44,573 bases of DNA from Pelagibacteraceae bacterium (GTDB taxonomy: Bacteria > Pseudomonadota > Alphaproteobacteria > HIMB59 > GCA-002718135), in contig JAGFWP010000026.1 in assembly GCA_017639935.1 (NCBI GenBank), positions 1-44,573 on the forward strand. Reading direction: 5' to 3'. Position numbers and translations under genes: made by a program. How positions within the stretch are numbered: the first letter of the stretch is position 1; the number at the start of each line of letters is the position of its first letter. Below, one piece after another: positions 1 through 44,573 of the stretch. The notes beneath the pieces are model-generated. The model was not told the origin of the DNA. It searched no databases and was given only the letters and a program-made list of their open reading frames with translations.

Positions 1-2140
1 TCGGACCAACACCAGGTCCTCCTCCTCCATGGGGAATGCAAAAAGTTTTATGTAAATTAATATGACATACATCAATACCAAATAAAGCTGGTTTCGCTAA
101 ACCAACTAATGCATTTAGATTGGCTCCGTCCAAATAGCATTGCCCCCCATTGGAATGAATAATTTCACAAATCTTTACAATTTCTTGCTCAAATACACCG
201 TGTGTAGATGGATAAGTTATCATCAATGCAGCTAATGTATCTGAATATTGAGATGCCTTCATTTGTAGGTCTTTTATATCTACATTGCCATTATCGTCAC
301 ACTTTATGACAACAACTGACATACCAGCCATTACTGCAGAGGCGGGATTAGTGCCATGGGATGAACTTGGTATCAAACAGATATTTCTATTTCTTTGATT
401 TTGATCATTAAGATAAGCGCGAATTGTCATTAATCCTGCATATTCTCCTTGTGCGCCAGAATTAGGTTGTACTGAAACTTGATCAAAGCCTGTGATATGA
501 GATAGCATTTTGTTCAAGTCTTCACTTAATTTTAAATATCCTTTGACTTGATCCATGGGAACAAAGGGATGTATTCTTGCAAAACCACGATATGCTATCG
601 GAATTAATTCAGTTGCAGCATTTAATTTCATTGTACATGATCCAAGTGGCATCATAGCTCTATTTAGTGCAATATCCTTATCAGCTAATTTTTTTAGATA
701 GCGCATCATTTCAGTTTCCGATCGATATTTTTTAAATATAGGATGTTCTAAATAAGATGAAGTTCTTGCTTTTTCTTTTAATATACCAATATCAACATTT
801 TCTAATTTCTTTGCAATATTTTCATATTTAATTTCAATACCAAAAACTGTTAATAATTTTAGAACATCTTTTTTACTAGTTGTTTCATCTAAAGAGATAC
901 CAACGCGATCCTCATCTATAAAACGAATGTTTATTGATTCATTTAAAGCTTTAACAAAATATCTATTAGACATATTGTTTGTATGAATGACAATTGTATC
1001 AAAAAAATTATTAGAATAAATTTTGAATTTTGTTTTAATGGCATATGCCAATACTTTAGTTTTTTTATGAATATTTTTCGCTATTGCTTTAATGCCTTCA
1101 GGTCCATGATAAACGGCATAAGCAGCACTAACATTTGCTAATAATGCCTGAGATGTACAAATGTTACTTGTCGCTTTATCTCTTCGAATATGCTGTTCTC
1201 TAGTTTGAAGAGCCATACGATATGTGATCTTCTTTCTTTTGTCTATAGACACACCTATGATTCTTCCTGGAATAGATCTCATAAATTCGCTTTTTGTAGC
1301 AAAAAAAGCAGCATGAGGACCTCCAAATCCTAATGGAGTTCCAAATCTTTGAGAATTGCCTAATACAACATCAGCATTCATTTCTCCTGGAGGTTTTAGT
1401 AAAGCTAAACTTAATAAATCTGTAGCAACACAAACAAGTGTTTTATTTTTATGGCAAGTTTTAATTAGATTTTCTAAATTGCTTAAATGACCGAATGTAT
1501 CAGGATATTGAAATAATATTCCAAAACAATCCTTTAAGTCTAATTCATTAATTTCGTTAAATAATTTAATTTTAATATTTAAAGGTATTGCTCGTGTTTG
1601 AATTACTGCGATAGTTTGAGGATGACATAAAGAATGGACTAAATAAGTATTTTTTTTTTTATCTAAAGCATGGCGAAAACAAAGTGTCATAGCTTCAGCT
1701 GCAGCGGTTCCTTCATCTAAAAGTGATGCATTTGCTACATCTAACTTTGTCATATCAATTATTAATTGTTGGAAGTTCATTAACATTTCCAATCGACCTT
1801 GTGATATTTCAGGTTGATAGGGTGTATAAGCAGTATACCAGCCTGGATCCTGAATCATATTTCTATGAATAACACTGGGTGTTATGTTGTTATAGTAACC
1901 CATACCAATATAACTTTTAAAACTTTTGTTTGTCCTTGATAAGGTTGACATTTCATCTAACATTTCAATTTCTGTATCAAGAGCAGGAATATCTAAAGAT
2001 TCATTTTGTAAAATATTGTTAGGTAATGTTGATTTAAGTAAATCGTTTAATGATTTACAACCTATTTCCTTGAGCATTAAATCTTGGTCTTTATTATTTG
2101 AACCAATATGTCGATAAGTGAATTGAGAAAATTCTTTCAT
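1..2140 (-). CDS. gcvP: Glycine dehydrogenase (P protein), 3' end cut by window edge
   Basis: PLP-dependent decarboxylase of the glycine cleavage system; it decarboxylates glycine and passes the aminomethyl group to lipoyl-GcvH. The frame is open from ATG at 2140 to the left edge, giving 713 codons of a protein that is usually about 950 residues, so roughly 240 C-terminal residues are missing. The N-terminus carries the family start YRHIGSN near residue 9. The segment HINLHKTFCIPHGGGGPG near residues 693-709 holds the PLP-binding lysine (about K698) and the glycine-rich loop. It is a full-length single-chain P protein, not the split gcvPA/gcvPB form. It lies 7 bp after gcvH as the third gene of the riboswitch-led operon. 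No clear Shine-Dalgarno sequence precedes the ATG, so translation may be coupled to gcvH. Confidence 0.96.
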   Translation of the reverse strand, partial: MKEFSQFTYRHIGSNNKDQDLMLKEIGCKSLNDLLKSTLPNNILQNESLDIPALDTEIEMLDEMSTLSRTNKSFKSYIGMGYYNNITPSVIHRNMIQDPGWYTAYTPYQPEISQGRLEMLMNFQQLIIDMTKLDVANASLLDEGTAAAEAMTLCFRHALDKKKNTYLVHSLCHPQTIAVIQTRAIPLNIKIKLFNEINELDLKDCFGILFQYPDTFGHLSNLENLIKTCHKNKTLVCVATDLLSLALLKPPGEMNADVVLGNSQRFGTPLGFGGPHAAFFATKSEFMRSIPGRIIGVSIDKRKKITYRMALQTREQHIRRDKATSNICTSQALLANVSAAYAVYHGPEGIKAIAKNIHKKTKVLAYAIKTKFKIYSNNFFDTIVIHTNNMSNRYFVKALNESINIRFIDEDRVGISLDETTSKKDVLKLLTVFGIEIKYENIAKKLENVDIGILKEKARTSSYLEHPIFKKYRSETEMMRYLKKLADKDIALNRAMMPLGSCTMKLNAATELIPIAYRGFARIHPFVPMDQVKGYLKLSEDLNKMLSHITGFDQVSVQPNSGAQGEYAGLMTIRAYLNDQNQRNRNICLIPSSSHGTNPASAVMAGMSVVVIKCDDNGNVDIKDLQMKASQYSDTLAALMITYPSTHGVFEQEIVKICEIIHSNGGQCYLDGANLNALVGLAKPALFGIDVCHINLHKTFCIPHGGGGPGVGP

Positions 2141-2147
2141 TATTTTA

Positions 2148-2516
2148 TTATTTAATTGTTTCTTTGTATTCATCATAATTCATTAGTTTTTTTAACTCCT
2201 CAACATCATTTAATTTAATTTTCATATACCAGCCTGAATTTTCAGGATCGCTGTTTATTAATTGAGGTGAATTTGTAAGTTCATTATTAACTTCAATGAT
2301 TTCACCGCTAATAGGAGCGTAGAGATCACTGGCCGCTTTTACTGACTCTACTACACCAACTTGATCACCAGCATTAATTAATCTTCCTACTTTTGGCAGT
2401 TCTATAAAAACAATGTCTCCTAGACTTTCCTGTGCATGATCGGTAATGCCAATGGTAGCAATTTCATTTTCAATCGATATCCATTCATGATCTTTCGAAT
2501 ATTTTTTTTCAGTCAT
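2148..2516 (-). CDS. gcvH: Glycine cleavage system H protein
   Basis: Lipoyl carrier protein that shuttles the aminomethyl group from GcvP to GcvT and is re-oxidised by lipoamide dehydrogenase (not encoded here). It has 122 residues, normal for the family. The lipoylation site is K60 in the motif GVVESVKAAS, and the N-terminal signature KYSKDHEWI lies at residues 5-13. Its ATG overlaps the gcvT stop by 4 bp (ATGA type), which indicates translational coupling in the order gcvT-gcvH-gcvP. Confidence 0.97.
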   Translation of the reverse strand: MTEKKYSKDHEWISIENEIATIGITDHAQESLGDIVFIELPKVGRLINAGDQVGVVESVKAASDLYAPISGEIIEVNNELTNSPQLINSDPENSGWYMKIKLNDVEELKKLMNYDEYKETIK

Positions 2517-3628
2517 ATTGTTCCTTTCCTGTAATTATGTTTTATAAAAGGTAGGTTAGTTAATTCAACTTCTTCCATATTATTTCTAATAGAGCAAAGA
2601 ATTTTACTAGAATTTTTTAAAATAATTTTATTGATATAAGCCATAGCGATGGAAGTATTCAAAGTTGGACTATATCCGCCACTAGTAATTGTACCTATGT
2701 TTTGATTGTTTTCATTAAAAAGTTTCATTTTAGAGCGTAGAATAGACTTAGATTTTGAAAGAATGCCCACTCTCTTTTGTGACACGCCTTCTTCTTTTTG
2801 TTTGGATATTATTTGATAGCCATTAAAACCACCTAACTTCATTCTTTCTTTAGAAACAGCCCAGGATAAGTTTGCTTCAACAGGGGTTATTTCTTCATAT
2901 AACTCATTGCCATAAAGACTCAATCCTGCCTCTAAACGTAGAGAATCTCTGCAGCCAAGTCCGCATAATATGACTTCATTATTTGACATAAGATCATTAA
3001 TCAAATTATCAATTGCAGAATTAGGTATTGATAATTCAAATCCATCTTCGCCTGTATATCCAGTGCGACTGACAAATATAGAATGGTTCTCATAAATAAA
3101 ATTTCTAATTTGCATAAAATACATATCTTCAATTCCATCAAATAGATTGGAAATAATTTTTGAAGAATGAGGTCCTTGAATTGCTAACAGAGAATTATTA
3201 TTTAAAATTGAATAACTCTTTACTGTATCAATAAAAATTTCCTCATCAATTTTTTTTCGAGAAGCATTATAAACAATAAAAAAGTAAGTGAGATCATCTA
3301 TTATTAATTTAGATATAATGATATCATCAATTATCCCGCCTTTTTCGTTTAAAATAAAAGAATAAGAAGAGCTGTTAAGTTTTAAATTATCTAAATTTAA
3401 AGGAATTATTTTTTCAAGTTTTGTGCAGTTAGACTCTGTGTTTTGAATTAATATTTGACCCATATGAGACACATCAAAAACACCTGCCGATTTCCTTGTA
3501 TGTAAATGTTCTTTAATAATTCCTGTTGAATAATTTATAGGCATTGAATATCCAACAAATGGAGCAAACTTGGCACCATGACTTTCATGATATTCGTTTA
3601 AAAAAATTTTTTTCAATAAATTAGGCAA
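2513..3628 (-). CDS. gcvT: Aminomethyltransferase (T protein), TTG start
   Basis: Tetrahydrofolate-dependent aminomethyltransferase that releases ammonia and forms 5,10-methylene-THF from the GcvH-bound intermediate. It has 371 residues, in the family range. It shows GCV_T features such as GVFDVSHMGQI near residues 50-60, SRTGYTGEDGFE in the middle, and the C-terminal domain with GTITSGGYSPTLN. The start codon is TTG at 3628: a GAGGAAAG Shine-Dalgarno at 3636-3643 sits 7 nt upstream, and the next in-frame Met is residue 28, inside the conserved N-terminus. The first gene of its operon, it lies just behind the tandem glycine riboswitch. Confidence 0.96.
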   Translation of the reverse strand: MPNLLKKIFLNEYHESHGAKFAPFVGYSMPINYSTGIIKEHLHTRKSAGVFDVSHMGQILIQNTESNCTKLEKIIPLNLDNLKLNSSSYSFILNEKGGIIDDIIISKLIIDDLTYFFIVYNASRKKIDEEIFIDTVKSYSILNNNSLLAIQGPHSSKIISNLFDGIEDMYFMQIRNFIYENHSIFVSRTGYTGEDGFELSIPNSAIDNLINDLMSNNEVILCGLGCRDSLRLEAGLSLYGNELYEEITPVEANLSWAVSKERMKLGGFNGYQIISKQKEEGVSQKRVGILSKSKSILRSKMKLFNENNQNIGTITSGGYSPTLNTSIAMAYINKIILKNSSKILCSIRNNMEEVELTNLPFIKHNYRKGTI

Positions 3629-3647
3629 AAAAATACTTTCCTCTTTT

Positions 3648-3805
3648 ACCCCTCTGTCATTGTACCTGAGAGTTTAGTTATACAACTTGCACCTTCGGTA
3701 GAGCAATTAGCTCATTTTCCAGAGTTTTTTTTCCGCGGTCCTTTTTGCCTGAGAGTTTCCGGGTATGTTGCTCCTTCGGCTCTGTAATAAACAGTATCTC
3801 CCGCT
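3648..3805 (-). promoter_or_regulatory. Tandem glycine riboswitch upstream of gcvT
   Basis: Two glycine aptamers lie in tandem in the gcvT leader. Aptamer 1 (about 3804 to 3733) runs from GCGGGAGA through GCCGAAGGAGCAA to ACTCTCAGGCAAAAAGGACCGC. Aptamer 2 (about 3730 to 3648) has ACCGAAGGTGCAAG, then ACTCTCAGGTACAATGACAGAGGGG. The pairs CGAAGGNGCAA and ACTCTCAGG, each present twice, are the glycine-riboswitch core. Such riboswitches usually turn gcv expression on when glycine is abundant. The second aptamer ends about 20 nt before the TTG start, close to the Shine-Dalgarno, so control could be at translation; no separate terminator hairpin with a U-tract was seen. Confidence 0.95.
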
Positions 3806-3822
3806 TTATGAAAAATATTTGT

Positions 3823-3831
3823 ATTATAACA
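3823..3831 (-). promoter_or_regulatory. Extended -10 promoter of the gcvTHP operon
   Basis: On the minus strand TGTTATAAT matches the extended -10 form (TGn followed by TATAAT). No good -35 hexamer is seen 16-18 nt upstream, as expected for an extended -10 promoter. A start about 7 nt downstream would begin the transcript roughly 12 nt before the first riboswitch stem at 3804. Confidence 0.65.
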
Positions 3832-3839
3832 CGAAAAGA

Positions 3840-4427
3840 TCAATTCAGAGGAATTAAATTTTTTTCTTTATTTTCTTGATATAATTTTGATAATTTAACG
3901 TATTCTTGGTAAATTTTCTTGATATTATTTTCGAAATTATATTCTTCTGAATCTTTTAATTTCTTTATTTCATCAATGATTGAATAACTTCTCCAATAAC
4001 TGTTTATCCTATTATAATCTCCGTTATCCAATTTAAAAATTTCTTTTAAAATATTAATATCATGAGGAATATTGAATAAATCTTTTGTTTTTTTATAAGG
4101 GAAAAAATAATAGATATTGTCAAAACCTGACCAGGTGATAGCTGATAAACATAATGAACAAGGCTCATGAGTAGATAAAAAAATACAATCAGTGGGTTGT
4201 GTCTTGTTATTTAGATTAAAATTAAAATATTCATTTATTGTTGAAATTTCCCCATGATTAAGCGGGTTAATAATTTCATTATTTGTACCAATAATAACTG
4301 TGGAAAGATCATTTTTATTTAATATGGCTGCTCCAAAAATTTTATTGCCTTTAGAAATTGATTTTTTTGTTGCTGGAATAATTTCATTTAAAATTTTTAA
4401 AATTAAAATATTGTAAAATTTAATCAT
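3840..4427 (-). CDS. CMP/dCMP-type (nucleoside) deaminase family protein
   Basis: Zinc-dependent deaminase of the cytidine/deoxycytidylate deaminase fold, 195 residues. The zinc and catalytic residues are H58-G-E60 (usually HAE) and P89-C90-x-x-C93. The family includes guanine deaminases, TadA-like tRNA deaminases and riboflavin-pathway deaminases. The long Lys/Glu-rich C-terminal tail (about residues 135-195) and the HGE variant do not match TadA, so the substrate is uncertain; a free base or nucleoside is the safer guess. It starts at ATG 4427, is divergent from the tupA-like gene (48 bp), and ends just before the gcv promoter. Confidence 0.8.
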   Translation of the reverse strand: MIKFYNILILKILNEIIPATKKSISKGNKIFGAAILNKNDLSTVIIGTNNEIINPLNHGEISTINEYFNFNLNNKTQPTDCIFLSTHEPCSLCLSAITWSGFDNIYYFFPYKKTKDLFNIPHDINILKEIFKLDNGDYNRINSYWRSYSIIDEIKKLKDSEEYNFENNIKKIYQEYVKLSKLYQENKEKNLIPLN

Positions 4428-4475
4428 TATAATTAGTGATTATATATAATAAAAGATCTTTAAATTAATAATTTG

Positions 4476-5273
4476 ATGTTTCATAAAATTTTTTTAATTA
4501 TTTTCATAAATTTAATAAATTTTAATGTTTTTGGAGATAATAATAGAATAATAATAGCTAGCACAACTTCAGCTTATGATAGTGGTCTTATGAACTATGT
4601 AAATAAGGAATTTGAAAAAAAATTTAACATTGATGTTCATATTTTAGCCCTGGGAACAGGTCAAGCTATCAGAATTGCAAAAAATGGGGATGCTGATGTT
4701 CTTTTAGTGCACGATACTCTTTCTGAAATAGAATTCATAAAAGAAGGTTATGGAAATGAAAGATACGATCTAATGTATAATGATTATGTAATTATTGGTC
4801 CTAAGAAAGATAATGAAAAATGTGATTCAATAGAAAAAACATTATTAAAAATTATTAATAATGAATTTATTTTTATTTCTCGAGGTGATGAAAGTGGTAC
4901 GCACAAAAAAGAAAGAGATCTTTGGAATATGATAGGGTTTAAATTTAAAAAACCTTCCTCTTGGTATAAAAAAATAGGACAAGGTATGGGGTCTGCTGTA
5001 ATTTTGGCAAATGAAATGAACGCTTATACCTTAAGTGATAGAGGTACATGGATATCAAGCAATAAAAAAGAAAATTTAAAAATAATATGTGAGAATATAC
5101 CTCCGCTTTTAAATCAATACGGTATTATTGCAGTAAATCAAAAAATTAATTCTAGAATCAATTCAAAAGACGCATACAAATATATAAATTGGATAATCTC
5201 TGATGAAGGGAAAAAATTAATTAATGGTTTCAGGATAAAAAATAAACAATTGTTTTTCTTTAACCATCATTAG
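4476..5273 (+). CDS. tupA: Tungstate/molybdate-type ABC transporter substrate-binding protein (TupA-like)
   Basis: Periplasmic oxyanion-binding protein. An N-terminal signal peptide (about residues 1-21) is followed by the TupA signature: ASTTSAYDSGL near the mature start, GTGQAIRIAKNGDADVLLVHD, then YNDYVIIGPK and SRGDESGTHKKE. The mature part, about 245 residues, fits the PBP2 TupA family. An in-frame TTG lies one codon upstream at 4473, but ATG at 4476 is the natural start. No tupB permease or tupC ATPase follows; the next gene is convergent. It is therefore an orphan binding protein here, with partners elsewhere or lost. Tungstate versus molybdate cannot be told from the sequence. Confidence 0.85.
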   Translation: MFHKIFLIIFINLINFNVFGDNNRIIIASTTSAYDSGLMNYVNKEFEKKFNIDVHILALGTGQAIRIAKNGDADVLLVHDTLSEIEFIKEGYGNERYDLMYNDYVIIGPKKDNEKCDSIEKTLLKIINNEFIFISRGDESGTHKKERDLWNMIGFKFKKPSSWYKKIGQGMGSAVILANEMNAYTLSDRGTWISSNKKENLKIICENIPPLLNQYGIIAVNQKINSRINSKDAYKYINWIISDEGKKLINGFRIKNKQLFFFNHH

Positions 5274-5275
5274 AC

Positions 5276-5310
5276 AAAAAAAAAGACCCAGCAAGCTAGG
5301 TCTCTTTCTT
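5276..5310. terminator. Bidirectional intrinsic terminator between tupA-like and EamA genes
   Basis: A hairpin with outer stem AGACC/GGTCT and inner AGC/GCT lies between two convergent genes. It is flanked by nine As on the left (5276-5284), a T9 tract on the minus strand, and by CTTTCTT on the right. The minus-strand version is the stronger and would end the EamA transcript; the plus-strand version would end the tupA-like transcript right after its stop. Confidence 0.72.
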
Positions 5311-5450
5311 ATATCGTGCATTTCCTCCCGATATAAATTATTTAAAGTTTCCTTTAAACTATTTAACTATTACCTTTGCGTGCAATAGATGATTAAAATC
5401 TATCAACTTTTTCAATTAATACAACTGTATCTATTAATAATTTTTGAAAT
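5311..5450. other. Structured non-coding stretch in the EamA 3' region (possible small RNA)
   Basis: The 200-bp spacer between the terminator and the EamA stop carries several inverted repeats: ATATCG/CGATAT (5311-5334) enclosing TGCATTTCCTCC, TTTAAAG/CTTTAAA (about 5340-5357), and ATAGAT/ATCTAT (about 5387-5405) followed by CAACTTTTTC. No plausible coding frame crosses it. On the plus strand the first loop exposes an anti-Shine-Dalgarno-like TTTCCTCC; on the minus strand it is part of the EamA 3' UTR. The direction of any RNA is not settled. Confidence 0.35.
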
Positions 5451-5514
5451 ATATAAAAAAATCAGAGGGAAACTTGTTAATAAAATGTGTAAAATTAATA
5501 TTTATCTAAGTGGA

Positions 5515-6468
5515 TTATCTTCTTAAAGGTTTATCTATTGTGATTTGAACATGTTTTTTACTTTCTCTAATAAATGTATAGATACCAGCGAACACTATGA
5601 GTCCAAGACCAATAAATCCTTTAAAACTCAATGTTTCCTTCCATATAATCCAACTAATTATCAAAGACCATATAATCAAAATATATTCAAAAGGAGCCAC
5701 ACTTGGTGGGGAACCAATTCTGTAAGCCTGAAAAATGCATAAAAAACCAATAGATCCAACAACTCCAATTAAAAACAATGAAAAAAGAATGTTAATGCTG
5801 TTTATAGACCAGGACATTAGTAGAAATTGAAAATTATCATTTAAAGGATTATTGTAAATACCATTACCTGTAATGACTAGCACTACTAATGAACTTATTA
5901 TTCCGCAAATATAAATATGAAAGATCTGTGAGAATAAATTATCTTTAGCTGAGGTTTTTTTTTGAATAATCATAGTTAAAGAATATAAAAAAGCACAGAT
6001 GATGGGGAAAGTTGTATAAATATTAAAATTATCTATATCAGGATCCATCACTAAATATACTCCTGCAAAACCAATGATCAAAGCTAACCATCTTCTCAAG
6101 CCAATAGTTTCTTTAAGAAATATGACTGAAAGAATGGATATGAAGAAAGGACATACAAAAAATAATGTTACTGCTAGAGCAAGGGGCAATTTAGACAATG
6201 AAAAAAAATACAAAGAAAAAGCAATAAAAAACATCAAACCCCTTAAAATAGTTAAGACTGGATAATGAGTTTTGAAAATAATAGGCTCTTTTCTAAATTT
6301 CAAGAATATTGATAAAAAAATCACTCCTAAAAGAGCTCTAACAAATAAAATTAAAAAAATATTAGTTTCAGAAGATATAAGTTTAATGACAGTATCTTGA
6401 CAAGCAATTACACTCATACCTAGAATTATTAAAATGATGGCTTTCGGAGTGTTTTCTTTGATTTCCAT
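5515..6468 (-). CDS. EamA/DMT-superfamily transporter
   Basis: Inner-membrane protein of the drug/metabolite transporter superfamily, 317 residues with about ten hydrophobic segments in two EamA repeats (about residues 10-145 and 165-300). The first helix has GMSVIACQDTVIKLIS and the repeat end reads VFFVCPFFISILSVIFLKE, both typical of the RhaT/YdcZ-like branch. Substrate unknown; relatives export amino acids or small metabolites. The ATG at 6468 lies only 27 bp from the divergent anmK start, so the two share a very short promoter region. The basic C-terminal tail is cytoplasmic by the positive-inside rule. Confidence 0.88.
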   Translation of the reverse strand: MEIKENTPKAIILIILGMSVIACQDTVIKLISSETNIFLILFVRALLGVIFLSIFLKFRKEPIIFKTHYPVLTILRGLMFFIAFSLYFFSLSKLPLALAVTLFFVCPFFISILSVIFLKETIGLRRWLALIIGFAGVYLVMDPDIDNFNIYTTFPIICAFLYSLTMIIQKKTSAKDNLFSQIFHIYICGIISSLVVLVITGNGIYNNPLNDNFQFLLMSWSINSINILFSLFLIGVVGSIGFLCIFQAYRIGSPPSVAPFEYILIIWSLIISWIIWKETLSFKGFIGLGLIVFAGIYTFIRESKKHVQITIDKPLRR

Positions 6469-6495
6469 ATTATATATTATTAAAAAATATTAAAA

Positions 6496-7608
6496 ATGAT
6501 TACACAAAATAAATATAATGTCATTGGAATAATGTCAGGAACTTCAATGGATGGCATTGATTGTAGTTATGTTAGAACTGATGGAGTTAATTTTGTTTCT
6601 ATGATAAATGAAAATTCTTATGAATATTCACAAAATTATAGAAATAAATTAAAAAAAATTATTAAATATATTCACAATATAAAATCATTTAAAAAAAAAC
6701 AACAAATTAAAAACTTTGAAAATATTGTAACTAATAAATTCATTCAAGTAATTAAAAAATTTATAAAAGATTATGATATTAAACGTTCGTCAATTGATTA
6801 TATTGGGGTAAGCGGACATACAGTCCTCCATGATCCTAAAAATAAAAAAACAATTCAATTAGGATCTTGTAAAGAAATTCAAAAAGAATTAAAAATAAAA
6901 ATTGTAGGAAATTTTAGAGAAAATGACATAAAAAACAGTGGCCAGGGATCTCCTATTGGAGCTTTTTATCATCAATACATTCTGAATAATTATTCTTCAC
7001 TAGCTGCAATAATAAATTTAGGAGGCATAGCAAACATTTGTTATTCTCATAAAAGAGAATTAATAGCTTTTGATCTTGGTCCTGCTAATGTGCTTATTGA
7101 TGATTTAATGCACCATTTTTATAAAAAAAATTATGATAAATACGGTACTAAAGCAATTAAAGGCAAATTAGACAAAAAAATAATTGATTTTTATAAAAAA
7201 GATAATTTTTTCAAATTAAATTATCCTAAATCTCTGGATAGAGAATATTTTAAAAAATATTTTATCCAGTTAAAAAAATTAAAAAACATTAATGCAATAC
7301 ATACTGCATCAATGATGACAATAGTCTGTATTGATTTAGGATTGAAATTGATAAAAAAGAAAATTAATGAACTAATAATAACCGGAGGTGGTAGAAAAAA
7401 TTTATTTCTAATAAATGTACTAAAAAAACAATTCAAAAAAAAGGGAATTAATATAGTTTTAATAGATAATCTAAATTTCAACGGGGATTTATTAGAGGCT
7501 CAGGCTTTTGCTTATTTAACTGTAAGAAGTATAAGAAAATTGCCATTAAGTTTACCTACAACAACTGGAGTAAAAAAACCCACCTTGGGGGGGGCACTAT
7601 ATAAATAA
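6496..7608 (+). CDS. anmK: Anhydro-N-acetylmuramic acid kinase
   Basis: ATP-dependent kinase that converts 1,6-anhydro-MurNAc to MurNAc-6-phosphate in peptidoglycan recycling. It has 370 residues, the normal family length. The N-terminal phosphate loop GIMSGTSMDGIDCS lies at residues 11-24; GVSGHTVLHDP, GQGSPIGAFYHQ, NLGGIANI and FDLGPANVLIDDL follow in family order, and ITGGGRKN precedes the C-terminus. It is very lysine-rich, from AT-biased codon use. A run of eight Gs at 7587-7594 lies in the last codons. The usual partner nagZ is absent from its conserved site in this window. Confidence 0.95.
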   Translation: MITQNKYNVIGIMSGTSMDGIDCSYVRTDGVNFVSMINENSYEYSQNYRNKLKKIIKYIHNIKSFKKKQQIKNFENIVTNKFIQVIKKFIKDYDIKRSSIDYIGVSGHTVLHDPKNKKTIQLGSCKEIQKELKIKIVGNFRENDIKNSGQGSPIGAFYHQYILNNYSSLAAIINLGGIANICYSHKRELIAFDLGPANVLIDDLMHHFYKKNYDKYGTKAIKGKLDKKIIDFYKKDNFFKLNYPKSLDREYFKKYFIQLKKLKNINAIHTASMMTIVCIDLGLKLIKKKINELIITGGGRKNLFLINVLKKQFKKKGINIVLIDNLNFNGDLLEAQAFAYLTVRSIRKLPLSLPTTTGVKKPTLGGALYK

Positions 7609-7613
7609 TTGAC

Positions 7614-8582
7614 TTATTGATCTCTAGTAAGTTCTGTCCAATTTTGCATATCGATGTTTGATCCACATAAAATAATTAAAGTGTTTTGATTTTGAAATTT
7701 GTTTTTTAAATGACCAGTTAACGCTGCGATACCAGCTACACAAGCAGGTTCTAAGGCAACTTTAAAATGCTCGAACATAAATTTCATAGATTTTTTCATC
7801 TCTTGATCTGAAACTGTTACCATTTGATTAATAACGTTTTTACAAATAGAAAAACTATATGGCATATGCAGAGGAGCACACAAACTATCTGCTATAGAAT
7901 TAATATTGACTTTTGTTAATGGCTTGTTATTTTTTATACTATCAGACAAACCTTTAGCTCCTTCCGGCTCAACACCAATAATTTTACAATGAGGAAATTT
8001 CTGACGAATAATGGATCCGACACCGGCAATTAAACCACCTCCTCCAACAGATATGATTATATTATCAATATTTTCTATCTGCTGACAAATTTCAAAACCA
8101 AGTGATGCTGTCCCCTGGATAGTAAATTTTCCATCAAAAGGATGAATAAAATAATAACCATCTATCTTTGATGCTTTTTCAGTTTCCTTAAAAGCACTAT
8201 GGGGATCTGTTAAGAATAGATTAGCATTCAAGGATTTTACTTTATTTAATCTATATTGATTAGCGCTGTCATATAAGAATATCTTATTTTTTATTGAGAA
8301 CTTGTCTGCCGCATAAGACGAAGCAATGGCATGATTTCCAGCACTAACGGCTGTTATGCCATTTTTCTTTTCATCATCCGTTAAGTTTAATACATTATTT
8401 ATTGCTCCTCTTGCTTTAAAACAACCTGAGTGTTGAAGAAATTCAAGTTTAAGAAAAAGATTAGTATTGAAAAAATCATCTAAATATGAGGAATTTTTTA
8501 CAACAGGAGTTTTGATTATATAAGGAGATAACTTTTTATAAACTTTTTCAATTTCTAAATAGTCAATCTCTTCTGGGGTCAA
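7614..8582 (-). CDS. Threonine/serine dehydratase-family PLP enzyme
   Basis: Fold-type II PLP enzyme, 322 residues, that probably eliminates ammonia from a hydroxy-amino acid such as threonine, serine or 3-hydroxyaspartate. The PLP lysine is K56 in GCFKARGA, the substrate loop is AGNHA at 81-85, and the phosphate-binding glycine loop is at 180-183 (SVGGGGLIAG). There is no C-terminal ACT regulatory domain, so it is of the short catabolic kind and not biosynthetic IlvA. The start is TTG at 8582, overlapping the TGA of the upstream gene, with AGAGG 7 nt before it. It is translationally coupled to the TerB/J-domain gene and convergent with anmK. Confidence 0.85.
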   Translation of the reverse strand: MTPEEIDYLEIEKVYKKLSPYIIKTPVVKNSSYLDDFFNTNLFLKLEFLQHSGCFKARGAINNVLNLTDDEKKNGITAVSAGNHAIASSYAADKFSIKNKIFLYDSANQYRLNKVKSLNANLFLTDPHSAFKETEKASKIDGYYFIHPFDGKFTIQGTASLGFEICQQIENIDNIIISVGGGGLIAGVGSIIRQKFPHCKIIGVEPEGAKGLSDSIKNNKPLTKVNINSIADSLCAPLHMPYSFSICKNVINQMVTVSDQEMKKSMKFMFEHFKVALEPACVAGIAALTGHLKNKFQNQNTLIILCGSNIDMQNWTELTRDQ

Positions 8583-9316
8583 TTAATGCCTCTATACTTT
8601 TTTATTTTATCATAAGCCAAATTGATTGCAGACAACTCCTTATTAGCTTGATCAACAAATTCTTGAGGCATACCTTTGGCTATTAAATTGTCAGGATGAT
8701 GTTCTTTAGTTAATAAAATCCATTTTTTTCGAATATCATCATCACTATCATCACGTTTTGCTCCTAATACTTTGTAAGGATCAGATTCCTTATCATTCAA
8801 TCTAGAATTAAAAATTCGTTGAAAATCTTTTTCACTTAAATTAAATGAATTGGATATAGATTTTAATACCTCTATTTCACTCACAGAAACATTGCCATCG
8901 GCTTCAGCTATAAAAAATAGATTATTCAATAATTCTTCAAGTATTAATTTATTATCAGAAAATAGCACTCCAACCTGATCTGCAATTTTTTCATAACCAA
9001 ACTTACTTTTTTTTGCTTCATCAAAAATTTTTGCAACTTGACTCATTTCTGTCTGTGGAATTTTAAACTTTTCCTTAAAAGCGATAATTTCATCTTTTGT
9101 AACCACTCCGTCAGACTTAGCAATTTTTGCACTTAAAATAATAATACTTAATGCAAAAATATTTTGTTTTTGTTGATTTGATATTTGATTAAAATTAAAT
9201 TTCGTTTTTTTCGATCTATCAAATACATTACCCGCCATTACACCTAGGATTGCTCCTAACGGACCTCCAATGGCAAATCCCGCAGTGCCCCCTATAATCT
9301 TTCCCCAAATACTCAT
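8579..9316 (-). CDS. TerB-like/J-domain protein (DjlA-like)
   Basis: DnaJ-type co-chaperone with three parts: a glycine-rich hydrophobic N-terminus (about residues 5-30, probable membrane contact), a TerB-like helical domain (about 50-170, with the acidic repeats KSDGVVTKDE and EADGNVSVSE), and a C-terminal J domain (about 178-245) with HPD at 207-209. This order is that of DjlA, which stimulates DnaK at the membrane. Length 245 residues versus about 270 in Escherichia coli. The ATG is at 9316; its stop overlaps the following dehydratase TTG start by 4 bp. Confidence 0.87.
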   Translation of the reverse strand: MSIWGKIIGGTAGFAIGGPLGAILGVMAGNVFDRSKKTKFNFNQISNQQKQNIFALSIIILSAKIAKSDGVVTKDEIIAFKEKFKIPQTEMSQVAKIFDEAKKSKFGYEKIADQVGVLFSDNKLILEELLNNLFFIAEADGNVSVSEIEVLKSISNSFNLSEKDFQRIFNSRLNDKESDPYKVLGAKRDDSDDDIRKKWILLTKEHHPDNLIAKGMPQEFVDQANKELSAINLAYDKIKKYRGIN

Positions 9317-9434
9317 GTTGTTAAATTAAATATTTTATATAAAAAATTGTAACTACCATCTTATATTTGCAAATTCATTAATAAGTAGCGGGAAAAATAA
9401 TAAAGTAAAAAATATTATTAATGTATTAAATAAG

Positions 9435-9460
9435 GTGTTGAAGCAATATTGCCGTAACAC
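9435..9460. repeat. 26-bp interrupted palindrome between csp and the J-domain gene
   Basis: GTGTT, 3 nt, the perfect palindrome GCAATATTGC, 3 nt, AACAC: a symmetric dyad in the 221-bp spacer. It lies about 119 bp upstream of the J-domain gene start. It could be an operator for a dimeric regulator or an RNA hairpin; there is no U-tract, so it is not an intrinsic terminator. Confidence 0.4.
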
Positions 9461-9501
9461 TTCTGAAGACGTTAATTATTTTGATTTTACATTTAAATAT
9501 A

Positions 9502-9526
9502 AATAAAAATTCAGTTAAATTTTATT
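9502..9526 (-). terminator. Probable AT-rich terminator of the cold-shock gene
   Basis: About 12 bp past the csp stop, the minus strand reads AATAAAATTT, a short loop, then GAATTTTTATT followed by TATATTT. This is an AT-only stem with one mismatch and a U-rich tail. The low G+C of the stem makes the call tentative. Confidence 0.35.
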
Positions 9527-9537
9527 GATAAGAACGT

Positions 9538-9741
9538 CTATACTTTTTTAATATTAGTCGCGTTTTCTTTACCTCTATTTTCTCCGATTTCAAAAGTAAT
9601 AGCTTCACCTTCTTGTAAAGTATCAATTCCAGCTTCCTCTAAAGCTGAAATATGAAGGAAAACATCTTTTCCTCCAGCGTCGTTTTCTATAAATCCATAA
9701 CCTTTGTTTGGATTAAACCATTTAATTTTACCTGTTGGCAT
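9538..9741 (-). CDS. Cold-shock domain protein (CspA family)
   Basis: Single-stranded nucleic-acid-binding protein and RNA chaperone, 67 residues, one cold-shock domain. RNP1 is seen as KGYGFIEN (residues 13-20) and RNP2 as DVFLHIS (26-32), after the N-terminal GKIKWFNPNKG. A strong Shine-Dalgarno (AAGGAGAAAA) lies just before the ATG at 9741. The leader is roughly 90 nt from the suggested promoter, as is usual for csp genes, and the less AT-biased codons suggest high expression. Confidence 0.96.
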   Translation of the reverse strand: MPTGKIKWFNPNKGYGFIENDAGGKDVFLHISALEEAGIDTLQEGEAITFEIGENRGKENATNIKKV

Positions 9742-9835
9742 TATTTTCTCCTTTTTTAAAATGTGTTGAGGTAGTTTTGTAAGATTTTAGCTTTTTAGTA
9801 ATAAATATAAATCTTCTCTTTAGTTAATTAAGATT

Positions 9836-9863
9836 TATTTAACAATAAATCAATTAAATGCAA
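9836..9863 (-). promoter_or_regulatory. Candidate promoter of the cold-shock gene
   Basis: Minus strand: TTGCAT (9863-9858), 16-nt spacer, TAAATA (9841-9836). This would give a leader of about 90 nt before the csp ATG. Both hexamers are imperfect, and AT-rich DNA yields such matches by chance. Confidence 0.35.
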
Positions 9864-9895
9864 GTCATTTATCTAGTGATTTAGTAAATTTTATA

Positions 9896-11704
9896 CTATT
9901 CAAATATAGGTATAATTACCATTTTATTAACATCAACTAGCCCTTTATTTGTAAGTCTTACATTGGGGATTACTGATAAAGACAATAAATTAAAACCCAT
10001 ATAAGCTAGAGAACAACCTGATTTAGTCCATTTTTCTTTAAATAATCTATTGTCTTCAGCTACTTCAGAAGCTTTTTTATCAGAAAGTAATCCCGCTATA
10101 GGTAATTTAACCTTTGATATTAATTTTCCATTATTTACGATAACTATTCCTCCTTGGCTTTCATTAACTAATTCAACAGCTAATTTCATATCTTTTTCAT
10201 TCATTCCGGATACAATTATATTGTGGGCATCATGTCCTACACTACTAGCCACTGCTCCTGATTTTAAATTAAAATTTTTGATAAAACCATGAGCGAAGTC
10301 ACCATTTTTTCCATGTCTTTCTATTACACATAAATGACACAAATTATGAGAAATTAATATTTCATTCCAAGATTTTGGTTTCTTATTAATTTTTATAGTT
10401 TCTAGAAATGTCATTATTCCAGGAAGCTTAGTATTAATAACATTAATATAAAAATTTTCTTTATCAGGAATGGATGGAACAAGTTTAATTTGTTTTGGAA
10501 TTATTACAGTTTCATATGCTTTTCGGGGATATAAATATCTATTATTAGATAATTGTTTATCTAAAAAAGGTGTAATTTTTTTATTTTCTACAACCAATCG
10601 TCCCCCTAACCAAGTATTATGAACATTCAAATCATCATCCAGCATTACAACATCTGCTCTTCTACTATGCCCTAAAGCTCCATAATCTCTATCAATGTTA
10701 AAACGAGTTGCTGGATGAAGTGATCCCAAAGACCAAGAGGTTGCTTTGGTCATTCCTAACTTATTAGCTTGTCTGACAACCCAGTCTAATCCAAAATTAA
10801 ATAAATCATCTGCATCCCTGTCATCAGTGCAAACACATATTCTTTTTGGATTTGCTCCAAGTTCAGTTATTATTTTAATGGCCTCTGGTAAGCTATTCCA
10901 GGGAGTTTTTGGATTTCCTCCTCTTAAAAAAATCCACAAACCAGCTTCTAATAAATCATTAGTAAATAATTTTTCTTCTGCTTCATGCGTGTCAGTAACA
11001 CCGCTAGCAGCATACGCAGCTACAAACTCTCTTCCAAATACATGTCCGCTCACAGGAAGATTTCTTTTTAAAGTTTCTTCTATAATTGCGTGAGATCTTG
11101 GATCTCCATTACATACTGAAACAAAATCCATTTTTTCACCCAATCCAAGTATCTCGGGCCACTTATCAAATAATTCTGCTGCTTTCTTGGGTGTAAGTTC
11201 TCCTCCCGAGGTTTCTAAAGTGTCATTTGTTGCGGGGATAGTACTAGGCAGAGTTAAAAAAATTGATAAGGGCGCTTGACGACAATCCTCAAGCATCCAT
11301 TCAATGCCTTCTACATCACAAACATTGCCAATTTCATGTGAATCACAAAAAATAGTTGTTGTGCCATTTAATAATGCTGCTTCAGAATACGCACAGGCGG
11401 TCATCATACTGCTTTCAATATGCATATGTGGATCTATTAATCCTGGTGCTAAAATATTGTTGTTAACATCATAAATATTTAAATCTTTTTTATTAAAAAC
11501 ATTTGCAGATTCACCATTATTTTTAATGCAAGCTATTCTTCCTTTAGAAATCCAAACTTCCCTAGCTTCAATTATTCTATCTGTATAAGCTGATAATATT
11601 CTTGCATTTGATAAGATCAATTCAGGTTCTATTTTGTTAGAAGCAACCTTTGATAGATGTTTAGAAGAATTAGATAGATCTGGGACTGAAAATCTTGTTA
11701 TCAT
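9896..11704 (-). CDS. ade: Adenine deaminase
   Basis: Metal-dependent amidohydrolase that converts adenine to hypoxanthine and ammonia; purine salvage and nitrogen release. It has 602 residues, the normal length for Ade. The metal-binding motif APGLIDPHMHIESSMM lies at residues 86-101 (H93 and H95), HEIGNVCDVEGI follows, then GHVFGREF, and the C-terminal Ade domain has SVGHDAHNIIVSG. It is distinct from adenosine-deaminase-fold enzymes. It starts at ATG 11704, divergent from the MATE gene (75 bp between starts). A C-terminal domain with GGIVIVNNGK completes the family pattern. Confidence 0.96.
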   Translation of the reverse strand: MITRFSVPDLSNSSKHLSKVASNKIEPELILSNARILSAYTDRIIEAREVWISKGRIACIKNNGESANVFNKKDLNIYDVNNNILAPGLIDPHMHIESSMMTACAYSEAALLNGTTTIFCDSHEIGNVCDVEGIEWMLEDCRQAPLSIFLTLPSTIPATNDTLETSGGELTPKKAAELFDKWPEILGLGEKMDFVSVCNGDPRSHAIIEETLKRNLPVSGHVFGREFVAAYAASGVTDTHEAEEKLFTNDLLEAGLWIFLRGGNPKTPWNSLPEAIKIITELGANPKRICVCTDDRDADDLFNFGLDWVVRQANKLGMTKATSWSLGSLHPATRFNIDRDYGALGHSRRADVVMLDDDLNVHNTWLGGRLVVENKKITPFLDKQLSNNRYLYPRKAYETVIIPKQIKLVPSIPDKENFYINVINTKLPGIMTFLETIKINKKPKSWNEILISHNLCHLCVIERHGKNGDFAHGFIKNFNLKSGAVASSVGHDAHNIIVSGMNEKDMKLAVELVNESQGGIVIVNNGKLISKVKLPIAGLLSDKKASEVAEDNRLFKEKWTKSGCSLAYMGFNLLSLSVIPNVRLTNKGLVDVNKMVIIPIFE

Positions 11705-11779
11705 ATTAAATATTTTATATTATTTCGTTGCTACCAATAATTAAATAAATAATCTAAAGAGTAGCAAATTATTTAAATT

Positions 11780-13180
11780 ATGTCTTTTCTTAATTATTTT
11801 AAAAAAATTGATAAAAAATCTCCATCACTTTTAGAGGATCCAATTAGTCAATTATTCGTCAGAATAGCAGTCCCCTCAAGTGTTGGTACAGTTTTTATGA
11901 CATTATACAATGTAGTTGATACATTTTTCGCCGGTAAAATTTCAGCTGAAGCTCTTGCTGCACTTGCCCAAACATTTCCAGTTTATTTCATTATAATTGC
12001 TATCGGTGTGGGTTTAAGCATAGGGACAACTTCTTTGATATCAAACGCAATTGGTGAAAAAAAAGATAAACAAGCTTCATTTTTTTTTGCACAATCAATA
12101 CTATTATCAATCGTCACTGCCACTTTTGTTACTTTATTAGGAATATTCATTGGCCCTCGTATTATTTTTGCAATGAACGACAGCTTGGTATTATTAAATT
12201 TATCAATGGATTATCTTAATATAATTTTTTTAGGATCAATTTTTATTTTTATTCAAATGTCTGTTAATTCATTGTTAACGGCTATAGGTGATACAAAAAG
12301 TAATAGAAATGTCTTAATCTTCAGTTTTTTCTTGAATATAATTCTCAACCCACTTTTTATATTTGGATACGGGTTAATCCCTGCAATGGGCATAAAAGGG
12401 ATTGCCTTATCAACAATTGTATCTCAATTCATTGGTGTAATATATATAATCCACAAAGTCTCTAGAACTTATCTAAGTGAACACATTTATCCAAAATATT
12501 TTTTACCTAATTTTAAGATTCTAAAAGATTTATTAACACAAGGTATTCCAGCCTCATTGGGCATGATGATGATTAGTGTGGGTGTTTTTATAATATTGTT
12601 TTTTATTGGTCAATTTGGTGATCTGGCAATTGCAGGTTACGGTACTGCTATACGTTATGAACAGTTATACCTTTTGCCAGTTTTAGGTCTAAACACAGCT
12701 GTTCTTGCAATGGTGGGTCAAAATTACGGAGCAAAAAAAATTATCAGGGTTAACAAAATTTATAATAAAGCACTTTTATATGGTTGTGGTTTTATGTTTG
12801 TTAGTGGATTTATTATATTTTTCACAGCTGATTTTGCAGTAAATTTATTCACTGATAATAAAGAAGTAATTATATATGGAACTACGTATTTAAAAATTAC
12901 AGCATTAATGGCACCCATATATCCAATATTTTTTATTAGTAATGCTCTTATCCAAGGTTTAAAGAAAGCAAATATAGTAATGTATTTAACCCTGTTTAGA
13001 ATGGTAATTTTACCAATATCACTTTTATGGTTTTTAATATTTTATCTTAATTCTTCATATGCTTTTGTTTTTTGGGGACTTTTAATAATAAATTTGTTTT
13101 TTGGAATTTTTGTTTTTATTTTCACAAAATTATTAATAAAAAAGGAATTGATAAATAATTTTAATAAAAGAAGGATTTAA
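11780..13180 (+). CDS. MATE-family multidrug/metabolite efflux transporter
   Basis: Inner-membrane antiporter of the MATE family, 466 residues with about twelve membrane segments in two MatE halves. The first half starts near residue 25 (LFVRIAVPSSVGTVFMTLYN, then DTFFAGKISAEALAAL) and the second near 245 (LTQGIPASLGMMMISVG). GAKKIIRVNK after the seventh segments is a family feature. Substrate unknown. Its last codons overlap the convergent pcm gene by 4 bp. Confidence 0.92.
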   Translation: MSFLNYFKKIDKKSPSLLEDPISQLFVRIAVPSSVGTVFMTLYNVVDTFFAGKISAEALAALAQTFPVYFIIIAIGVGLSIGTTSLISNAIGEKKDKQASFFFAQSILLSIVTATFVTLLGIFIGPRIIFAMNDSLVLLNLSMDYLNIIFLGSIFIFIQMSVNSLLTAIGDTKSNRNVLIFSFFLNIILNPLFIFGYGLIPAMGIKGIALSTIVSQFIGVIYIIHKVSRTYLSEHIYPKYFLPNFKILKDLLTQGIPASLGMMMISVGVFIILFFIGQFGDLAIAGYGTAIRYEQLYLLPVLGLNTAVLAMVGQNYGAKKIIRVNKIYNKALLYGCGFMFVSGFIIFFTADFAVNLFTDNKEVIIYGTTYLKITALMAPIYPIFFISNALIQGLKKANIVMYLTLFRMVILPISLLWFLIFYLNSSYAFVFWGLLIINLFFGIFVFIFTKLLIKKELINNFNKRRI

Positions 13181-13806
13181 TCCTTCATTCCTGTTAAATT
13201 TGGAACAAATAAAACATCTGATAATTTTTCTATTTCTATCTTGTTATTAATTTTAATAAATTTTTTTAATATTTGTTTTGATCCTCTTATTATTGGAGCT
13301 ACAATAACTCCTTTATCTTTTAAACAATCAAAGAATTTTTCAGTAATATCTTCGGTTGCTGCTGTAAATATTATTCTATCAAATGGATTCTGTTCAGGCC
13401 AACCTAAATTTCCATCTCCATGTTTTGTTACTATATTTGTCAGTTTTAATTTTTTAAATATATTTTCTGCGCCAACTAATAATGATTTTATTCTTTCTAT
13501 TGTGTAAACTCTTCTGGAAAGGAAAGAAAGTGCAGATGTTTGATATCCACTACCTGTCCCAATCTCCAATACTTTATGTTTCTTATTTAAATCCAAAGAT
13601 TGTGTCATAAGAGCAACAATATACGGTTGGCTAATTGTTTGCTCTCTGTCAATAGGTAATGCTATGTTTTCATATGCTTGATGACGAAAATTTTTTGAAA
13701 TAAAAATCTCTCTTGGTATTTTTTCTATTACTGATAGAACATCAGGATCAGTGATACCCCAATTTCTTAATTCAAGAGTAAGTCTTATTTTTCTTACATC
13801 AAGCAC
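13177..13806 (-). CDS. pcm: Protein-L-isoaspartate O-methyltransferase
   Basis: SAM-dependent repair enzyme that methylates isoaspartyl residues in damaged proteins. It has 209 residues. The family segment IDREQTISQPYIVALMTQ lies at about 52-69, and SAM motif I reads VLEIGTGSGYQTSALSFL at about 80-97. The start is GTG at 13806, which shares one base with the serS stop (TAGTG), so it is coupled to serS. In other alphaproteobacteria surE lies between serS and pcm; here it is absent. Confidence 0.93.
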   Translation of the reverse strand: MLDVRKIRLTLELRNWGITDPDVLSVIEKIPREIFISKNFRHQAYENIALPIDREQTISQPYIVALMTQSLDLNKKHKVLEIGTGSGYQTSALSFLSRRVYTIERIKSLLVGAENIFKKLKLTNIVTKHGDGNLGWPEQNPFDRIIFTAATEDITEKFFDCLKDKGVIVAPIIRGSKQILKKFIKINNKIEIEKLSDVLFVPNLTGMKD

Positions 13807-15068
13807 TAGGTTATTGTTGTTTGACCATTAAAATATTTTTGAAGAACTTTTGGAATTTCTACATTTCCATCAGCTGTCTGATAATTTTCCAAAATAGCAA
13901 TTAAGGTTCTGCCTACAGCTAACCCAGAGCCATTGAGTGTATGTACAAAATCATTTTTATTTTCATTCTTATATTTGGCATTCATTCTTCTTGCTTGAAA
14001 ATCACCGCAATTAGAGCAACTTGAAATTTCTCTATAAGCATTTTCACCTGGTAACCAGACTTCAATATCGTAAGTTTTATTAGCTGCAAAGCCCATATCA
14101 CCTGTGCATAATGTCATTACACGATAATGGATATTTAAATCTTGTAATATGCTTTCAGCAGAAGATAACATTCTCTCCAATTCTTGCTTAGAATCTTCTG
14201 GAGTTGTGATTGAAACTAACTCCACCTTTGTAAATTGGTGCTGTCGAAGCATTCCTCTTGTATCTTTACCTGCTGCTCCTGCTTCTGATCGAAAACAGGG
14301 AGTATAAGAGGTGACTCTCATAGGCAATTCTTTTTCATTGATAATTTGCTCTCTGACTAGATTGGTCAAAGGAACTTCAGCAGTTGGAATTAGCCAGTGA
14401 GAATCCCCCGCGGTAAACAAATCTTCACCGAATTTAGGAAGGTTCCCTGTTCCAAATAATGCGTCATCCTTTACTAAATAAGGAACATTCATTTCTGTAT
14501 AACCGTTCTCGATTGTATGTTTATCTAACATAAATTGAGAAATAGCTCTTTCTAATTTTGCAAGCATTCCTTGAAGAACAACAAAACGAGATCCTGATAG
14601 TTTAGAAGCTAAGTCGAAATCCATTAAATTAAGATTTTCACCTATTTCAAAATGTCTTTTAGTTTTAAATGTAAATTTTGGTTTGTCCCCCCATATTTTA
14701 TATTGAGTATTGTTTTTTTCATTATCACCAACTGGAACATCTTTTGAAGGAAGATTAGGAATTCTACACAAAATTGCGCTTAGCTCATCCTCTTTAATTT
14801 TTTCTAACTCTTTTAAACTAGAAATTTGATCTTTTAGCTTTTCTACTTTTTTGATAATAACTGTAGCATCTTTTTTTTTAGATTTAATTTCTCCAATTTT
14901 TTTGGAAAGAATATTTCTTTCGGCTAAAATATTTTGTAATACAGTTTGAGTATTTCGTCTTTCCTCATCAATTTTATTTATTTTTTCAGCACAGTTCGTT
15001 AACCCTCTCAATTTGATTCTATTATCAAATTCCACAGGGTTTGTTCTTATAAAATTTATATCATGCAT
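13806..15068 (-). CDS. serS: Seryl-tRNA synthetase
   Basis: Class II aminoacyl-tRNA synthetase, 420 residues. An N-terminal coiled-coil tRNA-binding arm spans about residues 25-105 (rich in Lys, Glu and Ile). The catalytic core has LIPTAEVPLTNL, motif 2 FRSEAGAAGKDTRGMLRQHQF and motif 3 GSGLAVGRTLIAILENYQ near the C-terminus. ATG at 15068. It follows tatC by 12 bp in the conserved tat-serS order. Confidence 0.97.
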   Translation of the reverse strand: MHDINFIRTNPVEFDNRIKLRGLTNCAEKINKIDEERRNTQTVLQNILAERNILSKKIGEIKSKKKDATVIIKKVEKLKDQISSLKELEKIKEDELSAILCRIPNLPSKDVPVGDNEKNNTQYKIWGDKPKFTFKTKRHFEIGENLNLMDFDLASKLSGSRFVVLQGMLAKLERAISQFMLDKHTIENGYTEMNVPYLVKDDALFGTGNLPKFGEDLFTAGDSHWLIPTAEVPLTNLVREQIINEKELPMRVTSYTPCFRSEAGAAGKDTRGMLRQHQFTKVELVSITTPEDSKQELERMLSSAESILQDLNIHYRVMTLCTGDMGFAANKTYDIEVWLPGENAYREISSCSNCGDFQARRMNAKYKNENKNDFVHTLNGSGLAVGRTLIAILENYQTADGNVEIPKVLQKYFNGQTTIT

Positions 15069-15080
15069 ATTGATATTGAT

Positions 15081-15842
15081 TTAATCGTTTCTGTTCTTTT
15101 CTATAATTTTAGCTAAATAAATTGAAATTTCATATAAAAATATAATTGGCAAAGCTAGGCTAATTTGACTAAAAGGATCAGGTGGCGTTAAAAAAGCAGC
15201 TGCTAGAAAGGCTGTAACTATCGCATATTTCCTGGATTTTTTTAGTGTTTTATAAGCAACTAGATTAGCTTTTGCCAACAATGTAATTACTACAGGAAGT
15301 TGAAAAGCGAGACCGAAAGCAAATATAAATCTCATCATAAGATTTAAATATTCTCCCATTTTAGCCTCTAATCTAATGGGTATTCCAGTAGAATTCATAT
15401 TTTGATATGAAAGAAAAAACTTCCAAGCTACAGGTGCGATAAGGTAATAAACCATTGAGCCGCCAGCAAAAAAAAGGACTGGGGTAGCTATTAAGAACGG
15501 TAAGAAAGCTTTTTTTTCTTTTGTATATAATCCGGGGGCGATAAATTTCCATATTTGAATAGCTATTAATGGAAATGAAAAAAAGAGAGCGAAGAAAAAA
15601 GCTATTCTTAATTCAGTAAAGAAAGCTTCTTGTAAGGCGGTGTAAATAAAACCTTGACCATTTTCAGTGTCTAACAAACCTACCAGAGGTCTAGCTAAAA
15701 ATGCAAAGAGATTTTCAGCAAAATAAAAACAAATAACAAAAATGATGATTATATAAACAAAGCTCCACAATAATCTTTTTCTTAATTCAGTAATATGATC
15801 TATTAAAGTCATTTCTTTAAGCTTGGATTTACTGTCATCCAT
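15081..15842 (-). CDS. tatC: Sec-independent protein translocase subunit TatC
   Basis: Core receptor of the twin-arginine translocase, 253 residues, six membrane segments. The N-terminal cytoplasmic motif LIDHITELRKRLLWS lies at about residues 13-27. The first periplasmic loop leads to RIAFFFALFFSFPLIAIQIW, the phenylalanine-rich second helix; FLTPPDPFSQ precedes the last helices. Four bp separate it from tatB. The complete tatA-tatB-tatC set shows that folded, cofactor-bearing proteins are exported. Confidence 0.96.
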   Translation of the reverse strand: MDDSKSKLKEMTLIDHITELRKRLLWSFVYIIIIFVICFYFAENLFAFLARPLVGLLDTENGQGFIYTALQEAFFTELRIAFFFALFFSFPLIAIQIWKFIAPGLYTKEKKAFLPFLIATPVLFFAGGSMVYYLIAPVAWKFFLSYQNMNSTGIPIRLEAKMGEYLNLMMRFIFAFGLAFQLPVVITLLAKANLVAYKTLKKSRKYAIVTAFLAAAFLTPPDPFSQISLALPIIFLYEISIYLAKIIEKNRND

Positions 15843-15846
15843 ATTA

Positions 15847-16182
15847 TTATTTTTTTTCTTGATCGTTTGAACTTAAATCTTTAATTTCTTTTTCAAAAAC
15901 TTCAGCTGTATCTTTTATAGTTTCTAAATCTTTTTTTATCTCTTGGGTTGGATCCAAATCTTTTTTGATGTTTTTTATTTCTGAAATTGAATCTTTAACA
16001 TCTTTAAGATCACCTTCTTCTGCAATGTCATTAAGTGATTTTTTGAATTCTCTAGAAATCTTTTTAATTGATTTAGAGAAAGAGCCAATTTGTTTTAAAA
16101 GATTGGGTATTTCTTTCGGGCCGACAATAATTACTATTATTATTACTGTTAGTGCTATTTCAGACCAACCAAAAGAAAACAT
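15847..16182 (-). CDS. tatB: Sec-independent protein translocase subunit TatB
   Basis: Membrane component of the TatBC receptor, 111 residues. It has an N-terminal membrane helix (residues 2-22) starting FSFGWSEIALTVIIIVIIVGPKEIP, where the E8 and GP positions are typical for TatB, then an amphipathic helix (KQIGSFSKSIKKISREFKK) and a charged, coiled-coil-like tail. Five bp after tatA and 4 bp before tatC. Confidence 0.93.
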   Translation of the reverse strand: MFSFGWSEIALTVIIIVIIVGPKEIPNLLKQIGSFSKSIKKISREFKKSLNDIAEEGDLKDVKDSISEIKNIKKDLDPTQEIKKDLETIKDTAEVFEKEIKDLSSNDQEKK

Positions 16183-16187
16183 TTGTA

Positions 16188-16379
16188 TTATTTATCTTCG
16201 TCAGTCTTTTTCTCAATGTTAGTATCTTCTTTTTTCTCTTCTTCGGTCATTCCTCGTTTGAATGACTTAATGCCTTTAGCCATATCTCCCATCAATTGGG
16301 GAATCTTTCCACGGCCAAATAAAAGAAGTACAATAACTAGTACTATAAGAAGTTGCCATATAGATGGTGTCATAATCAT
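16188..16379 (-). CDS. tatA: Sec-independent protein translocase subunit TatA
   Basis: Pore-forming Tat subunit, 63 residues. A single N-terminal helix ([20 protein letters not shown]) ends at the [23 protein letters not shown] amphipathic segment, the TatA hallmark, followed by an acidic tail. ATG at 16379 or the second Met two codons later (16373) are both possible. First gene of the tat group; a 114-bp spacer separates it from scpB upstream. Confidence 0.94.
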
Positions 16380-16493
16380 TTTCTCCTATAAATAAACGCT
16401 CATAGCGTAAAAGACGAAAAAAATAAATCTTTGATTTAGAAGAAGATGCGGGGTAAAAAATAGTTTTTATTAATGTATTATGGTTAAAATTGC

Positions 16494-17126
16494 TTAATTT
16501 TCAGTGATAAAATCATCAATATTTTCCTCATCTTCATTTTCATTATTAATAGTGTTAAAATCTTCGTTTTTTGCCAATTCACTAATAGTTGTAATTGCTG
16601 ATTTTTTTTCTAAAAATCCACTGGCCTTAAGTTCATTTTTATCTGGTAGGTTAGCAATATCATCTATTTCAAAATGTTCTAAAAACATATCAGTTGTTGC
16701 CCATAAAACAGGCTTTCCAGGAATATTTTTTCTACCTTTCGGCTTAATCCAACCAATTTCCAATAAATGATCTATCGATCCTCTGCCCATCTGAACTCCT
16801 CTGATGTTTTCAATTTCTGATCTTGTTATTGGTTGTTGATACGCAATAATAGCTAAAGTCTCAAGCGCAGCTCTAGATATTCTTCTTTTTTGTTTTTTAA
16901 AGATAGTTAACTCATCAGATAAATCACCAGAAGTTCTAAATGACCATTTTGAACCTGTTTTTACTAAATTAATACCCCTGTCTAAATAAAAATTCTTTAA
17001 ATTTAACAAATACTCTTTTAGTTTATTTTTTTCTCTAATTTTATCTTTTAAATCATCTTCCAATACAGGCTCATTGGATGCAAATAGAATAGCTTCAATG
17101 ATTTTGATGTCTCTATTTATTATCAT
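16494..17126 (-). CDS. scpB: Segregation and condensation protein B
   Basis: Kleisin-partner protein of the SMC-ScpAB condensin; two winged-helix domains. It has 210 residues. The segment RISRAALETLAIIAYQQPITRSEIENIRGV (about 82-111) is the family signature, followed by WIKPKGRKNIPGKPVLW. The acidic tail is variable. Its ATG overlaps the scpA stop by 4 bp, as in most genomes. Confidence 0.95.
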   Translation of the reverse strand: MIINRDIKIIEAILFASNEPVLEDDLKDKIREKNKLKEYLLNLKNFYLDRGINLVKTGSKWSFRTSGDLSDELTIFKKQKRRISRAALETLAIIAYQQPITRSEIENIRGVQMGRGSIDHLLEIGWIKPKGRKNIPGKPVLWATTDMFLEHFEIDDIANLPDKNELKASGFLEKKSAITTISELAKNEDFNTINNENEDEENIDDFITEN

Positions 17127-17890
17127 TGTTTTCTAGATTTAAGAAAAATATTTCCAAATGTTTCATTTTGCTTCACATCAATAAAACCATTTTTCGCAAG
17201 CTCCAATGATGCTACAAAATTTGATGTGATAGAAGATTTATTTATAATTTGATTCTGTCCAAATTTGGGAATCAAGTTCATAAAATTTGTCCATTCAGTA
17301 ATAGAACCAAAAATACCCTTTAATCTTTGGATTGCTTGATCTACTGAATATAATTCTGACGGATTTATGGTTAAATGATTAATTTGTTCATTTTTTTTAA
17401 GAATCAGTGAATAAGAGTTTAATAAATCATACATAGATGAAGTATAGGTGATATTATATTTTATATTTATTCCTTCTGTTGAACCTCCATAAAATACATC
17501 TCTGCCAATCAATGGTTTGGAATATAGTTTTTTTGATATTTTTTGCATAGCCTCCAGTCTTTGTAATTGATATCGTAAAGCTTCTTCTAATTCCTCAGGG
17601 GTATATTCTTCAGTTGTCTCATCTTTAGGCAGTAATAATCTTGATTTTAGATATGTTAACCACGCAGCCATAACTAAATAGTCTGCGGCAATTTCTAAGT
17701 GAATGGTACTATAATTCTCAATAAATTTTAGATATTGTTCAGCTAAATCTAGAATAGATATTTCTGATAAATCAACCTTCTGTTTTCTGGATAATTCTAA
17801 TAGAAGATCTATTGGACCTTCATATCCATTCAATAATATATAAAATTGACTGTCTTTGTATGATGATGTGTTATTTTCCTCAGAAAACAT
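17123..17890 (-). CDS. scpA: Segregation and condensation protein A (kleisin)
   Basis: Kleisin that closes the SMC ring and helps compact and segregate the chromosome. It has 255 residues. The N-terminal signature FYILLNGYEGPIDLLLELSRKQKVDLSEI lies at about 17-45, followed by YLVMAAWLTYLKSRLLLP; the C-terminal winged helix contains VASLELAKNGFIDVKQ. In related alphaproteobacteria nagZ precedes scpA; here the upstream neighbour is the SPOR-like gene, 40 bp away. Confidence 0.95.
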   Translation of the reverse strand: MFSEENNTSSYKDSQFYILLNGYEGPIDLLLELSRKQKVDLSEISILDLAEQYLKFIENYSTIHLEIAADYLVMAAWLTYLKSRLLLPKDETTEEYTPEELEEALRYQLQRLEAMQKISKKLYSKPLIGRDVFYGGSTEGINIKYNITYTSSMYDLLNSYSLILKKNEQINHLTINPSELYSVDQAIQRLKGIFGSITEWTNFMNLIPKFGQNQIINKSSITSNFVASLELAKNGFIDVKQNETFGNIFLKSRKQ

Positions 17891-17929
17891 GATTTTATTA
17901 TAAATTTTAATAACGATTCGGTTAGTACA

Positions 17930-18469
17930 TTAATTTAAATTTTGTGCATTTATAATTAAACATTTTCGTAAAAAATTTAAGTGCATTAAACAATAATCCG
18001 AAGCTAGGATTCGTGTAGAAAAATTTTTATAAAGTAGAATATATTCATTACCCAAATCACTATTAAAAACAACAATAAAGAAATCATCAATTTTAAGAGA
18101 TAAATCGTTAATATGATTGTTATTTTTATTTGTCATAAAATCAAATTTTTCTTTCACTAAATAGTAATCACTTGAAGAAAATATCTGGATAGAATATTCA
18201 AGGAAAGGATCGTTTATTATCTCTACATTTTGGATCTTTTCGTCATTAAGATGTAAAGATTTCTTATCTTTATTCATCACTTCCTTACCCCCTTTATCAT
18301 CTGGTATAATATAAAATGATCCGATAAATTCAGGCACAGTAAAAAAATGTTGTTTTAAATTCATAAATAATAGAATTAAAATCACTATTAATGAAAAGAT
18401 AAATAGAAACATAAATAAATATTTATTTAAATTAATTGATTTTTTTTTAAAAATTCTTTTTTTTATCAT
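17930..18469 (-). CDS. Membrane-anchored SPOR-domain-like protein
   Basis: Type II membrane protein, 179 residues from ATG 18469 (a GTG at 18472 is also possible and overlaps the argS stop as GTGA). A basic N-terminus and one membrane helix (about residues 18-38) are followed by a linker with IPDDKGGKEVMNKDKKSL. That pattern of paired Gly, then N-K-D-K, is the conserved linker of the alphaproteobacterial SPOR proteins encoded after argS. The C-terminal region from YSIQIFSSSDYYLVKEKFDF is a weak SPOR (septal peptidoglycan-binding) domain. The assignment rests on position and these motifs together, since the SPOR domain is divergent. Confidence 0.65.
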   Translation of the reverse strand: MIKKRIFKKKSINLNKYLFMFLFIFSLIVILILLFMNLKQHFFTVPEFIGSFYIIPDDKGGKEVMNKDKKSLHLNDEKIQNVEIINDPFLEYSIQIFSSSDYYLVKEKFDFMTNKNNNHINDLSLKIDDFFIVVFNSDLGNEYILLYKNFSTRILASDYCLMHLNFLRKCLIINAQNLN

Positions 18470-20214
18470 CACATATTTTCATATGCTTCAATACCAATGA
18501 TAGTAAAAGCTCTTTTCACAACTATTCTAAATGACTCAATCCATAATAATTTAGTCAAAGTTTTTTTTGTATTTTCTAAATCTAACATTCTTAAACTTTG
18601 ATCTTCTTTTCCCATATTCCAGAATGAATGAAAGCTTGAGGATAAATCTTCTAAATAATTAGTAATTCTATGAGGTTGTTTAAAAAGAGAAGTTTGATTT
18701 AATAAGTAAGGCCATGAGAGGAGTTTTAGTATTATTTCCCATTCATATTTACTTAATAAAGAATAATCGAATTCATTAAATTTATTTTTAAAATTTTTAA
18801 ATTCCTTAAATGTTTTTGACTTATTAATGACTGAAGAAGCTCTAGCATAAGCATATTGACAATAAAAAACTGGATTGTCTTTATTTTTTTCTATCACTTT
18901 ATCCATATCAAAATCCATTGGCGTTTCACTTTTTGATGAAATCATAAAATATCGCAATGGATCCTTTCCTACTTTTTTTACAATTTCATTGAGAGTAATA
19001 AAATTACCTTCTCGTTTAGACATTTTTAAAAAATTCTTATCTTTGATAAGACGAACAATTTGACAAACATACACTTCTAAGTATTTTGGGTTGTCAGAAA
19101 TAACTTCTGTTAAAGATTTCATTCTTTTTATGTAACCAATATGATCTGCCCCCCAGATATTAATTAAATGAGTGTAATTTCTTAAATATTTATCATAATG
19201 ATATGCGGCATCGTTTGCAAAATAGGTCCATTCTCCACCAACTTTCTTAAAAGGACGGTCTCTATCATCTGTAAAATTACTTGATCTAAAAAGCAATTGC
19301 TTTCTAGGTTCCCAATCAGCTGAATCATCTCCTTTTGGTTTTTCCAGAAATCCTTCATATAAAAGGTCTTTATCTTTTAAGATGGAAAATACTTTATCAA
19401 TAATTTTATTTTCAACAATTGTTGATTCATAGGTAAATTGATCAAAACTAATATTAATAGACTTTAAATCTAATTTAATAGATTTAACCAATTCTTTTAT
19501 TGCAAATCCTTCAAAAAATTTTTTTCTTTCAACTTCTTTAATTTTCAACCACTTGTCATTATCTGAATCTGCTATTAGTTTTGCAATAGGTATTAAATAT
19601 TCACCTGGATATTCTTCAGGAGAAATTTCTATTTTAACCCCAAAAATTTGTTGATATCTCTTATACAAAGAATTGCCAAGAATATTGATTTGAGAGCCAG
19701 CATCATTAACATAATATTCTCTTGTAACTTTGTGCCCCGTGGCTTGAAGTATCGAGGCTAATGCATCGCCTAAAACAGCTCCTCTGATATGTGCAATATG
19801 AAGCGGTCCAGTTGGGTTAGCTGATACAAATTCAATGTTAATTTTATCATTATTTCCTGAAACGTTATTACCGTAATTATTTGGATGAGATAATAAAAAA
19901 AATAATTTTTTTATAATAAAATCTTCTTCAAAAAAAATATTAATAAATCCAACTTTTGTAATTTCAATTTTTTTAACATATTCAAAATTAATAATATTTT
20001 TATGAATATTTTTTCTCAAATCATAATCATTCTTATTGAGTTGTGAGTTCAATAAAATAAATAAATTTGTTGAAACTTCTCCTTGTTTTGATTTAGAAAG
20101 ATAGTCAATGGTCAAGTTGTCCTTTTTAAAATCTTGATTGACAATATTGTTTTTTATTAAATTATCAATTACGTCTAATAAGTCTTTTTTTAAAATACTT
20201 ATATAATCATTCAT
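18469..20214 (-). CDS. argS: Arginyl-tRNA synthetase
   Basis: Class I aminoacyl-tRNA synthetase, 581 residues. NPTGPLHIAHIRGAVLGDAL near residues 132-151 holds the HIGH-type motif, LIKDKNFLKMSKREGNFI holds KMSK, and a C-terminal DALR anticodon-binding domain ends the protein. The N-terminal Arg-S domain spans about residues 1-95. It overlaps dgt by 8 bp and the SPOR-like gene by 1-4 bp, so the three are likely co-translated. Confidence 0.97.
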   Translation of the reverse strand: MNDYISILKKDLLDVIDNLIKNNIVNQDFKKDNLTIDYLSKSKQGEVSTNLFILLNSQLNKNDYDLRKNIHKNIINFEYVKKIEITKVGFINIFFEEDFIIKKLFFLLSHPNNYGNNVSGNNDKINIEFVSANPTGPLHIAHIRGAVLGDALASILQATGHKVTREYYVNDAGSQINILGNSLYKRYQQIFGVKIEISPEEYPGEYLIPIAKLIADSDNDKWLKIKEVERKKFFEGFAIKELVKSIKLDLKSINISFDQFTYESTIVENKIIDKVFSILKDKDLLYEGFLEKPKGDDSADWEPRKQLLFRSSNFTDDRDRPFKKVGGEWTYFANDAAYHYDKYLRNYTHLINIWGADHIGYIKRMKSLTEVISDNPKYLEVYVCQIVRLIKDKNFLKMSKREGNFITLNEIVKKVGKDPLRYFMISSKSETPMDFDMDKVIEKNKDNPVFYCQYAYARASSVINKSKTFKEFKNFKNKFNEFDYSLLSKYEWEIILKLLSWPYLLNQTSLFKQPHRITNYLEDLSSSFHSFWNMGKEDQSLRMLDLENTKKTLTKLLWIESFRIVVKRAFTIIGIEAYENM

Positions 20215-21334
20215 AGATTGATTTATAAAGTTTAGACGCGTAACGATCTGTCATTCCTGAAATATAATCACAAACAATACGGTTTTCACTTTCTTCTTTT
20301 TTTTGTATTGACCAGTCTTTGGGCAACTTATCAAAGTTTATTAGATAATATTTAAATAATTTTGTAATAATATTTTCGACTTCATTTCTTTTTTGTTTTA
20401 ATTTTGAATGATTATATACATTGTCATATAAAAAATTTTTTATCAAAACACAGTCTTTTTTCATTTTTTCAGACATCGTTATTAAAAAAGTCTTACTTTT
20501 AAAAACATCATTAATGTCCTTAATATTATTATTTATAATATTTTTATTTGAATTTAATATAATGTCATTAACCATTTTTGATATACTAGTTCTAAGCAAC
20601 TGATATGTAGTTAAGGATTCATCTATGTCTTTATATAATCTATTTATATTTCTGATAATTTCATCAAAATAACTAATTTCTTTAAGCGAATCCAAACTAA
20701 TTAATCCAGCTCTTAATGCATCCTCAACATCATGATTATTGTAAGCTATGTCATCAGAGATTGATGCTATTTGGGATTCTAAATGAGGACTGTGATTTAA
20801 GTGTAAATTGTAAATTTTGTTGAAATTTGATGTATGATAAGGAACATCATTAACAATTAATCCATTATGTTTAGCAATTCCCTCCAAACTCTCCCAAGTT
20901 AAATTCAAACCATTAAAATTAGGATGTCTTCGTTCTATATGAGTGATGACTCTTAGTGTTTGATCATTATGTTTAAAACCACCAAAGCTTTCCATAGATT
21001 CATTAAGAGCCTTTTCACCATTATGACCAAATGGTGGATGTCCTAAATCGTGAGCAAGCGAAACAACTTCTCCCAAATCCTCATTAAGCTTCATTGCTCT
21101 GCATAATGATCGGGTTATTTGAGCTACCTCTAATGAATGTGTGAGTCTAGTTCTATAATAATCGCTGTCACTTTCTATAAAAACTTGGGTTTTATGTTTA
21201 AGTTTCCTAAAAGAGCTAGAATGTATGATTCGATCTCTATCTCTTTCAAAAGGAGTGCGTTTTGTTTCTTCATTGAATTCTTCATGAAAACGTCCTCTTG
21301 AGTTTTGAGGGTCAGCAGATAATATATGTGCCAT
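20207..21334 (-). CDS. dgt: Deoxyguanosinetriphosphate triphosphohydrolase-like protein
   Basis: HD-domain dNTPase that removes triphosphate from deoxynucleotides. It has 375 residues. YYRTRLTHSLEVAQITRSL (about 59-77), AHDLGHPPFGHNGE (about 94-107) and SDDIAYNNHDVEDALRAG give the metal-binding H, HD and D residues. It is of the short type found in alphaproteobacteria, next to argS. ATG at 21334 is 62 bp from the divergent erpA-like gene. Confidence 0.93.
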   Translation of the reverse strand: MAHILSADPQNSRGRFHEEFNEETKRTPFERDRDRIIHSSSFRKLKHKTQVFIESDSDYYRTRLTHSLEVAQITRSLCRAMKLNEDLGEVVSLAHDLGHPPFGHNGEKALNESMESFGGFKHNDQTLRVITHIERRHPNFNGLNLTWESLEGIAKHNGLIVNDVPYHTSNFNKIYNLHLNHSPHLESQIASISDDIAYNNHDVEDALRAGLISLDSLKEISYFDEIIRNINRLYKDIDESLTTYQLLRTSISKMVNDIILNSNKNIINNNIKDINDVFKSKTFLITMSEKMKKDCVLIKNFLYDNVYNHSKLKQKRNEVENIITKLFKYYLINFDKLPKDWSIQKKEESENRIVCDYISGMTDRYASKLYKSIYE

Positions 21335-21396
21335 AAAAAGATTTAATTGGTCTAAAAATACCTTATATTATCTATTAATATAAAATTATAGTATTT

Positions 21397-21723
21397 ATGA
21401 AAAATAAAATTGAAATAACAGAAGATGCTCAAAATTATATTGATGATTTAATAAAAAAAGATGAATCAGATTACTTCCGTATTACTGTGCTTGGGGGTGG
21501 ATGTGCTGGTTTTCAGTACAAATTTGATTTTGATAAGAAAAAAAATGATGATGATATCTTAATTAAAACAAATAAAATTTCTGTATTAATAGATAAAATT
21601 TCCTTAGGTTTAATCAATGGATCAAAAATAGATTATGTTGATGAATTGATAGGATCGTCATTTAAAGTAACTAACCCAAAAGCATCATCTTCATGTGGTT
21701 GTGGAACTTCATTTTCTTTATAA
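21397..21723 (+). CDS. erpA: Iron-sulfur cluster insertion protein, HesB/IscA/ErpA family
   Basis: A-type carrier that delivers Fe-S clusters to apoproteins; 108 residues. The three conserved cysteines are C36 (GGGCAGFQY), C100 and C102 (SSSCGCGTSF). Within the family it best fits ErpA-like carriers, as judged by its position divergent from dgt in many alphaproteobacteria. Likely clients in this window include IlvD. It precedes xth by 3 bp. Confidence 0.9.
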   Translation: MKNKIEITEDAQNYIDDLIKKDESDYFRITVLGGGCAGFQYKFDFDKKKNDDDILIKTNKISVLIDKISLGLINGSKIDYVDELIGSSFKVTNPKASSSCGCGTSFSL

Positions 21724-21726
21724 TTA

Positions 21727-22515
21727 ATGAAAATTGCAACTTGGAATGTAAATTCTGTTAATGCACGAATTGAACATTTAGTAAAATTTATTAAAAAAGA
21801 TCAATCAGATATTTATTTGATTCAGGAATTAAAATGTATCAATGAATCTTTTCCCTATCAAGAAATAGAAAAACTTGGGTACATAAGTTATGTGGAGGGT
21901 CAAAAAGCTTGGAATGGCGTAGCCATTTTAAGTAAAAAAAAATTAAAGATTCTTAATAGAAAATTACCAACATTTAATGAAGATGTGCAATCTAGGCTTT
22001 TGGAAACAGAAATTAAAATAAATAAAATTAAAAAACCAATCAAATTGTTCTGTATTTATTTGCCTAATGGTAATCCAATTGAGACTGAAAAATTTGATTA
22101 TAAAATTAAATGGATGAATAAATTTAATGAGTATATCTTGAATCTTTATGAGAAGAATAATCCAATTATCATTGGAGGAGATTTTAATGTAATACCCACA
22201 GATGAAGATGTGTATTCACCTGAAAATTTTAAAAATGATGCTTGTGCCCATCCAAAGACAAGAGAGCAATACAGAATATTGATAAATAAAGGATTTACAG
22301 ATGCTGTAAAATTTTTTTTAGATGGAAAAACCAATTGGACATTTTGGGGATATAGAGGTGGAGGATGGCAAAAGGGTAACGGACTTAGAATAGATCATTT
22401 TCTAACTACTCCTGAAATAACAGATTTAATTAAAGAAGTTAAAATTAATAGAGAACCCAGAGGTTGGGAAAAAGCGTCAGATCATACTCCGGTAACTTTA
22501 GAAATTAGAGATTAA
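21727..22515 (+). CDS. xth: Exodeoxyribonuclease III
   Basis: Mg-dependent AP endonuclease/3'-5' exonuclease for base-excision repair; 262 residues. Motifs: MKIATWNVNSVNAR at the N-terminus, IYLIQELKC (catalytic Glu), GGDFNVIPTDEDVY (Asn and Asp), WTFWGYRGGGWQKGNGLRIDHFL and the terminal ASDHTPV (catalytic Asp-His pair). This is the usual XthA form. In operon with the erpA-like gene. Confidence 0.96.
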   Translation: MKIATWNVNSVNARIEHLVKFIKKDQSDIYLIQELKCINESFPYQEIEKLGYISYVEGQKAWNGVAILSKKKLKILNRKLPTFNEDVQSRLLETEIKINKIKKPIKLFCIYLPNGNPIETEKFDYKIKWMNKFNEYILNLYEKNNPIIIGGDFNVIPTDEDVYSPENFKNDACAHPKTREQYRILINKGFTDAVKFFLDGKTNWTFWGYRGGGWQKGNGLRIDHFLTTPEITDLIKEVKINREPRGWEKASDHTPVTLEIRD

Positions 22516-22518
22516 TTA

Positions 22519-22534
22519 AATACTAATTAGTATT
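22519..22534. repeat. 16-bp perfect palindrome in the xth/ilvD convergent spacer
   Basis: AATACTAATTAGTATT is fully self-complementary and is followed by seven As. It lies 4 bp past the xth stop and 47 bp before the ilvD stop, so a transcript from ilvD would read it after a T7 tract and not before one. It may act as a weak AT-only terminator. Confidence 0.3.
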
Positions 22535-22580
22535 AAAAAAATTAGTTTATTAGTTGATAAATAATAATATTTCATAATTT

Positions 22581-24308
22581 TTAGATATCAGCATATACAT
22601 GAGTTTCACTTTTTGCACCAGGCTGAGTTACAGCACCTTCATAAGCCGGTCCAACTGTTTGAGCGTATTTCCATATTGAACCAGAATTATGGTTAGTTTT
22701 ACGTGGCTTCCATTCACTTTTACGTTTTTGTATTTCTTCATCACTTAAATTTACATTAATTTCCCCTTTAATGGCATCAATAAATATCTCATCTCCATCT
22801 TTAAGTAATCCTATCATGCCTCCAACAGCTGCTTCTGGACCTACATGACCTATACAGAAACCTCTTGTCCCTCCTGAAAATCTTCCATCAGTTATTAGAG
22901 CTACTGTATCTCCAAGACCTTGACCATAAATTGCTCCTGTTGTTGAGAGCATTTCTCTCATGCCTGGTCCACCTTTTGGTCCTTCATATCTTATAATTAC
23001 TGCATCCCCGGCTTTGATTTCATTTTTTAAAACAGCTGTAAGAGCATCTTCTTCACAATCAAAACATTTTGCTTTGCCATTAAAAATTAATTTGTTCAGA
23101 CCTGCTATTTTAGAAATACAACCATCCTCAGCAAGATTCCCCCAAAGGCCCACAACAGAACTATGTTCGCTAAGAGGTTTGTCACAAGAATAAACGACAT
23201 CTTGATTTTTTGGAACAATAGTTGTTTTATGATTTTCAGCAATTGTATTTCCTGTTGTAGTAATACAGTCTCCATTAATAAATCCTCCATCAAGAAGTGA
23301 TTTAATTACTACAGGAACACCACCTACATCATACAAATCTTTAGCAACATATTTGCCTCCTGGAGACATATCTCCAATGTATGGAGTTTTTTGATAAATT
23401 TCCACAACGTCTCTTAATGAAAATTTAATGCCAGCTTCATTAGCAATAGCTGGTAAGTGAAGAGCGGCATTTGTAGACCCGCCTGTTGCAGCAACTACTA
23501 CCGCCGCATTTTTTAATGAATCTAAAGTTACAATATCTCGTGGACGTATATTTTTTGAAATCAAATTCATTACTGCTTTTCCACTTTCTATGCCGTATTT
23601 GTCTCTTTCCTCATATATAGCTGGAGTCATTGCAGAATTTGTAAGAGCAAGTCCCAAAGCTTCAGATATGCATGCCATTGTATTTGCGGTAAATTGTCCA
23701 CCACAAGAGCCTGCAGATGGACAAGCAACCTGCTCTATCTCTTTTAAATCATTGTCTGATATTGTGCCTGCTGCATGTTTGCCAACTGCTTCAAACACAT
23801 CAACAATAGTAACATCTTCTCCCTTATATTGACCTGGAAGAATTGAACCGCCATAAATAAATACTGAAGGAACGTTAAGTCTAACCATAGCCATCATTAG
23901 GCCAGGTAACGATTTATCACAGCCAGCTAAGCCTACTAAACCATCATAACAATGACCACGCACAGAAAGTTCAACACTATCCGCAATAATTTCACGACTA
24001 ACAAGAGATGATTTCATTGCTTCATGACCCATAGCAATTCCATCTGTAACAGTGATTGTTGTAAATTCCCTTGGAGTACCTCCACTTTCTTTAACTCCAA
24101 TTTTAACTGATTGAGCTTGCCTACCAAGAGTAATATTGCAAGGTGCTGATTCATTCCATGTTGTTGCAACACCTATAAATGGTTGATAAATTTCTTCTTC
24201 AGTTAAGCCCATAGCATAGTACATTGAGCGATGTGGCGCACTTTTGGAACCAACGCTAACATACCTGCTTGGTAATTTGGACTTAATATTTGATCCTTTG
24301 TCTGACAT
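22581..24308 (-). CDS. ilvD: Dihydroxy-acid dehydratase
   Basis: Fe-S dehydratase of isoleucine, valine and pantothenate synthesis; it makes 2-keto acids from 2,3-dihydroxy acids. It has 575 residues. Cluster-binding cysteines are seen in [12 protein letters not shown] (C57), [11 protein letters not shown] and [16 protein letters not shown]; the C-terminus has [21 protein letters not shown]. It lies 2 bp after valS on the same strand, so valine synthesis and valine charging genes may be co-transcribed. Confidence 0.97.
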
Positions 24309-24310
24309 AA

Positions 24311-26947
24311 TTATCTATTAATAGTATCAATGATTTGATCAATTTTTTCAATAGAAGATTTAATATCTATTGATTGTTTTTTAAACTTTTCAATAACTTC
24401 TTCAGATGCATTATTCATAAAAGCTGAATTTTTTAGTTTATTTTCTAGTTTATTAAAATTGCTTATTTCTTTTTGTTTTTTTATTTGTAATTTTTCAATT
24501 TCTTTTTTTGCATCAACAATGTTTTTGAGAGGTATTGTCAGTGTAGTTTTTTCTACAACAAGATAAGCAGCTCCTATAATCTTATTTGATTTTTCTTCAA
24601 ATGATATCCTATTTAATTTTAACAATCTTTTTAGTTCATTTTCATAACTATGTAGAAATTTGATGAAATCTTTGTCATTATTCGAAAAATTAATATCTAT
24701 CAGTTCCTTATAAGGAACATTTAACTCTGACCTAAAGTTTCTAACTGTTGAAATAACTTGAATCAATTTTTTGAAATATATTTGAGATGCATTAAATTGA
24801 TTATTTATTTGAAATTTTGTAAATAATTCATTCATTAAAAAACTACTGTCTTTGTTTATAAAAGACCATAATCTTTCAGTAATAAAAGGCATAATGGGAT
24901 GAGCCATTTTTAAAATTTGAACAAAAACCCAAATTGCAACTTTTTTCGTTTCTTCAGTTTCTTTAGAGCTATTTTGAAAATGTATTTTGGCAAATTCAAT
25001 ATACCAGTCACAATAAGTATGCCAAATAAAATGATACATAACATTTGCTATTTCATGAAATAAATACTTAGAAATATATTCCTGAATCAGTTTAAATGTT
25101 AAGGAGAGTTCATTTATTATCCATTGATTCAAAGAATGTTGAATTGAAGAAGTATTAAGATTGTTGTCAAATTTACAATCATTAAGAAATAAAAAATTAG
25201 CAGCGTTCCAAATTTTATTAGTAAAAGATTTATATCCTTTAATTCTTGATTCAGACAATTTAACATCACGTCCAGGATTCAAAAGAGCTGTAAGGGTAAA
25301 TCTTAAAGTGTCTGCACCATATTTGTCTAGCAACTCTAAAGGATCAATAATATTTCCTTTCGACTTAGACATTTTTTGTCCTTTTTCATCACGAATAAGT
25401 GGATGTATATAAACTTCTTTAAAAGGCGTTTCTTTCATAAAATAAGAACCCATCATCATCATACGAGCAACCCAAAAAAATATAATGTCAAATCCAGTTA
25501 CTAAAACATTTCCTGGATAAAATCTTTCTAACTCATAACTTTTTTTGGGCCAGTCCAATGTTGAAAAAGTCCATAAAGCTGAAGAAAACCAAGTGTCCAA
25601 TACATCAACTTCTTGTGTAAGTTTTGTTTCTTTTTTATAAAATGTTATTGCTTGCTTAGTTGCTTCTTCTTTTGATAAAGCAACAAATACTTTCCTATCA
25701 GGTCCATACCAAGCAGGAATTTGATGACCCCACCATAATTGTCTAGAAATACACCAAGGTTGAATATTTTCCATCCAATTAAAAAAAGTTTTTTCCCATT
25801 GTTTGGGAACAAACTTTGTTTTTTCATTTTTCACTGATTTTATTGGATCAATTGATAATCTTTTTGCATCGCAAAACCATTGATCTGTTAACCAGGGTTC
25901 TATAACAACACCTGATCGATCTCCATAAGGTACAACCATTATCTGATTTTCTTCTTTAATAAGTAAATCAAGTGATTTTAACTCTTTTAGAATTTTATTG
26001 CGTGCTTCGTATCTATCCATACCTTGAAATCTGTTAGGTACATTTTCATTAAGCTTGGCTTGTTTATCAAAGATGTTAATGAACTCTAAATTATTTTTTT
26101 TACCTATTTCAAAATCATTAAAATCATGTGCTGGGGTAATTTTAACTGCACCAGAACCTTTTTCAGGATCCGCATATTCATCTCCTATTATTTCAACTTT
26201 CCTGTCAGTTAAAGGAAGGTTGCAATGCTGGCCAATATATTTTTTATATCTTTCATCTTTAGGATGAACGGCAACAGCTGTGTCTCCAAGCATTGTTTCT
26301 GGTCGTGTTGTGGCTACTGTTATAAAATTATCATTATCTATTGGATATTTAATATGCCATAGATGCCCTTCTTGTTCTCTTTGATCCACCTCTAAGTCAG
26401 ATACAGCTGTTAATAGTTTCGGATCCCAATTAACTAACCTTTTGTCCTTATAGATAATATTATCATTATAAAGCTCCACGAATACTTTTTTAACTGCTGT
26501 AGAAAGGCCCTCATCCATAGTAAATCTTTCTCGTGACCAGTCTGCTGATGATCCTAAACGACGTAATTGATTGCTTATTTTATCTCCTGAAACTTTTTTC
26601 CATTCCCATACTTTTTCAATAAATTTTTCTCTTCCAAGATCTTTTCTATCAATATTTTTTCTTTGTAACTCTCTTTCAACCACCATTTGAGTGGCTATTC
26701 CTGCATGATCAGTCCCAGCTTGCCATAACACTTCTTTGCCTTTCATACGATTATACCTGATAAGGATATCTTGAATGGTAAAGGTTAGTGCATGGCCCAT
26801 ATGCAAACTACCGGTTACATTAGGTGGAGGCATCATTATACAATAAGTGTCAGAATTTTTTACTGGTTTAAAACATCCTGATTCTTCCCAGTTTTTATAA
26901 ATAGAATGTTCTAACTTCTTAAAATCAAATTGTTTTTCTAACGACAT
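24311..26947 (-). CDS. valS: Valyl-tRNA synthetase
   Basis: Class I aminoacyl-tRNA synthetase with editing domain, 878 residues. [18 protein letters not shown] has the HIGH-type motif at H49-H52; the CP1 editing domain has [39 protein letters not shown] holds KMSKS. The C-terminal 70 residues form the Lys/Glu coiled-coil tRNA-contacting arm. ATG at 26947, 8 bp after popZ. Confidence 0.97.
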
Positions 26948-26955
26948 AAAATATT

Positions 26956-27237
26956 TTATTTTTTCTTAAAATATTTATCTAAATAATTAGGGATATTTTT
27001 ATCCAACCATTCGTCAAAATGATCTTTAAAAATTTCTGATATTTTCTGATTTAAAATTTCTTTTACTTCTTCTTTTTTAAGGAATTGATTTTCCAAAATA
27101 TCGATCGTCCCATCTTCATTTACTAATTTATTTAAAATCAATATATCATCATCTTTTTGAGATTCTGACTTATCATCTTCCTCAATTGCCTTTCTTATGA
27201 TGTTTAATGTATTTTTAATCGATTGTTGATCAGGCAT
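26956..27237 (-). CDS. popZ: Minimal PopZ-like polar organizing protein (DUF2497)
   Basis: Small acidic protein that in Caulobacter forms a polar matrix anchoring the chromosome origin. Two PopZ elements remain: an N-terminal helix (SIKNTLNIIRKAIEEDD, about residues 6-22) and the C-terminal helical bundle (KEILNQKISEIFKDHFDEWLDKNIPNYLDKYFKKK). The proline-rich linker of Caulobacter PopZ is almost gone. ATG at 27237 gives 93 residues; an in-frame TTG at 27261 would add eight, but the motif begins right after the ATG. The order tolC-popZ-valS is typical of alphaproteobacteria and supports the call. Confidence 0.82.
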   Translation of the reverse strand: MPDQQSIKNTLNIIRKAIEEDDKSESQKDDDILILNKLVNEDGTIDILENQFLKKEEVKEILNQKISEIFKDHFDEWLDKNIPNYLDKYFKKK

Positions 27238-27281
27238 CTTTACGTCTAACTTATATCTCAAGCTTTCTATATTTTAAATGC

Positions 27282-28568
27282 TTAATTTATAACAGGAAGA
27301 TAATTTTCAAAAGTATTTAGAAGAGTCCCCTCTAAAGATTTTATCTTAAAATAATTTATAAGATAATTTTTTTTGGAATCTAAATAATCCACACTACTTA
27401 ATAAAAGATTGCCTTCTTCTTCAATTAAATCCGTTATTGTTTTGGTTCCGAAATCGTACTCTTGTTTTAAACTTTCTAAAGCTGTTTGACTTGCTTGTAT
27501 CACAGCTGAATTGCTGTTCATTTTAGCTTCACTTATTTTAAAATCCTTATAGGCATTAGAAATTAGAATTTTTAAATCCTCTTTGTAATCTTCAAAATTA
27601 AGTTCAGCTTGAAGTATCTGAGATTGATATTTTCTAATGTTAGAATTTTTGATACCTTGCTGATAGATTGGTATTGTTAATGTTAATGCAACAGATCCTT
27701 TAGTAGTTTCAGTTCCATCATCAATCCTTCCTCCATCTGAATATTCTGCGGAACCCACGATGTCAATATTAGGTTGTTTTGTTTTTTTTTCTTTTAATAA
27801 TAAAATTTCTTTATTCTTAGTATCATTAATTAACAATTTAAGAATTAAATTATTATTCATTGCAGTTTTTAAAACAGAAGAAAGTGTAATCGAAGATTCA
27901 ATATCTATAACATCTTCTAAATTTACAGGTTCCAATCCAGCAATGGTTTGGAAGCTTTTTTTACTAATTTCAACATTTTGTTCTGCTGCAAATAAATTAG
28001 CTGAAGCAATCGCAGAAAATGATTCAGCTTTTTGTAGATCATATAAAGTTGAGGATCCTAAATCAAATTTAGTCTTGGTTATTTCCAATGCTTTAGAAAC
28101 AGATTCAAAATTTTTTTCAGTTGCTTCAAGTGATTTTTCATAATTTATGACAGTCAAATATCCGGTAATTGCATCTAAAATCAGATCTTGAATTATAATC
28201 TTGAAATTAATAACTTCATTGTCAAATAAAATTTTTGATCTATCTATTTCAAGATCATTATATCCTGCATCAAACAAATTTTGAGTGATGCTAAGTTTAT
28301 ATTTATCAGTAAAAGTCTCAGGTGTTGTGGTAGAAGTGGTTGTTTGAGATTCAGCATTAGAATACGTGCCTGTAATTGTACTTGTTATTGTTGGTAATTT
28401 GGCTCCATAAGCGCTTTCAATAAATTCCTTTGATTCAATTAGCTTTTCTAAACCTATTTTCACCTTGGGATTATTTTGTACGGTACTTTCAATAGTCTCA
28501 TCAACGTCAATAGAAAATGATTTGAATGAAAAAAAAATAATCACAAACAAAACAATAAATTTAAACAT
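27282..28568 (-). CDS. tolC: TolC-family outer-membrane efflux protein
   Basis: Outer-membrane channel that docks with RND or type I secretion systems. It has 428 residues with a signal peptide (about 1-19, FIVLFVIIFFSFKSFSID). Two OEP repeats follow, rich in Ala, Glu, Lys and Ser helices. DLGSSTLYDLQKAES and EYDFGTKTITDLIEEEGNL are the paired TolC motifs, one in each half. It starts directly at the end of the Pcm-like gene (TAATG, 1-bp overlap), a familiar alphaproteobacterial pairing. No inner-membrane partner is encoded nearby. Confidence 0.92.
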   Translation of the reverse strand: MFKFIVLFVIIFFSFKSFSIDVDETIESTVQNNPKVKIGLEKLIESKEFIESAYGAKLPTITSTITGTYSNAESQTTTSTTTPETFTDKYKLSITQNLFDAGYNDLEIDRSKILFDNEVINFKIIIQDLILDAITGYLTVINYEKSLEATEKNFESVSKALEITKTKFDLGSSTLYDLQKAESFSAIASANLFAAEQNVEISKKSFQTIAGLEPVNLEDVIDIESSITLSSVLKTAMNNNLILKLLINDTKNKEILLLKEKKTKQPNIDIVGSAEYSDGGRIDDGTETTKGSVALTLTIPIYQQGIKNSNIRKYQSQILQAELNFEDYKEDLKILISNAYKDFKISEAKMNSNSAVIQASQTALESLKQEYDFGTKTITDLIEEEGNLLLSSVDYLDSKKNYLINYFKIKSLEGTLLNTFENYLPVIN

Positions 28569-29227
28569 TAAAAAACGAACTTTGTTTCAATGTTATATAA
28601 TTCGTATTTGGTAAAAACATCAAATAGAAAGTCACTTGTATAAGCATTGTCATTATTAGTAATTTTATATGCCTTGCAAAGATGAGGATTTATTTTCTTA
28701 ATCATAATAATTTTTCCAGATTTGGAACTTACTTGATTCTTTATAGTATTTAATACTTCTCTTATTGGAGTATCAATAAATATAATATCGTATGGTGATT
28801 CATTGATAAAACCTTTTTGAAAAGGAACATTTACAATTGTTGTATTTTTTATATTTAAATTATTAATGTTCTCTTCAATTTTAGAAATAAAATTTATCTC
28901 ATTCTCTATTATTATCAATTCTTTGCACAAACTTGAAAGAATGACTGAGACGAAACCTGTCATCCCTCCTATATGTAAAATTTTATCTTGTTTACTAATC
29001 TCAGCACTATGAACTAATTGAGCTATATGAAGATTTTTTAAATAACCTCGATTTGAACTTAATTCTGCATCCAAATCATTGTATGAATTTTTTTTTATTT
29101 CTTCAGGAAGAAAATCTTCTTTCTTTATATTTTTAAATAATTCCAATATTGTTGGATTGTTAATTTTATTTGGTCTTAATTGATTTTCAACCATTAATTC
29201 TCGAGCTTTTTGAAAATTAAAATTCAT
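28568..29227 (-). CDS. Divergent protein-L-isoaspartate methyltransferase-like protein
   Basis: Methyltransferase-fold protein, 219 residues, related to Pcm. It has the Pcm-like N-terminus MVENQLRPNKINNPTILELF and a SAM-loop position ILHIGGMTGFVSVILSSL, but lacks the TISQPYIVA segment of true Pcm and has HIGGMTG in place of the usual E-x-G-x-G-x-G. The other pcm in this window (13177-13806) has all motifs, so this copy probably has another or lost activity. It is coupled to tolC by a 1-bp overlap, as in other alphaproteobacteria. Confidence 0.78.
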   Translation of the reverse strand: MNFNFQKARELMVENQLRPNKINNPTILELFKNIKKEDFLPEEIKKNSYNDLDAELSSNRGYLKNLHIAQLVHSAEISKQDKILHIGGMTGFVSVILSSLCKELIIIENEINFISKIEENINNLNIKNTTIVNVPFQKGFINESPYDIIFIDTPIREVLNTIKNQVSSKSGKIIMIKKINPHLCKAYKITNNDNAYTSDFLFDVFTKYELYNIETKFVF

Positions 29228-29339
29228 TATGATTACCTGGAAATCTAAAATCTTGCTTATAATGTTATTTGTTTCATATTCAAATATTTAAACTATCATA
29301 GTTTAGTATCTCACTTAAATACCTATAATATGTGATTAA

Positions 29340-29368
29340 TTGACTAAACGACCATAAATCATTATTGA
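29340..29368 (+). promoter_or_regulatory. Candidate promoter of the tRNA-Cys/tRNA-Asn pair
   Basis: TTGACT at 29340-29345 is a near-consensus -35, with a 17-nt spacer to TATTGA at 29363-29368 (poor -10). Initiation would fall about 10 bp before tRNA-Cys. The remaining part of the spacer from 29228 holds no recognisable gene. Confidence 0.4.
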
Positions 29369-29384
29369 TCTTTCAGCATTGACT

Positions 29385-29458
29385 GGCTCGGTGGCAGAGT
29401 GGTTATGTAGGGGCCTGCAAAGCCTTGCACAGCGGTTCGATTCCGCTCCGAGCCTCCA
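29385..29458 (+). tRNA. tRNA-Cys (GCA)
   Basis: Cloverleaf read from sequence: acceptor GGCTCGG pairs with CCGAGCC; anticodon stem GGGGC/GCCTT with loop CTGCAAA gives anticodon GCA; T-arm AGCGG-TTCGATT-CCGCT. Discriminator T, and CCA is encoded (29456-29458). Followed 48 bp later by tRNA-Asn on the same strand. Confidence 0.96.
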
Positions 29459-29506
29459 GAATATTCTTGTTTTTTTAACTTTTTTTCACTATTTGAATTA
29501 TTTGTT

Positions 29507-29582
29507 TCCCCAGTAGCTCAGTTGGTAGAGCAAACGACTGTTAATCGTTGGGTCGCTGGTTCGAGCCCGGCCTGGGGAGCCA
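29507..29582 (+). tRNA. tRNA-Asn (GUU)
   Basis: Acceptor TCCCCAG pairs with CTGGGGA; D-arm GCTCAGTTGGTAGAGC; anticodon stem AACGA/TCGTT with loop CTGTTAA gives anticodon GTT; T-loop TTCGAGC; discriminator G and encoded CCA (29580-29582). Its 3' end is 2 bp from the stop of the convergent hydrolase gene. Confidence 0.97.
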
Positions 29583-29584
29583 TT

Positions 29585-30463
29585 TTATTCCCTCCATATT
29601 GGCCTTGTTAAGCAAGTTGCCCCTCCTTCTGCTTTTATGCAAAGTTCATTTCCTGAAAATAAATTTATTATGCATCCTGATTTGTTTAGTAATTCGATAG
29701 TTTTTGGATAACCTTTCATAGCAACTATATTTCGAGGAGATAAAGCTAAAATATTTACAGATAAAGTGTTGCTATTAAAATACTCATCTTCAGGTATTTC
29801 CATCAATTCAATATTTTGATTTTTTAAAATATTAATTACGTTTTCTGGCAATAAAGATAAACATCCAATAGCTAGATCATAATCTAACATTGAAATCAAA
29901 GACATGAGGTGAAAACATGAATCTCCACTATTATATTGAGGTAATTTTATCGGAATTAATTTAACATTATGAAAATTTAAAATATTATTAAGCTGATTAA
30001 TTCCATCTTTATTTGTTCTGTAACTTTCTCCAACAATTAATGTCTTATCATTAATCCATAAACAATCCCCTCCTTCAACTGTTCCGTTATTTATAACCTT
30101 ACCTATAATTGGAATTTTTTCTTCATTATAAAAGTTAGTATGTTCTTCTGTTTCTTTTTTTCTCAAATTTTTACCCATATTCAATATTATCGCTCCATCG
30201 TTAAGAACCAATGATGGGTCATGGGTAAAAATAGAATCACACAACTCTTCATTTTCATTAGTTAGTTTTAAATCAACTATTTCTGCTCCTGAATTTTTTA
30301 TTATTCTATAAAATTCATTATAATTTTGATTTAGAATTTCTTGGTTTAACGGAGATGTATAATTCCATTTTTGCAAATCAACTTTTGACATAAAATTTTG
30401 CGGCCTCTTCATTAAAACTTTTTTTAACTGCGAAACCATGTTCTGTGCGCCAAACTTACTCAT
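29585..30463 (-). CDS. Arginine deiminase/dimethylarginine dimethylaminohydrolase-fold protein
   Basis: Guanidine-modifying enzyme fold, 292 residues. Catalytic residues of the superfamily are in place: D82 in FTHDPSLV, E130 and D133 in GTVEGGDCLW, H185 in GDSCFHLMS, and the nucleophile C284 in GGATCLTRPIW. Length and C-terminus resemble DDAH and related citrulline-forming hydrolases more than ArcA arginine deiminase (about 410 residues). The natural substrate (free, methylated or other guanidino compound) is not readable. It starts 1 bp after the umuC stop and is probably the third gene of the SOS operon. Confidence 0.8.
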   Translation of the reverse strand: MSKFGAQNMVSQLKKVLMKRPQNFMSKVDLQKWNYTSPLNQEILNQNYNEFYRIIKNSGAEIVDLKLTNENEELCDSIFTHDPSLVLNDGAIILNMGKNLRKKETEEHTNFYNEEKIPIIGKVINNGTVEGGDCLWINDKTLIVGESYRTNKDGINQLNNILNFHNVKLIPIKLPQYNSGDSCFHLMSLISMLDYDLAIGCLSLLPENVINILKNQNIELMEIPEDEYFNSNTLSVNILALSPRNIVAMKGYPKTIELLNKSGCIINLFSGNELCIKAEGGATCLTRPIWRE

Positions 30464-30464
30464 A

Positions 30465-31760
30465 TCAACTTTTTACAATCATCAATTGATTAAAGCTAGT
30501 AGTATAGCTAGGGGAGACTTTTTCTCTTCGCATCTGCCACCCTTTCTTTATTCCCTCTGCCGCAAGTCTTAATGTTGAACTACCATAGCGGTAATTAATT
30601 TCATCCAACGATTTCATCAAAGAATCAGATCTCGGTCTATCATAATCCAATAAACCGCGCACAGATGATGAATTGTGCAATTCATATAAAATTATTCCAG
30701 CTTTTTTATAACGATAACCCTTCCTATATATGCTTTGAATTCCTCCCACAGCTCTTTTAACTATTAATTTGCTGTCGCTTGTTGGGTAATCAAGCTGCAA
30801 TTTTATAGAATTTGAATACTGCTTTTCTTTTTTATTAAAATGATTAGTGAGAACAAATACACTCATAGACTGGGCTATTAAATCTTCTTCTCTTATCTTT
30901 TCTGCCGCTCTTGAGGCATAGTTAGCTATTGACTTTTTCAACTCTTCAATTTTTTCAATTGGACGACTAAAAGACCGGGAAACACAACAACTCTTTTGAG
31001 GACTAGGCAATAATTCTACTCCTAAACAGGAAACGCCGTTCAACTCTATTTGAATTCTCTCTCCAACAACCCCCATATTTTTTCTCACCCAACCCCTGTC
31101 TAAAAGTTTAAATTGCTTCGCATTGCTTACATCATATTTTTTTAGAAATTTTGATAAACTTCGCCCTATTCCCCACACTTCTTCAATTTCAGTTTCTTGC
31201 AATGCCTCATTAATTTTTTCCTTCTCTTTCAAAATACACACCCCTTCATAAGAATTATTTTTTTTCGCAAGGTGATTAGCTATTTTTGAAAGTGTTTTAG
31301 TCGAACCGACACCAATACTAACAGGAATGCCGACCCACTGTTTGATTGTTTTCCTAATATGTTTGCAATACGTTAATAATTCATAGTTTTTAAAGCCTTT
31401 AAGACTTAAAAACGCTTCATCAATAGAGTAAATTTCAACATCTGGAGAAAAACCTAAAAGAATTTCCATAACCCGTTGGGACATATCGCCGTATAGAGCA
31501 TAATTTGATGAGAATACTTTCACATTATTTTTTTTTATAAAGTTTCTTACCTTAAAGTAAGGCTCCCCCATCTTAATCCCTAAAGCCTTTGCTTCTGTTG
31601 AGCGTGTAATGATGCAACCATCATTGTTTGATAAAACAACAATGGGTTTGCCTAATAATTTGGGGTTAAACACCCTCTCACACGACGCATAAAAAGAATT
31701 GCAATCTATTAGAGCAATAGATTGTTGGAGTGATTGATGGTTAATTGGAAGTTGTCTCAT
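30465..31760 (-). CDS. umuC: DNA polymerase V catalytic subunit UmuC
   Basis: Y-family translesion polymerase, 431 residues. Catalytic acidic residues: D19 in [17 protein letters not shown] and D114-E115 in [34 protein letters not shown] is the palm/thumb helix-hairpin-helix region, and the C-terminus has the UmuC-specific little finger. It overlaps umuD by 20 bp (ATG at 31760), so it depends on umuD translation. Polymerase V activity also needs UmuD' and RecA. Confidence 0.96.
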
Positions 31761-32184
31761 GAATTATATAAGTGACAACCCCCCAAATAAAACATTCCAT
31801 TTCTTCCTTTACTTCAATGCTAGGATAATCATCGTTAGCAGAAGCAAGAAAAAGTGATTTTTCTTTTTTCTTTAATTTTTTAACCGTTAAATCGCCAAAA
31901 ATAGAGGCTATGACAATGTTATTGTTTTTAGGCACAATGCTGCGGTCAACAATTAATAAATCACCAGAATAAATGTTTGCACTTGTCATTGAAGAACCGC
32001 TTGTTTTAACAATAAATGTAGCTGCTGGATGTTTTATTAGATATTCATTCAAATCTAGCTTATTTTCCATATAATCTGTTGCTGGAGATGGAAAACCAGC
32101 TGAGACTTTATCCAAAAAAACTGGTGTATTTATCTGAGTATTTTTAATTATACTAAAAAGATCAAGATTTTTATACTTAGACAT
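31741..32184 (-). CDS. umuD: SOS mutagenesis protein UmuD (S24 autoprotease)
   Basis: LexA-like serine autoprotease that, once cleaved to UmuD', activates UmuC. It has 147 residues. The cleavage site is A29-G30 in [10 protein letters not shown]; the catalytic dyad is S65 (SGSSM) and K102 (TVKKL), 37 residues apart as in Escherichia coli UmuD. The lack of a DNA-binding domain separates it from LexA. First gene of the umuD-umuC-hydrolase operon, with a LexA operator 60-80 bp upstream. Confidence 0.96.
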
Positions 32185-32243
32185 TATATTTAAAAATTAT
32201 AATAATTTATTGAAAAACAATAATTTTATTAATTACTTTAATA

Positions 32244-32265
32244 TTTTGTTCTACTTTTGTTCTAC
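32244..32265. promoter_or_regulatory. LexA operator (SOS box) upstream of umuD
   Basis: A perfect tandem repeat of the 11-mer TTTTGTTCTAC (32244-32254 and 32255-32265) contains GTTC-N7-GTTC at 32248-32262. This direct-repeat form is the established LexA target of alphaproteobacteria, unlike the CTG-N10-CAG of enterobacteria. It lies 60-80 bp before the umuD ATG. The reverse strand reads GAAC-N7-GAAC, directed toward umuD, followed by a TATTAA that could be the -10. Confidence 0.88.
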
Positions 32266-32320
32266 TTTATTAAAATTATAAAGAAAGTCAATGAAAATGA
32301 ATGGGAATGTAGAAGAAAAA

Positions 32321-33448
32321 TTATCTTTGATGGGCTACCATTAATTTATTTTCAACTCTTAAGCTGTACCGCGACAAACTAAAGCAGAAAATCCAATAAC
32401 ACATAGCAATAAATATATACCCTTCAAAAGGAAAGCCCATCCAGTCAGGGTTTGCTTGACTTGTAAATACAGCTAATAATAAATCCATAAGACTAATAAT
32501 AGCTACAAGAGTTGTATCCTTAAATAAACCAATAAATGTATTAACTATTCCGGGTATAACGATACGAAGTGCTTGTGGCATAATAATAAGACCCATCATT
32601 CTCCAATATCCAAGACCTACCGCCTGAGCTGCTTCATACTGGCCTTTTGGAAGAGCTTGAAGCCCCCCTCTTACAACTTCAGCCATATAAGCACCACCGA
32701 ATATCGTTAATCCAACAATACATCTTAGTAGAGTATCTATATCAACTCCTTGAGGAACAAATAAAGGAAACATAACTGAAGCAAAAAACAAAACAGTAAT
32801 AAGAGGTATTCCTCTCCAAAACTCAATAAACATTATGCATAAAGCTCTTACAACCGGCAATTGTGAACGTCTGCCTAGAGCTAATACGATTCCTAGAGGT
32901 AAGGCAAAAACAATTCCAATTCCACCTAATAAGAGAGTTAAGAAAGCGCCCCCCCATTTGTGCGTAGGAATATGGTGTAATCCTAAAGTTTCATTTCCAG
33001 ATAAAAGAAAAAAAGCAATGATTGGATAGCCAACAAAAAGAAATATTCCAATGTAATGTTTCTTTTTAAAATTAGGTATAAAGAATAAAGCTATAGATAT
33101 AGCTAAAATAATAAATGTTAAATTGACCCTCCATTGTTCAGCGTCAGGATAAAAACCATAAGAAAAAAAATTGAACCATACTTTAATATAAAGCCAACAA
33201 GCTCCGGCTCTATATTTTACTTTATTTTCATCATACCATTCACAAACAGTTCGATCTTCACCACTCCATACAGCATCAATAATGCCCCATTGAACAATAG
33301 GAGGAATGATTGAATATAAAATATAAATCCCAAGTAAGGTAAATAAAGAATTATACCACGTTGAAAATAAATTACCCTTAATCCAACCAATAGTGCCTAT
33401 GCTGGCAATGGGTGGTTTTCTCTTTTCAATAATTTGTTTTTTTTCCAT
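32321..33448 (-). CDS. aapM: Amino-acid ABC transporter permease AapM
   Basis: Inner-membrane permease of a general L-amino-acid transporter (HisM/AapM family), 375 residues. It has a long N-terminal part with extra membrane segments and a periplasmic loop (residues 1-165), then the permease domain. The EAA motif, contact site for the ATPase, is YEAAQAVGLGYWRMMGLIIMPQAL near residues 285-308. Partners: AapQ just upstream (1 bp gap), AapJ binding protein, and AapP ATPase encoded 3.4 kb away. Confidence 0.94.
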   Translation of the reverse strand: MEKKQIIEKRKPPIASIGTIGWIKGNLFSTWYNSLFTLLGIYILYSIIPPIVQWGIIDAVWSGEDRTVCEWYDENKVKYRAGACWLYIKVWFNFFSYGFYPDAEQWRVNLTFIILAISIALFFIPNFKKKHYIGIFLFVGYPIIAFFLLSGNETLGLHHIPTHKWGGAFLTLLLGGIGIVFALPLGIVLALGRRSQLPVVRALCIMFIEFWRGIPLITVLFFASVMFPLFVPQGVDIDTLLRCIVGLTIFGGAYMAEVVRGGLQALPKGQYEAAQAVGLGYWRMMGLIIMPQALRIVIPGIVNTFIGLFKDTTLVAIISLMDLLLAVFTSQANPDWMGFPFEGYIFIAMCYWIFCFSLSRYSLRVENKLMVAHQR

Positions 33449-33449
33449 A

Positions 33450-34640
33450 TTATCGATCTTTCAATGCCATCACACTATTGTACCAGTTCATAAGTAATGA
33501 AATAGTTAAACTTAAAGATAAATAAACTGACATAGTCATAAACAATATTTCTACAGCTTGACCTGTTTGCATTAACGCAGTTCCAGCAAATACATGGACT
33601 AAATCAGGGTAAGCAATTGCAACAGCAAGGGATGAATTTTTAGTAAGATTTAAATACTGGCTAGTTAAAGGTGGTATGATAACTCTCATTGCTTGTGGTA
33701 TAATAATTAACCGCAAAATTTGACCTTGTGTCAAACCTACTGCTGAAGCAGCTTCTTTCTGACCTTTGCTAATTGCTAATATTCCTGAACGTACATTTTC
33801 AGCAATAAATGCAGCTGTATATAAAGATAAGGCTAGAAGTAATGCTACAAGTTCAGGAATAAGCCTAATGCCTCCTTTAAAATTAAATCCTTTCAAAACA
33901 GGTTGTTCAAGAGTGATAGGAAAATTATAAATAAAAGAAATTATTACAAAAGGGATAATTAAAATTGCTAAAGAAAAATACAAAATTGGAAATTGTTTTC
34001 CTGTTAAATTCTGTCTTTTCTTTGACCATAGGTAAATAATTATAATTACAATAATTGAGAATAAACCTGCCAACAATAAATAATTAAATCCATTTTCAGG
34101 AACAGGTCTTGATAAAAACAATCCTTTTAAATTTAATAAAAAGTGATCATTAAAATTGATACTATTTTTAGCTCTTGGTAAAATTCGTAATACTGCATGA
34201 TACCAAAAAAATATCTGAAGAAGTAATGGAATGTTTCTTAAAGCTTCAATATAAAAACCACAAAATCTTGATACTAACCAATTATCCGATAGTCTTCCAA
34301 CGCCAACTAGGAAACCGATTATTGTAGCAAGAAAAATTCCTAAAACAGCTACTAAAATTGTGTTTAATAAACCGACAAAAAAAGCATTGATATATGTATG
34401 TGCGGCTGTATGGTCTATAAAGGGCAGATAGCCGATATCAAACATGGAAGTTTCTGATAAGAAACCAAACCCATGAGAAATACCATTGGCCTTCATATTG
34501 GTTGCAGTATTGCTTACGATCCAACCTAAGAACGCAACAACAAGAAACATTACAATTGATTGGACAACAATTGATCTAAATTTACCGCTTTGAAAAATAT
34601 CTTGTTTAGGGGGTTTTATAATATCTGTTCTTACATTCAT
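33450..34640 (-). CDS. aapQ: Amino-acid ABC transporter permease AapQ
   Basis: Second inner-membrane permease of the Aap system, 396 residues from ATG 34640. An in-frame TTG at 34652 would add four residues but lies in the U-tract of the upstream hairpin, so ATG is preferred. Several membrane segments; an N-terminal loop with YLPFIDHTAAHTYINAFFVGLLNT; the EAA motif is KEAASAVGLTQGQILRLIII near residues 305-325. The long central hydrophobic insert (about 180-240) is typical of AapQ compared with HisQ. No strong Shine-Dalgarno precedes it. Confidence 0.93.
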   Translation of the reverse strand: MNVRTDIIKPPKQDIFQSGKFRSIVVQSIVMFLVVAFLGWIVSNTATNMKANGISHGFGFLSETSMFDIGYLPFIDHTAAHTYINAFFVGLLNTILVAVLGIFLATIIGFLVGVGRLSDNWLVSRFCGFYIEALRNIPLLLQIFFWYHAVLRILPRAKNSINFNDHFLLNLKGLFLSRPVPENGFNYLLLAGLFSIIVIIIIYLWSKKRQNLTGKQFPILYFSLAILIIPFVIISFIYNFPITLEQPVLKGFNFKGGIRLIPELVALLLALSLYTAAFIAENVRSGILAISKGQKEAASAVGLTQGQILRLIIIPQAMRVIIPPLTSQYLNLTKNSSLAVAIAYPDLVHVFAGTALMQTGQAVEILFMTMSVYLSLSLTISLLMNWYNSVMALKDR

Positions 34641-34650
34641 TTTAGATCGC

Positions 34651-34685
34651 AAAAAAAATATGCTCGGCTATTATACCGAGCATAT
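34651..34685 (-). terminator. Intrinsic terminator/attenuator between aapJ and aapQ
   Basis: A perfect 10-bp stem ATATGCTCGG/CCGAGCATAT with an 8-nt loop is followed by T8 on the minus strand. It lies after the aapJ stop and 10 nt before the aapQ ATG. Partial readthrough would give more binding protein than permease. In the opposite direction there is no U-tract, so it acts on the aap operon. Confidence 0.85.
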
Positions 34686-34712
34686 ATAAAATTTAAAATA
34701 GTATTCTAATGC

Positions 34713-35753
34713 TTATCTAATAGGTGGTGCGTATAAAAGACCGCCATCCTTCCAACCAGCATTAGGTGAACCTGCTCTTGCTAAAGCAAGAGGAGTATTT
34801 GCACCAACATGACGTTCGTACATTTCTCCGTAGTTACCTACTTCGAAAAGAGCCCAATAAGCCCAGTCTTTTTCTAGACCTAAATGTCCTCCTGTATCAC
34901 CTTCAACACCAAGGATACGTTTCACTTCAGGAGTTGAACTTGTGTCTCCCACTATGGATTTAACAGCGTCTCCGCCTGCCAAACCTAGTTCATCCCAAGT
35001 GATTAAAGCATTAAGTACCCAGAATACAATATCACTCCAAGGTTCGTCACCTTCACGAGTAACTGGACCTAGAGGTTCTTTTGAAATAGTTTCTCCAAGA
35101 ACCATATGTTCATCTGGTTGAGCAAGCTTAGTTCTTTGTGCCGCTAGACCTGATTTATCTGTTGTATGAACGTCACAACGACCAGAATCATAAGCTGCAA
35201 TAACTTCATCAGCTTTTTCAAAAACAACCGGCTCATAGCTCATACCATTAGCTCTAAAATAATCAGCTAAGTTAAGCTCAGTTGTTGTACCTGTGTTAAC
35301 ACAAACACTAGCTCCATCTAGTTCAAGAGCGCTTGTAACTCCAAGTGCTTTTGGAACCATGAAACCTTGTCCATCGTAAAAATTAACACCATTAAAAGTT
35401 AAACCAATTTTTGCATCACGAGATAAAGTCCAAGTAGTGTTTCTTGAAAGAATATCATATTCGCCTGCAGTTAACTTTGTAAAACGTTCTTTTGCAGATA
35501 CTGGAAAGTATTCAACTTTTTCATCTCCACCTTTGCCGAAAATAGCAGCTGCAACAGCACGACATACGTCTACGTCAATACCAACCCAGTTACCATCAGC
35601 ATCAGGGTTTGAGAAACCAGGAAGACCCTGACTCACACCACATCGAACGTGACCTCTAGCTTGTGTATCTGAAAGAGTGTCTGCAATTGCAGAAGTTCCA
35701 AAAGATAAAATCAAAATAGAGGTAAATAATCTTAATACATTAGAAAGTTTCAT
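34713..35753 (-). CDS. aapJ: General L-amino-acid ABC transporter substrate-binding protein AapJ
   Basis: Periplasmic binding protein, 346 residues. Signal peptide about 1-24 (LFTSILILSFGTSAIA, then DTL). VRCGVSQGLPGFSNPDADGNWVGIDVDVCRAVAAAIF and TTWTLSRDAKIGLTFNGVNFYDGQGFMV are AapJ signatures. Codon choice is visibly less AT-biased than in its neighbours, fitting high expression. It has a strong Shine-Dalgarno (AAGGAG) before the ATG. The gene is followed by a terminator hairpin and then aapQ-aapM; a second, more AT-rich copy lies at 37719-38729. Confidence 0.96.
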   Translation of the reverse strand: MKLSNVLRLFTSILILSFGTSAIADTLSDTQARGHVRCGVSQGLPGFSNPDADGNWVGIDVDVCRAVAAAIFGKGGDEKVEYFPVSAKERFTKLTAGEYDILSRNTTWTLSRDAKIGLTFNGVNFYDGQGFMVPKALGVTSALELDGASVCVNTGTTTELNLADYFRANGMSYEPVVFEKADEVIAAYDSGRCDVHTTDKSGLAAQRTKLAQPDEHMVLGETISKEPLGPVTREGDEPWSDIVFWVLNALITWDELGLAGGDAVKSIVGDTSSTPEVKRILGVEGDTGGHLGLEKDWAYWALFEVGNYGEMYERHVGANTPLALARAGSPNAGWKDGGLLYAPPIR

Positions 35754-35769
35754 ATGTATTTTCTCCTTT

Positions 35770-35795
35770 TTAATAATTAATATTAATAATTAATT
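35770..35795. repeat. 13-bp tandem repeat in the aapJ leader
   Basis: TTAATAATTAATA followed by TTAATAATTAATT, two near-identical 13-mers, directly upstream of the aapJ Shine-Dalgarno. It falls in the untranslated leader or core promoter. AT-rich repeats arise easily by slippage; no function is shown. The rest of the 158-bp spacer to the next gene holds no clear consensus promoter. Confidence 0.55.
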
Positions 35796-35911
35796 GCTGA
35801 TATCAATGCTCTATGTGAAAGAAATGATCAATAGTTTTTTTATTGCTATATATTTTTTAATAAATATTTAGTACATATGGTATGATTTTTATTTTTTAAC
35901 ACTAGATATAG

Positions 35912-36202
35912 ATGAACTGGTTTATTGTAATATATTTCTTGATTAATGGATCATGGATAGAAGCAGATCAATTAAATAAAGAAGGATGGTCGCCTAGCGT
36001 TCAACCTAATTATGAAACTTGTATTCAAAAAATAAATGATTCAAATGAACGTTTTAAAAAAATAGCTGAGTACAGAGAGATAGAATTGGATATAAAAATG
36101 CAATGCGAATGTAGAAAAAATATTGAAAGTCCCGAGATTGCGGATTGCAAAGAAAGAAATTGGTTTCAAAAAATATATGATAAATTATTTTTAATTAAAT
36201 AA
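35912..36202 (+). CDS. Small conserved-looking hypothetical protein
   Basis: 96 residues. A hydrophobic N-terminus (NWFIVIYFLINGSWIEADQL) may be an uncleaved signal or a membrane contact, then GWSPSVQPNYETC and a helical, Cys- and Lys-containing tail (C41, C70 and C72 and C84 approximately). Codon use matches the neighbours and it is 4 bp before alaX on the same strand, so it is probably a real gene and co-transcribed. No family could be named. Confidence 0.6.
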   Translation: MNWFIVIYFLINGSWIEADQLNKEGWSPSVQPNYETCIQKINDSNERFKKIAEYREIELDIKMQCECRKNIESPEIADCKERNWFQKIYDKLFLIK

Positions 36203-36206
36203 AATA

Positions 36207-36896
36207 ATGTTGTTCATTGAAAACTCATATTTAAAAGAATTTGAAACCAAAGTTCAAAAAATTGAAAATGATTCTATTATTTTAGAACAAACAGCTTTTT
36301 ATGCAAAAAGTGGTGGTCAGCCGGGGGATGTTGGTAAATTGACATTAAACGGAAAAGAAATAAATATTATTGATACCGTATATGATCACGAAAAAAACAT
36401 ACTGCATGTATGTGAAAGTATTGATGACTTAAAAACTGGCGAAAGAATAAAAGGGGAAATAAATTGGGAAATAAGATACAAGCATATGCGAATGCACAGC
36501 GCACTTCATCTTTTGTGTTCGTTATTGCCTTATGATGTTACTGGCGGGCAAATTTCATTTGAAAAAAGCAGACTTGATTTTAATGCAAAAGATAAAATTG
36601 AAAAAGAGCAAATAGAAGACAAAATTAATCAATTAGTAAAAGATGACCATAAAATTTCATTTGAATGGATTACGCAGGAAGAATTAGACAAACAAACGGA
36701 TTTGGTGCGAACTATGTCTGTCAAGCCCCCAAGAACAAAAGATAAAATACGTCTTGTTAAAATAGGAAATATTGATTTACAACCTTGTGGCGGCACTCAT
36801 ATAAAAAGCACGAAGGAAATTGGTGAAATAAAAATAGGGAAAATTGAAAATAAAGGAAAAATGAATAGAAGAGTGAATTTATCGGTTAATGACTAA
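36207..36896 (+). CDS. alaX: Alanyl-tRNA editing protein AlaX
   Basis: Free-standing trans-editing hydrolase that deacylates Ser-tRNA(Ala) (or Gly-tRNA(Ala)). It has 229 residues, the medium AlaX-M type. The zinc ligands are H97 and H101 (MHSALHLLC) and C194 and H198 (PCGGTHIKS); the N-terminal part has [15 protein letters not shown], the same as the AlaRS editing domain. Its final 11 bp overlap the convergent aapP. It separates the aapJQM group from aapP. Confidence 0.93.
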
Positions 36897-37629
36897 GAAT
36901 CTGACTTAAGAATAATTTTGTTCTATCACTCTCTGGATTATTGAAAAATTTATCCGGCGGGGCCGATTCAACTATTTTTCCTTCATCCATAAAAATTATT
37001 CGATTAGCAACTGTTTTAGCAAAACCCATTTCATGAGTTACCACAATCATAGTCATCCCGCCTTCAGCAAGATCAACCATCACATCTAAAACTTCTTTAA
37101 TCATTTCAGGATCAAGTGCAGAAGTTGGCTCGTCAAATAACATAATGTTTGGATTCATTGCCAAGGATCTTGCAATAGCTACACGTTGCTGTTGTCCGCC
37201 AGACAATTGGCCAGGATATTTATTTGCTTGTTCAGGAATTTTTACTTTTTCTAAATGTCGCATCGCTAATTCTTCAGCTTCCTTTTTTGGCATTTTTTTC
37301 ACCCATATAGGAGCTAGAGTAACATTTTCCTTGACTGATAGATGGGGAAACAAATTGAACTGCTGAAAAACCATCCCTACTTCACGTCTTACGCTATCAA
37401 TATTTTTTAAGTTGCCAGTTAATTCTATGCCGTCTACAATAATTTTACCTTCCTGATGTTCCTCTAAACGATTAATACATCTAATCATTGTAGATTTTCC
37501 TGATCCAGAAGGCCCACATACAACTATGCGTTCTTTTTTACCGACTGATAAATTTACATCTTGCAATACGTGCAAATCACCGAACCATTTGTTGACATTT
37601 TCAAGTATAATAATTGGCTGTTCTGACAT
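36886..37629 (-). CDS. aapP: Amino-acid ABC transporter ATP-binding protein AapP
   Basis: ATPase subunit of the general amino-acid transporter, 247 residues. Walker [10 protein letters not shown] at residues 39-47, Q-loop near [17 protein letters not shown], signature [16 protein letters not shown], Walker [14 protein letters not shown], and H-loop VVTHEMGFA. It is of the GlnQ/AapP type. It is not adjacent to aapM as in rhizobia, but follows a second aapJ-like gene by 89 bp. Confidence 0.95.
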
Positions 37630-37718
37630 AGTTAATTAAACTGAACCAACATTAATACCTATTTTGTAATATTTTTCCATTAATAAAAGCTTAGAGCAGT
37701 CAAATAATATTATACAGT

Positions 37719-38729
37719 CTATCTAAACGGAGGAGCAAATAAAAGACCGCCCTCTGTGTAGAGCTTGTTCAAACCTCTATCCAAATTTAATAAGGTTTTC
37801 GAACCTAGATGCCTATCAAACACTTCCTTATAATTACCGATTTGTTTAATGATGTTGTATGCCCATTTCTCATCAAGTTCGATCATATCCCCATATGCGC
37901 CAACAATGCCTAATAATCTTAATATTTCATTGTTGTCAGATTCCAAATAGTTATCAATATTTATTGAAGTAATATTTAGCTCTTCTGCGATAATCATAAC
38001 TTTCAAACTCCACGAAACTACATCTCGCCATTGATCATCCCCTTGCCTAACAAGGGGTCCTAATGGTTCTTTGGAAATTATTTCAGGCAGGATGTTGAAA
38101 TTGCTAGAATTTGGAAGTGAAATTCTTTTGTTGGCAAGATCTGTAATATAATCTGAATATACATCACAGCGACCAGAGATAAAGTTTTCAAATGCCTCAT
38201 CATTTAATTCAAGTGGCACAGGTGTATATTTAATTTCATTTTTATTAAAAAATAAATCAATATTAAAACTAGAAGTTTCACCTGGAATAATGCAAACAGA
38301 AGCTCCGTCTAATTCTTTAGCTGATGAAACCTCGAGTGAAGATTTTACCATAAATCCTTGCCCGTCATAAAAATTAATTCCTGTGAATTCAAAACCCAAA
38401 TTGACATCACGAGAGAACGTCCATGTTGTTATTCTTGAGAGCATGTCTACTTCCTCTCCTGCAAGTATTGGAAATCTAGATCTATTAGTTGTTGGTATGA
38501 ACTCAACTTTGCTCGGATCAGCAAAAATAGCAGTTGCTACTGCCCTGCACATATCAACATCAAAACCAATCCAATTTTTATCATCATCAATGTTTGCAAA
38601 ACCAATACGAGGCTCTGAGACTCCACAGACTAAATAACCTCTTTTTTTAACTTCATCGAGTACGGAGGCTTTAATAGAAGACGTAAAAACAAAAAAAATA
38701 AAGACAAGGAGAAGTTTAAGAAAAAACAT
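37719..38729 (-). CDS. Second AapJ-like amino-acid-binding protein
   Basis: Periplasmic binding protein, 336 residues, paralogue of the AapJ at 34713-35753. Signal peptide about 1-21. Shared signatures: GYLVCGVSEPRIGFANIDDDKNWIGFDVDMCRAVATAIF, TTWTFSRDVNLGFEFTGINFYDGQGFMV and the C-terminal EGGLLFAPPFR. It differs at many positions, and its AT-rich codons suggest lower expression. It sits upstream of aapP, suggesting an alternative specificity for the same permease. Confidence 0.92.
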   Translation of the reverse strand: MFFLKLLLVFIFFVFTSSIKASVLDEVKKRGYLVCGVSEPRIGFANIDDDKNWIGFDVDMCRAVATAIFADPSKVEFIPTTNRSRFPILAGEEVDMLSRITTWTFSRDVNLGFEFTGINFYDGQGFMVKSSLEVSSAKELDGASVCIIPGETSSFNIDLFFNKNEIKYTPVPLELNDEAFENFISGRCDVYSDYITDLANKRISLPNSSNFNILPEIISKEPLGPLVRQGDDQWRDVVSWSLKVMIIAEELNITSINIDNYLESDNNEILRLLGIVGAYGDMIELDEKWAYNIIKQIGNYKEVFDRHLGSKTLLNLDRGLNKLYTEGGLLFAPPFR

Positions 38730-38829
38730 GAATAAATAATATACTTTTTTTGTATTTAATCTAATTTAGCTTTATTATTTTATAATAAAGAACATTAAAA
38801 GTGTTTTTTCTATAATTTAATTAAATAAG

Positions 38830-39987
38830 ATGAACATAAAAACTAAGCTTACTAAAATAGGTAGAGAGCCAAAAAAAAACAAAGGTTTTGTAAATCCTGG
38901 AATTTATAAAGGATCCACTTTAATATTTAATGACTTCAAGTCTTACATTAAAGATAGAGATCGCAAAGATGATGTCGCTTACTATGGCATCAACATCAAT
39001 CCAACATGGAATAAATTTGAAAGGGCTATTTCTAAACTGTACGGCGCCACTGACACTGTAGCAACTCCTTCAGGATTAGCCGCTCTTGTCATACCTTTTT
39101 TTACATTCTTGAAAAATGGAGATCATGTTCTAATCAGTGATGCTCTCTACAATCCTACAAGACATTTTTGTGAAAAAATATTAATGCACTATGGAATAGA
39201 AATTAATTATTTTCATCCAACAAGAAGTATCGACAAATTTGACAGACTCATAAAAGATAACACTAAACTAATTTTTTTAGAATCACCTGGAACAGCGACA
39301 TTTGATATAATTGATTTCCCAAAAATAACAAAAATTGCAAAAATAAATAAGATAATAACAGTAGCAGATAATACCTGGGCATCCCCTATATTCTGCAACC
39401 CGCTTAAATTGGGCGTGAATATAATTGTCGAAGCATCCACAAAATACATCAATGGACACTCAGATGTACTTTTAGGGTTTGTTTCTTCAGATATTTTAAC
39501 GGCAAAAAAAATTCGATCTTACACTAAAACGCTTGGAATTTGCCCTGGCTCAGAAGAAGTTTATTTAGCCTTAAGAGGTCTTCCGACCTTGGAATTACGA
39601 ATGAAAGAAATTGAAAAAAATACCTTAAATTTAGCCATAAAATTAACTAAAGAAAAAAAAATAAAAAAAGTTTTTCATCCCGCATTAACAAATCATAAAA
39701 ATCATAAAATATGGAAAAGAGACTTTACTGGAAGTTCAGGACTTTTTTCTTTTGAATTAAAGAGAAAGTACTCTGATAAAAAATTAGAAAAATTTTATAA
39801 AAAATTGAGAATATTCAAAATTGGTTATAGTTGGGGTGGTTTTGAAAGTTTAATTACCTTTCCGACTATTGATAATAGAAGATACAAAGAAAATATAAAA
39901 GGAACGCTTGTGAGAGTATATTGTGGTCTTGAGCACACTGAAGATCAAACAAATGATATTGTAGAAGCTTTAAAATTCCTAAAATAA
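38830..39987 (+). CDS. metC: Transsulfuration-family PLP enzyme (cystathionine beta-lyase-like)
   Basis: Cys/Met-metabolism PLP enzyme, 385 residues. The PLP lysine is K205 in ASTKYINGHSDVLLG, with D180 (VADNTWASP) stacking against the pyridine. The ASTKYINGHSD sequence is that of cystathionine beta-lyases. The N-terminal segment YYGININPTWNKFE replaces the usual Y-G-R-x-x-(N/T)-P-T, so the phosphate-contact arginine is changed, and the exact reaction (cystathionine lyase, methionine gamma-lyase or a sulfhydrylase) is open. It is followed by the TauE/SafE gene 4 bp later. Confidence 0.8.
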   Translation: MNIKTKLTKIGREPKKNKGFVNPGIYKGSTLIFNDFKSYIKDRDRKDDVAYYGININPTWNKFERAISKLYGATDTVATPSGLAALVIPFFTFLKNGDHVLISDALYNPTRHFCEKILMHYGIEINYFHPTRSIDKFDRLIKDNTKLIFLESPGTATFDIIDFPKITKIAKINKIITVADNTWASPIFCNPLKLGVNIIVEASTKYINGHSDVLLGFVSSDILTAKKIRSYTKTLGICPGSEEVYLALRGLPTLELRMKEIEKNTLNLAIKLTKEKKIKKVFHPALTNHKNHKIWKRDFTGSSGLFSFELKRKYSDKKLEKFYKKLRIFKIGYSWGGFESLITFPTIDNRRYKENIKGTLVRVYCGLEHTEDQTNDIVEALKFLK

Positions 39988-39991
39988 TAAG

Positions 39992-40729
39992 TTGATAGAT
40001 TCGTATTTTTATTTAACTGCAGCAATAGGCGTTGTTTTATTCGGCATATCCAAAGGAGGATTTGCGGGTCCTATGGCTATCTTAGCTATACCAATCATGG
40101 CTTTAAGTATGAGTCCTGTAGTTGCTGCTGCAATTTTGCTTCCAGTTTTATTGGTTATGGATGTTGTGGCTTTGTACATTTATTGGAATAAATGGGATCT
40201 GAAAAACATTAAAATTATAATACCTCCAGCAATATTTGGAATAGCAATTGGCGCGTTAACTTTTAAATACAGTTCAGATGACAGTATAAGAATTATAATA
40301 GGCACAATTGCCATTCTCTTCATTTTATTTTCAATAATTCAAAAAAATGATTTTTTTATAAAACCCACTAAGGCAAAGGGAATTTTTTGGTCATCAGTTG
40401 GCGGATATACCAGTTTTATAATTCATTCAGGGGGGACGCCAATAAATTTTTATCTACTTCCTCAAAAATTGAATAAAACAATATATGTTGGCACATTTAC
40501 CTTAGTATTTTTTATTATAAATTCGATCAAGCTTGTTCCATATTATTTTTTAAATCAGTTGATTATATCAAATCTCAAGATATCTTTAATATTATCTCCT
40601 CTTGCTCCGATTAGTATATATTTAGGTTATTATCTTCATAAAAAAGTTGATGAAGAAACTTTTTATTTTTTTATTTATTTTTTTTTAGCAATTGGAGGAA
40701 TAAAATTAATTTATGACGGAATATTTTAA
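39992..40729 (+). CDS. TauE/SafE-family permease (probable sulfite/organosulfur exporter)
   Basis: Eight-segment membrane protein, 245 residues, of the TauE/SafE (DUF81) family. The N-terminal motif GISKGGFAGPMAILAIPIMAL and the mid-protein VGGYTSFIIHSGGTPINFYLLPQKL are the two family repeats. The start is TTG at 39992: the first helix needs those residues, and the next Met is at about 28. It follows the metC-like gene by 4 bp. The TauE family exports sulfite, sulfoacetate or similar; the substrate here is inferred only from the sulfur-amino-acid neighbour. Confidence 0.85.
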   Translation: MIDSYFYLTAAIGVVLFGISKGGFAGPMAILAIPIMALSMSPVVAAAILLPVLLVMDVVALYIYWNKWDLKNIKIIIPPAIFGIAIGALTFKYSSDDSIRIIIGTIAILFILFSIIQKNDFFIKPTKAKGIFWSSVGGYTSFIIHSGGTPINFYLLPQKLNKTIYVGTFTLVFFIINSIKLVPYYFLNQLIISNLKISLILSPLAPISIYLGYYLHKKVDEETFYFFIYFFLAIGGIKLIYDGIF

Positions 40730-41019
40730 TCCATCCCTTCAGCAATATGGATAATTCTCTCAGCTACTTCATCATTTAAAAAACTATAAGCGTGTTGATA
40801 TTCTTTTGATTTGTAACACTCCTTTGCCTTTTCTGGAGAATCAAAAACAGATACAACAATCCTTTCATATTTCTTACCTTCGATATTCAATACTTTTCCA
40901 CCTCTCACTAAAAATTTACCGCCATGTAAATTAATTGCTGGACCTGCTAAATCCACATATTTTTTAAACTCAACCTGATTCTTAACATTAACGCAAGCTA
41001 CCCAATAACCTTTAGACAT
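40726..41019 (-). CDS. DUF1330 family protein
   Basis: Small ferredoxin-like alpha/beta protein, 97 residues, of unknown role. WVACVNVKNQVEFKKYVDLAGPAI, then HGGKFLVRGGK and ERIVVSVFDSPEKAKECYKSKEYQ match the DUF1330 pattern. It overlaps the cupin gene by 8 bp, and the convergent TauE/SafE gene by 4 bp at its other end. Last gene of the mtnP-mtnA-cupin group. Confidence 0.87.
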   Translation of the reverse strand: MSKGYWVACVNVKNQVEFKKYVDLAGPAINLHGGKFLVRGGKVLNIEGKKYERIVVSVFDSPEKAKECYKSKEYQHAYSFLNDEVAERIIHIAEGMD

Positions 41020-41449
41020 GATTTTTTTCTCCTTTAAAATTTGTTTTATAATCTGCTCTTTTTTTTCTTCTTAATCCAAAAGGTCCCGCTATGAAAATTG
41101 TCATAGTGCTGGTATTGGGCTTAAGATCTACACGATGCAAATGATCGGCAGATCTAAAACCTATATAGCCTGGTGGACGCCAGAATTTTCCTTTACTTGT
41201 TGTTTCCCAATAGCCACCCTTAATAATAATAGTTATGTAAGGACACGTATGATTATGAACCCCCTCTCCATGATCATTATCTAACATTTTATGAATGAAG
41301 ATATTAAATGGGAACCATCTAGGTCTTTTTCGCAATAAAATATAATATCTTGCAATCCAAGGTTTTGCTTTATTATACTCTGGATGTGAGGGTCCTCTAT
41401 CTAAAATAATTCTTTTACGACCTAAATACTCAAAAAATTTTAACAACAT
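41012..41449 (-). CDS. Cupin-fold protein of unknown function
   Basis: Single-domain cupin, 145 residues. Metal-ligand candidates are H65 and H67 (GVHNHTCPYI) and a later His of ADHLHRVDL (H103 or H105); H60 is also near. The usual Glu of cupin motif 1 is not in its place. RPPGYIGFRS is the second cupin motif. It lies 44 bp after mtnA on the same strand and overlaps the DUF1330 gene by 8 bp. A link to methylthioadenosine salvage is suggested by position; the reaction is unknown. Confidence 0.75.
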   Translation of the reverse strand: MLLKFFEYLGRKRIILDRGPSHPEYNKAKPWIARYYILLRKRPRWFPFNIFIHKMLDNDHGEGVHNHTCPYITIIIKGGYWETTSKGKFWRPPGYIGFRSADHLHRVDLKPNTSTMTIFIAGPFGLRRKKRADYKTNFKGEKNHV

Positions 41450-41493
41450 TAATTGTCATCAGTTAGATTCAACATCATTATTTTTGTTTTTCA

Positions 41494-42573
41494 TTAAACC
41501 TCTAAATCTGAAATAGATGATTCATTGGCATCAACTATTTTCTTTTCAGTAATAATTTTAGTTATATATTTGGCTGGAGTGACATCAAAAGAATAATTTT
41601 TACAATTGGCATTCTTTGGTGTGATGCTTATCCTTTCCATAGTTCCTTTTGAGTTAAGTCCGCACATAGAAGATACCTCTTTTTCATCCCGTTCTTCAAT
41701 AGGAATGTTTTTAATTCCATTCGATATAGAAAAATCTATACTAGAGATTGGTGCTGCAACATAAAAAGGAATATTATTGTCATAAGCAGAAAGTGCTTTC
41801 AAATAAGTGCCTATTTTATTACATACATCTCCATTTATAGCTGTCCTATCAGTGCCTGTGATACAAACATCAACCATTCCTTTTTGCATGATGTGTCCAC
41901 CCACATTATCTACGATTAATGTATTTGGGATATTTTCATTTATTAGTTCCCAGGCAGTAAGATTAAAACCCTGATTTCTTGGCCTTGTTTCATCTACCCA
42001 AACATGAATTGGTATTTTTTTTTTATTGGCTTTAAAAATTGGTGATAATGCCGTACCCCAATCAACAGTGGCTAACCAACCTGCGTTGCAATGAGTTAAA
42101 ATATTAATAGTTGAATTTTTATTTTTATAAATTCTTTCTAATAACTGAAGCCCGTTGTCTCCGATTTTACTACAAACTTCAATATCATCTTGCCTGATAT
42201 TATTTGCTATTTGCAAAATATATTCAGTTCTGTTGTTATTTTCGTTTTCTTTAATTTTATTAATAACTTTATTTACAGACCAAATAAGATTAACTGCTGT
42301 TGGTCTTGTTGCTTTTAATTTCTCTCCTGATTGAATTAAAAAATCAATATCAGAGCTCTCTTTTGAAGCCAAATACATGCCATAGGCTGCTGTGACTCCT
42401 ATCAATGGCGCTCCTCTTACTTGCATTTCTTTGATTGCGTATACTGAGTCAGACAAAGTAGTAAGATTAACTATTTTTAATTCGTGTGGTAGCAATCTTT
42501 GATCAATTATTTTCACTACATCTTCAGTATTATCAAACCAAATGGTTGTTAGGTTTTTTCCATTAACAAGCAT
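41494..42573 (-). CDS. mtnA: S-methyl-5-thioribose-1-phosphate isomerase
   Basis: Converts methylthioribose-1-phosphate to methylthioribulose-1-phosphate in methionine salvage. It has 359 residues, normal for MtnA. TLSDSVYAIKEMQVRGAPLIG (about 41-61), ILTHCNAGWLATVDWGTALSP (catalytic Cys), and ITGTDRTAINGDVCNKIGTY (catalytic Asp) are the family motifs and separate it from eIF2B-alpha relatives. It starts 2 bp after mtnP. Confidence 0.95.
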   Translation of the reverse strand: MLVNGKNLTTIWFDNTEDVVKIIDQRLLPHELKIVNLTTLSDSVYAIKEMQVRGAPLIGVTAAYGMYLASKESSDIDFLIQSGEKLKATRPTAVNLIWSVNKVINKIKENENNNRTEYILQIANNIRQDDIEVCSKIGDNGLQLLERIYKNKNSTINILTHCNAGWLATVDWGTALSPIFKANKKKIPIHVWVDETRPRNQGFNLTAWELINENIPNTLIVDNVGGHIMQKGMVDVCITGTDRTAINGDVCNKIGTYLKALSAYDNNIPFYVAAPISSIDFSISNGIKNIPIEERDEKEVSSMCGLNSKGTMERISITPKNANCKNYSFDVTPAKYITKIITEKKIVDANESSISDLEV

Positions 42574-42575
42574 AT

Positions 42576-43457
42576 TTAATTATTAGATTTTTTATATCTT
42601 TGTAAAATTGTTTTTAATTTTTTTTCTACTATTGAATCCCAACTGTCTCGGTGAGTAATTATTGATGTATCTAAAATATTTCGACTTTTATCCTTAGTAA
42701 AATCAATACCTTTATAATAGTCGATAGAAATTGATTGTATAAATTTTTTTGATTTTTCAGTGTTCTTCTTCATCGTTTTTAATATCATTTCTAAATTAAC
42801 AGACTCATGATCTTGGTGCCAACAATCATAGTCAGTTACCATTGATATTGAACAATAACGTATTTCAGCTTCTCTTGCTAATTTAGCTTCAGGAATGTTT
42901 GTCATACCGATTACATCGCATCCCCATTGTCTATATAAATTAGATTCAGCTTTTGTTGAAAATTGAGGTCCTTCCATTGCCAAATAAGTACCTCCAAAAA
43001 CATTAGAGATTTTCAACTTATTAAGAATTTTTTTACTTAATAGCATCAATTCCTTGGAGGTGGGTTCTGACATTGGCACGTGAGCTACAATGCCTTCATT
43101 AAAAAAACTTTTTTTTCTATTAATGGTTCTATCAATAAATTGATCTACTATGACAAAAGTGCCTGGATTTAAAGATTCCTTTAATGATCCTACTGCAGAC
43201 AAGGAAATAATATCTGTTACTCCGCATTGTTTTAAACAGTCAATATTGGCTTGATAATTAATTGCAGAAGGCGATAATTTATGTCCTAAACCATGTCTTG
43301 ATAAAAAAAATATCTTATTTTCATTAATAGTTCCTTCAATAATTTTATCTGATGGTTTGCCCCAAGGAGATTTGATGTCTAATAATTTATTATTATCTAC
43401 AAAATCAATCTCATATAGCCCGCTTCCGCCTATAAATCCTAGAACTTGATCGTTCAC
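42576..43457 (-). CDS. mtnP: S-methyl-5'-thioadenosine phosphorylase
   Basis: Cleaves methylthioadenosine to adenine and methylthioribose-1-phosphate. It has 293 residues. GFIGGSGLYEID (8-19), FLSRHGLGHKLSPSAINYQANI, AMEGPQFSTKAESNLY and GMTNIPEAKLAREAEI are MTAP motifs. The start codon is GTG at 43457; an in-frame stop lies six codons upstream and no ATG intervenes. The adenine product could feed the adenine deaminase encoded at 9896-11704. Confidence 0.95.
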   Translation of the reverse strand: MNDQVLGFIGGSGLYEIDFVDNNKLLDIKSPWGKPSDKIIEGTINENKIFFLSRHGLGHKLSPSAINYQANIDCLKQCGVTDIISLSAVGSLKESLNPGTFVIVDQFIDRTINRKKSFFNEGIVAHVPMSEPTSKELMLLSKKILNKLKISNVFGGTYLAMEGPQFSTKAESNLYRQWGCDVIGMTNIPEAKLAREAEIRYCSISMVTDYDCWHQDHESVNLEMILKTMKKNTEKSKKFIQSISIDYYKGIDFTKDKSRNILDTSIITHRDSWDSIVEKKLKTILQRYKKSNN

Positions 43458-43664
43458 AAATGAATCCCATTAATTATGTTCAATGATTAACATCGTTATG
43501 CCATTCTACAGGTGATTATTAATTTATTCATAAAAAAATTACAATATAAACAAAAATACTTAAGGTAATTATTTGTATAGTATTAATTTAATAAAATAAT
43601 TATAAATAAAACTATTGATTTTGAGATATAAAAAATTAATAGATTCCTAAATTATTTACTAAAT
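43458..43664. other. Divergent spacer with no recognisable gene
   Basis: 207 bp between the mtnP and amidotransferase starts. It is very AT-rich, with no SAM-riboswitch core, repeat or hairpin of note seen. Promoters for both genes must lie here, but no consensus pair stands out. Confidence 0.5.
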
Positions 43665-44495
43665 ATGTCTAAAAAAATACTAATGATAGATGGTTATGAC
43701 TATGATGGGTGGAAAAGTCTCAATGATTGCGATTGCATTGATGCTTTTAAGCATTATGGCGAAACATTAAAATCAATTTCTTCATCACCTCTTGAGATAA
43801 TTACAATTCATCCAGGGAAAAAAGAAGAATATATTCCTCAAGGTATTTCTCTTGAAGACTTTAATGGCATAGTTTGGACAGGTAGCAGTCTCAATATTTA
43901 TGATTCTAACCCAGGTATAACACGACAAATAGAGTTAGCAAAAGAAACATTAAAAATTAACACAAATATTTTTGGAAGTTGTTGGGGGTTGCAAGTTTAT
44001 GTCACCGCAGCTGGCGGGTCAGTTCGTAAAAATCCAAAAGGAAGGGAAATTGTTGTTGCTAGAAATATTCAACTTAATGAAGATGGAAAGAGACATTTTA
44101 TGTATAATGATAAATGTGAAAAATTTGATGCTTTGTGTTCTCACTTAGATGAAGTTGAAAAAATTCCACCTGATTCTAATATACTGTCTTCTAATGATCA
44201 TAGTGAAATTCAAGCTTTAAGTTTTAAAATCAACGGTGCAAATTTTTGTGGAACGCAATATCATCCTGAATTTGATTTTGAAATTTTGTCTAAGATTCTC
44301 TGTGCCAGAAAATCTATCTTAATTTCTGAAAATATTTTCAATGATAATGATCACGCGGATAAAACTATATCTTGCTTAGATAATTTAACTAAAAACAATG
44401 GCAATGGTGATTATTTAAAAATCGGACAGGATATTTTAGATAAAAGAATTAGAAATAAAGAACTTAAAAACTGGTTAAATTATATCTCAAATTAA
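43665..44495 (+). CDS. Class I glutamine amidotransferase (GATase1)-like protein
   Basis: Stand-alone glutaminase-fold protein, 276 residues. The triad is complete: C106 in FGSCWGLQVY, H200 and E202 in QYHPEFDFE; the oxyanion region WTGSSLNIYD lies near 71-80. It resembles the GMP-synthase-like or YfeJ-type group more than carbamoyl-phosphate or anthranilate synthase subunits. No synthetase partner is adjacent. A C-terminal helical extension (about 215-276) is specific to this group. The role could be hydrolysis of a gamma-glutamyl compound; this is not proven. Confidence 0.83.
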   Translation: MSKKILMIDGYDYDGWKSLNDCDCIDAFKHYGETLKSISSSPLEIITIHPGKKEEYIPQGISLEDFNGIVWTGSSLNIYDSNPGITRQIELAKETLKINTNIFGSCWGLQVYVTAAGGSVRKNPKGREIVVARNIQLNEDGKRHFMYNDKCEKFDALCSHLDEVEKIPPDSNILSSNDHSEIQALSFKINGANFCGTQYHPEFDFEILSKILCARKSILISENIFNDNDHADKTISCLDNLTKNNGNGDYLKIGQDILDKRIRNKELKNWLNYISN

Positions 44496-44521
44496 TTTTT
44501 TTTATTTAATAAAATAGTTAA

Positions 44522-44573
44522 TGGCGCGCTCTGCAGGATTCGAACCTGCGACCCTCGGTTTAGAAAACCGATG
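44522..44573 (-). tRNA. tRNA-Arg (UCU), 5' part outside the window
   Basis: The minus strand shows the 3' half: anticodon stem TCGGT/ACCGA with loop TTTCTAA gives anticodon TCT; T-arm GCAGG-TTCGAAT-CCTGC; acceptor AGAGCGC with discriminator G and encoded CCA at 44522-44524. It closely resembles tRNA-Arg(UCU) of other proteobacteria. The acceptor 5' strand and D-arm lie beyond the right edge. Confidence 0.92.

Follow-up and report, generated by a model that had tools for sequence, protein, structure and literature searches.

The hairpin cluster in the spacer between an EamA-family transporter gene and a solute-binding protein gene is the small RNA IMES-4. In the window (the whole 44,573-nucleotide stretch of Pelagibacteraceae DNA analyzed here), the minus-strand stretch 5389-5310 matches the Rfam model of IMES-4 (RF02037) over all 80 positions, scoring 88.3 bits where 48 is the cut-off, and our own covariance model, R1, whose source alignment contains the window's copy, matches 5391-5276 with 122.9 bits. 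The other Rfam families matching at this spot stay below their cut-offs (Spy490380c, 28.6 bits with a cut-off of 65; whalefall-1, 14.1 bits with a cut-off of 37), and the window's genome holds one IMES-4 copy. IMES-4 is a known RNA family that is not known to have an assigned function, and the window's copy is a good member of it. The IMES motifs were reportedly first described in about 2009 from marine metagenome and metatranscriptome data, and to our knowledge, IMES-4 had until now been a seawater-sequence motif without an assigned host or function. Literature searches for IMES-4, for IMES RNA, IMES-1, or IMES-2, and for RF02037 found no paper on these RNAs, and the consulted parts of PMC2704228, PMC2864571, and PMC5069720 do not treat IMES-4. 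A previous sequence-only reading had described a spacer with no plausible gene, which holds for 5274-5514, where there is no frame of its own of at least 60 aa between the EamA and solute-binding protein genes. It had also proposed a structured small RNA, to be checked by an Rfam search and by the covariance of the stems among relatives, and both the Rfam match and the covarying stems bear this out; overall, what it observed is partly confirmed and how it interpreted this is partly supported.

The predicted transcript, of ~115 nt, spans 5276-5390 on the minus strand and comprises three hairpins and an intrinsic terminator, both ends being placed from the Rfam match, R1, and the predicted fold; Rfam model positions 1-80 cover 5310-5389 of it. 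Stem I (5382-5389 with 5366-5373, the hairpin occupying 5366-5389) carries loop I, ACGCAAAG (5374-5381), and among the aligned copies, 4 of its 8 pairs are changed on both sides, with 97.7% of cells paired; in the window's copy its outermost pair is non-standard. Stem II (5352-5364 with 5335-5347, hairpin 5335-5364) is closed by a GAAA tetraloop at 5348-5351 and has 12 of 13 pairs changed on both sides and 90.4% of cells paired, while stem III (5329-5334 with 5311-5316, hairpin 5311-5334) bears loop III, GGAGGAAAUGCA (5317-5328), with 4 of 6 pairs changed on both sides and 99.5% of cells paired. The three-stem consensus structure of IMES-4 is thus upheld by compensatory changes in helices 1-3 (4/8, 12/13, and 4/6 pairs). 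In the relatives, conservation extends further, via an A-rich linker, to the predicted intrinsic terminator (5276-5308, minus strand), which consists of a stem (5296-5308 with 5279-5291; both sides changed in 6 of 13 pairs, with 95.8% of cells pairing), a CUUG tetraloop (5292-5295), and a T tract (5284-5276). The main inverted repeats pointed out earlier are present, but on the minus strand the conserved set proved to be stems I, II, and III plus the terminator; the conserved structure does not include the ATAGAT/ATCTAT repeat, at around 5385-5404. The minus-strand RNA from 5268 to 5400 has a predicted fold of -35 kcal/mol (z = -4.27), and 0 of 200 shuffles fold as well.

The alignment behind these counts holds 33 copies, namely 32 of the 54 distinct sequences and the divergent copy of G109. 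Over the 40 pairs of the four helices, 95.0% of cells are paired, and 26 pairs are changed on both sides, compared with a shuffle mean of 13.3; the covariation score is 0.339, against 0.177 in shuffles and at most 0.117 in slid versions, with the qualification that these controls are imperfect, as the shuffles do not preserve relatedness and the consensus itself supplied the structure. Helix 4 is misaligned in three copies that have another terminator (the first of L211 and both of L233), and these were counted anyway.

Judging from the sequence comparisons, IMES-4 sits at one fixed locus across a family of small-genome bacteria. This family presumably falls within the HIMB59/AEGEAN-169 group, although its genomes did not turn up in term searches of PMC10308909, PMC10734472, and PMC10308929. 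A match was found in 78 of 162 genomes of the host's order, all of them within the window's own family, so that 78 of 110 family genomes and 0 of 52 genomes of the sister family have it. IMES-4 is present in every one of the 10 family genomes with a completeness of at least 90%, and among the 32 of 110 without a match, the 20 that are listed are 56-85% complete. A sample of the class gave matches in 2 of 385 genomes, both belonging to the same family; outside the family, R1 reached no more than 28.0 bits in this sample (best E 0.0018) and 33.4 and 31.8 bits at L118 and L132, two loci chosen for their shared loop letters, whereas even the weakest of the accepted IMES-4 copies scores 93 bits. 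Searches over 40 genomes ran with stricter filters, at which weak matches are lost. Among the 119 loci listed for a 16-letter pattern in named genomes, at least 10 have a copy scoring 93 bits or more. For carriage by phages, there was no match in phage records, and R1 matched 0 of 35 viral contigs sharing the 16-letter loop pattern. The locus can also be followed by way of anmK: each of the 70 genomes with an anmK match at E 1.2e-88 or better has IMES-4 (70/70, counted by eye), and of the ten genomes with weaker anmK matches, six have IMES-4 and four do not (G007, G068, G024, and G071). The matches of G007 and G068 are 37-39% identical and probably represent a paralogue, and those of G024 and G071 are partial genes at the start of a contig that lack the side toward IMES-4. 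Tandem IMES-4 copies, 218 bp apart, occur in two genomes (G021 and G093). Tandem copies are seen at loci L211 and L233, at about 4000-4330, the next gene at L233 being gcvT instead of a deaminase gene; the two copies of L233 are nearly identical in the body and both have GCAA as terminator loop, a pattern suggestive of gene conversion.

In our judgment, IMES-4 is quite probably an independently transcribed, trans-acting RNA of ~115 nt from the minus strand, with loops I and III as its contact surface, operating without Hfq, ProQ, or CsrA. It would be transcribed from its own promoter and end at its own intrinsic terminator, and it would present three side-by-side hairpins in which the tetraloops of stem II (GAAA) and the terminator (CUUG or GCAA) look purely structural, leaving the conserved purine-rich loops of stem I (ACGCAAAG) and stem III (GGGAGGAAAUG) for contact. 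On this model, IMES-4 is a standing core RNA most likely acting in trans, its loops binding a protein or another RNA. Both the action in trans and the role of the loops are what we infer. The motif GGAGGAAATG is found in every copy retrieved (L234 judged by eye), and the letters of loop I are kept in all copies but that of G109; this conservation of letters makes loops I and III likely contact sites. The terminator tetraloop, by comparison, goes from CUUG to GCAA in the variant tandem copies (L211 and L233), and therefore shape seems to matter over letters there. The divergent copy, L234 (G109, about 3999-4118), has CTCTTCAAAAGG in place of CACGCAAAGG in loop I and retains loop III. A pairing between loop I and the terminator loop (GCAA with UUGC), noticed by eye only, does not hold in copies with GCAA as the terminator loop, and we rejected it. 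We likewise considered a small protein gene beginning at the AUG of loop III. In the 54 distinct copies, this frame meets a stop at codon 5 in 15 and at codon 3 in 2 and is shifted in 6, so it is not kept in 23 of 54 and this candidate was also rejected. The frame is open to the T tract, unshifted, in the other 31, and this stands against the trans-acting reading, as do the changed loop I of G109 and the 32 of 110 family genomes without a match.

Three protein partners of familiar small RNAs were not found in the relatives searched. Among 40 relatives there were no matches to Hfq (PF17209), ProQ (PF04352), or CsrA (PF02599; the window's own genome included), and as controls, matches to these were obtained in 5, 1, and 3 of 14 named genomes, respectively. 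With 0 of 40 for each protein, an Hfq-dependent, a ProQ-associated, and a CsrA-titrating RNA were all rejected as classes for IMES-4. RNAs that act as CsrA/Rsm decoys carry GGA in hairpin loops, according to the portion of PMC8058203 consulted, and in this IMES-4 resembles them; it differs in having few GGA sites, and CsrA was matched in 0 of 40 relatives. Base-pairing partners were sought as perfect complements of both loops in the 40 relatives. For the 10-mer of loop I, IMES-4 itself accounts for 22 of 27 places, and the other five are scattered (G001, G002, G082, G109, and G115). For the 11-mer of loop III, 15 sites other than IMES-4 were read, of which 12 are antisense to a long frame, one is sense, and two have no long frame. 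Among the sites read, these perfect complements include no conserved sense-strand target, which weakens the case for base-pairing in trans.

A more specific form of trans action, which we regard as unlikely, has loop III (GGGAGG) pairing with the 16S rRNA tail, at its anti-Shine-Dalgarno sequence, and thereby holding or tuning 30S subunits in cells whose own genes rarely have Shine-Dalgarno sites; such a Shine-Dalgarno-like contact is possible but weakly supported. Speaking for the contact, three relatives whose 16S tail was read (G032, G045, and G079) all have GGATCACCTCCTTTCT there, and GGAGGAAATG is present in every IMES-4 copy retrieved. The predicted duplex of loop III with this tail amounts to -11.7 kcal/mol. 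Of the window's 33 gene leaders, one pairs this strongly or more so, and GGAGG stands ahead of one of its 33 first-ATG frames with 150 aa or more. However, 8.6% of loop III shuffles pair equally well, GGAGG is predicted to be exposed only in part (mean unpaired values of 0.35, 0.84, 0.48, 0.92, and 1.0 across the ensembles), and the pairing of loop I with the 16S tail is weak at -3.3 kcal/mol. The GGAGG also lies just 2 nt from the AUG, which is close for normal initiation. The pattern used for the 16S tail had 0 matches in the window's own genome assembly. Shine-Dalgarno motifs are rare before the 33 window frames (GGAGG in 1/33, AGGA in 2/33) though the 16S tail of the three relatives keeps CACCTCCTTTCT. 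One could go a step further, as a long shot, and picture IMES-4 as a core RNA independent of Hfq, ProQ, and CsrA that shows a Shine-Dalgarno-AUG mimic to the 16S tail, meets few competing mRNAs, and sets the number of free 30S subunits; if true, this would be translation control via an RNA mimicking a start site.

The genes around IMES-4 were compared in 75 of the 78 matching genomes (G076, G085, and G097 omitted), with frames taken as the longest non-overlapping ones. They bear on a reading of IMES-4 as a cis-acting leader or attenuator of a downstream deaminase gene, in which the hairpins would sense something and the terminator would set read-through, a reading that we hold to be quite unlikely. 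It is true that 68 of the 75 genomes have a same-strand deaminase gene next, with a median distance of 43 nt from the RNA, just as a cis-acting leader would have, which counts against an independent trans-acting RNA, and that hairpins followed by a terminator make a leader-like layout. Yet the RNA and its terminator persist in the other seven genomes, where the next gene is a convergent solute-binding gene (G000, G001, and G108), gcvT (two), or an FKBP/rhodanese gene (two), so the constant downstream same-strand gene of a riboswitch or cis leader is not there (68 deaminase, 3 convergent, and 4 other), and the terminator stem covaries as one hairpin. In addition, IMES-4 gives a single match in 76 of 78 genomes and a tandem pair in the other two, and therefore a displaced deaminase gene has no copy of its own. 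In the window, the gene downstream is the convergent solute-binding protein gene (4473-5273, plus strand, Pfam PF12849). Only in G000, G001, and G108, out of the 75, does a PF12849 gene sit between IMES-4 and the deaminase gene. Elsewhere in the window, a glycine riboswitch aptamer (RF00504, 59.3 bits) lies at 3726-3813 on the minus strand ahead of gcvT (2513-3628), in the same gene block, and there are tRNA genes at 29385-29455 and 29507-29579 on the plus strand and a third, at 44525-44573 on the minus strand, that is cut by the window end.

On the upstream side, the window has the EamA-family transporter gene on the same strand as the RNA (5515-6468, minus strand, Pfam PF00892), and this bears on the earlier proposal of a 3'-UTR-derived RNA, here processed from the EamA mRNA. 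A same-strand EamA frame is upstream in 21 of the 75 genomes, the window's among them (split in L206), but in 52 of 75 the upstream neighbor is anmK, on the opposite strand and divergent, and the RNA is intact there; the remaining two have a short frame overlapping the RNA and no frame, respectively. At L227 (G001 C15:12266-13367), anmK is in two pieces with stops. The constant place behind a co-directional gene that marks an mRNA 3'-UTR-derived RNA is therefore missing, and most copies in both kinds of context have promoter-like sequence, so we find the proposal unsupported and very unlikely, and IMES-4 is probably not a product of the EamA 3' UTR.

The promoter-like sequence in the window consists of a possible -35 element, TTGTAT (5419-5424, minus strand), and a possible -10 element, TAGATT (5397-5402, minus strand), 6 nt upstream of the predicted RNA. 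Across copies, the -35 position reads TTGATT or TTGATA in 63 of 77 and the -10 position TAAATT in 42 of 77, and a spacing of 17 is best in 73 of 77, in a count that allowed the -10 to shift by one base and picked the spacing among 16-18. A freer search gave a mean of 8.7 of 12, versus 7.2 in mononucleotide shuffles, and at least 9 in 70% of copies versus 17%, the copies being related and hence non-independent; it preferred a hexamer closer to the RNA in many copies, so the exact -10 is not fixed. The -35 element is weak in the window, where the pair TTGTAT-16-TAGATT reaches only 7 of 12, about the shuffle mean, and the general consensus scan of the window reported no promoter at 5424-5397, both of which tell against transcription of IMES-4 from its own promoter. 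That scan yielded 23 promoter-like sites, no more than in shuffles (21.3). The same scan reported no terminator on either strand, probably because the stem continues through the A and T tracts. Use of this promoter and the exact ends of the RNA are likewise what we infer.

The strand of IMES-4 can be read from its paired cells, among which G-U outnumbers A-C by 116 to 9, or 29 to 5 by pair column; with G-U this far above A-C, the RNA is, on this comparative evidence, that of the minus strand, and the exposed loop is therefore GGGAGGAAAUG, which is Shine-Dalgarno-like, and the TTTCCTCC noticed earlier is its complement. The sequence-only reading had the letters right, as the ATATCG/CGATAT stem (5311-5316 with 5329-5334) does enclose TTTCCTCC (5321-5328), but not the plus-strand anti-Shine-Dalgarno loop that it drew from them. 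The bidirectional terminator that it described stands on the minus strand, as a G+C-rich hairpin followed by nine T (5302-5276); a U.G pair in the terminator stem (columns 104/113), present in 30 of 33 copies, becomes C.A on the plus strand, and the plus-strand side is therefore weak. A plus-strand reading in which TTTCCTCC would be an anti-Shine-Dalgarno loop, as in the Rhizobiales CCUCCUCCC RNAs, is almost certainly wrong even though the letters are present and anti-Shine-Dalgarno loop RNAs do exist (PMC3927594, in the part consulted), given the G-U/A-C asymmetry, the Rfam match on the minus strand, the C.A interruption, and a fold close to shuffles (-21.5 kcal/mol and z = -1.53 for the plus-strand RNA 5276-5450, a longer and different stretch, with 13 of 200 shuffles as good). 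An RNA with a CCUCC loop was accordingly rejected as a class, the loop on the transcribed strand being GGGAGGAAAUG by both covariation and Rfam. In many genomes R1 also gives weak matches, up to 38.2 bits, on the opposite strand of the locus or next to it, and these are presumably mirror images of the stems. The likeness to the Rhizobiales CCUCCUCCC RNAs (SmelA075/SmelA099), as far as the consulted part of PMC3927594 describes them, lies in three to four hairpins whose loops are conserved and whose stems vary more; unlike in those RNAs, the one such loop of IMES-4 lies on the complementary side, as GGGAGGAAAUG.

Compared with the IMES-4 model in Rfam, the RNA described here has the same sequence and structure over the 80 model positions, both conserved loops included, and we add to it a terminator at the 3' end, which lengthens it by 34 nt, as well as a promoter-like element, the fixed position of the locus, and the family of its hosts. 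IMES-4 is thereby assigned to one bacterial family, and its strand, its probable ends, a promoter-like sequence, and its constant place in the genome are described. This tie to a family and a locus makes its function directly testable, as a search for the protein or RNA that may bind its loops in cells that gave no match to Hfq, ProQ, or CsrA.
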